Position numbers and translations under genes: made by a program
Assembly: GCA_019912885.1 (NCBI GenBank)
Contig: JAIOHV010000213.1
Location: 1-44,015, forward strand
Direction of reading: 5' to 3'
From: a bacterium
GTDB taxonomy: Bacteria > Lernaellota > Lernaellaia > JACKCT01
DNA length: 44,015 nucleotides
Part shown: one piece after another, positions 1 through 44,015 of the stretch
Layout of the letters: each line of letters starts with the position of its first letter
How positions within the stretch are numbered: the first letter of the stretch is position 1
Notes under the pieces: model-generated
The model's input: only the letters and a program-made list of their open reading frames with translations
Told to the model about the DNA's origin: nothing
The model's database searches: none

Positions 1-738
1 GCGCGGCTCATCGTGATCGACGATTACGCCGACGGATATCTGCCCGCGCACGCGATCGTGAACCCGAACCCGCACGCCTATCTTTGCCGCTATGACACGG
101 CGATGGACACGCGCACCGTTCTCGGCGCGCCGTTCGCGCTCGTTCGCCCCGACGTGGTCTTCGCGCGCGATCGTGCGGTGGATTCGGGCGCGTGGCCGCG
201 CGTCGTCGTCTCGCCCGGCGCGTTCGACGCGGACGGCGCCGCGCGCGTGGTCGCGGCGCTCGACGCGCTTTCCGATCCGTTCACCCTCGTCGTCACGGCG
301 TCGGTGGACGCTCCCGGCGCGGGCGCGATGCGCGAGGCCGCGGCGTCGAACCATCATCCGACCACGATCGTGCTTTCGCCGGAGGATGTCGGCGCGACGT
401 ACGCGGGCGCGGCGGTCGGCGTTTGCACGTCGCCGGTCTCCGCCGCGGAATTCGCGTGCCTCGGCGTGCCGGGCGTGTATCTGCCGCGTAACGCGCGGGA
501 CGCATCCGCGTTCGCGGTCCTCGGCCGGATGGGCGCGGGCGTGGCCGCCGGCCGCGCGGGCGCGTTCGACGCGGACGGCCTTTCACGCGTCGTGCGCGCG
601 ATGCTTCGCCCGAACGGCCCGCGTTCGACGCTCGCCAAGAACGCGCGCGCGCTTGTGGACGGCAAGGGCGCCGCCCGTGCGCTCGGCAAGCTGTCGAAAT
701 ACAACGTGCTTCCGCTGGCCGTTCCGGACATCCCCTGA
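1..738 (+). CDS. PseG/SpsG-like nucleotide-sugar hydrolase or glycosyltransferase, 5' partial
   Basis: The reading frame is open from base 1, so the gene starts outside the window and only the C-terminal 245 codons are seen. An early IDDY segment followed by a PNP stretch, then LGAPFALVRP and a final LVDGKGAARAL, match the pattern of PseG/SpsG proteins (UDP-sugar hydrolases related to GT-B glycosyltransferases), which end in a DGxGA motif. The C-terminal half looks like one Rossmann-like domain with a conserved acidic-Pro loop near the donor site. The family is known for sialic, pseudaminic or legionaminic acid pathways, but no other gene of such a pathway is visible here. The stop overlaps the next start by one base (TGATG), so the two are probably cotranslated. 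The exact substrate is unknown. Confidence 0.6.
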   Translation, partial: ARLIVIDDYADGYLPAHAIVNPNPHAYLCRYDTAMDTRTVLGAPFALVRPDVVFARDRAVDSGAWPRVVVSPGAFDADGAARVVAALDALSDPFTLVVTASVDAPGAGAMREAAASNHHPTTIVLSPEDVGATYAGAAVGVCTSPVSAAEFACLGVPGVYLPRNARDASAFAVLGRMGAGVAAGRAGAFDADGLSRVVRAMLRPNGPRSTLAKNARALVDGKGAARALGKLSKYNVLPLAVPDIP

Positions 739-1313
739 TGCCCGATCCCGAGCCGGAAGCGCGCGACCACGACGCCGGCGTCGAATACGTCGGTTTCTGG
801 GAGCGCCTCGCGGCGGTCGCGTTCGACGAGACGTTGCTGGCGATCCTGACATGGCCGCCCCTCGCTGCGATCTATGGCCGCGACTATTTCCTGTCAGACG
901 CGATCATTTACGGCGCCTGGGATGTGGTTTTGGCGTGGGTGTTGCCGCCGATCGTGACCGTGTTGTTCTGGAATGCCTACGCCGCGACGCCCGGCAAGAT
1001 GCTGATCGGAGCGCGCATTGTCGACGCCTACACGTTCGAGAAACCGTCTCTCTGGCGATATGCGCTGCGTTACGCGGGGTATGTCGCCAGCGCGCTGCCG
1101 TTTTTGCTCGGCTACGTCGGCATCGCGTTCACCAAACGCAAGCAGGGGCTGCACGACGCCATCGCGCGGACGGTGGTGATCCGCGCGCGGCCGCGCCTCG
1201 TGCCGATCGCGGTGGTCGCGTGTCTCGACGCGCTCGCGTTCGGCGCGGCGATCGCCTTGGTCGTCTGGGCGAGTCTTTCGCCCGAGGATCGCGCCGCGCT
1301 GCTGCCGTGGTGA
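738..1313 (+). CDS. RDD family membrane protein
   Basis: This is a 191-residue protein with three or four hydrophobic segments (about residues 25-45, 55-75, 100-125 and 150-175). An Arg-containing segment (ERLAAVAFDE) near residue 20 and a later TPGKMLIGARIVDA stretch are the features that define the RDD family, whose function is mostly unknown and in some cases is ion or solute exchange. The start ATG overlaps the upstream stop, which argues for coupling with the PseG-like gene. It ends about 180 bases before the next gene; that gap is filled by two short-repeat arrays. Confidence 0.75.
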   Translation: MPDPEPEARDHDAGVEYVGFWERLAAVAFDETLLAILTWPPLAAIYGRDYFLSDAIIYGAWDVVLAWVLPPIVTVLFWNAYAATPGKMLIGARIVDAYTFEKPSLWRYALRYAGYVASALPFLLGYVGIAFTKRKQGLHDAIARTVVIRARPRLVPIAVVACLDALAFGAAIALVVWASLSPEDRAALLPW

Positions 1314-1336
1314 GGCCGGGGGGGGGCAAGACGGCG

Positions 1337-1372
1337 ATGGACAAAATGGACCAAATGGACGGAATGGACATG
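1337..1372 (+). repeat. ATGGACNNN nonamer array, copy 1
   Basis: Four ATGGAC hexamers occur at exact 9-base spacing (1337, 1346, 1355, 1364). The same array recurs at 5035, 21538, 40896 and 41014. It lies just after the RDD stop and is not in a credible gene here. Confidence 0.85.
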
Positions 1373-1414
1373 GCCAACGAAATGCCTGGCGCCCCGAAAC
1401 CGTCCTGGCGCTTC

Positions 1415-1449
1415 AATCCCAATTCCCAATTCCCAATTCCCAATTCCCT
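1415..1449 (+). repeat. AATTCCC heptamer array
   Basis: Five near-perfect copies of a 7-base unit (AATTCCC) end about 45 bases before the C39-peptidase start. Heptameric arrays of this style resemble the STRR repeats of heterocystous cyanobacteria in form only. Confidence 0.85.
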
Positions 1450-1494
1450 ATTTGTGCTAATATCCCGGCCGCGCGAGATTCCGCGCGAGGAGCC

Positions 1495-2214
1495 ATGGAC
1501 GCCCACGTCCGACCGTTCAGCATCCTTCCCCAGCCCGACGAGACAAGTTGCGGACCGACGTGCCTGCACGCGGTCTATCGCCACTTCGGGGACGATCATC
1601 CGTTGACCGATATCACCGAGGAGATCCGCTGGCTCTCAAGCGGGGGGACGCTCGCCGTTTTTCTCGGATGCCACGCGCTTTCCCGCGGATATCGCGCGAC
1701 GATCCACACCTTCAACATGGACGTCTTCGATCCCACGTGGTTTACATCCGGCGCCGACCTTGCCGCCAAATTGCGCGCGCAGCTTCTGGCCAAGCGCCGC
1801 GCGAAAATGCGCGTCGTGACCGAGGGATTCCTCGAGTTCTTGCGTCTTGGCGGGCAGGTTGTATTCGAGGACCTGACGACGCGCCTTTTGCGCCGCTATC
1901 TTGCCAAAGCCACGCCCGTCATCGCGGGCCTGTCCGCGACTTATCTCTACCGAGAAGCGCGCGAAGAGCCGCTCTCCGGCCGCGAGGACGACATCCGCGG
2001 CGAGCCCGTCGGCCATTTCGTCGTGCTTTGCGGTTACCGACCCGAAACGCGCGAGGTGACCGTGGCCGACCCGCTGCGCGACAACCCCTATTCGGATACC
2101 CACATGTACGACATCCACATCGAGCGCGTCCTCGGCGCGATCCTTCTCGGGACGCTGACGCACGACGACCATCTGCTGATCCTCGCGCCGCCCGCCGCGC
2201 CCGTGCGTTCCTGA
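1495..2214 (+). CDS. C39-like papain-fold cysteine peptidase
   Basis: This 239-residue protein has a clear C39/papain-like active site: Gln13 (oxyanion), Cys19 in TSCGPTC, His174 in VGHFVVLCGY and Asp192 in VADP. There is no signal peptide or membrane segment, so it should act in the cytosol, unlike C39 domains of bacteriocin ABC exporters. A GAGGAG ribosome site lies directly before the ATG, and a TAATAT -10-like box sits at 1458. The gene is followed after 3 bases by the ATP-grasp gene and then the GCS2 gene. Families of this kind are found with RimK-like and GCS2 ligases in predicted peptide-synthesis clusters. It may trim, recycle or transfer the product peptide; this role is inferred from context. 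Confidence 0.8.
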   Translation: MDAHVRPFSILPQPDETSCGPTCLHAVYRHFGDDHPLTDITEEIRWLSSGGTLAVFLGCHALSRGYRATIHTFNMDVFDPTWFTSGADLAAKLRAQLLAKRRAKMRVVTEGFLEFLRLGGQVVFEDLTTRLLRRYLAKATPVIAGLSATYLYREAREEPLSGREDDIRGEPVGHFVVLCGYRPETREVTVADPLRDNPYSDTHMYDIHIERVLGAILLGTLTHDDHLLILAPPAAPVRS

Positions 2215-2217
2215 GCC

Positions 2218-3672
2218 GTGAATATCTATCTCGTCGTCGAAAAGCCGAAGGACTGGCCGCTGGCCATTCCGGGCGTGCAGGTGATCGCCGCGCGGGAATA
2301 CCTGACCGGCCCGCCGGTGGCCGGCCGCGGCGTGCGCGTGTTCAACCTGTGCAAGTCGTATCGATACCAGAGCCTCGGATACTACGTGTCGCTTCTGGCC
2401 GACGCGCGCGGGCACAAGCCGCTGCCGCGAACCAGCACGATTCTCGACATGAAATCGCTTTCGCACGTGCGCTTCGTGTCCGAGGACCTGGACGATCTGA
2501 TCGAAAAGAGCCTTGCGCGTCTTGCGAGCGACCGCTTCACGCTGTCGATCTATTTCGGCCGGAACGTCGCCAAGCAGCACGATCGTCTCGCGTCCAAGCT
2601 GTTCGCCATGTTCCGCGCGCCGCTTCTGCGCGCGACCTTTTCGCGCAACGGCGGCTGGCATCTGACGAGCGTCGGTCCGATCCCCGCCGCGGACATCCCG
2701 CCGGAGCATCACCCCTTCGTGATCGAGGCGGCGAACGCGTTTTTCGAGTCGCGCTCCCAATCGAAATCCACGCGCCCCGCGCGCTTCGACCTGGCGATCC
2801 TCTACAGCGAGGACGACCCCTCGCCGCCGTCCGACGAGCGCGCCATCGCGAGGTTCGTGCGGGCGGCCAAACGCCTGTCCATCGAGGCGGAAATCATCGA
2901 CAAGACGGACTACGACCGCGTCGCGGAGTTCGACGGTCTGTTCGTGCGTGAAACGACAAGCGTGCCGCATCACACCTTCCGCTTCGCGCGGCGCGCCGTG
3001 TCCGAGGGACTCGCGGTCATCGACGATCCGGAATCGATCCTGCGCTGCTCGAACAAGGTCTTCCTCGCCGAGCTGCTCTCGCATCATCGCATTCACACGC
3101 CGCGCACCGTCGTCGTGCATCCGAACAATATCGACGAGGTGGAAAGGACGATCGGTTACCCGTGCGTCGTCAAGCAGCCCGACAGTGCGTTTTCGATGGG
3201 CGTCTTCAAGGTTGAAAACCGCGCCGCCCTCATCGAACGCGTGGACGCGCTGCTCGATCGCTCCGAGTTCGCGATCGCGCAGGAATTCCTGCCCACGCCC
3301 TTTGACTGGCGCGTTGGCGTGCTGGATCGGCAGCCGCTTTTCGTCTGCAAATACCACATGGCGTCGCGCCATTGGCAGATCATCCGACACAGCCGCGAAA
3401 AGGCGTATTATGGAAAGGTGGAAACGATCCCGGTCGAAGCCGCGCCGCCGCGCGTCGTCAGCGCCGCCGTCCGCGCCGCGAATCTCGTCGGCGACGGCCT
3501 CTACGGCGTCGACGTCAAGCTCGTCGGAGGCCGGCCCTACGTGATCGAGGTCAACGACAACCCGAACATCGAGTCCGACATCGAGGACAAGGTGCTCGGC
3601 GACGAGCTGTACGACCGCGTGATGCGCGCGTTCCTCGCGCGCATGAGCCGCAAGAGAGGAATCGGCCCATGA
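2218..3672 (+). CDS. RimK-like ATP-grasp ligase with N-terminal RLAN domain
   Basis: This 484-residue protein begins with GTG three bases after the peptidase stop. Residues about 1-160 fit the RLAN domain found in front of some RimK-type enzymes (FNLCKSYRYQSLGYYVSLLA). Residues about 290-470 form the ATP-grasp domain: VVKQPDSAFSMGVFKV gives the nucleotide-binding Lys and the Ser/Met-Gly loop, and FDWRVGVLD and VIEVNDNPNIESD supply the Mg-ATP acidic and Asn residues. Such enzymes join an amino group to a carboxylate, often adding Glu. The stop overlaps the start of the GCS2 gene (ATGA). The acceptor could be a protein C-terminus, a free amino acid or a peptide; the sequence does not say which. 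Confidence 0.85.
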   Translation: MNIYLVVEKPKDWPLAIPGVQVIAAREYLTGPPVAGRGVRVFNLCKSYRYQSLGYYVSLLADARGHKPLPRTSTILDMKSLSHVRFVSEDLDDLIEKSLARLASDRFTLSIYFGRNVAKQHDRLASKLFAMFRAPLLRATFSRNGGWHLTSVGPIPAADIPPEHHPFVIEAANAFFESRSQSKSTRPARFDLAILYSEDDPSPPSDERAIARFVRAAKRLSIEAEIIDKTDYDRVAEFDGLFVRETTSVPHHTFRFARRAVSEGLAVIDDPESILRCSNKVFLAELLSHHRIHTPRTVVVHPNNIDEVERTIGYPCVVKQPDSAFSMGVFKVENRAALIERVDALLDRSEFAIAQEFLPTPFDWRVGVLDRQPLFVCKYHMASRHWQIIRHSREKAYYGKVETIPVEAAPPRVVSAAVRAANLVGDGLYGVDVKLVGGRPYVIEVNDNPNIESDIEDKVLGDELYDRVMRAFLARMSRKRGIGP

Positions 3673-4907
3673 GGACGCCGCTTGGCCTGTTTGACGCCTA
3701 CGGCATCGAAATCGAATACATGATCGTCGACGACATCACGCTCGACGTGAAGCCCATCGCCGACAAGGTGCTCTTCCAGCTTGCCGGTGTGTACGCCCCC
3801 CAGCTCGCCGTTGGCGAACTGACGTGGAGCAACGAATTGGCCGCGCATCTGCTGGAACTGAAGGTGACCGACCCCGCGCCGACTTTCGCGGGCGTCGCCG
3901 CGCTGTTCGATTCCGGCGTCGGCCGCGTCAACGACATCCTTGCCGAGATGGGCGCGCGCCTTCTGCCCGGCGGCATGCATCCCTGGATGGATCCGGCGCG
4001 CGAATCCGGAATCTGGGAACACGACGGCCGCGCGATCTACGAGACGCTCGACCGCATGTTCGACGTCCGCCGCCACGGCTGGCTGAACCTCCAGAGCACG
4101 CACCTCAACCTGCCGTTTTCGGGCGACGAGGAATTCGGGCGTCTGCACGCGGCGGTGCGCCTGCTGCTGCCGATCATGCCGGCGCTCGCCGCGTCGAGCC
4201 CCGTGTTCGACGGCAAATTGGCCGGCGCACTCGACGCGCGGCTCGAACATTATCTCGTCAACCAGGAGGAGATCCCGTTTCTCGTCGCCGGCGGCGTGCC
4301 CGAACCCGTCTACACGCGCAAGGAGTACGGCGAGATCATCGCCCGCATCGAGCGCGAGATCGCCGTTCACGATCCCGCGCGCGTGTTGCGCGCCAAGTGG
4401 GTGAATTCGCGCTACGCCATTCCCCGCTTCGACCGCGACACCGTCGAGATCCGCATCCTCGACGCGCAGGAGTGCCCCAAGGCCGACATCGGCATCGGCG
4501 CGCTCATCGCGTCCGTGCTGCGTTCGATGACAAACGGGCGGTGGATCGATGTCGAAACGCAAAAAGCCTGGCCGACCAAGACGCTGCGCGAGATCGCGGC
4601 GGCGGTCATCAAGAACGGCGGCGACGCGCTGATGTTCGATCCGGAATATCTGCGCGCGTTCGGCCAGCCGACCCGGGCGCCGATGCGCGCCCGCGACTTG
4701 TGGGGGCATCTCTTCGACGCGCACAAGGAAGACCTTGCCGCGGCCGACGCGGACGCGTTCGAGGGCATCCGCACCATTGTGGAAAAGGGTTGCCTGGCCG
4801 CGCGAATCGTCGATCGGCTCGGACCCGACCCGTCGCCCACGCGCATCAAGGGCGTGTGGCGCGAGTTGTCCGAATGCCTCGCGGCCGGGGCGATGTATGG
4901 CGAATAG
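3669..4907 (+). CDS. GCS2-type carboxylate-amine ligase (glutamate-cysteine ligase-like)
   Basis: The 412-residue protein starts at the ATG that overlaps the ATP-grasp stop, preceded by AAGAGAGGA. Motifs of the GCS2/YbdK glutamine-synthetase fold are visible: YGIEIEYMIVD near residue 12 (metal-binding Glu), GGMHPWMDP near 100, LQSTHLNLPF near 142, and SRYAIPRFDRDTVEIRILDAQ near 245-265. GCS2 enzymes activate a carboxylate with ATP and couple it to an amine such as Cys or another amino acid. Paired with an ATP-grasp ligase and a C39-like peptidase, it is likely to make a small peptide or gamma-glutamyl compound. Ordinary glutathione synthesis is less likely, because the partner is the RLAN type rather than GshB. 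Confidence 0.8.
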   Translation: MRTPLGLFDAYGIEIEYMIVDDITLDVKPIADKVLFQLAGVYAPQLAVGELTWSNELAAHLLELKVTDPAPTFAGVAALFDSGVGRVNDILAEMGARLLPGGMHPWMDPARESGIWEHDGRAIYETLDRMFDVRRHGWLNLQSTHLNLPFSGDEEFGRLHAAVRLLLPIMPALAASSPVFDGKLAGALDARLEHYLVNQEEIPFLVAGGVPEPVYTRKEYGEIIARIEREIAVHDPARVLRAKWVNSRYAIPRFDRDTVEIRILDAQECPKADIGIGALIASVLRSMTNGRWIDVETQKAWPTKTLREIAAAVIKNGGDALMFDPEYLRAFGQPTRAPMRARDLWGHLFDAHKEDLAAADADAFEGIRTIVEKGCLAARIVDRLGPDPSPTRIKGVWRELSECLAAGAMYGE

Positions 4908-5034
4908 GGGGGATATGGAAGGCGAAGGGCTCCGTGCGGGTGCGACGCTTTTACGGGCCGCAGGCCAGGAAAGGTGTGCGCGGTCCGCTCGGCACACCTT
5001 TGACCTCGCACGCTCGGTCAAAAGGGCGGCACCC

Positions 5035-5076
5035 GTCCATCCTGTCCATTCGGTCTGTGACGTCCATGATGTCCAT
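5035..5076 (-). repeat. ATGGACNNN nonamer array, copy 2 (inverted)
   Basis: On the plus strand GTCCAT appears at 5035, 5044, 5062 and 5071, with a decayed unit at 5053, keeping the 9-base period. It sits between the GCS2 stop and the first Asp-rich lipoprotein. The remainder of the 290-base gap holds only the -10-like box at 5131. Confidence 0.8.
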
Positions 5077-5130
5077 TCGGGCACCGGCACTCGATACGCG
5101 CGGCGTATGGATTGCCTCGATTAACCCCCC

Positions 5131-5136
5131 TATAAT
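5131..5136 (+). promoter_or_regulatory. TATAAT -10 box of the lipoprotein gene
   Basis: A perfect TATAAT lies 61 bases before the ATG at 5197. No good -35 is present at 16-18 bases; TTGCCT at 5112 is only 13 bases away. It is plausible as a promoter with a weak -35. Confidence 0.45.
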
Positions 5137-5196
5137 GCGCACCTCAATTTCCATTGGCGGCCGCGTCCCATGTGCGGACCGGCGGAGGAAGGGATC

Positions 5197-5976
5197 ATGA
5201 CCAAGTGGTGGATTCTTGTGCTCGTCGCGATCGCGGCCCTTTCGGTTTCCATCGTCGCTTGCGGCGATGACGACGACGACGACGATGATGATGACGCGGC
5301 GGACGACGACGCGGACGACGATGACGACGACTCCGCCGACGACGATACCGGCGCCGACGACGACATGGATGACGACGCCGATGACGACGATATGGATGAC
5401 GACGACGCCGATGACGACGACGCCGACGACGACACGGACGAAGGCACGCCGATCTCGCAATACGCGCTGTTGCTCGAAAACGCGAAGGTCAATATCGCGA
5501 CCGGCGGGATCGACTTCGACCGCGCGTTCATCTCGACGTCCGGAACGATGACGATCGACCAGATCGGCACGACGACCGGCGCGACGTTCGAAGGTTCGCT
5601 TCAGACCGTCGGCTTCACGCAGGCCGAAGTCGATTTTGACGCCGGCACCATCGGCATCCTGCAGGACGGCGACACCGGCGTGCTCGCGCTCGAGGAAGTG
5701 ACCGCCACCATCACCGCCGTTCCCGTGAAAAAATCGTTCGACGTTTCCGGCACGCCGTCCGGCGCCAAGGCCGAAGCCTTCAACATGAGCGAGTTTACCC
5801 AGTGCGCTTCGCCGACATGCGTTTCCGCGGCGTATGCGTCGGTGACCGGCGTTTATCAGGTCTCCGAATACACCGACGGCATCCTCGCCACGAACGACTG
5901 GATGCTCATCTGGGCGATCCCCGGCGATGCAACCAACGGTTCGGTGTACGACTTGACGATCGAACTGGACGAATAG
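5197..5976 (+). CDS. Asp-rich lipoprotein, function unknown
   Basis: The start is the ATG behind GGAGGAAGGG, which gives a 259-residue product with a standard lipoprotein signal (MTKWWILVLVAIAALSVSIV, lipobox IVAC). The mature end runs C-G followed by about 65 residues that are almost all Asp, with a few Ala, Met, Ser, Gly and Thr. A globular domain of about 165 residues follows, with hydrophobic/polar alternation typical of beta structure and two Cys in FTQCASPTCV that could form a disulfide. The Asp tract would form a charged, possibly Ca-binding spacer between the lipid anchor and the domain. No family is recognised. A long terminator hairpin follows the stop. Confidence 0.75.
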   Translation: MTKWWILVLVAIAALSVSIVACGDDDDDDDDDDAADDDADDDDDDSADDDTGADDDMDDDADDDDMDDDDADDDDADDDTDEGTPISQYALLLENAKVNIATGGIDFDRAFISTSGTMTIDQIGTTTGATFEGSLQTVGFTQAEVDFDAGTIGILQDGDTGVLALEEVTATITAVPVKKSFDVSGTPSGAKAEAFNMSEFTQCASPTCVSAAYASVTGVYQVSEYTDGILATNDWMLIWAIPGDATNGSVYDLTIELDE

Positions 5977-6017
5977 CTCATCCGCGCGCGGCGCGGCTTG
6001 AACAGCCGTTCAAAAAC

Positions 6018-6056
6018 AACGGCGGCGAGTCCCTTCGGATTCGCCGCCGTTTGATT
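6018..6056 (+). terminator. Intrinsic terminator after the first Asp-rich lipoprotein
   Basis: The two arms (6018-6032 and 6037-6051) pair over 15 bases with one G-U around a CTTC loop and are followed by TGATTT. The T-tract is short, but the stem is very stable. It may also serve dnaK from the other side. Confidence 0.7.
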
Positions 6057-6139
6057 TCCGGCCACGCAAGAGAGCGCGGCGCTCGCCTGTTGCGCCGGAT
6101 TATACGGCTTCAATGGCGAATGACAATGCAAGTATCGAG

Positions 6140-6181
6140 TGACGGCTGATTGCTGACGGCTGATCGGTGACCGCTGACCGC
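6140..6181 (+). repeat. GCTGAYS heptamer array
   Basis: About six 7-base units of the form GCTGATT/GCTGACG/GCTGATC/GCTGACC run up to the dnaK stop codon. This is another member of the short-period array class in this window. Confidence 0.75.
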
Positions 6182-6183
6182 TT

Positions 6184-8070
<1,887 letters not shown>

Positions 8071-8154
8071 GGAGCTATCCTCAAGCCGACGGAAACTTTC
8101 TTGTTGCGAATTGGCAAAAAACCATAGGTTTTCGTGGGGGATTCGTCAAGTACC

Positions 8155-9126
8155 TCAACGATCTTGGGAAGTTTGGGGGTCTTGGTGGTTCAAATCCGGC
8201 CCGGAATCCGCATTCGGCCCGGGTCCGGCGCCGTTTGTTCGCGTGGCGACCACGACCTTCGCGGGGCGCAAAAGACGCCCGTGCAGCAGGTAGGCCGGCT
8301 CGTATTGGGCAATCACCGTTCCCGGCTCGCGATCGGCGGTTTCCATGCTCGCCATCGCCTCGTGATAGACGGGATCGAATTGCTGATCGGACGCGTCGAT
8401 CTTGCGCACGCCGTTTTGCGAAAGCGTGTCGTGCAGTTGTTTCAGAACCAGGCGAACGCCGTCGATCATCGCGTCGGGGTCGTGCGTCGCCGAGGCGTGA
8501 GAGATCGCGCGCTCGAAGTTGTCGATGATCGGCAGCATCGACAGGATCAGGTTCTCGTTCGAAAAACGCACCATGTCCGCCTTGTCGCGATTGATGCGCT
8601 TCTTGAAATTGTCGAACTCCGCCTGAATGTGAACAAGGCGCTCCTGCAGGCCTTGAATCTGCGTTTCCTTTTCCTTGAGCGCGGCGCCGGATTGCACCGT
8701 GGCGCCTGCGGACGCCTGCGCCGAGGCGCGCGTCTCCGCGAGCACCGTGCGCAGCAATTCCGCTTCCTTTTCGAGGTTCTGCTCTTCCTCGAGAAGCTTG
8801 GCGAGCATGTCCAGGTCGGCGTCGCGCGAGGCCGGCGGACGCGCGCTCGGCCGGGCGACCTCCACGGGCTCGACGCCGCCCTCCTCGAAATATTTCAGCA
8901 GGTTGGCCAGGTCATCCTCGCCCGTCGCGTCGGCGTCGATTTCGATGTCCACCTCGTCCGCCGCGCGAGCGGGGCTCCGGGGGGGTGGAGCCTGCGCCTT
9001 GACCGACGGTTTCGCGCCGGCCTTGCCGCGGCGGCGCGATTCTTCCTGCGCGCGCTCGATCGCCTTCAGCGCCTCGTCGAAGGCGGAATCCGGTACGCCG
9101 GAGTCGATTCGGTCGTCGTCGGCCAT
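8155..9126 (-). CDS. grpE: Nucleotide exchange factor GrpE with long N-terminal extension
   Basis: I chose the ATG at 9124-9126 (MADDDRID) because AGGGGA lies 11 bases ahead and the frame upstream has no GrpE-like content. The product is 323 residues, against about 190-200 for most GrpE proteins. The extra N-terminal 130 residues are charged and Pro/Ala-rich, with an acidic EVDIEIDADATGEDD patch. The core begins with a long coiled coil (KEKETQIQGLQERLVHIQAEFDN), then FKKR, LPIIDNFERAI and the beta-domain ending YLLHGRLLRPAKVVVAT, which is the GrpE signature region. It releases ADP from DnaK. It is the first gene of the grpE-dnaK operon, read from a promoter at 9237-9266. Confidence 0.95.
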   Translation of the reverse strand: MADDDRIDSGVPDSAFDEALKAIERAQEESRRRGKAGAKPSVKAQAPPPRSPARAADEVDIEIDADATGEDDLANLLKYFEEGGVEPVEVARPSARPPASRDADLDMLAKLLEEEQNLEKEAELLRTVLAETRASAQASAGATVQSGAALKEKETQIQGLQERLVHIQAEFDNFKKRINRDKADMVRFSNENLILSMLPIIDNFERAISHASATHDPDAMIDGVRLVLKQLHDTLSQNGVRKIDASDQQFDPVYHEAMASMETADREPGTVIAQYEPAYLLHGRLLRPAKVVVATRTNGAGPGPNADSGPDLNHQDPQTSQDR

Positions 9127-9236
9127 GAAATTAGCTGTCCCCTCGCATGCGCGGAATTTTCGCGCTCGGCGATTCCGGACGCGTCGTCGGTTGCCGGCGG
9201 GAATGGAGCCCGCATCAGATTCAAAAATATCATGAC

Positions 9237-9266
9237 TTTCTAGGTCCGGGCAAAAGCTCTTGTCAA
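9237..9266 (-). promoter_or_regulatory. Promoter of grpE-dnaK
   Basis: On the minus strand TTGACA (complement of 9261-9266) is followed after 18 bases by TAGAAA (9237-9242). The -35 is perfect and the -10 matches 4 of 6 bases. The predicted leader to the grpE ATG is about 105 bases. No heat-shock sigma pattern is obvious. Confidence 0.55.
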
Positions 9267-9297
9267 GCCCCGTACTCGCGATAACTGCTTGCGGCGT

Positions 9298-9326
9298 TTG
9301 ACTTTTTCCGTGGCGCGGATCATATC
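9298..9326 (+). promoter_or_regulatory. Candidate promoter of the aminotransferase gene
   Basis: TTGACT (9298-9303), a 17-base spacer, then CATATC (9321-9326). The -35 is good and the -10 poor. It is placed divergently to the grpE promoter and about 57 bases before the ATG. Confidence 0.35.
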
Positions 9327-9382
9327 TGGCCTCCCGTCGCCGTGCCTTGGCGGCGCGTACGTTCCATTCAAGGATCTTCCCC

Positions 9383-10627
9383 ATGACCACGACCGATTCC
9401 GGCCTTCCCGCCGCCGGCGCCCGCCCCGATGCCCAAACGCTTCGCGAATGGGAAGACGCCTACGGCTCCAGCAACTACAAACCATTGCCTGTGGTGCTCT
9501 CCCACGGCAAGGGCGCCCGCCTGTTCGATATCGAGGGGCGCGCGTACATCGACATGCTTTCGGCTTACTCCGCGGTGTCGCACGGCCACGGGCATCCGCG
9601 CATCCTGCGCGCTCTCGCCGCGCAAGCCGAGCGCCTGTGCATGACGAGCCGCGCTTTCCGCAACGATCAGCTCGGGCCGTTCCTGAAGGAGTTGTGCGAG
9701 TTGACGGGCATGGCGCGCGCCTTGCCCATGAACACGGGCGCCGAGGCGGTCGAGACCGCCATCAAGATCGCGCGAAAGTGGGCGTACGCCATCAAGAACG
9801 TCCCGAACGACACGGCGGAAATCGTCGCCTTTACCGATAATTTCCACGGCCGGACGACGACCATCGTCGGCATGTCCACCTCCGCGAAGTCGCGCGATCA
9901 CTTCGGGCCGTTTACCCCGGGATTTCGCGTCCTGCCTTACGGCGACATCGACGCGGTTCGCGCCGCCGTCGGCGAACGAACGGCCATGGTGCTCGTGGAG
10001 CCGATCCAGGGCGAGGCGGGCGTTCGCATTCCGCCCGACGGGTTTTTGCGCGAGTTGCGCGCCATCTGCGACAAGACGCGCACGCTCCTCGTGTTTGACG
10101 AGATCCAGACCGGTCTTGGCCGCTGCGGGCGCATGTTCTGTCACGAATACGAAGACGTGCGGCCCGATGCCATGTGCCTCGGCAAGGCGCTGGGCGGCGG
10201 CGTGCTGCCGATCAGCGCCGTTGTGTCGACCGAAGAGGTGCTTGGCCTGTTCAAACCCGGCGAGCACGGTTCGACCTTCGGCGGAAACCCCCTCGCGTGT
10301 GCCTGCGCGCGGGAGGCGATGCGTGTGCTCGTCGAAGAGGACCTGCCCGGCCGCGCGGCGCGCCTGGGCGAGCGGTTGATCGCGGGCTTGAGGAAGGTCG
10401 CCACGCCCCGCGTCGTCGATGTGCGGGGCCGCGGGCTTCTGACGGCGATCGAGCTTGCACCCGGCGAGCCCGGCGCGCGGACCATCTGCGAACGCCTGAT
10501 GAATGAAGGCGTCCTGGCCAAGGAAACGCGCGACACGACGATCCGGTTTGCCCCGCCGCTCGTGATCACCGAGGAAGAACTCGACGACGCGATCGGCCGA
10601 ATCGGAAAAGTCCTGGCCGAGGCTTGA
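9383..10627 (+). CDS. rocD: Class III aminotransferase, ornithine-oxoacid aminotransferase-like
   Basis: The ATG at 9383, behind AAGGA, gives 414 residues, a usual length for ornithine aminotransferase. Visible fold-type-I motifs are YSAVSHGHGHP near 62, the PLP-phosphate site NTGAEAVETAIK near 116, FHGRTTTIVGMS near 150, DEIQTGLGRCG near 237 and the PLP lysine in CLGKALGGGVLPISAV near 263. These residues match RocD more closely than acetylornithine aminotransferase. It would convert ornithine and 2-oxoglutarate to glutamate semialdehyde and glutamate. It stands alone, divergent from grpE and followed by a 330-base gap. The exact substrate is inferred from the motifs. Confidence 0.82.
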   Translation: MTTTDSGLPAAGARPDAQTLREWEDAYGSSNYKPLPVVLSHGKGARLFDIEGRAYIDMLSAYSAVSHGHGHPRILRALAAQAERLCMTSRAFRNDQLGPFLKELCELTGMARALPMNTGAEAVETAIKIARKWAYAIKNVPNDTAEIVAFTDNFHGRTTTIVGMSTSAKSRDHFGPFTPGFRVLPYGDIDAVRAAVGERTAMVLVEPIQGEAGVRIPPDGFLRELRAICDKTRTLLVFDEIQTGLGRCGRMFCHEYEDVRPDAMCLGKALGGGVLPISAVVSTEEVLGLFKPGEHGSTFGGNPLACACAREAMRVLVEEDLPGRAARLGERLIAGLRKVATPRVVDVRGRGLLTAIELAPGEPGARTICERLMNEGVLAKETRDTTIRFAPPLVITEEELDDAIGRIGKVLAEA

Positions 10628-10961
10628 ACCCGGCACGTCAGGCGCCTCATGCGATTCGCGGAAATGACCCGCTCCAAGCGTTCATTTTCCTTGACTTTTC
10701 CGCCCCTGAGGTCCTTAATGCCTCCCTATTTGAAATGCGCGGTGTAACCCGCGTCCATGAACATCCGGCGATCGCCGGGGGGCTTTTTCCGGCGCGTTGG
10801 CCGGAGTGGTGAGGGTAGGGCGTTCCGCGAAGCGAACCCCCTTTTCCAAAATGAATGGTTTGTCATGACGACATCCGGTTACGTCATTCATCGACTTTCG
10901 CTTTCGGCCGATGCTTCGCGGTCGGCCGCTAATACGAACCAGAAAAGGTAGGGAGGTCCCA
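10628..10961 (+). other. Intergenic leader region with hairpins
   Basis: No gene is supported in these 334 bases. They hold a weak promoter-like pair (TTGACT at 10691, TTAATG at 10715), a small CGCGG/CCGCG stem near 10740-10755, and a perfect 14-base palindrome (CCGGCGATCGCCGG, 10765-10778) followed by G-run and CTTTTT. The latter could be a weak terminator for rocD or part of a structured leader for the lipoprotein gene at 10962. No riboswitch class was recognised. Confidence 0.4.
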
Positions 10962-12776
10962 ATGAAACACACATTCACTTTCATGCTGGTCGCGATTCTC
11001 GCGGCCCTCTCGCTCGCCGTCGCGGGCTGCTCGTGCGGCGACGACGACGACGATGACGACGACGGCGCGCCGGATGACGACACCGGCGACGACGACGCCG
11101 ACGACGACACCGGCGACGACGATGCCGATGACGACGACATGGACGACGACATGGACGACGACGATACCGGTGACGACGATACCGGCGACGACGACACCGG
11201 CGACGACGATACCGGCGACGACGATACCGGCGACACCGAGTTCAGCTCGTTGAGCTGCCCCATCTCGGATCCGGAAAGCATCGGCTCGGCAAACACGGTC
11301 GGCGGCGGCTCGGCGACCACGACCGTCGACGTCTACGTTTTCGACGACAATGACTGCTCGGCCATCCAGAATGCGGACGTCATTCACGGCGACACCGTTT
11401 ATCAGACCGACGTCAACGGCCATGCGGTCGTGACGCTGACGGACGCCGAACAGACCATCACCGCGTACGCGGAAGGCTACTGGTCCTGGACCTACAAGGT
11501 CGATGCGGCCGTCATGTATTTCCGCCTGCGTCCGGACAGCTTCGGCAACGCCTACACCGACTCGGGTGACGGCACGTTCCAGGACGAGGGCGGCTCGGAC
11601 CTCGGCCTGACCAACCCCACCCTGTTCGGCCTGTTCTCGAACCCGATCTATCTCGGCGTCGCACTGCCCGGCCTCGCGCGCGCCGATCTGCTGTCGATGG
11701 ACTTCGACGGCCTGCTCGCCACGGACACCTTCGATCTGACGCTCGATCTCGGCGACGGCCCCGCGGTTACCGAGGCGCCGCGTAATATCTATCTCCCGGC
11801 GCTCAACCTCAGCATTCCTGGGCTGTTCAGCGTCACGGGCACCAACGAGGATTACGTCCTTCCGGTGCGCACCGGCGCCTCCGTTTCGCCGATCGAGGGC
11901 TTTGTCCTGTCGGCGAGTGTCGGCGAGTTGTTCGACAACGTCGGCGAGATTCTCGCGGTCGTTGCGTGCGTCACCGGCGGCGGCGACATCCTCGAGTGCG
12001 TCGAACCGCTCGTTCTTCCGCTCATCAACGACGCGCTCGCCTTCAGCCATGTCGGCGCGCGCCCGGACTGGAACGGCACCGGCGATCCGTCGATGACCAC
12101 GCAGGAGACCGGCGGCAACACGCTGTCGATCAACGTCGCCAATGAGGACGCCAATTTCGACTATCTCGCGATCTTCGCGGCCGAAATTCCGAACCGCGCG
12201 CTGCTTCCGCTGGGCGTCGGCATCGTGGATTCCGGGTCCGTGGATGTTGACTACGCCGACGTCCCCGACGGCGATTACCTTGCGGTCGTGGGCGCGACGG
12301 ACCTGTTCGCCTCCGGCTTCACGAGCGTGAATTTCTCGTTCGCGTTGAAATACGGCGAGAGCATCGCGGACATGACCGCCAAGGCGTCCTTCGACGCGGA
12401 TACCGATTTCCTGCCGAACTTCAACGGCGACAATACCGGATACGACGACGTGACCGGCGAGATTTTCTGGGAACTCGAGGCCGGCCCCGCCAAGGCCACC
12501 GCCGACGTCTTCCAGATCGTCTACGTCCCGGATTGCGAGGACTGCCCGGTCGTGCTCGCGCAGGTGCCCGGCGCCGACTCGAGCTTCCAGCCGCCGGTTG
12601 ATGATCTCGGCATCACGCCAAGCGACGCCGACATCGTCGTCGTGCTGGGGATCGACTACCCCGCGGGCGTGGATCTGCAGGAGTACAACCCGGCCGGTCT
12701 GCTCGGTTACAACAGCAGCGCCGTCAACATGTGGACGAACTTCGACATCCTCGGGTTGCTCGGCGGACTGTTCTAG
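10962..12776 (+). CDS. Large Asp-rich lipoprotein
   Basis: The ATG behind GGGAGGT gives 604 residues: a lipoprotein signal ending in lipobox LAVAGC, then SCG and about 70 residues of Asp-rich repeats. The DDDTG pentamer (15-base DNA unit) is repeated several times near residues 65-92. The rest (about 510 residues) has a Carboxypeptidase-regulatory-like beta segment early (VYVFDDNDCSAIQNADVIHG then YQTDVNGHAVVTLTDAEQT), which is a typical surface beta-sandwich pattern. Further beta-rich sequence and a C-C pair near 522-525 follow. No enzyme motif is visible. It is likely an outer-membrane or periplasmic lipoprotein with a flexible anionic stalk. It is monocistronic, closed by a strong terminator. 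Confidence 0.75.
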   Translation: MKHTFTFMLVAILAALSLAVAGCSCGDDDDDDDDGAPDDDTGDDDADDDTGDDDADDDDMDDDMDDDDTGDDDTGDDDTGDDDTGDDDTGDTEFSSLSCPISDPESIGSANTVGGGSATTTVDVYVFDDNDCSAIQNADVIHGDTVYQTDVNGHAVVTLTDAEQTITAYAEGYWSWTYKVDAAVMYFRLRPDSFGNAYTDSGDGTFQDEGGSDLGLTNPTLFGLFSNPIYLGVALPGLARADLLSMDFDGLLATDTFDLTLDLGDGPAVTEAPRNIYLPALNLSIPGLFSVTGTNEDYVLPVRTGASVSPIEGFVLSASVGELFDNVGEILAVVACVTGGGDILECVEPLVLPLINDALAFSHVGARPDWNGTGDPSMTTQETGGNTLSINVANEDANFDYLAIFAAEIPNRALLPLGVGIVDSGSVDVDYADVPDGDYLAVVGATDLFASGFTSVNFSFALKYGESIADMTAKASFDADTDFLPNFNGDNTGYDDVTGEIFWELEAGPAKATADVFQIVYVPDCEDCPVVLAQVPGADSSFQPPVDDLGITPSDADIVVVLGIDYPAGVDLQEYNPAGLLGYNSSAVNMWTNFDILGLLGGLF

Positions 12777-12796
12777 GCATCAGCAAACGCTAGCGA

Positions 12797-12835
12797 AGCG
12801 GGCCGCGCGGTGTTTGCCGCGCGGCCCGCTTTTTA
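12797..12835 (+). terminator. Strong intrinsic terminator
   Basis: A perfect 14-base-pair stem (AGCGGGCCGCGCGG with its complement at 12817-12830), a 6-base loop and a TTTTTATT tail lie 20 bases after the lipoprotein stop. Confidence 0.93.
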
Positions 12836-12836
12836 T

Positions 12837-12932
12837 TGAGGATTGAGGATCGAGGATCGAGGATTGAGTCCATCGCAACGGGACACCGCGGCATGCGTTG
12901 TGATGACCTTTCAGACTTTCAGACTTTCAGGC
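12837..12932 (+). repeat. Composite repeat element, copy A
   Basis: Three modules run in order: four GAGGATY heptamers, a core of about 43 bases (GAGTCCATCGCAACGGGACA onwards, ending TGATGACC), then three CTTTCAGA octamers. The core carries a 9-base inverted repeat (CATCGCAAC / GTTGTGATG) around a 17-base loop. The reverse complement at 20352-20455 is nearly identical in the core, and part recurs at 43793. Confidence 0.88.
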
Positions 12933-12983
12933 TGTTTAGGAACGAGGAGCGAGAGCTGCGAACATCGTGGCCTGCGTGGCACT

Positions 12984-13012
12984 CGATCCTCAATCCTCGA
13001 TCCTCGATCCTG
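12984..13012 (-). repeat. GAGGATY heptamer array, inverted partner
   Basis: Four heptamer units lie in the opposite orientation to those at 12837, so the two arrays bracket about 115 bases just before the methyltransferase gene. Confidence 0.85.
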
Positions 13013-13041
13013 CCCACGCACCCGGTCACTTCGCGTAGGGT

Positions 13042-13974
13042 ATGGCGCATGTCATCAGTCTGTTTTCCGGTTGCGGCGGAATGGACCTGGGGTTTCGCGG
13101 CGGCTTCGTTTTCGGCGGACGGCGATACGCGCGCACGGGTTTCGATATCCTCGCCGCGGTGGACGCCGACGCCGAGGCTGCGTCGCTCTATCGGTTGAAC
13201 ATCGGCGCGATTTGCCGCGCGCGTGTGGAAGATGTCGCGATCTGGCCGCGCGCCGGCGTTGTGATCGCCGGGCCGCCGTGCCAGCCATTCTCCGCCGCCG
13301 GAGTCAAACAAGGCGCGAACGACGCGCGCGACGCCATGCCGGTCCTTATCGAGGCGATCGGCGACATCGCGCCGAGCGCGTTCGTCATCGAAAACGTGCC
13401 CGCGCTCGCCGAGCGAAAGCCATTTCGGCAAGCGTTCGCCGAACTGACCGGCGCGCTCGCCGCGTTGGGCTACGAGATCCGCGCGCGCGTGCTCGATGCG
13501 GCCGATTTCGGCGTTCCGCAGCACCGGCGCCGCCTTTTCATCGTGGGGCTGCGGCCCGATCAGGCATGCCCCGATCCGTTCCCCGCGCCGACGCACGGCG
13601 GAGCGCTTCGCCCGTTTGTGCGCGTGCGCGACGCGATCGCCGATCTGGGCGTTCCGGGCGATCGCCATTTCGCGAAACGCGACGCAACATTGCGACGACT
13701 CGCCGAGGGCGAACGGCGGCATCCGCGATTCGGCGCGTCGTCGCGGCGTGTTTTCGCGGATCGCCCGTTCCCGACGATCAAGGCGTCGGACACGGCGGCG
13801 CCGCGCCTGATTCATCCGTGGTTCGACCGGGCGCTGGCGATGCCGGAGCTACTGCGCGCGCAGTCGTTTCCCGACGATTTCATCGTCCCGCGGCGCACGC
13901 CCTCGATCGGCAACGCGGTGCCGCCGGTGCTGGCCTGGCATATCGCGCGAAGTATCGCCCGGATCCTGAAGTGA
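13042..13974 (+). CDS. DNA (cytosine-5) methyltransferase, orphan
   Basis: The 310-residue protein has all key C5-methyltransferase motifs in the usual order: motif I ISLFSGCGGMDLGF at 5-18, motif IV GPPCQPFS with catalytic Cys80, motif VI ENV at 117-119, motif VIII QHRRRLFIVG at 160-169, motif IX LRAQSFPDDF at 271-280 and motif X GNAVPP at 290-295. The target-recognition part (about 171-265) is short, so the site is probably short; it cannot be named. No restriction endonuclease, Vsr or partner gene flanks it, so it may act in gene regulation or be a remnant of a mobile cassette. Short-repeat arrays lie on both sides. No good ribosome site precedes the ATG; TAGGGT abuts it. Confidence 0.93.
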   Translation: MAHVISLFSGCGGMDLGFRGGFVFGGRRYARTGFDILAAVDADAEAASLYRLNIGAICRARVEDVAIWPRAGVVIAGPPCQPFSAAGVKQGANDARDAMPVLIEAIGDIAPSAFVIENVPALAERKPFRQAFAELTGALAALGYEIRARVLDAADFGVPQHRRRLFIVGLRPDQACPDPFPAPTHGGALRPFVRVRDAIADLGVPGDRHFAKRDATLRRLAEGERRHPRFGASSRRVFADRPFPTIKASDTAAPRLIHPWFDRALAMPELLRAQSFPDDFIVPRRTPSIGNAVPPVLAWHIARSIARILK

Positions 13975-14035
13975 AGCGGTGGCGATCGAACTCGCGCCTA
14001 TCGCGGCTCTACCTTGGGGGCGGGTTTTGCGATGA

Positions 14036-14067
14036 CCTCTTTCCTCTTTCCTCTTTCCTCTTTCCTC
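14036..14067 (-). repeat. GAGGAAA heptamer array
   Basis: About four and a half units of TTTCCTC on the plus strand end three bases before the stop of the SpoIIAA-like gene. The same unit occurs in the other orientation at 21458. Confidence 0.85.
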
Positions 14068-14070
14068 GTC

Positions 14071-14445
14071 TCACGCGTGTCCTTCGCCCTTGGCCCAGGC
14101 CCACGCATCGCCTTCCTGCGTGCGCTCGAAGTATTTCACTTCGCCTTTGGTGAAGGGCGTCATGAGTTTCGCCGAGATTCGCTGCCAGTCCTTGTCGCCG
14201 ACCATAGCGACGCGCTCGACGTGTTTGTTCAGCTTCCCCTCCAGTTTCAGATCCTCCCAGGCCGCCTTTACGGAATCCCACCCGTGGAAGTCGTCCATGA
14301 TGACGACCAGGCGAAGCTTGCCTTGCGCCTCGGCAAGCGCCTGCGCGCGCTCGCCGATTTCGTCGAGCTCTTGTTTGGTCAATTTTCCGCTGATGCGAAG
14401 GCCGACCAGGTTGCCTTCGGCTTTGCCGCCAACAACTTCAAACAT
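14071..14445 (-). CDS. SpoIIAA-like (STAS/SEC14-type) small protein
   Basis: This is a 124-residue soluble protein with the pattern of the SpoIIAA-like family: an early NLVGLRISGKLTKQELDEI, a central RLVVIMDDFHGWDSVKAAWED and a C-terminal RVAMVGDKDWQRI, ending with YFERTQEGDAWAWA. The family has a STAS/CRAL-TRIO-like alpha/beta fold; members are often orphan genes of unknown role, perhaps binding a lipid or acting as a simple regulator. No anti-sigma factor, kinase or phosphatase neighbours it. An AAAAGGAGAATTCGCC ribosome site precedes the ATG. It is a lone gene, with the methyltransferase convergent to it and a long repeat-filled gap upstream. Confidence 0.75.
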   Translation of the reverse strand: MFEVVGGKAEGNLVGLRISGKLTKQELDEIGERAQALAEAQGKLRLVVIMDDFHGWDSVKAAWEDLKLEGKLNKHVERVAMVGDKDWQRISAKLMTPFTKGEVKYFERTQEGDAWAWAKGEGHA

Positions 14446-14678
14446 GGCGAATTCTCCTTTTGAAAAAATGAAAAACGCCGCCCCATCCCGCCTTCATTGT
14501 AGTCCCGCCGGGATCGGATGGCGTAAGGAAATTTACATGTGTTTCGGATAAAGACGGCGAAACGACGCATCAGGCGCCTCGACCGACTGCGGTCGCCCTT
14601 TTTGCACCCGCGCTTCGTCGTCGCCACGCGTCGCCGGGCATCACGCTTATGAGCGTGCTGATGCTTTTTGCACCCGCG

Positions 14679-14862
14679 CGTCGTCATCCTGAGGCGATGC
14701 GTCGAGCGTCGTCATGCCGAGGCAATGCATCGAGCGTCGTCACACTGACGCGATGCGTCGAGCGTCGTCGCCCCGAGGCGATGCGTCGAGCGTCGTCACA
14801 CTGACGCGATGCGTCGAGCGTCGTCATCCTGAGGCGATGCGTCGAGCGTCGTCATCCTGAGG
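14679..14862 (+). repeat. 28-bp tandem repeat array, about 6.6 copies
   Basis: Units start at 14679, 14707, 14735, 14763, 14791, 14819 and 14847 and begin CGTCGTCATCCTGAGGCGAT. Units alternate between a TCCTGAGG and an ACACTGACG variant. The last unit runs directly into the inverted-repeat element, whose left arm begins with the same TCATCCTGAG string. The unit was probably amplified from that arm. Confidence 0.92.
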
Positions 14863-14955
14863 CGAGCGAAGCGAGCCGAAGGATCTGGCTGGCCCCTGCC
14901 GGCGGCCACGCGTCAACCGGGGCGAGCCAGATCCTTCGCTTCGCTCAGGACGACG
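14848..14955 (+). repeat. TCATCCTGAGCGAAGCGAAGG inverted-repeat element, locus 1
   Basis: The left arm (14848-14890) and the inverted right arm (14926-14955) share the GTC-TCCTGAGCGAAGCGAAGGATCTGGCT pattern, with a small internal expansion in the left arm. About 35 bases lie between the arms, so the transcript could fold into a long hairpin. Confidence 0.85.
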
Positions 14956-15025
14956 ATCACCGCGATGACGAGCACCGAATTGACGATCACCGCGGCGACG
15001 AGCACCGGAGCGACGAGCGCCGCGA
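14952..15025 (+). repeat. 30-bp tandem repeat, 2.5 copies
   Basis: Units at 14952, 14982 and a partial one at 15012 begin GACGATCACCGCG and contain GACGAGCACCG. They continue the repeat cluster in the gap at 14446-15150, which holds no credible gene. Confidence 0.8.
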
Positions 15026-15043
15026 TTTCAAATCGACGGAAAC

Positions 15044-15091
15044 CCTCGGTGTCCTCTGTGGCTCCTCCGCGCGCTCTGTGTACCGCCGAAC
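15044..15091 (-). repeat. GGTACACAG...CACAGAGGACAC element, copy 1
   Basis: The reverse complement reads TTCGGCGGTACACAG, then a GCGCGGAGGAGCCACAGAGG stretch. A closely matching sequence lies on the plus strand at 42845-42890. Confidence 0.75.
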
Positions 15092-15150
15092 AAAAATCGT
15101 TTGTGACGACCTGTCAGCCTTTCGGCCTTCGAGCCTTCGAAGGCCGTCTC

Positions 15151-17190
15151 CTAGCAGCCGCAACACGCTCCGCCGGTCACCGCGCCTTCGGGCCAGCCGG
15201 GTCCGCCCTCGTCCTCGTCGACCGGGATATCCGGATCCGAGTCCGTGTCATCGTCCAGGGTCGCTTCGTCGTCGTCGTCGTCGGCCGGATCCTCGGGCGT
15301 TTCGCACGAACGGTTGAACTCGTCGCAGCTTTCGCCCTCGGGGCACGGATTACCGGAATGCGTGCAGATATCCGCGTCCTCGTCACAGCCGTCGTCGCCG
15401 TTGCAAAACAGCGCGTCGTCCAGGCACGGCACGAGGATTTGCGTGCACATATCCGTTTCCTCGTCGCAGAACTCGACGCCATTGCAATATTGCCCGTCAT
15501 TCAGGCATTGCGGCCCGGTCGTCCCGCACTTGTCGTTCACCTCGTCGCACGATTCCGCGCCGTTGCAGAAGACGCCGTCGTCCGCGCAGTCGGGCACGGC
15601 CACCTGCACGCACGTGTCCGCCGCCTCGTCGCAGGCCTCGTCGCCGTTGCACCACGCGCCGTCGTCCGCGCACGGATCGTCACCCGGCCCGCACACGTTT
15701 TCGTCCATATCGCAGACCTCGGCGCCGTTGCAGAAGATGCCGTCGTCGCACTCGCCGTCGTTCTGGCAGTCGCAGAAATCGAGCCCGTCGCAATTCTGGT
15801 CGATGCGGTCGCAACGGATTTCGGTTTCGCCCGGATTGATATCGGGATCGAAGTCGTTGCAGTCGTCGCCGTTGCACTGCGGGCCTTCGTAGCCGTCCAG
15901 GTCGTTGTCGCACTCGACAAGAACGCCGTAGAGCGGAATGAACTCCGCGCCGGCGACCACGCCGAAGCTGTTGAAGACGGACAAGGGCTGCGTTCCGGTG
16001 ACGTGCCACGTGGACGTATAACACGGCACGAGCTGATGCCCGCCCTCGCCGAGCGTGCCGCTCCACACCACCACGTCGTCGCCCGGCGCCAGCGTGTTTT
16101 TCGTGTCGGTAACGACGATGTCGTTGTCGTCGAGATACGAGAACAGGTCGAACTGCCCGTTCACGGACGTGAAGAAAAACTCCGTGCCGATGCGCGTGCC
16201 GTCTTTGTCCGGCATGATGTCCATGTAGTGGTAATCCCCCGCGGCGCCGCTGAAGGGATTGACCTGCACGGCGACCGGCGCGTCCGCCGTCACGGTGAAA
16301 TACAACTCGTTGAAGGTCTGGAACGCGGTCTGCCCGCTCGCCAGCGTTCCGGACTTGACGATCGCGGAGGTCTTCGAGTTGCGCACCTCGTAATTGTTTC
16401 CGTCCGTATAGCTCGTGATGAGAAGATCGCCGCTGCCGCTTGTCGTCCCCATGTAGCCGTGAAATTCCGTGCCCGTGAACAGGCCGGATTTCGACGGCAC
16501 GGAATAGCCGATGTCCGTGAAGTTGAGAACGGAGATGATCCCCGTGGAAACGGTCTTCACGTACCTGTTGCGCGTCTGCGCGGGCGGCACCTTCCACGTC
16601 TCGCCGTCGGCGAGAACCCTGGACGCCAGCAGCGTCCCGTTGACCATGTTGAAGACTTCGACGAGGTTGTTGTCGCCGTAAGACGAAACGTACTGCGCCT
16701 CTCTCGAGTCGCCGAATCCGCCGCGCTGATAGCTGTAGAATTTGATGCCCGTGCCGATCGAGGCGTCGGTGAGCGCATGGTAGCCGGTGATGTTGTCGTC
16801 CGCGGCGCCGACAAGGACGCTCACGAGGTCCGAGGCCTCCAGCCGATACGTCCCGACCGGGACGTCGAAGCGGACGTAGCCGCCGTCGGAAAGGCTCGAC
16901 GCCGCGAGGATGTTGCCGCCCTGGTCGTAGAGCGTGAACGTCGTGCCGTCGTGAAATCCGAATATGAAGATGCGGTCGAACGCGTAGAAGTAGCTCGTGT
17001 TCGGCTGCGGCGCCGCCTGCGCGCCTTTCGGAAACGCGTAGTAGTTCGGCGGCGGAACGTACTCCTCCACCGGTTGCAGCAGCATCTTCGACCCGTTGTT
17101 CGGATACGCCGGCGCGTCCGTCAACGCGAACGCGGCCGCGGCAATGGCCAGCACGGCCAGGATCAGCGCAAATCGTCCGAAATATCGCAT
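15151..17190 (-). CDS. Secreted Cys/Asp-rich repeat protein, paralog 1
   Basis: The ATG at 17188-17190, behind GGGAGGG, gives 679 residues with a Sec signal (MRYFGRFALILAVLAIAAAA). Residues about 30-435 form a beta-rich domain ([20 protein letters not shown], then [14 protein letters not shown]) shared with the paralog at 17519. Near 445 comes a MopE-type metal-binding motif ([20 protein letters not shown], then CDRIDQNCDG). It is followed by about six Cys-rich units of the form DD-x-FCNGxExCD. The tail is acidic and Pro-rich and ends VTGGACCGC. MopE repeats are known from secreted, sometimes copper-binding proteins. The product is probably cell-surface or extracellular, stiffened by disulfides. 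No enzyme residues are seen. Confidence 0.85.
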   Translation of the reverse strand: MRYFGRFALILAVLAIAAAAFALTDAPAYPNNGSKMLLQPVEEYVPPPNYYAFPKGAQAAPQPNTSYFYAFDRIFIFGFHDGTTFTLYDQGGNILAASSLSDGGYVRFDVPVGTYRLEASDLVSVLVGAADDNITGYHALTDASIGTGIKFYSYQRGGFGDSREAQYVSSYGDNNLVEVFNMVNGTLLASRVLADGETWKVPPAQTRNRYVKTVSTGIISVLNFTDIGYSVPSKSGLFTGTEFHGYMGTTSGSGDLLITSYTDGNNYEVRNSKTSAIVKSGTLASGQTAFQTFNELYFTVTADAPVAVQVNPFSGAAGDYHYMDIMPDKDGTRIGTEFFFTSVNGQFDLFSYLDDNDIVVTDTKNTLAPGDDVVVWSGTLGEGGHQLVPCYTSTWHVTGTQPLSVFNSFGVVAGAEFIPLYGVLVECDNDLDGYEGPQCNGDDCNDFDPDINPGETEIRCDRIDQNCDGLDFCDCQNDGECDDGIFCNGAEVCDMDENVCGPGDDPCADDGAWCNGDEACDEAADTCVQVAVPDCADDGVFCNGAESCDEVNDKCGTTGPQCLNDGQYCNGVEFCDEETDMCTQILVPCLDDALFCNGDDGCDEDADICTHSGNPCPEGESCDEFNRSCETPEDPADDDDDEATLDDDTDSDPDIPVDEDEGGPGWPEGAVTGGACCGC

Positions 17191-17254
17191 GAACGAACCC
17201 TCCCAGGCGGCTCGCAAGATGTGTTTGGGGCGCCGGGAATATGGCACAGGTTCC

Positions 17255-17317
17255 GGCGTCCGGCTACCGGTTGCCGGCTGCCTGCTACCGGCGCCGGCAA
17301 CGGGCTACCAGCAACGG
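17255..17317 (+). repeat. CCGGCTAC-type short repeat array
   Basis: Degenerate units of 7-8 bases (CCGGCTAC, CGGTTGCC, GGCTGCCT, GCTACCGG, GGCAACGG) fill the space just upstream of paralog 1. The period is looser than in the other arrays. Confidence 0.6.
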
Positions 17318-17331
17318 GCGTCACGCGGTTT

Positions 17332-17406
17332 GTCACCGTGAGCGAAGCGAAGGGCCTCCGTTCGTGCCGGCACGGCGCGAGATCCTTCGCTTCGCTCAGG
17401 ATGACA
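17332..17406 (+). repeat. Inverted-repeat element, locus 2
   Basis: The left arm has TTGTCACCGTGAGCGAAGCG and the right arm has GAGATCCTTCGCTTCGCTCA followed by GGATGACA. A loop of about 22 bases separates them. It is the same family as at 14848, 33734 and 41579. The following bases to 17518 carry a TTTGTGTCCTTTGTGCCTTT string and no gene. Confidence 0.88.
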
Positions 17407-17518
17407 GCCGCTCAGGAGTTGCGGCATGGACGTCTGACGTCGTGCTGCCGAGTCTCGTTTTGTGTCCTTTGTGCCTTTGGTTTGAATAGCGATTCTGCGA
17501 TGGCGTTCCAGCCCGCTT

Positions 17519-19567
17519 CTAACACCCGCAGCAATTGCCTCCGGTCACCTCGCCTTCGGGCCAGCCGGGTCCGTCGTCTTCTTCGTCCGCGGGGATGTCG
17601 GGATCGGCGTCTTCATTCGGATCGCCGACGGGCGGGTCGTCTTCCTCGTCGTCGTCGGGCTCGGGATCGTCGTCCGGCGGCTCGCAGCCGCTTGCCGCCT
17701 CGACGCACGTCTCGCCGTCGGGGCACGGGTCGCCGGTGTGCACGCAGTTGTCGATCTGCTCGTCGCAAACCTCGTCGCCGTTGCAGAAAAGCGCGTCGTC
17801 CGTGCAGGGCGCCGGGCCGCTCGCGCAGGAGTCGGTCTCCTCGTCGCACGCCTCGGAGCCATTGCAGAACTGGCCGTCATCCGCGCACGGCGGATCGGTG
17901 GAGACGCACGCATCCGCCGCCTCGTCGCAGGATTCGGCGCCGTTGCAGAACAGGCTGTCGTCCGCGCAGTCCGGCGGATTCACGTGGATGCAGGAGTCGA
18001 TCTGCTCGTTGCACGCCTCGCTGCCGTTGCAGAACAGGCCGTCATCGCCGCACGGATCGTCGCCCGGCTCGCACTCGTTGATCGCGAGGTTGCACGTCTC
18101 CTCGCCGTTGCAGAAGATGCCGTCGTCGCAGTCCGCGTCGCTCGCGCAGTCACACAGATCCTCGCCGTCGCAATCCTGGTCGATGCCGTCGCAGCGGATC
18201 TCCGGCGCCCCGGGGTAGATTGTCTCGTCGAAGTCGTTGCAATCGTCGCCGTTGCACTGTGGGCCGTCATGCCCGTCCCCGTCGTTGTCGCACTCCACGA
18301 GGATGCCGTAGAGCGGGATGAACTCCGCGCCCGCCTGCGTGCCGAAGCTGTTGAACACCGTCAGCGGCTGCGTCGCCGTGACATGCCACGTGGATTTGTA
18401 GCACGTCACCCGCTGGTGGCCGCCGACGCCGAGCGTGCCGTTCCAGACCGGGATATCGTCGCCCGGCGCGGTCGTTCCGCGCGTGTCCGTCACCGTGATC
18501 TGGTTGTTGTCGACGTACGAAAACAGGTCGAACTGGCCGTTCACCGACGCGAAGAAGAACTCCGTGCCGATGCGCGTGCCGTCCTCGTCCGACATGACGT
18601 CCATGTAGTGGTAATCGGGAACCGTGCCGCTGTACGGATTGATGGCGACGGCCAAGGGCGCGTCGGACGTCACGTGGAAATACAGTTCGCTGTACGTCCG
18701 ATACCACGTCTGCCCACGGCTGAGCGTTCCGTTGGCGACAAGGGAGCCATTGTTCGCGTTGCGCACCTCGAAATTGTTGGCGTCCGCGTAGCTCGTCAGG
18801 AGCAGATCGGCGGGGCCGCTCGTCTCCCCCATGTAGCCGATGAAATCGGTGCCGGTGAACAGCCCGGACTCCGAGGGCACGCTGTACCCGATGTCGGTGA
18901 AATTCAGAACGGCGATTTTCTTGGTCGCGGTCGTCTTGACGTATTTGTTGCGCACATCGCCCGCGGGCACCTTCCAGACGGTGCCGGCCTGCATCAGCTT
19001 GGAGGTGATGAGGTTGCCGTTGGCCATATTGTAAATCTGCACGAGCGTGTTGGGCTGATACGCCATCACGAACTGCGTCTCCGCGTTGTCGAGAAAATCG
19101 CCCATCTGGTAGGAGTAAAATTTGGTCCCCGTGCCGAGCGAGGAGTCCGTCAGCGCGTGGTAGCCGGTGATGTTGTCGTCGGCGGTGCCCACCAGCACGC
19201 TCACCAGATCGGACGCCTCCAGGCGGTAGGTGCCGACGGGCACGTTGTACCGCACGTAGCTGCCGTCGTTCAGGCTCGACGCCGCGATCGGATTGCCGAA
19301 CATGTCGTAGAGCGTGAACGTCGTGCCGTTGTGGAACCCGAAGATGAAGATGCGGTCGAACGCGTAGAAGTAGCTCGTGTTCGGCTGCGGCGCCGCCTGG
19401 GCAATTTTCGGGAACTCGTAGTAGTTCATCGGCGGGATGTATTCCTCGACCGGCTGCAACAGCAGGCGCGAACCGTTTCGCGCCGGCGCCGCGCCGACAA
19501 GAACCAGCGCGGACACGGCAATCCCCAGCGTCGCGAGTAGAAGGACGAACCGTCCGGATGCGCGCAT
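17519..19567 (-). CDS. Secreted Cys/Asp-rich repeat protein, paralog 2
   Basis: The ATG at 19565-19567, behind GGGGAGGG, gives 682 residues with signal [20 protein letters not shown]. It is collinear with the 15151 product: the same beta-rich N-terminal domain ([20 protein letters not shown]), the same MopE-type site ([16 protein letters not shown]) and six or seven FCNGxExC units. The acidic Pro-rich tail ends VTGGNCCGC. The ribosome-site leader GGGAGGGTTYGTTCATG is also shared. The pair clearly arose by tandem duplication, and both are transcribed in the same direction with about 330 bases of repeats between them. The closing GG-x-CCGC is short, with no transmembrane helix or Arg cluster, so it is not a standard MYXO-CTERM or LPXTG sorting tail. 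Confidence 0.85.
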
Positions 19568-19733
19568 GAACAAACCCTCCCCAAAGGGCAAACTGTTCTT
19601 TTTTGCGCGCAAATTATCGCACAGGCCAATCCAATAGGGAATTGCGAATGGAATACGCGGGAGCGAATTTCGGGAGCCCCCGCGGGGCGTCCGTCAGACC
19701 CTTCGCGCCCGCCCAAGCTCCCCGGATACGCCC

Positions 19734-20321
19734 CTAAACCCGTACCAGCCGCGCCAGCCACGCGGCGGCGCCGTCCTCGTGGATGTTCGAAACGAACCGG
19801 GCGGATTCGATCGAGAGAATCTTGAATCCCTCGGCGAAGGTGTCGCGGATCTCTTCCTGCGTAACCCGCCTCGGACCGCCCTCGCGCTTTTCGTGCTCGG
19901 AAAAGCACATCAGGAAATAGCGCGAGCCGGGCGCCGTGACGCGGCGCAGCGAATCCACCCACGGCTCGCGGTCCTCGTCCGGAAACGTGTGGAAAAGCCC
20001 CACGTCGATGACGGTATCGAAGACGCCTTCGAGCCTTCCGGCGTCGTGGGCGGAAAGCCGCGCGAAACTCACGCGCGCGATGCCGCGCTCCGCCGCCTTG
20101 TCGTTCGCGAAGGCGATCGCCGGTTCGGAAAAGTCGATGCCGACGACCTCGTGCCCGCGCGCCGCGAGATACAGGGCGTTTTCACCTGTGCCGCACCCCG
20201 CGTCGAGCACGCGCCCGCGGATTTCGCCGGATTCCTCGAGCGCGAGAATGACCGGCTGCGGCCTTCCGATATCCCACGGCGCCTGGCCGAGGGATTGGTA
20301 CATTTCGTCAAAGCGGCTCAT
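19734..20321 (-). CDS. Class I SAM-dependent methyltransferase
   Basis: This 195-residue cytosolic protein has a complete Rossmann methyltransferase core. Motif I is VLDAGCGTGENALYLAARGH near residues 39-58, motif II is VVGIDFSEPAIAFA near 60-73, and an acidic VFDTVIDVGLFHTF near 100 corresponds to motif IV. The opening MSRFDEMYQSLGQAPWDIGRPQP resembles small-molecule methyltransferases of the thiopurine/TehB-like group. The substrate cannot be told. Gene order gives no strong clue: the next gene on the same strand is the ArsA-like ATPase, with a composite repeat element between them. That mix might hint at metalloid handling, but no arsenic gene is seen. Confidence 0.85.
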   Translation of the reverse strand: MSRFDEMYQSLGQAPWDIGRPQPVILALEESGEIRGRVLDAGCGTGENALYLAARGHEVVGIDFSEPAIAFANDKAAERGIARVSFARLSAHDAGRLEGVFDTVIDVGLFHTFPDEDREPWVDSLRRVTAPGSRYFLMCFSEHEKREGGPRRVTQEEIRDTFAEGFKILSIESARFVSNIHEDGAAAWLARLVRV

Positions 20322-20351
20322 TTTTTTCTCCCATGCCCGTGCCCGGCTGAA

Positions 20352-20455
20352 TAGTCTGAAAGTCTGGAAGTCTGAAAGTCTGAAAGGTCATCGCAACGCA
20401 CACCGCGATGTCCCGTTGCGATGGACTCAATCCTCAATCCTCGATCCTCAATCCC
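20352..20455 (-). repeat. Composite repeat element, copy B
   Basis: Read on the minus strand it shows four GATTGAG/GATCGAG heptamers, the 43-base hairpin core (9-base arms CATCGCAAC and GTTGCGATG, fully paired here) and four CTTTCAGA-type octamers. It differs from copy A in the core at only about four positions, one of which restores base pairing. Confidence 0.88.
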
Positions 20456-20466
20456 CGTTCCTCCCT

Positions 20467-21435
20467 CTACGCCCCGGCTTCCTCGATGGCCCGCGCGAGC
20501 ACGGACAGCCCGTCGCGGTTCATCGCCTCCTGATAGAGATACGGCAGCTCGACGAACTCCGCATCGATGCGCTTTTTCGCGCGCGTCACGTAGCCTTCCG
20601 CGAGTTTGCGGCGCGCCTGTTCGCGCCGTCCGGCGGCCAAAAGCCTCTCGTGCCCGCCGGGAAGCGCGGCGTCGAGCGCCGCAAGCGCCTTCCCGTCCTT
20701 GGCGAGCGCGTCGATGCGCTGTTGCTGCGCGGGTGTCAGCACCTTTTGCGGCATCATGTTTATGAACACGAACCCGAACGGCATCAGCAGTTGGTCGCGC
20801 GCGGCGTCGAACATCTCGCACGCCTCGTTCATCGGCATCTCCTCGGGCAGCGTCACGACGTTCAAAAGCGTGCGGTGCGGATCGAGCAGGAGTTTTTGAA
20901 CCTCCTGCGTATGATGCCGGATCGGCCCGTATTTGAATGTGTCGATGATGGCCCTCGGCACGCGGAAGAATCCGACGCCGTGCCCGGTTGCCGGCGCGTC
21001 CACGACGATGAGATCGTATTCCGGCTTGCCGGTCCGCTTGTCCGCCGCCTGCTCGATCGTCCAGATCTTCCCGAGGGTGATCAGCTCACGCCAGCCCGGC
21101 GCGGCCTGCAAAAGCGCCCGGATGACGTCGGTCTCCAGGAACTTTTTCGCGGCCCACTCGAATTTCATCTGTTGTGCGAGGTAGTCCTGAAACGCGAGGT
21201 AAGGATCGAGCCTCAGCACGTCCAGGTCGTCCTCGACCGTGGCGATATTGTAAACGGGAATCCACTTGTGAAAGAGCTGGCCGAGGTTTTCGGTCACCCC
21301 GACCTCCACGAGCAGCACGCGCATGCCGCGGTCGCGCGCGGCCACGGCCAGCGAGGCGGCGATCGTCGTCTTGCCGACGCCGCCTTTCCCCGTGATGAAA
21401 AGCAGCCGGCGCGAAAATAGGGTTTTGTGCGGCAT
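20467..21435 (-). CDS. ArsA/GET3-family ATPase
   Basis: The ATG at 21433-21435 gives 322 residues. The deviant Walker A motif FITGKGGVGKTTIAASLAVA lies at residues 13-32, followed by LLVEVGVTENLGQLFH (switch I region) and VVDAPATGHGVGFFRVP (switch II region, near 150). One ATPase domain is present, so it should act as a dimer like GET3 or single-domain ArsA. The Cys residues that bind arsenite in classical ArsA are not evident, and no ArsB or ArsD is near. In many bacteria such stand-alone ArsA-like ATPases have unknown clients. The start lacks a strong ribosome site; a GAGGAAA array lies just upstream. Confidence 0.85.
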   Translation of the reverse strand: MPHKTLFSRRLLFITGKGGVGKTTIAASLAVAARDRGMRVLLVEVGVTENLGQLFHKWIPVYNIATVEDDLDVLRLDPYLAFQDYLAQQMKFEWAAKKFLETDVIRALLQAAPGWRELITLGKIWTIEQAADKRTGKPEYDLIVVDAPATGHGVGFFRVPRAIIDTFKYGPIRHHTQEVQKLLLDPHRTLLNVVTLPEEMPMNEACEMFDAARDQLLMPFGFVFINMMPQKVLTPAQQQRIDALAKDGKALAALDAALPGGHERLLAAGRREQARRKLAEGYVTRAKKRIDAEFVELPYLYQEAMNRDGLSVLARAIEEAGA

Positions 21436-21457
21436 ACGCGTCGCGCCAAACCTTAAA

Positions 21458-21491
21458 GGAGAAAAGAGGAAAGAGGAAAGAGGAAAGAGGC
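21458..21491 (+). repeat. GAGGAAA heptamer array
   Basis: About four units of AGAGGAA with one variant, 23 bases upstream of the ArsA-like start. It matches the inverted array at 14036. Confidence 0.85.
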
Positions 21492-21537
21492 CGTCGCGCC
21501 GGGCCGCCGGACAGGGCAGGGGCAAGGCCGCAATCCC

Positions 21538-21579
21538 ATGGACACGATGGACGGATTGGACATGATGAACGGCATGGAC
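21538..21579 (+). repeat. ATGGACNNN nonamer array inside an ORF start
   Basis: Five units (21538, 21547, 21556, 21565, 21574) keep the 9-base period and supply the ATG and first 14 codons (MDTMDGLDMMNGMD) of the next gene. Confidence 0.85.
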
Positions 21580-21876
21580 AATTCGCCAAGCGCCACGCCC
21601 CCGGCCGTGGGCAAGTCGCGCCCGCGCCGCGCGTACGCGCGCCCGCCCGTGGCGGCGGCGTATTTCGTTGCGTCGGCGGTATCGTGGGTGCTCGTCGGCG
21701 GTAGATGGAACATCGCCATTCCGATCGCGATCGCATCCGCGGCGCTCGGGTGGCTTGTCATGATCGAGCCGACCTTCCGCGCGCCCGCGCGCGTCGCCGG
21801 TGGCGCGGCGTTCGTGCTCGGGGGTGCGATTCTGTTTGTCGCTTACCTCACCGCGCGTCTCCATGGCTACATCTGA
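21538..21876 (+). CDS. Small three-helix membrane protein, function unknown
   Basis: The 112-residue reading has three hydrophobic helices (about residues 36-55, 58-76 and 85-106) and no recognised family. Its stop overlaps the next start by 14 bases, which supports a real, translationally coupled gene. The N-terminal MDTMDGLDMMNGMD is encoded by the nonamer repeat, so the gene may have captured its start codon from a repeat; no better in-frame start exists before the first helix. A linker rich in Pro, Arg and Ala joins the repeat-derived part to helix 1. Partnership with the SGNH hydrolase is likely from the overlap. Confidence 0.6.
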   Translation: MDTMDGLDMMNGMDNSPSATPPAVGKSRPRRAYARPPVAAAYFVASAVSWVLVGGRWNIAIPIAIASAALGWLVMIEPTFRAPARVAGGAAFVLGGAILFVAYLTARLHGYI

Positions 21877-22825
21877 CGCACCGCTCCGCGCCCGCGCGAT
21901 TCAGCGGCACGCGCTCGCGTTCGCGGGCTTTCTGGCGGCGATGTTCGTGCTCTGGGAGACGATCGCGCGCTTCATTCCGTACGTGGGGATGCTTCAGTAC
22001 GACCCGGTGCTGCTATGGACAAATCAGCGGACCATCGGTTCGGGCATCAACGAGCAGGGGCTCCGCGGCCCGGCCGTCGATCCGGAGGCGCGGCCGGATC
22101 TTCGTATCCTCGCGTTGGGTTGTTCGTCGACCTACGGCCTGATCGTGCCGGAGGCGGCGGCGTACCCGCGCCGTCTCGAGACGCGCCTTCGCGAGCGCCT
22201 GCCCGGCCGGTCGATCGAGGTACTGAACGCGGGCGTCAACGGCTATTCGTCGTACCAGGGCGTCACGCTGCTTCGCGACCTGGGGCCGCTTTATCGGCCG
22301 CAGATCGTGACGTTCATGTTCGGACATACCGACAAATGGAAATCGCGCCGTTACGCCGGCGGGGACAAATCACGCGTCATGCCCGAGCTGACCCGGCTTG
22401 AGCGGATGATGCGCGACGCGCCAAGCGCGCTGCTGCGCCTGAACGTCTATCCGCTCGCCGCGCCGCGTCGCAAGAAAAACAGGCCGCCGCCGGCGGGCGA
22501 ATCGGCGATGCGCGTTCCTCCGGGCGAGTTTCTCGACAACGCGGAGGAGATCGCGCGGCTCGCTTCGGCGTGGGGCGGGCGCGTCATCTTCCTGACCTAC
22601 CCCGCGAAAAGTCTCGACACCGAGGAATATGACGCGGCGCTGCGCGAATACGCGCCCCCACGCCGTGAGGTTCTCGTCGATGCGGCGGCGATCCTGCGCG
22701 CCGCGGGCGACGACGCGTTCCTGCTTGATGAGTACCACCCGAGCCGCGCGGGCCACGATCTTATCGCGGCGGCGCTGGCGGACGCGGTGCTGGAGTTGCG
22801 GCCGGACCTTGTTCCCGTGCGATAG
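21863..22825 (+). CDS. Membrane-anchored SGNH/GDSL-like hydrolase
   Basis: The ATG at 21863 gives 320 residues. Residues about 14-36 form a signal anchor, so the enzyme part faces the periplasm. The nucleophile region reads ILALGCSSTYGLIV (Ser in CSS, in place of GDS), block II follows as NAGVNGYSSYQGV with the oxyanion Gly and Asn, and the C-terminal catalytic pair is DEYHPSRAGH (Asp and His). The family includes esterases and O-acetyl transferases or hydrolases acting on polysaccharides or lipids. An Arg/Lys-Pro stretch (RRKKNRPPP near 210) interrupts the domain. The gene is coupled to the small membrane protein before it. The substrate is unknown, and an exopolysaccharide or peptidoglycan acyl group is possible. 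Confidence 0.78.
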   Translation: MATSDAPLRARAIQRHALAFAGFLAAMFVLWETIARFIPYVGMLQYDPVLLWTNQRTIGSGINEQGLRGPAVDPEARPDLRILALGCSSTYGLIVPEAAAYPRRLETRLRERLPGRSIEVLNAGVNGYSSYQGVTLLRDLGPLYRPQIVTFMFGHTDKWKSRRYAGGDKSRVMPELTRLERMMRDAPSALLRLNVYPLAAPRRKKNRPPPAGESAMRVPPGEFLDNAEEIARLASAWGGRVIFLTYPAKSLDTEEYDAALREYAPPRREVLVDAAAILRAAGDDAFLLDEYHPSRAGHDLIAAALADAVLELRPDLVPVR

Positions 22826-22846
22826 GATCGGGTGACGGAAGCGTTA

Positions 22847-23791
22847 TCAAGAAGGCAAACGCCACCGCGTTTGGCGGTTCGCGAGATAGATACGCAGGCT
22901 TTTGCAATCGGCGAGCGATCGCATCCGGCCCGCGTTCGCGCGGATGTACGCCGCGGCGTCGAAGAGGTTCACGAACTGGAACGCGGCGGGAAGGATGGCC
23001 GTTTCGTCGCCGGAGAGCGGACGCCGCGAAACATATCCGTCAATCATGGCGCGCGCGACGCGCGGCGGCAGCACGTGCGCCTTGTTCTCCCCGGCGAAGT
23101 AGTGCAGCGAACGCGCGAGGTCGATGATATACGGCGCGCGGTGCAGCGAGACGAAGTCGAGGACGGCGGCAAGACGATCGCCGCGAAAGATGACGTTCAG
23201 CCGGTGCAGATCGTGATGGATCGGCCCGCCGGGCAGCCGCGGAAGCGCGCGGCGGAGGATCGCGCCGTCGGTTTCGAGAAAATTTTTCGCGATGCGCCGG
23301 AAGCGGTCGCGCCCGGGATAGGCGCGCCGGGCGCGCGCGGCGTTCGCGATGGTTCCGAGCCTTTCCAGGCCCGGCAGCTTTTCGGGATACGCCGCGCCGA
23401 CGATGTGAAGCCGCGCGAGCGCCACGCCGATCTCCGACGCGACGTTCATCGTCATCCTCGGCGGCACGTCGCCCGGCACGAAACGCAGCAGCGCGATCGG
23501 GCGGCCGTGATGCGTCGTGTGGCGGCGACCGTCGATCGTGTGGATCGGTTCGGGCGTGGGGAAATTGCGCTCGGCGAGATAGGACAGAAAAGGTAGCTCG
23601 CGCGCCGCGCGGCCGCGGGGCGCATCGTCGTACCGGCGCAGCACGAAGAGGCCCGCATTGGTGTCGACGACGAAGTTCGTGTTCTCGAGCCCGCCCGTCA
23701 GGAGGCGCGGGCGATCGCGCAGGCGCAACCCGTAACGCTTCAGGATCAACCCCACGGTCGATTCGTCGATGAATCGTTTGGCCCGCGGCAT
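22847..23791 (-). CDS. APH-fold kinase (homoserine kinase II / aminoglycoside phosphotransferase-like)
   Basis: The ATG at 23789-23791 gives 314 residues. The fold of the APH/ThrB2/choline-kinase group is clear: LTGGLENTNFVV near 31-42 (nucleotide loop), VLRRYDD (lysine position replaced by Arg), the catalytic IHHDLHRLNVIF near 206-217 and the metal-binding VLDFVSL near 223-229. The match is best to homoserine kinase type II-like proteins, which also have DLH-x-x-N-V. It phosphorylates a small hydroxyl or amino compound with ATP. It is followed by no threonine-pathway gene, so homoserine is not certain. A CCCCGGC hairpin separates it from the CBS gene on the same strand. Confidence 0.75.
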   Translation of the reverse strand: MPRAKRFIDESTVGLILKRYGLRLRDRPRLLTGGLENTNFVVDTNAGLFVLRRYDDAPRGRAARELPFLSYLAERNFPTPEPIHTIDGRRHTTHHGRPIALLRFVPGDVPPRMTMNVASEIGVALARLHIVGAAYPEKLPGLERLGTIANAARARRAYPGRDRFRRIAKNFLETDGAILRRALPRLPGGPIHHDLHRLNVIFRGDRLAAVLDFVSLHRAPYIIDLARSLHYFAGENKAHVLPPRVARAMIDGYVSRRPLSGDETAILPAAFQFVNLFDAAAYIRANAGRMRSLADCKSLRIYLANRQTRWRLPS

Positions 23792-23820
23792 CGCGACACC
23801 CCGCGCTGAGACGGTAACGA

Positions 23821-23838
23821 CCCCGGCGCGTGCCGGGG
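23821..23838. other. GC-rich hairpin between CBS and kinase genes
   Basis: A perfect 7-base stem (CCCCGGC/GCCGGGG) with a GCGT loop. On the minus strand, the direction of both flanking genes, no T-run follows, so it is more likely an RNA-processing or attenuation structure than a terminator. On the plus strand GGTTTT follows a few bases later. Confidence 0.45.
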
Positions 23839-23883
23839 CCGTCGGTTTTCGAAGCGGGCGCGGCGCCCGCGCTCGCGCGCCCG

Positions 23884-24297
23884 TTACGGTTCCGTCACTT
23901 CGCGGACGAGTTCGCTTGCGGCGGCGTCTTCGACGTTCTGCGCGATGTCGCCCATCGAGACGACGCCGATGGGCTTGCCCTGCGTATTCACGACGAGCAG
24001 CCGGCGCACCTTGTTCTGTTCCATGATCCGCGTCGCCTTTTCGAGTTCGTCGTCCTCCAGGCAGGAGACGACGCCCGCGCTCATGATGTCGGCGATCTGC
24101 TCGGTCATGGGATCGTATCCCTCGGCCACGCTGCGAAGCGCGATGTCGCGGTCGGTCACGATGCCAATGCAGTTTTCGCCGTCGATCACCGGGATCGCGC
24201 CGACGTCGAACTCCCGCATCTTCTCGGCGGTCGTTCTCACGGTGTCGTTCGGCTGAACGTATTGAATCTGGCGTGACATGACTTCTCTTATCTTCAT
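23884..24297 (-). CDS. Tandem CBS-domain protein
   Basis: This 137-residue protein consists of two CBS domains (Bateman module): MSRQIQYVQPNDTVRTTAEK to VIDGENCIGIVTDRDIA (residues 7-55) and IMSAGVVSCLEDDELEKATR to LVVNTQGKPIGVVSMGDIAQ (residues 70-120). Such stand-alone modules bind AMP, ATP, SAM or NAD and regulate other proteins. The second GxVxxxDIA loop supplies the ribose-binding Asp. The ATG at 24295-24297 has GGGGGA 7 bases ahead. The Rieske-FAD oxidoreductase gene lies 143 bases upstream on the same strand. Its partner is not evident; stand-alone CBS pairs often respond to stress or energy state. Confidence 0.92.
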   Translation of the reverse strand: MKIREVMSRQIQYVQPNDTVRTTAEKMREFDVGAIPVIDGENCIGIVTDRDIALRSVAEGYDPMTEQIADIMSAGVVSCLEDDELEKATRIMEQNKVRRLLVVNTQGKPIGVVSMGDIAQNVEDAAASELVREVTEP

Positions 24298-24440
24298 GAC
24301 GAAATCCCCCTTGACGATTTGTCGTTTGGCCGGCGCGTGGCGGAGGTCGAATACCGACGTTTCCGCCACGCGCCGCGCGTTTTCCCGTATCCCCCATCGC
24401 GCCAACGCCGCGGGCAACGCAAGCCGCGTCGCCGCGGCGT

Positions 24441-26033
24441 CTATTTCCGTTTTTCCTCCTGGGTCTTCGTGCGCGGCTCGGCCGGCGTGCGCCGGTATTC
24501 GGGCAGCGGCGCGAGGTGAAGATCCTGCGTCGCCGGACCGTGGATCACGCGGCCGGTCGCGGTGTACCGCGAGCCGTGGCACGGGCAATCCCAGCTTCGC
24601 TCCGCGCCGTTCCACGCGACGTGGCAGCCAAGGTGCGTGCAGGTCGGATCCATCGCGTGCAGCTTGCCCGTGTCGTCGCGATAGACTGCGATCCGTTCGC
24701 CATCCAGGGCGATCACGCGCCCGTATCCGCGCGGCAGATCCTCGATCTCGGAATCCCCCGCGCCGACGGGCCGCCGGTTCAGCCGGTCGGTAACGAGTCG
24801 CGCGGGGTAGTCCTTGTTCTCGGCCAGGAAGCGGGCCGCCGACGCGAGCGGCTTGACGCGCCGCGCGTCGTACAACCCGGCGTACCGGTTCTCGATCTCC
24901 AGGATCGCGTCCGAGAGGATCATCGACGCGATCGCCGCGCCGGTGAGGCCCGTGCCCGCGTAGCCGGTGGCGATGAAGACGCGATCGCTCATCACGTTGC
25001 GGCCGATGTACGGCAGGCCGTCGACCGGATTCAGGATCTGGCCCGACCAGCGATACGGCGCCCACTCCACATCGAATCGCGCGCGGGCGTATTCCTCGAG
25101 CCGGATGTAACACGCCTCGGTGTTCTCGACCGCGCCGGTCTTGTGGTCCTCGCCGCCGACGATCACGACGGGCTCGCCGTCGATCGTCTGCGTGCGGATG
25201 TAGTGGTACGGCGTCTCGGTGTCCCAAAACAGCGCGTCCATCGGCGCGGCCGGCGTCTTCAGGTGCACGCCGATCGCGTAGGTCCGATACGCGGCGAGCT
25301 TCGTCAGAAGCGCGTAGCGGTTGGTCGCCGGGGAATTGGTCGCGATGACGACGTTTTCCGCGAGCACCGTTCCGCGGTCGGTGATGACGCGGCAGGGCTC
25401 GCCCTCGCGCACGTCGATGACGCGCGTGTGCTCGTGAATGGCGCATCCGTTGCCCGGAATGCGCGCCGCCAGGCCGTTCAGGAAACGGAGCGGGTGAAAC
25501 CGCGCCTGATCCGCGAAACGCAGCGCTCCGCGCGTGACGAACGGCAACGGCGGGGACTCGATCCACTCGGCGTCGATATCCAGGTCGCGCAACGCCGTCA
25601 GCTCGCGCCGAAGCTCCAGCTCCTGGCTTTGCCGCTCGACGTAGAGATATCCGGGGATGCGGGCGAAATCGCAATCGATGCCCATCTCGCGCGTCATGTT
25701 CTCGATCATGCCCATGGCGTCGCGCGCGGATTCGTTGGCGAGCGCGGCGTCGGATTTTGAGAACTTGGAGACAAGCTCGAAGTAGCGCCGGTCGAAGACC
25801 TCGGTGAGATGCCCGCTCGTGTGGCCGGTTTCGCCGTGGCCGACACGCTCGCGTTCGACCAGGATGACGGATTTGCCGGCGTCCTTCAGGAGCCACGCGG
25901 TGAGGATTCCCGTAAGCCCGCCGCCCACAATCGCGACGTCGGCGTAAACGTCCCCCGCCAGCGGCTCGAACGGTTCGGCCTCGGCCGTCGACAGCCATAT
26001 CGACCCGTGGCTTGTGTTATTGGCATGCGCCAT
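24441..26033 (-). CDS. FAD-dependent oxidoreductase with C-terminal Rieske [2Fe-2S] domain
   Basis: The 530-residue cytosolic protein begins at the ATG behind AAGGAG. Residues about 30-400 are a DadA/glycine-oxidase-type FAD domain with VAIVGGGLTGILTAWLL and LVERERVGHGETGHTSGHLT at the flavin site and a closing IATGYAGTGLTGAAIAS near 355. A Rieske domain follows at about 430-510 with both ligand boxes, CTHLGC and CPCHGS, complete. The last residues are Lys/Arg-rich. The fusion is a known class in which the Rieske centre hands electrons to or from the flavin; substrates include amines or amino acids, but are often unknown. The CBS-domain gene lies downstream on the same strand. Confidence 0.92.
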   Translation of the reverse strand: MAHANNTSHGSIWLSTAEAEPFEPLAGDVYADVAIVGGGLTGILTAWLLKDAGKSVILVERERVGHGETGHTSGHLTEVFDRRYFELVSKFSKSDAALANESARDAMGMIENMTREMGIDCDFARIPGYLYVERQSQELELRRELTALRDLDIDAEWIESPPLPFVTRGALRFADQARFHPLRFLNGLAARIPGNGCAIHEHTRVIDVREGEPCRVITDRGTVLAENVVIATNSPATNRYALLTKLAAYRTYAIGVHLKTPAAPMDALFWDTETPYHYIRTQTIDGEPVVIVGGEDHKTGAVENTEACYIRLEEYARARFDVEWAPYRWSGQILNPVDGLPYIGRNVMSDRVFIATGYAGTGLTGAAIASMILSDAILEIENRYAGLYDARRVKPLASAARFLAENKDYPARLVTDRLNRRPVGAGDSEIEDLPRGYGRVIALDGERIAVYRDDTGKLHAMDPTCTHLGCHVAWNGAERSWDCPCHGSRYTATGRVIHGPATQDLHLAPLPEYRRTPAEPRTKTQEEKRK

Positions 26034-26414
26034 TTTTTTTCTCCTTCCGCGAATCGCTATTTTTCAAAAAAACGGATAACCGTTCGCGGCGGCAACGTAC
26101 GCGGCGGAAGGTGCGTATTCGCGGTCTATAAGTCGCGCCATCCGATCGGGCGTTGTGCCCCTTGTGCGCGGGTGCAATCAACCGCGCGGGAATGCGGAAC
26201 CGCCGCGTTCCATATCAATAAGGTATCAGCGTGCTAAAACGCCTGATGGCAACGTTGGCGTTCTCCGTGAGGCGCGTAACGAACGCGCCTTTGCGGCGGT
26301 CCGCGGCCGGAAAAATCTACCCGGAAGCGGTTTCGCAAAAAGGGGCGCGACGTAACGTTATTTCACGATCGCTTATGCGATGCGCCATCGCGGGACAGGC
26401 GCGGGACGGGTTCG
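26034..26414. other. Gene-free gap
   Basis: No ORF here has coding character. The only structure seen is a hairpin (AGGCGCGT and ACGCGCCT, 26270-26290, loop of 5) followed by TT, a possible weak plus-strand terminator. TTATAG on the minus strand near 26126-26131 could be a -10 for the oxidoreductase gene, but has no -35. Confidence 0.4.
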
Positions 26415-26945
26415 CTACGCGCTGAACGCGCGGCGATAATTTTCGATGGCGTGCCGGATCGTGTCCTTCGCCTTCGCGGGGCCGAAAAAATCACGCACCA
26501 ATACCTCCTTGTTTTCGAGTTTCTTGTAATCCTCGAAAAAGCGGCGGACTTCCTGCATCACGTGCGGCGGCAGCTCGCTGATATTGTTGTACGACGCGTA
26601 AGCGGGATCGTGCAGATGAATCGCGATGATTTTTTCGTCCTGTTTGCCCTGATCGACCATTTCCATCATGCCGATCGGCCGCGCGTACAGAAGCGACAAC
26701 GGCACGACCGGCTCCTGCATCAGCACGAGCACGTCAAGCGGATCGTCGTCGTCGCCGAGCGTTCGCGGCAGGAAGCCGTAGTTTGCCGGATACACGACCG
26801 ACGAATACAGCACGCGGTCGACCTTGATGAGGCCCGACTCCTTGTCGAGCTCGTATTTGACCTTGCTGCCCTTGGGAATCTCGATGACCGCGCGGAAGGC
26901 GTCGATGTCGCCAAGCTCCACGTCATGCCACGGATGACTCGCCAC
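26415..26945 (-). CDS. ppa: Inorganic pyrophosphatase, family I
   Basis: The GTG start at 26943-26945 gives 176 residues, the usual family I length. Conserved residues are all visible: [17 protein letters not shown] near 22-38, the [20 protein letters not shown] region near 43-62, and the active-site acidic block [12 protein letters not shown] near 64-75, followed by [18 protein letters not shown]. It splits pyrophosphate to phosphate with Mg2+ and pulls biosynthetic reactions forward. It starts 9 bases after the transketolase stop on the same strand, so the two form an operon. The GTG and AGGCG ribosome site are weak, which suggests coupling to the gene before it. No oddity in the active site. 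Confidence 0.96.
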
Positions 26946-26954
26946 GAACGCGCC

Positions 26955-28994
26955 TCACGCGCCCGACGGCGGCGTGCCGGCGGACGAGTCAAGCGACGCG
27001 AGCCACGCGCGAACGCGCCCGGCGACCTGTTCGGGCGTGAAACCGAACTTCTCGCGCAGGACATCGTCGGGCGCCGAGGCGCCGAAACGGTCAAGGCCGA
27101 TGGAAAGGCCGCGCCGCCCGGTGACAATGGCCCATCCCGGCGTTGCGCCGGCCTCGATCGAGCACACCGGTCGGTCGAACGGCACGATTCGCTCGCGTTC
27201 TTCTTCCGTGCGCGAAAGGAATCGCTCGCGGCACAACATCGACACGACGCGCGTCGCGATGCCGTGCTCCTCGCGCAAAAGCCGCGCGGCCTCCTGCGCG
27301 ATCCAGACTTCGGAGCCCGTGGCGACGATCGTCGCCTCCTCGTCGAGATGCGTTTCAACCACCTGCGCGCCGTTCAGCAGATCGTGGATCGTGTACGGCG
27401 CGTCGCGCTTGACCGGCGGGATCTTGTGCCGCGTCAGCGACAGGATGCTCGGCCCGGAGTGTTGCAGCGCGGCGTACCACGCGGCGCCCGTCTCGACGCC
27501 GTCCGCCGGACGCAGCACCAGAATGCCGGGGATCAGGCGAAGCGAATCCAGGTGCTCGATCGGCTGGTGCGTCGGCCCGTCCTCGCCAAGCTGGAACGAG
27601 TCGTGCGTGCACACGTGAACGACCGGCAGGTGCATGATCGACGCGAGCCGCAGCGTGGGGCGCAGATAGTCCGTGAAAATGAGGAACGTCGAGCCGTAGG
27701 GGCGCCATCCGCCGAACGCGGCCATGCCGTTGACGATCGCGCCCATGCCGTGCTCGCGCACGCCGAAATGGATATTGCGGCCGGCGAAATTTCCGGGCGC
27801 GACGGCGCCGCCATTCTTGATGTCCGTCTTGTTCGAGACGGCCAGGTCCGCGGATCCGCCCGCAAGCCCTGGCACGAGTGCGGCGACCTTTTGCAAAACC
27901 GCATGGCCAAGCGAGCGCGTTGCGTCCTTCTTGTCCGGTGCGACGGCGATGAGCGCGTCAAACAGATCGGTTGGCAGGCGGCGGTTCCAGAAATCGTCGA
28001 GTGCCCGGGCGCGATCCGGGTTGGCGTCGTTCCACGCCGTGAAACGGCGGTTCCACGCCGCGCGCGCCTCGCGCCTTTCGTGTACGACGCCGCCGCAGAA
28101 ATCGCGCACGTCATCCGGCAGCTCAAACGGCGGCAGGTCCCAGCCGAGCGCCTTTCGCGTCGCGGCGATCTCCTCATCGCCAAGCGGCGCGCCGTGCGAG
28201 TCGGAGGTGTCGTGCGCGTGCGGCGCGCCGTGGGCGATGTGCGTCCGGCAGATGACGATCGCGGGCTTGCGCGCCTCCTTCGCGGTCGTGATGGCGTTGT
28301 CGATCGCGTTCAGATCGTGCCCGTCGATCGACTGCACGTGCCATCCGAGCGACGCGAATCGCCCGGCGACATCGTCGGAATAGGTGATCTCGGTGGGGCC
28401 GTCGATCGAGATGTGATTGTCGTCGTAGTAGACGATCAGGTTGTCGAGCTTCAGGTGCCCGGCGAGGCTCGCCGCTTCCTGCGTGACGCCTTCCATCAGG
28501 CAGCCGTCGGAGGCGATGACGTGAATCCATTGATCGAACGGCGAAAATCCTTCGCCGTCCGGAAAGTGCTGCGCGGCCATCTTCGCGGCGAGCGCCATGC
28601 CGACGCCGTTGGCGAAGCCCTGACCGAGCGGGCCGGTGGTGATCTCAACGCCCGGCGTGTGCGCGCGCTCGGGGTGGCCGGGCGTTTTGCTCTCGTACTG
28701 GCGGAAATTCTTGATGTCGTCGATCGACAGATCGCAGCCGAAAAGGTGCAAAAGCGAATACTGAAACATGCACGCGTGGCCGTTCGAGAGCATGAAGCGG
28801 TCGCGCCCCAGCCAGTTCTCGTCGTCGGGGTCAAAACGCAGGTGCCTGGCCCACAGCACGGCGCCGATTTCCGCAAGGCCCATCGGCGCGCCCGGGTGGC
28901 CGGAGTTCGCCTTCTGAACGGCGTCCATGGAGAGGAAACGGATGGCGTTGGCGACGCGCGAAAGGCGTTCGAGATCAAGCGGATCGAGCGGCAT
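26955..28994 (-). CDS. tkt: Transketolase
   Basis: The ATG at 28992-28994, with GGAGA at proper distance, gives 679 residues; a TTG five codons before is less likely. Signature regions are present: MDAVQKANSGHPGAPMGLAE near 20-40, GPLGQGFANGVGMA near 113, the thiamine-diphosphate motif SDGCLMEGVTQEAAS to DDNHISIDG near 152-186, FGVREHGMGAIVNGMAAFGG (second domain, catalytic Glu) and HDSFQLGEDGPTHQPIEHL near 466. It moves two-carbon units in the pentose phosphate or Calvin cycles, using TPP and Mg2+. It is operonic with ppa. No other pentose-phosphate gene is near. Confidence 0.97.
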   Translation of the reverse strand: MPLDPLDLERLSRVANAIRFLSMDAVQKANSGHPGAPMGLAEIGAVLWARHLRFDPDDENWLGRDRFMLSNGHACMFQYSLLHLFGCDLSIDDIKNFRQYESKTPGHPERAHTPGVEITTGPLGQGFANGVGMALAAKMAAQHFPDGEGFSPFDQWIHVIASDGCLMEGVTQEAASLAGHLKLDNLIVYYDDNHISIDGPTEITYSDDVAGRFASLGWHVQSIDGHDLNAIDNAITTAKEARKPAIVICRTHIAHGAPHAHDTSDSHGAPLGDEEIAATRKALGWDLPPFELPDDVRDFCGGVVHERREARAAWNRRFTAWNDANPDRARALDDFWNRRLPTDLFDALIAVAPDKKDATRSLGHAVLQKVAALVPGLAGGSADLAVSNKTDIKNGGAVAPGNFAGRNIHFGVREHGMGAIVNGMAAFGGWRPYGSTFLIFTDYLRPTLRLASIMHLPVVHVCTHDSFQLGEDGPTHQPIEHLDSLRLIPGILVLRPADGVETGAAWYAALQHSGPSILSLTRHKIPPVKRDAPYTIHDLLNGAQVVETHLDEEATIVATGSEVWIAQEAARLLREEHGIATRVVSMLCRERFLSRTEEERERIVPFDRPVCSIEAGATPGWAIVTGRRGLSIGLDRFGASAPDDVLREKFGFTPEQVAGRVRAWLASLDSSAGTPPSGA

Positions 28995-29110
28995 GGCAGT
29001 CTCCGGCAAGGAAAAGGAAACGCCGCGGGCGCGCGCGGATCGACGCGCTTTTCCAAAACGCCGGCGGTAGGGATTCGCGCCGCGCCTGAAAGCGCGCCGC
29101 GCAAGCCGTT

Positions 29111-29137
29111 AGTATACCCGCTTCGGGCGCATTTCAA
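29111..29137 (-). promoter_or_regulatory. Candidate promoter of tkt-ppa
   Basis: On the minus strand TTGAAA (complement of 29132-29137) and TATACT (29111-29116) are separated by 15 bases, which is short. The -10 matches 5 of 6. It lies about 117 bases before the ATG. Confidence 0.4.
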
Positions 29138-29167
29138 CGAGGTGCGGGCCGGTCGAAAGTCCAGGGC

Positions 29168-29977
29168 CTATTTCCAGGCATCGAGAAGCCGCCGCGCAAG
29201 CGCTTCACAAGAAAGGGCGATGGCGCCCTCGACTTCGAGTCCGGCGCTCGCGCGTACGGCCATCCGCGCGCCGATGCCGTTGCGATCGGCGAAGAGCCGG
29301 CCGAGATACCCGCGCGCCTGCCGGGTAACCTCCCCGGCCAGGGGATGCGCGGCAAGCCTGGAAAGCGCGTCGGCAAGATTCGCCGTATCAGCGAACCGGA
29401 GCAGGCGCAGTACATCCAGGCCGTCCTTGTCCTCCAGGCGGTTCGGTGTGACCGCGCGTTCCGCGATCTTGTGGAGCTTCGCCACGACCAGCGCGGCGAC
29501 ACCGGCAACACGCACGTCGAATGCCCGCGCGTCAGCCGGGTGAAGGGCGCTTACTCGGACGAACGCGTGATCGACCACCGCGGCTTCGAGGCCGGCGGCT
29601 TTCCGCGCGAAGTCGGCGCCATGAACGCCAAGCCGGGCGCCCCGCCGTCCCCGACCGCCGAATGACGCCGGCACGAGAAAGTCGATCTGCACCCCCGACC
29701 TGCTCCAGGTGCCGGGGCGAATCGTGAGTTTGAAGCCAGCGCCCTTGAGCATGTTCGACAGCATGGGTTCGTCGTCGAGTTCTCGTGGATCGATCGCGAG
29801 GTCGCCATCGGTGGTGTACGGGGCCACCGCGAGATCCCCCTCGCCCGTGTGCAGATAGATCGCCTGCGCGCCGACCAACACGACGGATTTCCGATGCGTG
29901 TCGAGGGCTTCGAGGGCATCGAGCAGCACGCGCCTTGCAGCGATGTATTCAGGATCGGGGGCGTTGGCGCCAGGCAT
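29168..29977 (-). CDS. Nucleotidyltransferase toxin-like protein (AbiEii/MenT-like)
   Basis: This 269-residue protein has the minimal nucleotidyltransferase signature: VVLVGAQAIYLHTGEG near residues 32-47, then the paired acidic residues in TTDGDLAID near 55-63. A third acidic position in VQIDFLVP follows near 96. A later KLHKIAER and RLEDKDGLDVLRLLR resemble the C-terminal Lys/Arg-Asp motif of AbiEii proteins. It begins inside the end of the upstream AbiEi-type gene with a 29-base overlap, typical of bicistronic toxin-antitoxin pairs in which the toxin is second. AbiEii/MenT toxins transfer nucleotides to RNA targets such as tRNA. The Asp pair looks intact, so the gene is probably active. 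Target unknown. Confidence 0.7.
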   Translation of the reverse strand: MPGANAPDPEYIAARRVLLDALEALDTHRKSVVLVGAQAIYLHTGEGDLAVAPYTTDGDLAIDPRELDDEPMLSNMLKGAGFKLTIRPGTWSRSGVQIDFLVPASFGGRGRRGARLGVHGADFARKAAGLEAAVVDHAFVRVSALHPADARAFDVRVAGVAALVVAKLHKIAERAVTPNRLEDKDGLDVLRLLRFADTANLADALSRLAAHPLAGEVTRQARGYLGRLFADRNGIGARMAVRASAGLEVEGAIALSCEALARRLLDAWK

Positions 29978-31010
29978 ACTCGGTTCGCCTCATCTTCTGA
30001 ATGAGCGCTTCGGCTTCTTGCGGGCCGCGGCCAGGGCTCGTCATCAGATCGGCGACGATCTGACTTGACGCCGCCGCCGTGATGGCCGGCATTTCGGGCG
30101 CGGGTGCGAACGGCACGTTTTGCGTCCGCTCGAACACGACGTTGTCGTACGGCTCGATAAGCCAAACGTTGGCGCCGGTTTCCGTGGCCACGAGTTCAAG
30201 TACGTCCGCCGCGAATTGGGCGTCATCGACATAGATCATGGCAAGCCGCGCCGGCGCGAGACCCGTTCCGGCAAGGCTGCCGGTAACGGCGTACCGTCCG
30301 AGCCTCGATATTTTGGCGCCCAGGGCGGCGAGCCCGCGAGGTTCCAGATAGGAACGCGGCACGTTGGACTTGGTGACGCTGTAGTCGCGAGCCCAGCGTG
30401 CGATGAGAGCCGGCCAGTCGACGGCCGTAACCACCTTTTTGTCGTCACGCGTGATAAGCGCCTCCTCCTCGAGAAAGCTGATCACCCGCGACACCGTGCC
30501 GAGGGGGGTGGACGAAGTCTCCGCGAGAGAGCGCACGCCATAAGGCGGCATGAAGTCGCAAAGGGCGCGAACGACGCGCCCGGCAACGGCCCCTTTTAGG
30601 CTTTTGAGCGCGCGGGGCTCTCGATTCGGATCCCGATCGGCGCCGCGACCCTCGATAAAAACGGCCGGACGAGCGACGGCGATCCGGACGTTGCCCGTCG
30701 CGTCGATATAGCTGGCGCCGGAGTCGGCGAGGAGCTCGCGGGTTCTCACGCTGAAAAATGGTGCGACGATCAGAAGCGGCGCGTCTTGGGCCTGGCTCAC
30801 GAGGTACGGAACGTCCTTCGGGCCGATTTGCCTGCGCGAAACGACTTTGAGCGTGGCGCGACGCCCGTCAGCGCCCCGCAGGACGAACACCGCGTCCTGG
30901 TCGCCCGATCCTGCCCGAAGTTCCGAGGACCAGCCCGGCGGAAGCCTCTCGCGGACCTTTTCGGCGGCCGCCCGAACGCCAAGTGTTCCATACTTATATG
31001 TGTTCCGCAT
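29949..31010 (-). CDS. AbiEi-family antitoxin / autorepressor (AbiEi_2-like)
   Basis: The ATG at 31008-31010 (MRNTYKYG) gives 353 residues; an ATG four codons upstream is also possible. The middle carries RELLADSGASYIDATGNVRI near 100-120, characteristic of the AbiEi_2 group, followed by a winged-helix part (VRSLAETSSTPLGTVSRVIS near 180-200, then LITRDDKK). The C-terminal half has EFADV-like and NVWLIEPYDNVVFER segments. Such proteins bind inverted repeats at their own promoter and neutralise the nucleotidyltransferase toxin of a type IV system. The nested inverted repeat at 30985-31037 overlaps this start, as expected. The toxin gene overlaps its 3' end by 29 bases. Confidence 0.7.
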   Translation of the reverse strand: MRNTYKYGTLGVRAAAEKVRERLPPGWSSELRAGSGDQDAVFVLRGADGRRATLKVVSRRQIGPKDVPYLVSQAQDAPLLIVAPFFSVRTRELLADSGASYIDATGNVRIAVARPAVFIEGRGADRDPNREPRALKSLKGAVAGRVVRALCDFMPPYGVRSLAETSSTPLGTVSRVISFLEEEALITRDDKKVVTAVDWPALIARWARDYSVTKSNVPRSYLEPRGLAALGAKISRLGRYAVTGSLAGTGLAPARLAMIYVDDAQFAADVLELVATETGANVWLIEPYDNVVFERTQNVPFAPAPEMPAITAAASSQIVADLMTSPGRGPQEAEALIQKMRRTEYAWRQRPRS

Positions 31011-31037
31011 TATGTGGAACATGCCATATTGCGGAAC
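30985..31037. promoter_or_regulatory. Nested symmetric operator at the antitoxin start
   Basis: Four half-sites share one centre (31011): GTTCC at 30985-30989 and 31002-31006, GGAAC at 31016-31020 and 31033-31037. The inner pair extends to GTTCCGCAT-T-ATGTGGAAC with a single mismatch. The 17-base offset between half-sites is the same on both sides. It overlaps the antitoxin start codon, so binding would block transcription or translation. Confidence 0.65.
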
Positions 31038-31089
31038 GTTCGGCAAGGGCGTTCGGCTCCGGTTTGCGACGACGGCCTGACCGACCGCG

Positions 31090-31118
31090 TTGTCAGGCGC
31101 GGCGAGCGTATCTATACT
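31090..31118 (+). promoter_or_regulatory. Promoter of the CxxCH lipoprotein gene
   Basis: TTGTCA, an exact 17-base spacer and TATACT; both boxes match consensus at 5 of 6. It gives a leader of about 65 bases to the ATG at 31189. It lies divergent to the AbiEi-like gene. Confidence 0.65.
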
Positions 31119-31188
31119 TCGCGGCTCCCGCGCGGCGCCGGGCGTTTCCGGCCGTTCGCGCCAAAAGACGCACGCAGGACCAGTCGTT

Positions 31189-31635
31189 ATGTTTTCGCTA
31201 TCACCGACTCGAATTTTGGCCGCGCCGCGCCGGCGCGCTGCCGCCGCGTTTGCATTCGCGGTGCTTTTCGCCGCGCTCCTGACCGTCGTCGCGTGCGTCG
31301 AGAGCGAAACCGAAGACGTCGACGAGGGCGGCATCGACGGCGAGGTGGATTCCAACTATTGCGGCGTCTCGTTCGAAGAAGACATGCTGCCGTTTTTCGA
31401 CAGCTACTGCCTGCGTTGCCATTCCGAACAGGTTGAGGGCGACGCGCGGCGCGGCGCCCCCGCGGATCTGAACTTCGACACGCAAGAGCTCGTGCTGGCG
31501 AACGCCGAGGACGTGCGCGGCGCGCTGCTTGATAACAGCGGCCAACCGCCGAGTCCACCGTATCCCACGGCGTACGATCGCGACCGCGTGCTGGCCTGGA
31601 TCGACTGTGCCGAGCGCGTGCGTAGCGAGGAATAG
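31189..31635 (+). CDS. Lipoprotein with one CxxCH heme motif
   Basis: The ATG at 31189, behind AGGAC, gives 148 residues. The long signal (RRRAAAAFAFAVLFAALLTV) ends in lipobox VVAC; the mature end is acidic (VESETEDVDEGGIDGEVD). Near residue 75-85 comes DSYCLRCHSEQVEG, a single c-type heme site, with the spacing seen in planctomycete-type cytochrome c domains (FEEDMLPFFDSYC before it, and a RDRVLAWIDCAE helix with Cys at the end). A Met for the sixth ligand is not obvious. It probably sits in the periplasm as an electron-transfer or redox-sensing protein, or simply keeps this fold without heme. No cytochrome maturation genes are near. Confidence 0.75.
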   Translation: MFSLSPTRILAAPRRRAAAAFAFAVLFAALLTVVACVESETEDVDEGGIDGEVDSNYCGVSFEEDMLPFFDSYCLRCHSEQVEGDARRGAPADLNFDTQELVLANAEDVRGALLDNSGQPPSPPYPTAYDRDRVLAWIDCAERVRSEE

Positions 31636-31725
31636 ACTCTGCGTGCGACGGCGCCGCTCGACATTCGGCACTCGAAAATCGACACTCCCAAAAATAGGTG
31701 ACTGTCCCCTGTTTGGGGGCGGGCG

Positions 31726-32379
31726 ATGAACGCCGGCGCGGTCGGGCGCGATCTTCGCCGCGCGCTCGTCGCCGCCAACGTCGCCGGCGCGGTCGCGCTC
31801 GCGTCGCTCATCCCGCTTTTCGTCTGGCCTGACGCCAAGGCCGGCGCGGCCGGGACGATCACCGCGATCTTCGGCGCGATCATGAAAGGCGGGCTTGCCG
31901 CGACCGCGCTTGCGTACGCCGGCATCCGCGCGTTCGACCTCTTTCGCGCGCGGCGTTGGCGATCGTTCGGCTGGCCCGGATTTTTGCCCGGCGCGATCGC
32001 GATGTTGTTCGCGGCGCTTCTGATCGTACGCGTCACGGTTCAGGTCGGCACGCGCGAAAGTCCGCACGCCGACGATCGCGCGAAAGAACTCGGCACGATC
32101 GCCGAGAAGGCGCTGAAGGCCTATCACAAGCAAAACGGGCACTACACGGACAACATCGCGGAGCTTGCCGCGATCGACGAGCGGCTTGATGATCGAGGCG
32201 GCATCGAGTTTCATTTTGACGTCGCGGACGAAAATGCCTATCGCTTCACGACGCACGCCAAAGGGAGCGCGCGGCTGTTCCGCTTCGTGAGCGAGGGCGT
32301 GCCGTTTCTGGGCGGCGTGAAATTCGAGGAGGCCGATCCCCTGGCGCCGCCCGCGCCGCCCCTGCCCGATCCCTACTGA
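31726..32379 (+). CDS. Membrane protein with periplasmic pilin-like C-terminal domain
   Basis: This is a 217-residue protein with three hydrophobic helices (about residues 12-34, 43-62 and 84-102) and a soluble tail. The tail begins KELGTIAEKALKAYHKQNGHYTDNIAELAA, the kind of sequence seen in type IV pilin/GspG-like domains, where a helix is followed by YHKQNGxYP and a beta sheet. No prepilin peptidase site is present, so it is not a pilin itself. The function is unknown. The stop is 14 bases before the next gene, probably an operon. The 90-base space in front carries a CATTCGGCACTCGAAAATCG string and GGTGACTGTCCCC near 31697, both repeat-like. Confidence 0.65.
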   Translation: MNAGAVGRDLRRALVAANVAGAVALASLIPLFVWPDAKAGAAGTITAIFGAIMKGGLAATALAYAGIRAFDLFRARRWRSFGWPGFLPGAIAMLFAALLIVRVTVQVGTRESPHADDRAKELGTIAEKALKAYHKQNGHYTDNIAELAAIDERLDDRGGIEFHFDVADENAYRFTTHAKGSARLFRFVSEGVPFLGGVKFEEADPLAPPAPPLPDPY

Positions 32380-32393
32380 CCGGAGGCCCGACG

Positions 32394-33728
32394 ATCGAAC
32401 CCCGCACCGCCAATATCGCGTTTTCCCTTCTCGCGGTCGCGCTCATCTCGGTTGCCGCCGTCTGGATTCTTTCAAGCGGGCGCAATCCCCTTGTCGCGTC
32501 GCCCGTGCCGGTCGAGGAGGAGCTTGAATCGCTGCCGTTTTCCGAGCGAATCGACCGCGTTCGCAAATCGCTCGAATGGGTCGATCGGCCCGACGATCAC
32601 AAGATCGATCGTGCGACGCTTGAACATTCCCTTGAGCTCGCGACGCAATTCCTGATCGCGAATCAACGGACCGAGGGCAATTTCAATTACGAATACGACT
32701 TCGTGCAAAAGTCGATGAACGACGACGACAATCAGGTGCGTCAGGCGGGAGCGCTCTGGGGCGTGGCGTCGATCCATCGTTACAAGCCGTCGCCGAAAAC
32801 CGCCGGCGCCGTGAAAAAGGGCGTGGAGTTTTTCGAGCGCCACACGAAATCGCGCAAGGACGCGATGGACATTGCGTATCCCGGCGAGATCATGTGCAAG
32901 ACCGGCACCGTCGCGCTGACGGCGCTTGCGCTCATCGAGGCGTTGCGCGTCAGGGAATCATTTCCCGGCGAGGACATCGAAAAATTCGAACGGTTGCTCG
33001 ACGGCTATCTGGCGCATCTGTTACGCATGCAGCGCGGCGACGGCCGGTTTGCGCAAGCGAGCCTCGTGCTGAACGGCAAGCCGTCGATCGGCACGAGCCC
33101 GTATTTCGATGGCGAGTCGCTGCTCGCGCTCGCCAAGGCCGCGCGCTATCTGGGGCGCGTGGAGCTTGTGCCGGCGATCGAAAAGGCCGCGTCCGCCATG
33201 GCCCGGTTTTACACGTTCGACGCGTGGGAAAAGGACGCGGACTCGGAAAAAACCAAGGGCTTCTACCAGTGGGGTTCGATGGCGTTTCGCGAATACGGCG
33301 AGGCGGGCTGGGCCAACGCGAAGGATTACAAGAACACCGCCGTCGTGCTCGCGTGGTGGATGATCCACACGCACCGCACGCTTTCGCGCCGCGCCAACAC
33401 GGGCTACGCCTACGAGGGCATCGCGAGCGCGTACGCGATCGCGCGGCGGATGCACCTCGCGGACGCGATCGACGAGATCGCCTACACGATCGACCGCGGC
33501 CTGTACAAACTGACGGCGTGGCAGGTCGAGGGGCCGCTCGTGAGGAAGAACCGCTTTCTCATGAAACATCGCACGGACGATGCGCTCGCGATCGGCGGCG
33601 TCATGAATGCGAAAAATCTCGCGCCGCTGCGCATCGACGTGACGCAGCACCAATCGCACGCGCTCATCCTCGCGCTGGAAGAAGTGTACTCCGAGCACGA
33701 GGCGCCCATCGCCGAGCCCGCCGAGTGA
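32394..33728 (+). CDS. Membrane-anchored alpha/alpha-toroid-like protein, probable AUC start
   Basis: The usual start choice, GTG at 32505, has no ribosome site and would remove a clear membrane anchor. In the same frame, ATC at 32394 is preceded at 7 bases by GGAGG (32382-32386), with no ATG, GTG or TTG between. This reading gives 444 residues with a signal anchor (ANIAFSLLAVALISVAAVWI). The rest is helical, with repeated pairs such as ALTALALIEALRVRESF and SLLALAKAARYLGRVELV, plus NQRTEGNFNYEYDF and MQRGDGRFAQASLV. This is the pattern of alpha/alpha barrels in terpene cyclases, glycosidases and some epimerases. No catalytic residues can be named. The preceding membrane-protein gene is 14 bases away. 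Confidence 0.6.
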   Translation: MEPRTANIAFSLLAVALISVAAVWILSSGRNPLVASPVPVEEELESLPFSERIDRVRKSLEWVDRPDDHKIDRATLEHSLELATQFLIANQRTEGNFNYEYDFVQKSMNDDDNQVRQAGALWGVASIHRYKPSPKTAGAVKKGVEFFERHTKSRKDAMDIAYPGEIMCKTGTVALTALALIEALRVRESFPGEDIEKFERLLDGYLAHLLRMQRGDGRFAQASLVLNGKPSIGTSPYFDGESLLALAKAARYLGRVELVPAIEKAASAMARFYTFDAWEKDADSEKTKGFYQWGSMAFREYGEAGWANAKDYKNTAVVLAWWMIHTHRTLSRRANTGYAYEGIASAYAIARRMHLADAIDEIAYTIDRGLYKLTAWQVEGPLVRKNRFLMKHRTDDALAIGGVMNAKNLAPLRIDVTQHQSHALILALEEVYSEHEAPIAEPAE

Positions 33729-33733
33729 CGTGC

Positions 33734-33808
33734 GTTGTCATCCTGAGCGAAGCGAAGGATCTCGCTGTTTAACCCAATGAGACCCTTCGCTTCGCTCAGG
33801 GTGACAAC
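33734..33808 (+). repeat. Inverted-repeat element, locus 3
   Basis: The left arm GTTGTCATCCTGAGCGAAGC (33734 on) pairs with a right arm ending GTGACAAC at 33808; the loop is about 15 bases. The arms are about 29 bases. It is the most perfect hairpin of the family in this window. Confidence 0.92.
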
Positions 33809-33866
33809 AGCGCTCAGGGCGACAACAGCGCTCAGGGTGACAACAGCGCTCAGGGCGATAACACCG
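33791..33866 (+). repeat. 18-bp tandem repeat derived from the inverted-repeat arm
   Basis: Four and a part copies of AGCGCTCAGGGYGACAAC start at 33791 (variant), 33809, 33827, 33845 and 33863. The first copy is the right arm of the hairpin, so the array arose by its amplification. Confidence 0.9.
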
Positions 33867-33943
33867 CTCACGGCAGCAAGGGCGGGATGGTACGTTTCCG
33901 CGAATCTTTCTCCTTGCGCGTCGCGCCGACGCGCCCTTTCGCG

Positions 33944-33949
33944 TAAAAT
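33944..33949 (+). promoter_or_regulatory. TAAAAT -10 box, possible leaderless start
   Basis: TAAAAT ends 7 bases before the ATG at 33957, which would put the transcription start on or next to the start codon. No Shine-Dalgarno sequence or -35 is visible. Confidence 0.35.
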
Positions 33950-33956
33950 GCCCTTC

Positions 33957-35144
33957 ATGACGCTGACGCGACACCGTTTCCCTTTTGCGTTTCTGGCGGC
34001 GCTTGCGGCGCTCGCGCTTTCCGCCGCGGGCTGCGGCTGCGGCGACGATGACGACGACGACTCGTCCGATGGCGGAGACGACGACGCGGCCGGTGACGAC
34101 GACGACGGGCCCGCCGGATACGACGAGCCGATCCCCGACGATCTTCCGGCCGAGGTGCCGCAATTCGGCGATGACGAAACGCGAAAGATCGTCGTCATCG
34201 GCACCGCGGACGACGGCCTCGATGTCCCGCGCGATCTCGATTTCGATCCGGAGCGCCCGGGCCGGCTGTGGACGGTGAACCGCGCGACCGACGGCACGGT
34301 CATCTATTTCGACGCGGGCTCGGACGAGCAGACGTCCGACGAGATCATCGACCGCTACGCCAACCACTTCATGGAGGAAGTCAGTTCCATCGCGTTCGGC
34401 GCGCCGGGGACGTTCGCGACCTGCCAGGAATCGCGCAATACCTACAACGGCCAGGCCGAGCCCAACGATTTCATGGGGCCGGCGCTGTGGCCGAGCGATC
34501 TCGACGTCTACGCGGCGGTGCATCAGTTCGACAACCTGCTCGGCAGTCACCTCGACATGCTTCACGAAAGCCCGCTTTGCATGGGCATCGAGCACGACAC
34601 CGCCAACGTGTATTGGGTGTTCGACGGCATGCACGGCAACATCGTGCGCTACGATTTCAAGGAAGATCACGGGCCCGGATACGACGACCACTCCGACGGC
34701 ATCGTGCGCCGTTACACGGAAATCGGGCTGACGCGCGAACCGGACGTGCCCGGGCATCTGGCGATGGATGATGAAACGCGGTGGATGTACGTGGCCGACA
34801 CCGGCGCCGCGCGCGTCGTGCGCTTCGATACCGAGTCCGGTGCGTTCGCGGGCGATCTGTCCGGCGCGAAGGAGCCGCTCGCGGAGTATTCCGAATATCG
34901 CGGCGCGAACCACGAGACGTTCGTCGATGGGGGATTCGAGACGCCCTGCGGTGTCGCGGTGCACGAGGGCATCATCTTCGTGAGCGATTACGAAACGGGC
35001 GACATCGCGGGATTTGACGTCACCGGCGCCGAGATCGACCGCGTCAATGTCGGCGCGGGCGTCATGGGCATCGAGATCGGCCCCGACGGGCGGCTGTGGT
35101 TCGTCAACGCGGACGAGAACACGGTGAGCGTGATCGAGCCGTAG
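33957..35144 (+). CDS. Asp-rich lipoprotein with beta-propeller (NHL/SMP-30-like) domain
   Basis: I use the ATG at 33957; one three codons earlier is equally in frame. The 395-residue product has a signal MTLTRHRFPFAFLAALAALA, lipobox LSAAGC, then GCG and an Asp tract (DDDDDDSSDGGDDDAAGDDD). The rest reads as repeated propeller blades: DVPRDLDFDPERPGRLWTVN, LCMGIEHDTANVYWVFDGMH, DVPGHLAMDDETRWMYVADT, PCGVAVHEGIIFVSDYET and MGIEIGPDGRLWFVNADENT. These resemble NHL or SMP-30/gluconolactonase-type blades. Metal-binding Glu/Asn positions are not assignable, so it could be a binding scaffold. The gene is followed after 12 bases by a convergent toxin gene. Confidence 0.78.
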   Translation: MTLTRHRFPFAFLAALAALALSAAGCGCGDDDDDDSSDGGDDDAAGDDDDGPAGYDEPIPDDLPAEVPQFGDDETRKIVVIGTADDGLDVPRDLDFDPERPGRLWTVNRATDGTVIYFDAGSDEQTSDEIIDRYANHFMEEVSSIAFGAPGTFATCQESRNTYNGQAEPNDFMGPALWPSDLDVYAAVHQFDNLLGSHLDMLHESPLCMGIEHDTANVYWVFDGMHGNIVRYDFKEDHGPGYDDHSDGIVRRYTEIGLTREPDVPGHLAMDDETRWMYVADTGAARVVRFDTESGAFAGDLSGAKEPLAEYSEYRGANHETFVDGGFETPCGVAVHEGIIFVSDYETGDIAGFDVTGAEIDRVNVGAGVMGIEIGPDGRLWFVNADENTVSVIEP

Positions 35145-35156
35145 GGGGCACGCGGA

Positions 35157-36071
35157 TCAGCTTCGGCGCCGCCACGGGCCGCCGGGCTCCCGCGCGAGAT
35201 CCGCGTGCGTCCCGGACGCGATCGCCTCGGTGAGCGGCCACAAAAAATCGCGAATCGCTTTCATCGTGTCGGGAAATTCCCGCGCGGCAAGGTTCGCGCG
35301 ACGAAGGAACGCCGACCACTGTGCGGCCTTCAACGAATCGTGCAGAAACCCGTCGGTGAACGCGATCGGCAACGCCCGTGGAAGGTCGTCGTGGCGACCT
35401 CCGAACGTCGCGACGATCGCCGCGCCGAGAACGCCTCCGTCAAATGATGTCGTGCGCGAGAAGTGCTCGATATCGAAAAAATCCTTCATTCTCGTATTCG
35501 ACTGACCGAGTTCGACCGTCGCGCTGTACTTTTCCGCGATCACCGTTTCGGGCCGGTAGGCGAGGATGGTCGGTGCGGGGTGGTCCAACATCGTGGGAAG
35601 CGTCTCGGATCGCGGCGGAGGTACCAACCGATCGCCGAATCCCACGTCGACTTGCACCGGAATCACCGCGACGCCGAGACGTCCGGTCAGCGTGACGCGT
35701 AGTCCGTCATGCACACCGTCCTCGCGAATGCGCGCGACACGCACGGTGTTCGCGTCGAATTCGACACCGTCGGCTTCGACGGGTGCTTTGCAGATACCTT
35801 GAAACAGTTCGACGAAACGCCGCCGGTCCGATGCACCGAGCGACAGGAGATCGAGGTCGCGCGTCGGTCGTTGCGGGGCGTTGTCCCAAAGCGTGTAGAG
35901 CACGGCGCCCTTGAGGACAAAATCGTCGGCGAATTCGGACTGCGTGACGCGATACAGAAATCGCTCGATGCCGAAGTTGGTCAACCGAAGCGTGAAATCT
36001 TCCTTAAGCGCGTGTGCTTGCTTGAGGAGGCGGTCACGCACAGACGCAGGGATGTTTCGTTTCGCGCTCAT
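35157..36071 (-). CDS. AbiEii/AbiGii-type nucleotidyltransferase toxin
   Basis: The 304-residue protein begins at the ATG overlapping the antitoxin stop by 4 bases. Family motifs are complete: FVLKGAVLYTLWDNAPQRPT near 51-70, then RDLDLLSLG with the Asp-x-Asp pair, IPVQVDVGFGDRLV near 155 with the third acidic residue, and TVIAEKYSATVELGQSNTRM followed by KDFFDIEH near 195-223, the AbiEii C-terminal motif. AbiEii is the toxin of type IV phage-abortive systems and binds or modifies nucleotides/RNA. This is the classical member of the two cassettes here. It is convergent with the propeller lipoprotein, only 12 bases apart. Confidence 0.9.
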   Translation of the reverse strand: MSAKRNIPASVRDRLLKQAHALKEDFTLRLTNFGIERFLYRVTQSEFADDFVLKGAVLYTLWDNAPQRPTRDLDLLSLGASDRRRFVELFQGICKAPVEADGVEFDANTVRVARIREDGVHDGLRVTLTGRLGVAVIPVQVDVGFGDRLVPPPRSETLPTMLDHPAPTILAYRPETVIAEKYSATVELGQSNTRMKDFFDIEHFSRTTSFDGGVLGAAIVATFGGRHDDLPRALPIAFTDGFLHDSLKAAQWSAFLRRANLAAREFPDTMKAIRDFLWPLTEAIASGTHADLAREPGGPWRRRS

Positions 36072-36667
36072 ATCGTCATCTGAATAAACGGCATGATGAT
36101 TTTTTCGACGCGGCAAACCCTGGCGGCGGCCAGCAGGTCGTCGATCGTGCCGCGGCGGTCACGGCGAAAATCCCAAAGCGCCTCGGTAGCCACGTCGAGC
36201 CCGACCTTGTTGCGGTACTTGAAGCAGTCGGCCACCGTTTTCGCCGGCGTGGTCACATGGACATCGACGCCCTCGATCCGGTGCGTTTCGACCCCGTGCG
36301 TCAGCGCCGCGCCGGAGAAGCGGACGAAATTCAGCGGCAGATCGCGGATGTGCGGTTTTCGCGCGGTTCGGTCGATGGCGACCCAGACCTGCCACGGGTT
36401 CTGCGTCCCAAGTTCATGAAAGCGCAGCGCCGTCAGCAGGCAGATCACGCCGTCCGGGACAAGTTTGGCCAGCCGCGCGAGGTAATGGTGGTGCGTGACC
36501 TCGTGCTCCTCGGACATGTACAGGCCGCGGGCCACGCGACGCAGATATCCGCGCTCCACAAGTCGCGTTAGCGTCATGCGTGGGATGCCGTACCCGTCCA
36601 GATCGCGAGCGCGAACGAACTGCCTGTCGGCGATGAGTCTTTCGAGTTTTTCCGTATTGGCGACCAT
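36068..36667 (-). CDS. AbiEi-type antitoxin (wHTH repressor)
   Basis: The ATG at 36665-36667 (MVANTEKLERL) gives 199 residues. Another ATG at 36703 would add 12 residues encoded by the operator itself, and is less likely. The N-terminal winged helix (RQFVRARDLDGYGIPRMTLT, then RLVERGYLRRVARGLYMS) is standard for AbiEi, followed by the AbiEi C-terminal region (DGVICLLTALRFHELGTQNP, then the VTTPAKTVADCFKYRNKVGL motif). It represses its own operon and neutralises AbiEii. The stop overlaps the toxin start (ATGA). A perfect TGCATATT inverted repeat lies just upstream. Confidence 0.9.
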   Translation of the reverse strand: MVANTEKLERLIADRQFVRARDLDGYGIPRMTLTRLVERGYLRRVARGLYMSEEHEVTHHHYLARLAKLVPDGVICLLTALRFHELGTQNPWQVWVAIDRTARKPHIRDLPLNFVRFSGAALTHGVETHRIEGVDVHVTTPAKTVADCFKYRNKVGLDVATEALWDFRRDRRGTIDDLLAAARVCRVEKIIMPFIQMTI

Positions 36668-36682
36668 GTGTTCCGTTTTGTC

Positions 36683-36702
36683 TGCATATTTAAAAATATG
36701 CA
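36683..36702. promoter_or_regulatory. Operator/promoter of the AbiE operon
   Basis: TGCATATT and AATATGCA are exact complements around TAAA, 15 bases ahead of the antitoxin ATG. The AT-rich site stands out in this GC-rich DNA. A TTACGA...AAATAT pair on the minus strand overlaps it, consistent with autorepression. Confidence 0.65.
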
Positions 36703-36760
36703 TACGTATCGTAACACACCGATTCCTTCGACGAAAGACGGCGTCCAGCAGGTTGTCGTT

Positions 36761-37615
36761 TCACTCCTGATGATCGTACTCCCCGCGCGCGAGGCTGTGG
36801 CGCTGGGGGTCCCAAGCGTCGCCCAGGTAGTCATCGGGCACCGGCACGTCGAACGGCGTGGCGTACCGCCCCGGGCGCATCAGGTAGGCGTCGGTCTGGT
36901 AAGACAGGACGTTCATCTTGTCTTCGAGCCGTTTGCGGCAGCGCTCGATCGCGGCTTCGTCCGCGCCGTCCGGAACGATGACGTGATCCGGGTCCATCGC
37001 GCACACGAAACGCGCGAACGGCTTGGGTATCACCGTGCCGTCCCACGTTTTCGGCCGCCAGCATGGCCACACCGCCGCGGCCGACGGAACGATCGGAACG
37101 CCCGAGCGCGCCGCGAGGATCACCGTCCCCATCTTGCATCGCTGCGCCGGGCCTTTGGGCGCGTCGCACGCGAGCGCGCAGTCGTACCCTTCGCGCGAAA
37201 GATCGACGATCTCCGCGAGCGCCTCGCGCCCGAAGCGCGTGCTTGATCCGCGCGGCGCGCAATATCCCAGCCGCCGGATAAGGCCGGCCGCCCACTCGCC
37301 GTCCTTGCTGCGGCTCGCGATGCACGCGGGATTGTACAGGCCGTTTCGCCGCCGCCGTCCGACGTACATGAGCTGCAGCAGATCGCGATGCCACGCGGCG
37401 TAAACCGCGCGGTGGTATTTCTGCTTCATGCGGATTTCGGCTTCCGTGCCGTGGTGCTCGTAGCGGCACGTCGCGTAGATCGCGCGCATGATGAGCGAAA
37501 GAATCCACGTGCCGATCCACGCCATCGCGCGATACCAGAACGGCACCGGAAAATTCTCCGACGGCATCCGCTTGCGCGGCAGGTTTTTGCGTTTGTAGGT
37601 GAGTTTTTCCGCCAT
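36761..37615 (-). CDS. DUF374/LPLAT-type acyltransferase
   Basis: The ATG at 37613-37615 gives 284 residues; the ATG six codons earlier is an alternative. An amphipathic/hydrophobic segment (MAWIGTWILSLIMRAIYAT near 30-48) precedes the LPLAT-like core: YHRAVYAAWHRDLLQLMY (His/Asp), ACIASRSKDGEWAAG, RGSSTRFGREALAEIV and CALACDAPKGPAQRCKMGTV. The order SRSKDGE, RGSS and DGPxGP-like matches DUF374, seen in lipid A or phospholipid acyltransferases. It would act on the cytosolic face of the inner membrane. No lpx gene is near. It is followed on the same strand by the AbiE operon, with only about 90 bases in front of that operon's start. Confidence 0.75.
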   Translation of the reverse strand: MAEKLTYKRKNLPRKRMPSENFPVPFWYRAMAWIGTWILSLIMRAIYATCRYEHHGTEAEIRMKQKYHRAVYAAWHRDLLQLMYVGRRRRNGLYNPACIASRSKDGEWAAGLIRRLGYCAPRGSSTRFGREALAEIVDLSREGYDCALACDAPKGPAQRCKMGTVILAARSGVPIVPSAAAVWPCWRPKTWDGTVIPKPFARFVCAMDPDHVIVPDGADEAAIERCRKRLEDKMNVLSYQTDAYLMRPGRYATPFDVPVPDDYLGDAWDPQRHSLARGEYDHQE

Positions 37616-37673
37616 GAATTTCCGCGCCGCCATACTTCCCGCGCGCCTGGCGCGCGTCAAGAAATACGGACGG

Positions 37674-37703
37674 GTGACGCGCGTGCGCCGCCGGGCGTAG
37701 AAT
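37674..37703 (+). promoter_or_regulatory. Candidate promoter with a near-leaderless transcript
   Basis: GTGACG (37674-37679), an 18-base spacer and TAGAAT (37698-37703). The ATG at 37712 is only 9 bases after the -10, and there is no Shine-Dalgarno sequence. Confidence 0.4.
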
Positions 37704-37711
37704 CACGGGCC

Positions 37712-38635
37712 ATGTCCATCCGATTTCTCGCCGTTTTCGCGCTCGGCGCGTTCGCGTTCGCGTTGATTCCCCTTACCGGCTGCGGTTGCGGGGACGACGA
37801 TGACGAAGATGACGACGATGACGGCGGCGGCGCATTTCCCTACCGCGAGGACGGCCGCTATCCCTTCGGATACCTGCTTTCCGGCGACGGGCCGGCGATG
37901 GCGCGGCTCTCCAATTTCAACGTCGCGGTCTTCGACGTGTACGAGGACGGAGACGAAGACCTGATGGACGCGCTCGCGGATGCGGGCACGCTCGTATTGT
38001 CGTACGTGAATCTCGGCTCGCTGGAATCCTGGCGTTCGTTCGCCGGCGAGTTCGAGGATCTGTGCCTCGCCGCGTACGAAAACTGGGAAGACGAATGCTG
38101 GGTGGACGTGACCGACGCCGGCTGGCAACAGAACTTCATCGACGAGGTCTGCTGGACGGCCTGGGACGCCGGCGCGGACGGGTTTTACATCGATAACGTC
38201 GATATCTTCGCGCTTTACCCGGACAAGGACGTTCGCGACGCGCTCGTCGATGTGCTCGCGACGTTGCGCGATGAATTTCCCGATGCCTACATCGCCGTGC
38301 AAAACGGCGGCGATCTGCTTTTGGACGACGAGGTGGGCGGCGACGCCCGCGATCTCATCGACGCGACGAGCCGCGAAGACGTGAGCTACATCCCCGACTT
38401 CGACGCGCCGGATGGCGGCGATGACACCTATCGCGCGGTCGACGGAGATGAGCGCGACGCGACGCTCGACGAACTCGATGGGCTCGCGGACGATCTGGAT
38501 GTCTACACCGTCGACTACACCAACGACGTCGCGCAGATGCTTGACGCGGTCGAGTTTTCGCGCGGGCACGGGTTCACGCCGTTTGTCGGCGACACGAATC
38601 TCTCACGGCTCGACTTTTACCCGCCGCTTGATTGA
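37712..38635 (+). CDS. Asp-rich lipoprotein, GH114/endo-alpha-1,4-polygalactosaminidase-like
   Basis: The 307-residue product has a signal MSIRFLAVFALGAFAFALIP, lipobox LTGC, then a short Asp tract (DDDDEDDDDD). The domain matches GH114-like TIM barrels: NVAVFDVYEDGDEDLMDALA, LVLSYVNLGSLESWRSF near 115, DECWVDVTDAGWQQNFIDEV near 146, GADGFYIDNVDIF near 174 and a final TPFVGDTNLSRLDFYPP. In this family the Asp of GFYLDN and a nearby Glu/Asp are the likely catalytic acids. Polygalactosamine or related exopolysaccharides are known substrates. It is anchored to a membrane and acts outside the cytosol. It lies in the same direction as the oxidoreductase gene. Confidence 0.78.
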   Translation: MSIRFLAVFALGAFAFALIPLTGCGCGDDDDEDDDDDGGGAFPYREDGRYPFGYLLSGDGPAMARLSNFNVAVFDVYEDGDEDLMDALADAGTLVLSYVNLGSLESWRSFAGEFEDLCLAAYENWEDECWVDVTDAGWQQNFIDEVCWTAWDAGADGFYIDNVDIFALYPDKDVRDALVDVLATLRDEFPDAYIAVQNGGDLLLDDEVGGDARDLIDATSREDVSYIPDFDAPDGGDDTYRAVDGDERDATLDELDGLADDLDVYTVDYTNDVAQMLDAVEFSRGHGFTPFVGDTNLSRLDFYPPLD

Positions 38636-38657
38636 CCCATCGCGGGAACAGGCGCGC

Positions 38658-39641
38658 GTGACCGAACGCAGGATCCGATTCGGCATTCTTTCGACCGCGA
38701 ACATCGCCCGCACGATCGTTCCCGCGATCGCCGCGAGCCGGAACGCGGCCGCCGTCGCGGTTGCAAGCCGCGATATCAAAAAAGCGCGCGCGTTCGCGGC
38801 GCGGTTCGGCATCGAGTACGCCTGCGGATCGTACGAAGAATTGCTCGCACGCGAGGACATCGACGCGATTTACATCGCCGTGCCGAACAGCTTGCACGCG
38901 CGCTGGACAATCGCCGCGCTGGCGGCGGGCAAACACGTGCTTTGCGAAAAACCGATCGCGACAAACGCCGGCGACGCGCGGCGCATGGCGGATGCCGCGC
39001 GCGCGGCCGGCCGGCATCTTGCCGAGGGATTCATGTATCGCCACCACCCGATGTACGACGCGCTGTTCGCGCGTCTCCAGGCAGGGGCGATCGGCGATGT
39101 ACGTTCCATCGACGCGCGCTTCACGTTCATGGACGACGGCTCGGACACCGTCCGCGCCGAGGAGCTGGGAGGCGGCGCGCTCGCGGACGTGGGCTGCTAC
39201 GCCGTGCACCTCGCGCGATGGGTCGCCGGCGGCGAACCGGCGCACGCCGCCGCAATCTTTACCGGCGCGGACGCGGACGAAACGTTCGCGGGCGTGCTCG
39301 CGTTCCCGAATGGCGTGATCGCGCACATCCACGCGAGCATCGCAAGCGCCGAGACGCACGGGGCGCTCATCACCGGCACGAGGGGCGCGATCGAGATCGA
39401 AAGCCCGTGGCATCCGGGCGAGGACGCGTCGCGATTTGTCGTCAAACGCTGGGGCGAGGCGGACGAGATCGTCGCCGCGCCGGGCGCGAATGCGTACGTG
39501 CGTCAAATCGAGGATTTCGCCGACGCCGCGCTCGGCAACGCACCGCCGCGCTGGGACGCGCGCGATGCGGTGGCGAACATGCGCGCGATGGACCTGCTGC
39601 GCGCAAACGCAACGAAATTGGAACCGCGGCCGGGAATGTAG
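38658..39641 (+). CDS. Gfo/Idh/MocA family oxidoreductase
   Basis: The GTG at 38658 (22 bases after the GH114-like stop) gives 327 residues. The N-terminal Rossmann part has FGILSTANIARTIVPAIAAS near 8-27 (a variant of GxGxxG, with STA), VAVASRDIKKARAFA and VLCEKPIATNAGDARRM, with the conserved EKP lysine near 96. The C-terminal domain has EGFMYRHHPMYDAL and GGGALADVGCYAVHLARWVAG near 174, with the Asp and His of the catalytic region. It oxidises or reduces a sugar or polyol with NAD(P). The nearby polysaccharide-type lipoprotein may point to sugar metabolism. The stop codon lies in a REP-like hairpin. Confidence 0.88.
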   Translation: MTERRIRFGILSTANIARTIVPAIAASRNAAAVAVASRDIKKARAFAARFGIEYACGSYEELLAREDIDAIYIAVPNSLHARWTIAALAAGKHVLCEKPIATNAGDARRMADAARAAGRHLAEGFMYRHHPMYDALFARLQAGAIGDVRSIDARFTFMDDGSDTVRAEELGGGALADVGCYAVHLARWVAGGEPAHAAAIFTGADADETFAGVLAFPNGVIAHIHASIASAETHGALITGTRGAIEIESPWHPGEDASRFVVKRWGEADEIVAAPGANAYVRQIEDFADAALGNAPPRWDARDAVANMRAMDLLRANATKLEPRPGM

Positions 39642-39664
39642 GAGCGCCTTCCAGGGCGCGATCA
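39637..39664 (+). repeat. REP-like hairpin TGTAGGAGCGCC
   Basis: TGTAGGAGCGCCTTCCAGGG then CGCGATCA forms a stem (GCGCC/GGCGC) and resembles the TGTAGGAGCGGCTT-type REP sequences known in Pseudomonas and Xanthomonas. Its TAG is the stop of the upstream gene. Confidence 0.6.
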
Positions 39665-39704
39665 ACTCATGCCGAATCGGCGATCGGCCGGCCCAGGCGC
39701 TCCG

Positions 39705-40874
39705 TTACAGCACCCCCGCCACGCGGTCCATCGCCTCCATCAGGCGCGGCTCGGGTACCGTGAGCGCGATGCGGAAATACCCCTCGCCCGACGGGCCGAA
39801 CGCGGTGCCCGGTGTGAGCACGACGCCCGTCTCGGACAGCACCCGCGAGACGAACTCGGCGCTGTTTTTTCCGCCGGGCGTTTTGCACCAGACGTAAAAC
39901 GTCGCGGGCGACGAGAGAAACTCGATGCCCATCTCGCCAAGACGCGTCTCGGTGGCGCGGCGCCGGTCGCCGAACGTCTTGTGATTGTCTTTTACCGCCG
40001 CGTCTTCGTATCGTTCGAGTGCGGTGATGCCCGCGAGCTGGATCGCGTCGAACGCACCGGAGTCGATGTTCGTTTTCACCTTTCCAAGCGGACCGACAAA
40101 ACGCGCGTCGCCGACCGCGAACCCGATGCGCCAGCCGGTCATGTTGAAGGTTTTCGAGAGGCTGTGCATCTCGATCGCCACCTCGCGCGCGCCGTCGATT
40201 TCGAATATCGAAAGCGGCGCGAAGCCGCCGAATGCCAGCTCGGAATACGCGTTGTCGTACACCAGCACGATGCCGTGCTCCCGGCAGAACGCGACGGCCT
40301 CTTCGAGCGTCTCGCGCGTCGCGACCGCGCCGGTGGGGTTGTTGGGGTAATTCAAAAACAGCATCTTCGCGCGATCCGCGGCGTCGGCGGGAATCGATGA
40401 AAGATCGGGCGCGAAATCGCGATCCGCCGAAAGCGCGAAGCGATGCGGCAATCCGCCCGCGAACGACGTGGCGACCTCGTAAACCGGATAGCCCGGATCG
40501 GGGCAAAGCGTCACGTCGCCCGGGTTCACGAACGCGAGCGGCACGTGCGCGATGCCTTCCTTGCTGCCGATCAGCGCGAGCACCTCGGTGTCGGGATCAA
40601 ACGCCTGCCCGAATCGCGCGCGCATGAACGCCGCCGCCGCCGCGCGGAAATCGCGCCGGCCGTTGTAGTCCGGGTAGCGGTGCGTCGCCGGGTCCGTCGC
40701 CGCTTCGCGCAGGCGATCGACGATGAAACGCGGCGTCGGCAGGTCGGGGTCGCCGATCCCCAGGCTGATGATATCCTTTCCCTCCCCGCGCGCCTTTTCG
40801 CGCGCCTTGTCGATCGCGGCGAAGGGGTACGGCGGCAGGTTGCGGATGCGGTCGGCGGGCAGGATCGGGGGCAT
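39705..40874 (-). CDS. dapL: Aminotransferase, LL-diaminopimelate aminotransferase-like
   Basis: The ATG at 40872-40874, with TTGGAGA in front, gives 389 residues. The class I/II PLP fold is clear: IISLGIGDPDLPTPRFIVDR near 36-55, the phosphate-binding region LALIGSKEGIAHVPLAFVNP near 97-116, FLNYPNNPTGAVA near 164, DNAYSELAFGG near 196 and the PLP lysine in MHSLSKTFNMTGWRIGFAVG near 225-244. The GSKEGIAH and SKTFNMTGWRIG sequences match the DapL group, which makes LL-diaminopimelate directly from tetrahydrodipicolinate. Without other dap genes nearby, a related N-succinyl-DAP or branched transaminase cannot be excluded. Confidence 0.8.
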   Translation of the reverse strand: MPPILPADRIRNLPPYPFAAIDKAREKARGEGKDIISLGIGDPDLPTPRFIVDRLREAATDPATHRYPDYNGRRDFRAAAAAFMRARFGQAFDPDTEVLALIGSKEGIAHVPLAFVNPGDVTLCPDPGYPVYEVATSFAGGLPHRFALSADRDFAPDLSSIPADAADRAKMLFLNYPNNPTGAVATRETLEEAVAFCREHGIVLVYDNAYSELAFGGFAPLSIFEIDGAREVAIEMHSLSKTFNMTGWRIGFAVGDARFVGPLGKVKTNIDSGAFDAIQLAGITALERYEDAAVKDNHKTFGDRRRATETRLGEMGIEFLSSPATFYVWCKTPGGKNSAEFVSRVLSETGVVLTPGTAFGPSGEGYFRIALTVPEPRLMEAMDRVAGVL

Positions 40875-40895
40875 GGTTTCTCCAAAAACAGCGGG

Positions 40896-41046
40896 ATGGA
40901 CGAAATGGACCGATTGGACATTATGGACGGGATGGACAAACCAGACGCCCCGTCCGGCGTGCGGCAAAGCGCATTTTTTATCGTCGCGCTCCGCCCGTGT
41001 CCACAGGGGCGCCGTCCATATTGTCGATCATGCCCATAATGTCCAT
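40896..41046. repeat. Pair of inverted ATGGACNNN arrays between divergent genes
   Basis: Five units on the plus strand at 40896-40937 and four on the minus strand at 41014-41046 (GTCCAT, GTCGAT, GCCCAT, GTCCAT) keep the 9-base period. They fill most of the space between dapL and the TMTC-like gene; the latter's ATG at 41039 lies in the second array. Confidence 0.85.
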
Positions 41047-42787
41047 TCCCCGCGCCGCCCCGCGCGAGGGCGCGCTGGCCCTTTTCCTCGTGCTTCTTTC
41101 GCTTGTCGCCTACGCGCGCGCGCTGCCCGCGCCGTATATGTGGGACGACGTGTCGCTCATTGCCGACAATCCGGCGCTCGAAGATCCCGCGAACATCCTT
41201 CGCTATTTCGTGGAGGACCTCGGCCACTTCAATCAATCGCCGCGCGACATGGGCTTCTATCGCCCGATGCAGGCGCTCACGTTTCACCTGGAGGCGATGA
41301 CTTTCGGCAAGCGCGCACCGGTGCATCGCGCGATCAACGCGCTCTGGCACGGTGTCGCCGCCGCGTCGATCTTCTTTCTGGCGCGCGCGTTCGCGCTACC
41401 GCTTGGCGTCGCGTTTTTCACCGGACTGCTCTTCGTACTGCATCCGCTCGCGACGGAGCAGGTGGCCCTTGTCGCCAATCGCGGCGGCGTCATGGCCGGC
41501 GCGCTCTATCTCGCCGTGCTCGCGCTGCTCGCGCGCGCGGCGACGAACGGCGAACTTGTCATCCTGAGCCGTCCCTTTGTCATCCTGAGCGAAGCGAAGG
41601 ATCTCGCCACACGCCGGACAACGCGCGCGTTTGCCCTCGCGCTTGCGCTCTACGCGATCGCCCTGCTGACGAAGGACGAAGCGCTCACACTCGCCGCGCC
41701 GGCGGCGGCGCTGGCGTTCTTTCTACCGGCGGCGCGAATCGGTGCGCGGAAGGAGATCCTTTGCTTCGCTCAGGATGACGGATGCGGAGAGCGGCTTCGG
41801 CTGGCTGCACGTCTGGCTGGCCCCGTCGCGGCGCTTGCGCTCGCGTACGTCGTTTGGCGGTGGTTCGTGCTCGACATCTCGCACGGGGGCCGCATCGAGG
41901 TGACATTTCCGCTCGCGACGCGCGTCGCGGCCATTCCCGCGATCGCGCTCAAGGCGTTCGCGCTCGCGTTCGTACCGACGAATCTGCGAGCGATCCGCAC
42001 CGCGGACATCGCCTCGCTCGCCTCGCCGGGCGTCGCCATCGGAGCGACGCTCGTATGGATCGCGATCTTCTTTGCCGCGTGGCGCGCCCGCCGCGCCGCG
42101 CCGATCGTGCCGTTCGCGGCGCTGCTTTTCGCCGCGACGATGGCGCCGTCATCGGGACTCGTGCCGCTTCTTCGCCCGATTGCCGAGCACTACTACTACC
42201 TTCCCACGGCGGCGATGTGCCTGGCGATGGGCGGCGTGATTGGAGTCCTGATCGAGCGCCCCGGATGGCGAATCCGCCGTGGAATCGCGGTCGGCGCGGC
42301 GTCGGCGGTTGTCGTCATTTTTGGCGTCATGACGTGGCAGCGCCTTGGCGCGTGGACAAGCGAAGAGGCGCTATGGCGCGACAACTTCTCAAAGGAACCC
42401 CGCAACACGCACGTCATGAACAACCTCGGTACGCTCGCGGCGATCCGCGGCGACTCGCAGGAGGCCTTCCAGATGTTTCGCGCCGCGGCGTTCACCGGCG
42501 AGCCGAACCCGAAGGCGCTCGCCAATCTCGCGCGGGCCGCGATCGATCTTGGCCAATATCCCGACGCCGCGCGGGCGCTCGATTTGTTGCTCGCGAATCG
42601 GCCGAAAGATCGAAAGGCATGGTTTTCGCTTGGACGCCTGTCGGTACGCGCCGCGACGGACAGCGCGCGCGACAGAATCGAAAGTATCCGCGCCCGCGCG
42701 GGCGAAAACGCGGATGCGGCATCGGTTTTCGATACCGGCGTTGCGTACGAGCGTTCGCAAATCGCGAAGGAATCTTCAGCGCCATGA
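41039..42787 (+). CDS. TMTC-like membrane protein with C-terminal TPRs, containing in-frame repeat arms
   Basis: I use the ATG at 41039; one three codons before and a GTG at 40997 are alternatives. The 582-residue product has about ten helices and the TMTC/PMT-like early motif MWDDVSLIADNPALED in the first periplasmic loop, then FYRPMQALTFHLE. Near 235 there is LLTKDEALTLAAPAA, matching the family's conserved lysine-acid step. The C-terminal 130 residues are soluble and TPR-like (HVMNNLGTLAAIRGDSQEAF onwards). Such proteins are thought to glycosylate proteins from a lipid-linked sugar. Two loops are encoded by inverted copies of the 27-base repeat (VILSEAKDL and EILCFAQDD), so part of the protein is repeat-derived. 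ATGA couples it to the next gene's alternative start. Confidence 0.75.
   Translation: MSIPRAAPREGALALFLVLLSLVAYARALPAPYMWDDVSLIADNPALEDPANILRYFVEDLGHFNQSPRDMGFYRPMQALTFHLEAMTFGKRAPVHRAINALWHGVAAASIFFLARAFALPLGVAFFTGLLFVLHPLATEQVALVANRGGVMAGALYLAVLALLARAATNGELVILSRPFVILSEAKDLATRRTTRAFALALALYAIALLTKDEALTLAAPAAALAFFLPAARIGARKEILCFAQDDGCGERLRLAARLAGPVAALALAYVVWRWFVLDISHGGRIEVTFPLATRVAAIPAIALKAFALAFVPTNLRAIRTADIASLASPGVAIGATLVWIAIFFAAWRARRAAPIVPFAALLFAATMAPSSGLVPLLRPIAEHYYYLPTAAMCLAMGGVIGVLIERPGWRIRRGIAVGAASAVVVIFGVMTWQRLGAWTSEEALWRDNFSKEPRNTHVMNNLGTLAAIRGDSQEAFQMFRAAAFTGEPNPKALANLARAAIDLGQYPDAARALDLLLANRPKDRKAWFSLGRLSVRAATDSARDRIESIRARAGENADAASVFDTGVAYERSQIAKESSAP
41579..41779 (+). repeat. 27-bp inverted-repeat arms inside a coding sequence, locus 4
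   Basis: The left arm (41579-41605, GTCATCCTGAGCGAAGCGAA onwards) and right arm (41753-41779, its inverted copy with one difference) are separated by 147 bases of coding DNA. A partial copy of the first 13 bases sits at 41558. The frame stays open across all three. Confidence 0.92.
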
Positions 42788-42837
42788 TGCGCGTTCGTGT
42801 TAACCTTCGCGGCGGCGGACTCGTCGAATCGCGTAGG

Positions 42838-42890
42838 TTTATTTTCGGCGGTACACAGGGAGCACAGGGAAGCCACAGGGGACACGGAGT
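42838..42890 (+). repeat. GGTACACAG...CACAGGGGACACGG element, copy 2
   Basis: TTCGGCGGTACACAGGGAGC followed by an AGCCACAGGGGACACGG stretch closely matches the reverse complement of 15044-15091. It forms the region just before the esterase start. Confidence 0.75.
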
Positions 42891-42891
42891 A

Positions 42892-43785
42892 ATGACATTG
42901 GGGCACGTGAAATTCAATTCTTCGCGCTCTTTGCGCCTTCTTTGCGCCTTCGCGGTTTTCTTCGTCATCGCGCCGTCCGGCTGCGGGCTCATGGGTGCGC
43001 CGCCGGCGTCGTCTTCGTCCGACGTTCGCGTCGTCAATGACATCACGTATTACAAGGGCAACCCCATCGACGCGGTTGCGCACATGCTCGATCTCTACCT
43101 GCCGCGCGAGGGCAAGGACTGGCCCGTCGTCGTCCTGATTCACGGCGGCGCGTGGTTTGCCGGCAACAAGCGCTACGTCGCGCCGCTGGCGATGGAGTTG
43201 GCGCGAAACGGCATCGCGGTCGCCAGCGCGAACTACCGCCTGACGCCGCGCGTGCGCCACCCGGGCCACGTGAAGGATGTCGCGCGCGCGATCGCGTGGG
43301 TGCGGCGAAACATCGACCGCTACGACGGCAACCCGGACGCGCTGTTTCTCGCCGGGCATTCGGCCGGCGGGCATCTGGTGTCGCTCGTCGCGCTCGATCG
43401 CGGCTATCTAGGTGAGCACGGCATCGACCCGGACACGGACATCGCGGGCGTGATGCCGATCTCCGGCGTGTACGAGATTGACACCGACGTGCTCGAGCCC
43501 GCGTTCGGCAATGATCGCGACGATTGGCGCGACGCGTCGCCCATCGAGCACGTGCATCCCAGCGCGCCGCCGTTTTTCGTCTTCTTCGCCGAGCACGAGA
43601 TGCAAGGCGACATCCCGCTCGTCGCGCAGGCGGGGGATTTCTTTGACGCGCTCATCGACGAGGGCGTGCCGGCGTATATCCGCGAGATTCGCGGCGCGAA
43701 CCACGACACCATCGTGACGCAGACAAACGGCCCGGCGGGCACGACCGCGAAGGAGATGGTGAAGTTCGTCGAGCAATATGAGTAA
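42892..43785 (+). CDS. Lipoprotein alpha/beta-hydrolase (carboxylesterase, HSL-like)
   Basis: I use the ATG at 42892 (GGAG just before), giving 297 residues; a GTG at 42907 would also fit. A short signal (SRSLRLLCAFAVFFVIAPSG, Cys next) suggests a lipoprotein. The hydrolase has the HSL oxyanion motif LIHGGAWFAGNKR near 80-92, the nucleophile in FLAGHSAGGHLVSLVALD near 144-161 (Ser), Asp in FFAEHEMQGDIP and His in EIRGANHDTIV near 274. It should hydrolyse short-chain esters outside the cytosol. The signal peptide lies within a CTTTGCGCC repeat, and the 5' region is a CACAGGG repeat, so both leader and start are repeat-derived. Confidence 0.82.
   Translation: MTLGHVKFNSSRSLRLLCAFAVFFVIAPSGCGLMGAPPASSSSDVRVVNDITYYKGNPIDAVAHMLDLYLPREGKDWPVVVLIHGGAWFAGNKRYVAPLAMELARNGIAVASANYRLTPRVRHPGHVKDVARAIAWVRRNIDRYDGNPDALFLAGHSAGGHLVSLVALDRGYLGEHGIDPDTDIAGVMPISGVYEIDTDVLEPAFGNDRDDWRDASPIEHVHPSAPPFFVFFAEHEMQGDIPLVAQAGDFFDALIDEGVPAYIREIRGANHDTIVTQTNGPAGTTAKEMVKFVEQYE
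42920..42960 (+). repeat. CTTTGCGCC repeat encoding a signal peptide
   Basis: CTTCGCGCTCTTTGCGCCTT, then CTTTGCGCCTTCGCGGTTTT, with related strings at 17457 (TTTGTGTCCTTTGTGCC) and, inverted, at 43832-43860. It codes for residues SRSLRLLCAFAVFF of the esterase. Confidence 0.7.
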
Positions 43786-43792
43786 GGCCGAG

Positions 43793-43835
43793 GCTGAAAG
43801 ACTGAAAGGCTGAAAGGTCATGCGCATCGCACCGC
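43793..43835 (-). repeat. Composite repeat element, copy C (partial)
   Basis: Three GCTGAAAG octamers are followed by GTCATGCGCATCGCACCGCG, which matches the octamer end and part of the hairpin core of copies A and B in inverted sense. A CGCGAAGACGCGAAGAACGC string follows, related to the CTTTGCG repeats. Confidence 0.65.
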
Positions 43836-43880
43836 GAAGACGCGAAGAACGCAAAGGACGCCGGGCGCTTGTCACCCTGA

Positions 43881-44015
43881 ACTACTATAGCGAAAATTCT
43901 TGTTGGGAGTCGCAGAAGCTACGGTCGGCGTCGGCTATGCGGCGTGTAGCAGCTGTTTGAGGCTGGCGTTGCGCGTGGCTTGCAGGGCGGTGATGAGCAG
44001 TCGTCCGCGGTCGGT
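43881..44015 (-). mobile_element. Probable insertion sequence, right edge cut by window
   Basis: At 43871 the string TTGTCACCCTGA, typical of the inverted-repeat element, is broken and followed by a new sequence starting about 43881 (ACTACTATAGCGAAAATTCT). This sequence contains the end of a minus-strand ORF that looks like the C-terminus of a transposase. The lower GC of the first 30 bases also suggests a separate origin. The full element lies outside the window. Confidence 0.5.
43935..44015 (-). CDS. Possible transposase C-terminus, partial
   Basis: The minus-strand frame is open from the window edge to a TAG at 43935-43937: 26 residues reading TDRGRLLITALQATRNASLK followed by QLLHAA. The Arg/Leu-rich helix and its position at the break in a repeat suggest a transposase end, but too little is visible to name the family. 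Confidence 0.4.
   Translation of the reverse strand, partial: TDRGRLLITALQATRNASLKQLLHAA

Follow-up and report, generated by a model that had tools for sequence, protein, structure and literature searches.

What might two different amide ligases and a papain-fold cysteine enzyme make together, when their genes lie end to end in a single bacterial genome? The question is raised by the window, a stretch of 44,015 nucleotides (contig JAIOHV010000213.1), in which a sequence-only reading had marked three adjacent genes as a peptide-ligase cassette. The features concerned are:

1495..2214, + strand: C39-like enzyme, predicted papain fold (ATG 1495, TGA 2214; 239 aa)
2218..3672, + strand: RLAN-domain ATP-grasp ligase (GTG 2218, TGA 3672; 484 aa)
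2290..2727, + strand: RLAN domain (PF14401 match on the genome, above cut-off)
3046..3555, + strand: ATP-grasp domain, residues 277-446 (PF02655 and PF08443 matches)
3669..4907, + strand: amide ligase of the GCS2 family (glutamate-cysteine ligase family 2; ATG 3669, TAG 4907; 412 aa)
3669..3672, + strand: ATGA start/stop overlap of the RLAN and GCS2 ligase genes, read from the sequence

The genes follow one another on the + strand in the order C39-like, RLAN-ATP-grasp, GCS2, and their coordinates bear out the close spacing first noticed, with a 3-base gap (2215-2217) before the RLAN gene and the ATGA overlap after it. The GCS2 start was taken as ATG 3669; the mechanical list of open reading frames has TTG 3372, which lies within the RLAN gene. 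No signal-peptide-like hydrophobic stretch was found near the N-terminus of the C39, RLAN or GCS2 protein, consistent with a predicted cytosolic location for all three and with the original description of the peptidase as cytosolic.

The three genes form one conserved unit. A locus scan seeded with the ATP-grasp protein alone yielded 79 distinct loci from many phyla, in which partners were counted with trimmed family models. C39 was found in 73 of these, GCS2 in 71 and both in 69, nearly always in the window's order. Neighbouring genes are mostly separated by 30 nt or less (63/73 for C39-RLAN and 64/68 for RLAN-GCS2). The cassette ranges over Planctomycetota, Proteobacteria, Spirochaetes, Balneolota and others with its gene order fixed, and the arrangement is more than chance because this order recurs across phyla. 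In a second sample of 336 genomes across the bacterial domain (thresholds >400 bits for GCS2 and >200 bits for the FGase described below), RLAN was found in 24 genomes and cassette-type GCS2 in 16 (about 5%), every one of the 16 adjoining an RLAN gene. The linkage of the three families that the sequence-only reading had proposed to look for is thus strong. The divergence of the three proteins is also correlated (r 0.75-0.82, 0/500 permutations), which carries no evidential weight, as shared ancestry alone would give the same.

A fourth partner, which the sequence-only reading had not named, is an N-formylglutamate-amidohydrolase-like gene (FGase), usually placed directly after GCS2. It is present in 45 of the 79 loci, 43 of which hold all four genes, and lies within 30 nt of GCS2 in 39/44. 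FGase genomes in the 336-genome sample number 11, all among the 16 cassette genomes, and the hypergeometric P values for co-occurrence of RLAN, GCS2 and FGase are 3e-17 and 8e-22, with genomes treated as independent. Both same-family relatives of the window's genome (G001, G002) carry FGase. The window's own genome keeps the C39-RLAN-GCS2 series on a single strand and has no FGase match, so FGase does not follow GCS2 there.

Each of the three proteins matches its family and retains a conserved set of residues, which together with the linkage upholds the original family assignments and the proposal that a peptide-ligase pathway is encoded. The C39-like protein matches Peptidase_C39_2 (PF13529; E 4.3e-10, 40.8 bits against a cut-off of 24) and falls below the DUF3335 (PF11814) cut-off (12.2 bits against 25). 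Cys19, His174 and Asp192, earlier described as intact, are indeed so and are joined by Gln13; wherever an aligned homologue has a residue at one of these four positions, it is the same one (Q13 and C19 75/75, H174 and D192 76/76). In a search of solved folds, the AlphaFold model (pLDDT 94) was closest to C39 peptidase domains and next to the isopeptidase PeiR and phytochelatin synthase, with Z scores of 11-16.6 against papain and C39 enzymes. By residue set and modelled fold, the protein is predicted to be a papain-fold cysteine enzyme. The match to phytochelatin synthase (Z 14.7, rmsd 2.6, 159 residues aligned, 15% identity) is a resemblance of fold only. CtaG of closthioamide is reportedly a papain-like amide-forming enzyme and a possible precedent, which carries no weight in the reading given here.

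The second protein is assigned by its domain matches to the RLAN-ATP-grasp type, with a predicted RLAN domain (PF14401; E 7.5e-45, 152.7 bits against 25) N-terminal to a RimK-type ATP-grasp domain (PF08443; E 5.4e-7, 29.8 bits against 21). Residues K280, K319, D432, E444 and N446 are each found in 83/83 aligned homologues. A fold search with residues 187-481 placed the ATP-grasp part closest to LysX, ArgX and RimK. The protein misses the cut-offs for the RimK S6 modification enzyme (PRK10446, 25.4 against 331; TIGR00768, 56.2 against 143.4) and the LysX equivalog (TIGR02144, 58.4 against 275.6; all NCBIfam). The third protein matches GCS2 (PF04107; E 4.5e-24, 85.7 bits against 21) over profile positions 2-277 of 291. 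Its residues N55, E56, E63, K65, R253, R256, E260, R262 and D265 show no exception among aligned homologues. It lies far below the YbdK/glutamate-cysteine ligase equivalog cut-offs in NCBIfam (best 45.4 against 371; TIGR02050, 43 against 176.4).

The surroundings were compared in the same way. Upstream lies a PseG-like and RDD pair, which had been noted as possibly belonging; the PseG-like frame stays open as far as the contig's first base, and between the pair and the C39 gene lie 181 non-coding bases containing simple repeats. Neither gene is conserved with the cassette (no tblastn match at E 0.01 in any other cassette locus compared), and the pair was rejected as part of it. The short open reading frame or fixed substrate protein that the earlier reading suggested seeking did not emerge: among 1417 small ORFs within 700 bases on each side, short-sequence BLAST, which could miss a fast-evolving peptide, found none conserved beside the cassettes. 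Recurring small ORFs were the C39 N-terminus itself or limited to close relatives, and small groups among them resemble wrong-frame readings of shared genes. An invariable precursor or substrate protein within 700 bases is improbable, and the lack of a conserved small ORF speaks against a dedicated precursor. The three proteins and FGase matched none of the defence models in PADLOC-DB, which covers listed systems only.

With roughly even chances, the cassette would be a translationally close unit serving a cytosolic pathway found widely among bacteria, which would assemble a short, amino-terminally blocked peptide without the ribosome and probably also trim or remodel it. Judging from its family, GCS2 would activate a carboxylate at the expense of ATP, most probably glutamate's gamma-carboxyl if the gamma-glutamyl chemistry of the family name holds, and couple it to an amino acid through the latter's amino group. 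The RLAN-ATP-grasp ligase would then extend the product by a further amino acid at its free carboxyl, the step that GshB carries out in making glutathione. An acyl-enzyme may form at Cys19 of the papain-fold enzyme, from which the peptide would be hydrolysed or transferred. In hosts with FGase, unlike the window's genome, this metal amidohydrolase-like enzyme might finally take off the N-acyl or glutamyl end. Several counts tell against this pathway: 34 of the 79 loci, like the window's genome, are without FGase, 3/16 GCS2-RLAN pairs are without C39 in the stretch read, and 4/24 RLAN genomes (G023, G170, G074 and G265) hold an RLAN gene without any partner found. An order kept over many phyla, with no characterised product located, points to a real and new metabolite or modification.

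In a few RLAN relatives that lack GCS2, the RLAN gene is paired or fused with a DUF3335 papain domain and a GNAT acyltransferase, a pairing that fits a capped amino end. The NAGGN dipeptide osmoprotectant pathway combines an ATP-grasp enzyme with a GNAT to give an N-capped dipeptide; to our knowledge it includes no RLAN, GCS2 or C39 protein. Predicted amidoligase clusters linking ATP-grasp enzymes, glutamine-synthetase-fold ligases and unrelated peptidases were reportedly described by Iyer et al. in 2009, and the general prediction of such a cassette may already lie there. GNAT-C39 (DUF3335, PF11814) and RLAN-ATP-grasp pairs (L141, L143) show the same RLAN protein type adjoining a papain-fold domain, but with GNAT in place of GCS2 and a C39 domain of a family whose cut-off the window's protein does not reach; DUF3335-GNAT fusions are noted in the literature as possible peptide ligases (PMC10318531). 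Separately, a GNAT-nitrilase gene lies near the full cassette at three loci (L018, L050 and L097).

An unlikely though arguable alternative, drawn by analogy with RimK/RimB, is protein tagging, in which the RLAN-ATP-grasp ligase would add amino acids to protein ends or side chains, GCS2 would extend or branch this addition, and removal would fall to the papain and FGase enzymes. Positive evidence for it is confined to the ATP-grasp part, whose closest folds, LysX, ArgX and RimK, all have protein acceptors, which also tells against the short-peptide pathway; the pairing of ligase and deconjugase would suit a reversible tag. However, the cassette's neighbourhoods share no small protein or other gene for a non-enzyme, FGase-family enzymes carry the name of a small-molecule substrate, and the substrates of GCS2 ligases such as GshA are free amino acids. 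PafA, a GCS2 relative, reportedly acts on proteins (PMC2588565, PMC7947786). The RimK/RimB and Rlo systems of Pseudomonas likewise unite an ATP-grasp ligase with a peptidase, but this partner is a retropepsin-like aspartic protease, and GCS2, C39 and FGase are not named in the available part of the source (PMC12239564).

Glutathione synthesis by GshA/GCS2 and GshB, taken with phytochelatin synthase, also combines a GCS2 enzyme and an ATP-grasp ligase with a papain-fold enzyme that can use gamma-glutamyl peptides as substrates, but the cassette's ATP-grasp is of another type (RLAN, RimK-LysX fold) and occurs alongside genuine GshA-GshB in some hosts. It is doubtful that the cassette is a phylum-spanning peptide-cofactor pathway parallel to glutathione, with its papain-fold enzyme serving not as a protease but as a transpeptidase to extend or recycle a gamma-glutamyl peptide, as phytochelatin synthase does. 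A mainly catabolic or salvage role, with peptidase and amidohydrolase degrading peptides that are acylated or gamma-linked and the two ligases re-using the pieces, is improbable: two potential hydrolases are encoded beside two ligases and the FGase family is degradative, yet no pair is linked more constantly than the ligases (71/79 loci), and the neighbourhood shows neither a recurring transporter nor a recurring regulator. Glutathione itself or a direct substitute, with GCS2 as GshA and the RLAN-ATP-grasp ligase as GshB, is very improbable and ordinary glutathione-type activity is disfavoured on sequence grounds. In favour, glutathione synthesis has the same formal logic of GCS2 plus ATP-grasp, and phytochelatin synthase, which the C39 model resembles, acts on glutathione; the window's genome has the cassette GCS2 as its single PF04107 match and no match to GshB (PF02955), and 15/16 cassette genomes of the 336-genome sample have no GshB match of at least 100 bits. 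Yet that very lack of GshB makes ordinary synthesis unlikely, GCS2 misses the glutamate-cysteine ligase cut-offs, and 4/10 cassette genomes tested carry full GshA (PF08886) and GshB adjoining each other away from the cassette. A thiol other than glutathione is still conceivable as the product. The cassette is independent of glutathione genes; hosts with the separate pair include Nitrosomonas communis Nm44 and Thiobacillus thioparus DSM 505. Both species, like Rhodohalobacter, can be cultured and carry the cassette, which makes it open to immediate testing.

The cassette comprises three co-directional genes, each with its family assignment as follows:

1495-2214, C39-like papain-fold protein, 239 residues, Pfam call over the curated cut-off
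2218-3672, RLAN-ATP-grasp ligase, 484 residues, Pfam call over the curated cut-off
3669-4907, GCS2-family ligase, 412 residues, Pfam call over the curated cut-off

As the sequence-only reading had claimed, a 3-base gap is followed by an ATGA overlap. Against the NCBIfam models for RimK, LysX, YbdK and glutamate-cysteine ligase, the trio scores far under every cut-off, and these functions are therefore not transferable to it. A search of one literature library returned no paper on a C39-RLAN-GCS2 cassette and no match to 'RLAN domain'. According to PMC4431377, citing Iyer 2009, linkage of ATP-grasp with COOH-NH2 ligases had been described earlier; the general class of linked ligases had thus already been predicted.

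Linkage was examined in 84,980 species genomes, scanned from a seed alignment comprising only four ATP-grasp proteins. The scan confirmed 495 relatives, of which the 80 best were retained and counted as 79 loci, given that L088 and L018 are one contig; retention of the top-scoring RLAN relatives biases the set toward the near subfamily. Using trimmed models, C39 was detected in 73/79 of these loci, GCS2 in 71/79 and both in 69/79, while an N-formylglutamate-amidohydrolase-like gene (FGase) occurs in 45/79 and all four genes in 43/79. The usual order is C39-RLAN-GCS2-FGase, with gaps of no more than 30 bases in 63/73, 64/68 and 39/44 pairs of successive genes; among these best 80 relatives, C39 comes last in two Chlamydiia (L036, L059) and an extra gene is inserted in L050. 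Contig ends explain some missing partners (L030 and L098 stop just past RLAN), FGase presence is not judgeable in L041, L064, L078 and L079, and RLAN stands without any partner in L034, L065, L067 and L095 of the 79 loci. Hosts in this best-80 set, judged by record title, include Planctomycetota, Beta- and Gammaproteobacteria, Desulfobacterota-type bacteria, Balneolota, Spirochaetes, Nitrospirae, Verrucomicrobia, Chlamydiia, Acidobacteriota, Sumerlaeota and Hydrogenedentota. The co-occurrence in other genomes that the earlier reading proposed to check is hence conserved for all three families, and the cassette is a real, conserved and uncharacterised enzyme unit, well supported as such. A small acidic 91-residue ORF precedes the lone RLAN genes of two Nitrosomonadales-type genomes (L065:7602-7877, L067:7587-7862). 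A GNAT-nitrilase fusion gene lies near the cassette at L018:13390-14973 and L097:496-2079, and inside it at L050:6302-7861.

A domain-wide sample of 336 genomes is less biased than the best-80 set. RLAN (PF14401) is present in 24/336, with C39 adjoining in 13/24. The cassette GCS2 model exceeds 400 bits in 16/336 genomes, in all 16 of which RLAN adjoins; 13 more give only weak matches (<40 bits), representing other GCS2 families. The window's genome (4.8 Mb, 99% complete) encodes no GCS2 besides that of the cassette. The FGase model exceeds 200 bits in 11/336 genomes, all among the 16 with cassette GCS2, and gives weaker matches (<100 bits) in 7 more. Nine of the 11 genes lie directly beside GCS2, that of G094 is ~1.3 kb off, and that of G234 is on a separate contig with internal stops. 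PF05013 (N-formylglutamate amidohydrolase) is matched by 42/42 aligned downstream proteins, the fourth member of the cassette, the nearest solved structure by sequence being the uncharacterised Atu2144 (2odf). The model search found no FGase in the window's genome and did find it in two relatives from its family (G001, G002), making the window an FGase-less member. In G001, RLAN ends one contig and a GCS2-FGase pair lies on another, probably one locus split by assembly.

Among aligned homologues, there is essentially no exception at the C39 catalytic set (Gln13, Cys19, His174, Asp192), at the key Lys and acidic positions of the ATP-grasp part or at the signature residues of GCS2. The predicted C39 model (pLDDT 94) is nearest to solved C39 peptidase domains (PCAT1, 8vp5; Z 16.6, rmsd 2.0, 141 aligned), then the pseudomurein endoisopeptidase PeiR (8z4h; Z 15.1, rmsd 2.3, 149 aligned) and the phytochelatin synthase Alr0975 (6tho; Z 14.7, rmsd 2.6, 159 aligned), with Foldseek in agreement; such likeness of a predicted fold does not demonstrate function. 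The ATP-grasp model (pLDDT 90) is nearest to LysX (3vpd; Z 28.5, rmsd 2.2, 267 aligned), followed by ArgX (3vpb; Z 28.3) and RimK (7qys; Z 27.7), with GshB lower (Z 22.3).

On the most economical reading, the product would be a short peptide blocked at its amino end. GCS2 would provide a gamma-glutamyl-type bond, RLAN-ATP-grasp would lengthen the carboxyl end, and the papain-fold enzyme and FGase would trim, transfer or recycle the peptide. This mechanism, which we infer, goes beyond gene content and residue conservation. The main rival, a reversible protein tag, holds that place because LysX, ArgX and RimK act on proteins. A capped amino end would suit the GNAT-linked loci, with acetyl as the cap in place of glutamyl. 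These fall among the 8/24 RLAN genomes of the sample without GCS2: a GNAT-DUF3335 fusion adjoins RLAN in two (L141:5073-7705, L143:6065-8381), GNAT is fused to RLAN at L139:3264-5243, and a separate GNAT gene adjoins in L142; in G023, G170, G074 and G265, no GNAT or GNAT-DUF3335 fusion or neighbour was found. The ATP-grasp proteins at L139, L141 and L143 are of RLAN type or related to it.

Ordinary glutathione synthesis is an unlikely role for the cassette. GshB has no match in the window's genome and reaches at least 100 bits in 1/16 sample cassette genomes (G293); weaker matches of ~60 bits (G141, G149, G282, G286) are probably RimK-like cross-matches. Ten cassette genomes, picked among the 79 loci so as to include named isolates and cover a range of groups, were tested for GshA and GshB: five have a strong GshB match, four of these with GshA (PF08886) right beside it, and PF04262 was found in 0/10. 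Glutathione and the cassette are thus separate in hosts with such pairs.

Other features of the window are as follows:

1338-1369, 21539-21561 and 40897-40937 (+), tandem period-9 TGGACnnnn repeats
5035-5075 (-), tandem period-9 TGGACnnnn repeats
1421-1448, AATTCCC four times in tandem, just upstream of the C39 gene
5170-5976, 10911-12776, 33777-35144 and 37388-38635, predicted lipoproteins with Cys followed by long poly-Asp runs
13042-13974, ORF resembling, by eye, a C5-cytosine DNA methyltransferase
15151-17247 and 17519-19612 (-), two similar neighbouring ORFs of ~697 residues with cysteine-rich repeats

The last pair is apparently a tandem duplication, and the lipoprotein style recurs in the window's genome. 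Two of the TGGACnnnn sites flank the trio, and spaced pairs of this motif number 9 forward and 2 reverse, versus 0.01 on average over 100 mononucleotide shuffles, with one strand counted.

Follow-up and report, generated by a model that had tools for sequence, protein, structure and literature searches.

Two in-frame copies of a REP-like hairpin repeat in a predicted membrane-protein gene of a Lernaellota bacterium

Here, we examine a window of 44,015 nucleotides (contig C213, JAIOHV010000213.1 of assembly GCA_019912885.1) in which an open gene for a predicted multi-pass membrane protein contains two copies of a short repeat, and find that the repeat is very probably a non-autonomous REP-like hairpin which is, or formerly was, copied around the genome and which entered this gene as two separate, tolerated in-frame insertions. 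The genome spans 4.8 Mb in 230 contigs and is 99% complete.

Repeat copies within the host gene

The 27-nt repeat, TGTC-ATCCTGAGC-GAA-GCGAAGGAT-CT, lies at 41578–41604 on the forward strand and at 41754–41780 on the reverse strand, both copies within the host frame (Table 1). The original prediction of two repeat arms inside an open TMTC-like gene was borne out: the 26-mer GTCATCCTGAGCGAAGCGAAGGATCT matches exactly at 41579–41604 (+) and with one mismatch at 41754–41779 (−), and the frame at 41030–42787 is open through both. Translation of this frame gives ...LVILSRPFVILSEAKDL... across the first copy and ...EILCFAQDD... across the second, confirming the proposed in-frame peptides VILSEAKDL and EILCFAQDD. 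The window as a whole contains six 26-mer matches with up to three mismatches, against 0.00 expected from shuffles. We measured 149 bases between the two 26-mers, where 147 had been given for 27-base arms, and found that the arms do not flank hairpins elsewhere in the window, as had been thought; each arm is itself the hairpin, and pairs of them stand 17–22 nt apart (17331/17379 and 33736/33780).

Four homologs of the host protein from the same phylum (L032, L054, L055 and L057), all repeat-free and roughly 40–50% identical to it, allowed the two loops to be compared. The NRGG-to-LLxK spacing is 66 residues in the host versus 47, 47, 46 and 47 in these homologs, and the LLxK-to-ISH spacing is 67 residues versus 51, 51, 48 and 49. 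The proposed comparison of loop length with repeat-free relatives thus found shorter loops there and none of equal length, supporting the suggestion of tolerated insertion into loops and identifying both loops, as judged by alignment, as insertions relative to these homologs. Because the homologs are only ~40–50% identical, the limits of the insertions are known to within a few residues. The segment between the sites aligns with the same conserved transmembrane pair in all four homologs, and since this segment is ancestral, the two units were inserted singly and separately.

In an AlphaFold model of the host protein (mean pLDDT 70), both inserts occupy the lowest-confidence regions, next to helices. 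Site 1 is in a low-confidence stretch (residues 175–194) between helices 153–172 and 193–214, and site 2 is within a longer one (residues 235–292) that follows helix 216–231, with helices 193–214 and 216–231 forming the conserved transmembrane pair. As the loops flank one helical hairpin, they are expected to share one side of the membrane, and their richness in K/R suggests that this side is probably cytoplasmic. TPR_19 scores over the Pfam cut-off at the C-terminus, and Foldseek searches with the model returned weak matches to DPY19 (E 0.006), PglB (E 0.009) and Pmt4. A GT-C/TMTC-like identity is a reasonable but weak fit to these predictions; the C-terminal TPR repeats and the weak fold matches to GT-C enzymes are both in line with the earlier 'TMTC-like' label.

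Table 1. Coordinates of the host gene, its insertions and related repeat features in the window
Feature	Position	Strand	Evidence or remark
Host gene, predicted multi-pass membrane protein, TPR repeats at the C-terminus, GT-C/TMTC-like	41030..42787	+	Open frame, 585 aa from ATG
Insertion 1: half-copy plus one full unit, about 57 nt, +19–20 aa	41555..41611 (approximate limits)	+	NRGG..LLxK spacing
Truncated half-copy TTGTCATCCTGAGC, tag plus 5' arm	41556..41569	+	On the tag side of the full unit, 21 nt before it
Full REP-like unit TTGTCATCCTGAGCGAAGCGAAGGATCTC, reading VILSEAKDL	41577..41605	+	Sequence and open frame
Ancestral segment between insertions, conserved transmembrane pair (..ALYAIALLTKDEALTLAAP..)	41612..41746	+	Aligns to four homologs
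Insertion 2: about 48–57 nt, +16–19 aa	41747..41798 (approximate limits)	−	LLxK..ISH spacing
Second REP-like unit, differing from the consensus at one internal position, + strand reading EILCFAQDD	41754..41780	−	
Inverted pair of REP-like unit, tags outward, gap 22 nt	17331..17405		
Inverted pair of REP-like unit, gap 17 nt, then tag-side 18-nt half-copy repeats (33793–33864)	33736..33864		
Derived units in a 28-nt tandem array, with a full unit on the − strand (14929–14954)	14647..14954		

The hairpin unit, its pairs and its half-copies

Using 155 copies from the host genome and a sister genome (G001), we obtained the consensus unit [T/C]GTC - ATCCT - GA - GC - GNA - GC - GA - AGGAT - CT. The first base of the tag is T or C in 153 copies and the following GTC is nearly invariant; at the other end, the CT tail is mostly followed by C or G. 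The stem consists of five base pairs (ATCCT/AGGAT), two G.A mismatches and two further pairs, and it begins with A-T (140/155) and then T-A (116/155). At pair 5-23, T-A occurs in 116 copies and C-G in 37, the other 2 being mispaired or wobble; at pair 6-22, 146 copies have C-G and 7 have T-A; and at the inner pair 152 have G-C and 3 have A-T. Mutual information is 0.68 bits for pair 5-23 and 0.31 bits for pair 6-22, in each case more than these positions share with any other column. The opposed GA/GA mismatches are intact in 154 copies, and the loop is GNA (GAA, GCA, GGA or GTA) in 151. Below this triloop are two inner pairs, and the lower one covaries between G-C and A-T; the loop would count as five only if the C-G closing pair were open. 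The covariation supports a hairpin, and by these sequence features the unit is REP-like.

The thermodynamic (ab initio) folding energy of the unit alone was no better than that of shuffles; standard folding parameters are believed not to credit fully GNA loops or sheared G.A pairs. The sequence d(GCGNAGC) is the core of an extraordinarily stable GNA DNA minihairpin, a GCGAAGC fragment melting at 78 °C (PMC4686876). The same sequence, with its variable base as the N of GNA, makes up the core of our unit, which would by its sequence form such a GNA minihairpin; that paper describes a short oligonucleotide motif, and here the motif is conserved at the center of a repeat carried in genomes.

The whole host genome contains 147 matches with at most three mismatches and its reversed-sequence control none; closer analysis drew on 683 kb of sequence around repeat copies and Y1 genes. 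Inverted pairs with tags outward are frequent, separated mostly by 16–17 or 22 nt in the host genome and by 15–17 nt in the sister genome, and many combine two different units (ATCCT with ACCCT or ATTCT). Start-to-start spacing in unrelated genomes is 83 in G251 and 56 in G145, each genome having its own value. Within the window, a 28-nt tandem array derived from the unit is repeated seven times at 14647–14870.

Partial copies around the 155 units are polar. Half-copies comprising the tag and 5' arm in the same orientation number 104 on the tag side and 0 on the tail side, and those in the opposite orientation number 30 on the tail side and 4 on the tag side, the 30 being probably worn pair partners. 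At least one adjacent half-copy is found at 52 of the 155 units, with periods mostly of 17–23 nt. Smaller and less clear samples gave 7 tag-side to 1 tail-side half-copies in G251 and 3 to 0 in G362. Tandem stacks of half-units on the tag side are seen in the host genome (G000) at 33793–33864 of the window and at L095 (C112:4553-4640), L098 (C157:30-118) and L106 (C212:1904-1970). In the accessible text of the literature searched on REP-type repeats we found no description of such polar stacks. Plausibly, half-copies arise where DNA synthesis or repair stalls at the apex of the hairpin and the sequence is reiterated.

Distribution and relation to known repeats

Of the phylum's seven genomes, six contain the unit, as do 42 of 386 genomes sampled across Bacteria; the reversed control gave zero in every case. 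The tag and the GA mismatches are retained in copies from G251, G136, G315, G145 and G362, and so, for the most part, is the GNA loop. Among 2.9 million viral contigs the exact 26-mer occurred in 15 stretches only, and because so few carry it, the unit is not mainly a phage feature.

The unit avoids genes. Based on gene calls from a codon model built for the analysis, which make the location counts approximate, 10 of 97 loci fall inside predicted genes versus 81% expected of random positions. The others lie between convergent (34), unidirectional (42) or divergent (6) genes or at a contig edge (5), where random positions give 3.6% convergent, 8.7% unidirectional and 3.3% divergent.

We inspected Y1_Tnp genes in all seven of the phylum's genomes and in nine other repeat-bearing genomes, and none of the approximately 30 genes examined had a unit within 1.5 kb. 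G002, which has the highest number of Y1 hits (23), has zero units, and three genomes with 17–23 units (G143, G038 and G293) have zero Y1 hits. A genome can thus contain the repeat today without having a Y1 gene of its own. An Rfam scan of the window returned no match above the gathering score, and our literature search found no publication on the repeat motif or the peptide VILSEAKDL and no name for the family.

The closest comparison is with the CGTC-tagged REP super-family (Di Nocera et al. 2013, PMC3733652). As set out in that paper, these repeats have an unpaired CGTC (or TGTC/CCTC) tag, a loop of 4–5 nt and a three-base tail that is mostly CCA, are located between convergent or unidirectional genes, and have no dedicated adjacent transposase gene; in-frame intragenic insertions were already known there for other REP and RPE families. 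Our unit likewise has an unpaired tag (CGTC/TGTC) at one end and usually opens its stem with A-T followed by T-A; also shared are inverted pairs often of unlike units, the convergent or unidirectional intergenic location, in-frame intragenic copies and the lack of an adjoining transposase gene, judged by the 1.5 kb around the Y1_Tnp genes inspected. It departs from the published definition in its triloop of three rather than 4–5, its two conserved G.A mismatches in the stem and its CT(C/G) rather than CCA tail, and it differs further in its polar half-copy stacks, for which we found no description. Given these departures in loop length, mid-stem mismatch and tail, we do not count the unit as a CGTC member, though it works like one.

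Other families offer partial parallels. REPINs and GTAG REPs, mobilized by RAYT, TnpAREP (PMC3116915, PMC8266576), likewise combine a tag with a hairpin and arrange two inverted units around a defined spacer, and in E. coli REP a conserved mid-stem mismatch is required for TnpAREP recognition (PMC8266576), a feature matched by the conserved two-base mismatch in our unit. In contrast to GTAG REPs, the tag here is [T/C]GTC and no RAYT/Y1 gene lies beside any copy examined. Rickettsia palindromic elements, of which RPE-4 and RPE-6 are CGTC repeats according to PMC3733652, are also short palindromes found in frame in unrelated genes, but differ in sequence and host; ours is about 27 nt long, has a GNA core and is mostly intergenic.

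Alternative readings and a possible mechanism

Several other genes carry the unit in frame. An M23/PKD protein with an in-frame unit, apparently a worn inverted pair, is 41 residues longer than relatives without it; an AAA ATPase (L107, C228) is 77 residues longer than its relatives, the unit forming part of the insert together with another repeat; and a sulfatase, whose relatives lack the unit, has one followed by 18-nt repeats. Further candidates are an MmeI-like methylase and L111 (C8:7538-7700), another multi-pass membrane protein, which has four units at a 39-nt period (13 codons, CHSERSEESPARV). In L107 and L111, a second small repeat family (CACCGCGAAGACGCAAAGA...) stands in coding frames beside the unit, reading HREDAKIAKK or, on the other strand, LCVLCVFAV, and possibly occurs also at 42918–42965 and 43826–43860 of the window.

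These carriers bear on the possibility that the added peptides were kept as useful, the repeat serving as protein raw material for functional loop extensions such as a binding or targeting segment. We regard this as improbable: the unit is indeed in frame in several unrelated genes, and some copies have expanded as 18-nt or 39-nt in-frame repeats, but its reading frame differs between genes (VILSEAKDL, EILRFAQDD, CHPERSEGS), so that no common peptide has been selected, and with ~10% of loci in genes the pattern is that expected of purging with rare tolerance. Marginally less probable again is that the host gene is a decaying pseudogene in which insertions are unselected. Its stop falls ~25–40 residues short of the homolog ends, as such decay would predict, but the frame runs open for 585 codons with its major conserved motifs intact, and the codon model gives a positive coding signal on either side of both inserts. 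The end of the frame (region 42700–42900) is just 5' of another repeat, GGTACACAGGGAGCACAGGG..., which has an inverted partner at 15045–15096.

A single composite element of ~229 nt, a transposon or cassette bringing the transmembrane pair between its two arms, has the outward tags of the usual inverted pairs of the host genome, but is very improbable and is rejected because its middle matches the conserved pair in all four repeat-free homologs and its gap is 149 nt rather than the usual 16–22. This exclusion leaves the separate entry of two copies in opposite sense, which the original prediction had offered as its second option.

Under the favored reading of two separate, tolerated insertions of a REP-like hairpin, the folded single strand of the unit (top strand) would be recognized by a mobilizing enzyme acting in trans, most plausibly of the HUH/Y1 type by analogy with other REPs. 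The two units entered separately at the loops flanking one transmembrane pair, and the frame remained open at both. Their survival may reflect a unit that is stop-free in four of six frames, inserts that keep the frame, and loops tolerant of extra residues; the added peptides are most likely functionless, a by-product of repeat spread filtered by selection.

Together, these data document REP-like units inserted in frame in a phylum that has received little study, backed by comparison with homologs for four genes, and define a repeat family found across Bacteria. The GNA core and mid-stem mismatches provide a concrete single-strand DNA substrate for testing the enzyme that moves CGTC-type repeats, and the one-sided half-copy stacks point to a replication or hairpin-processing step. 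More tentatively, and with considerable doubt, we propose that a bacteria-wide GNA-minihairpin REP family moves without a resident RAYT, and that its hyperstable apex drives polar reiteration of half-hairpins on the tag side (17–23 nt), seeding insertions and growing in-frame variable repeats in protein loops.

Separately, Asp-rich low-complexity sequence (GACGACGAC...) follows lipoprotein-like starts (CGDDDD...) in several proteins of the window (5248–5468, 11016–11233, 34023–34123 and 37787–37872).
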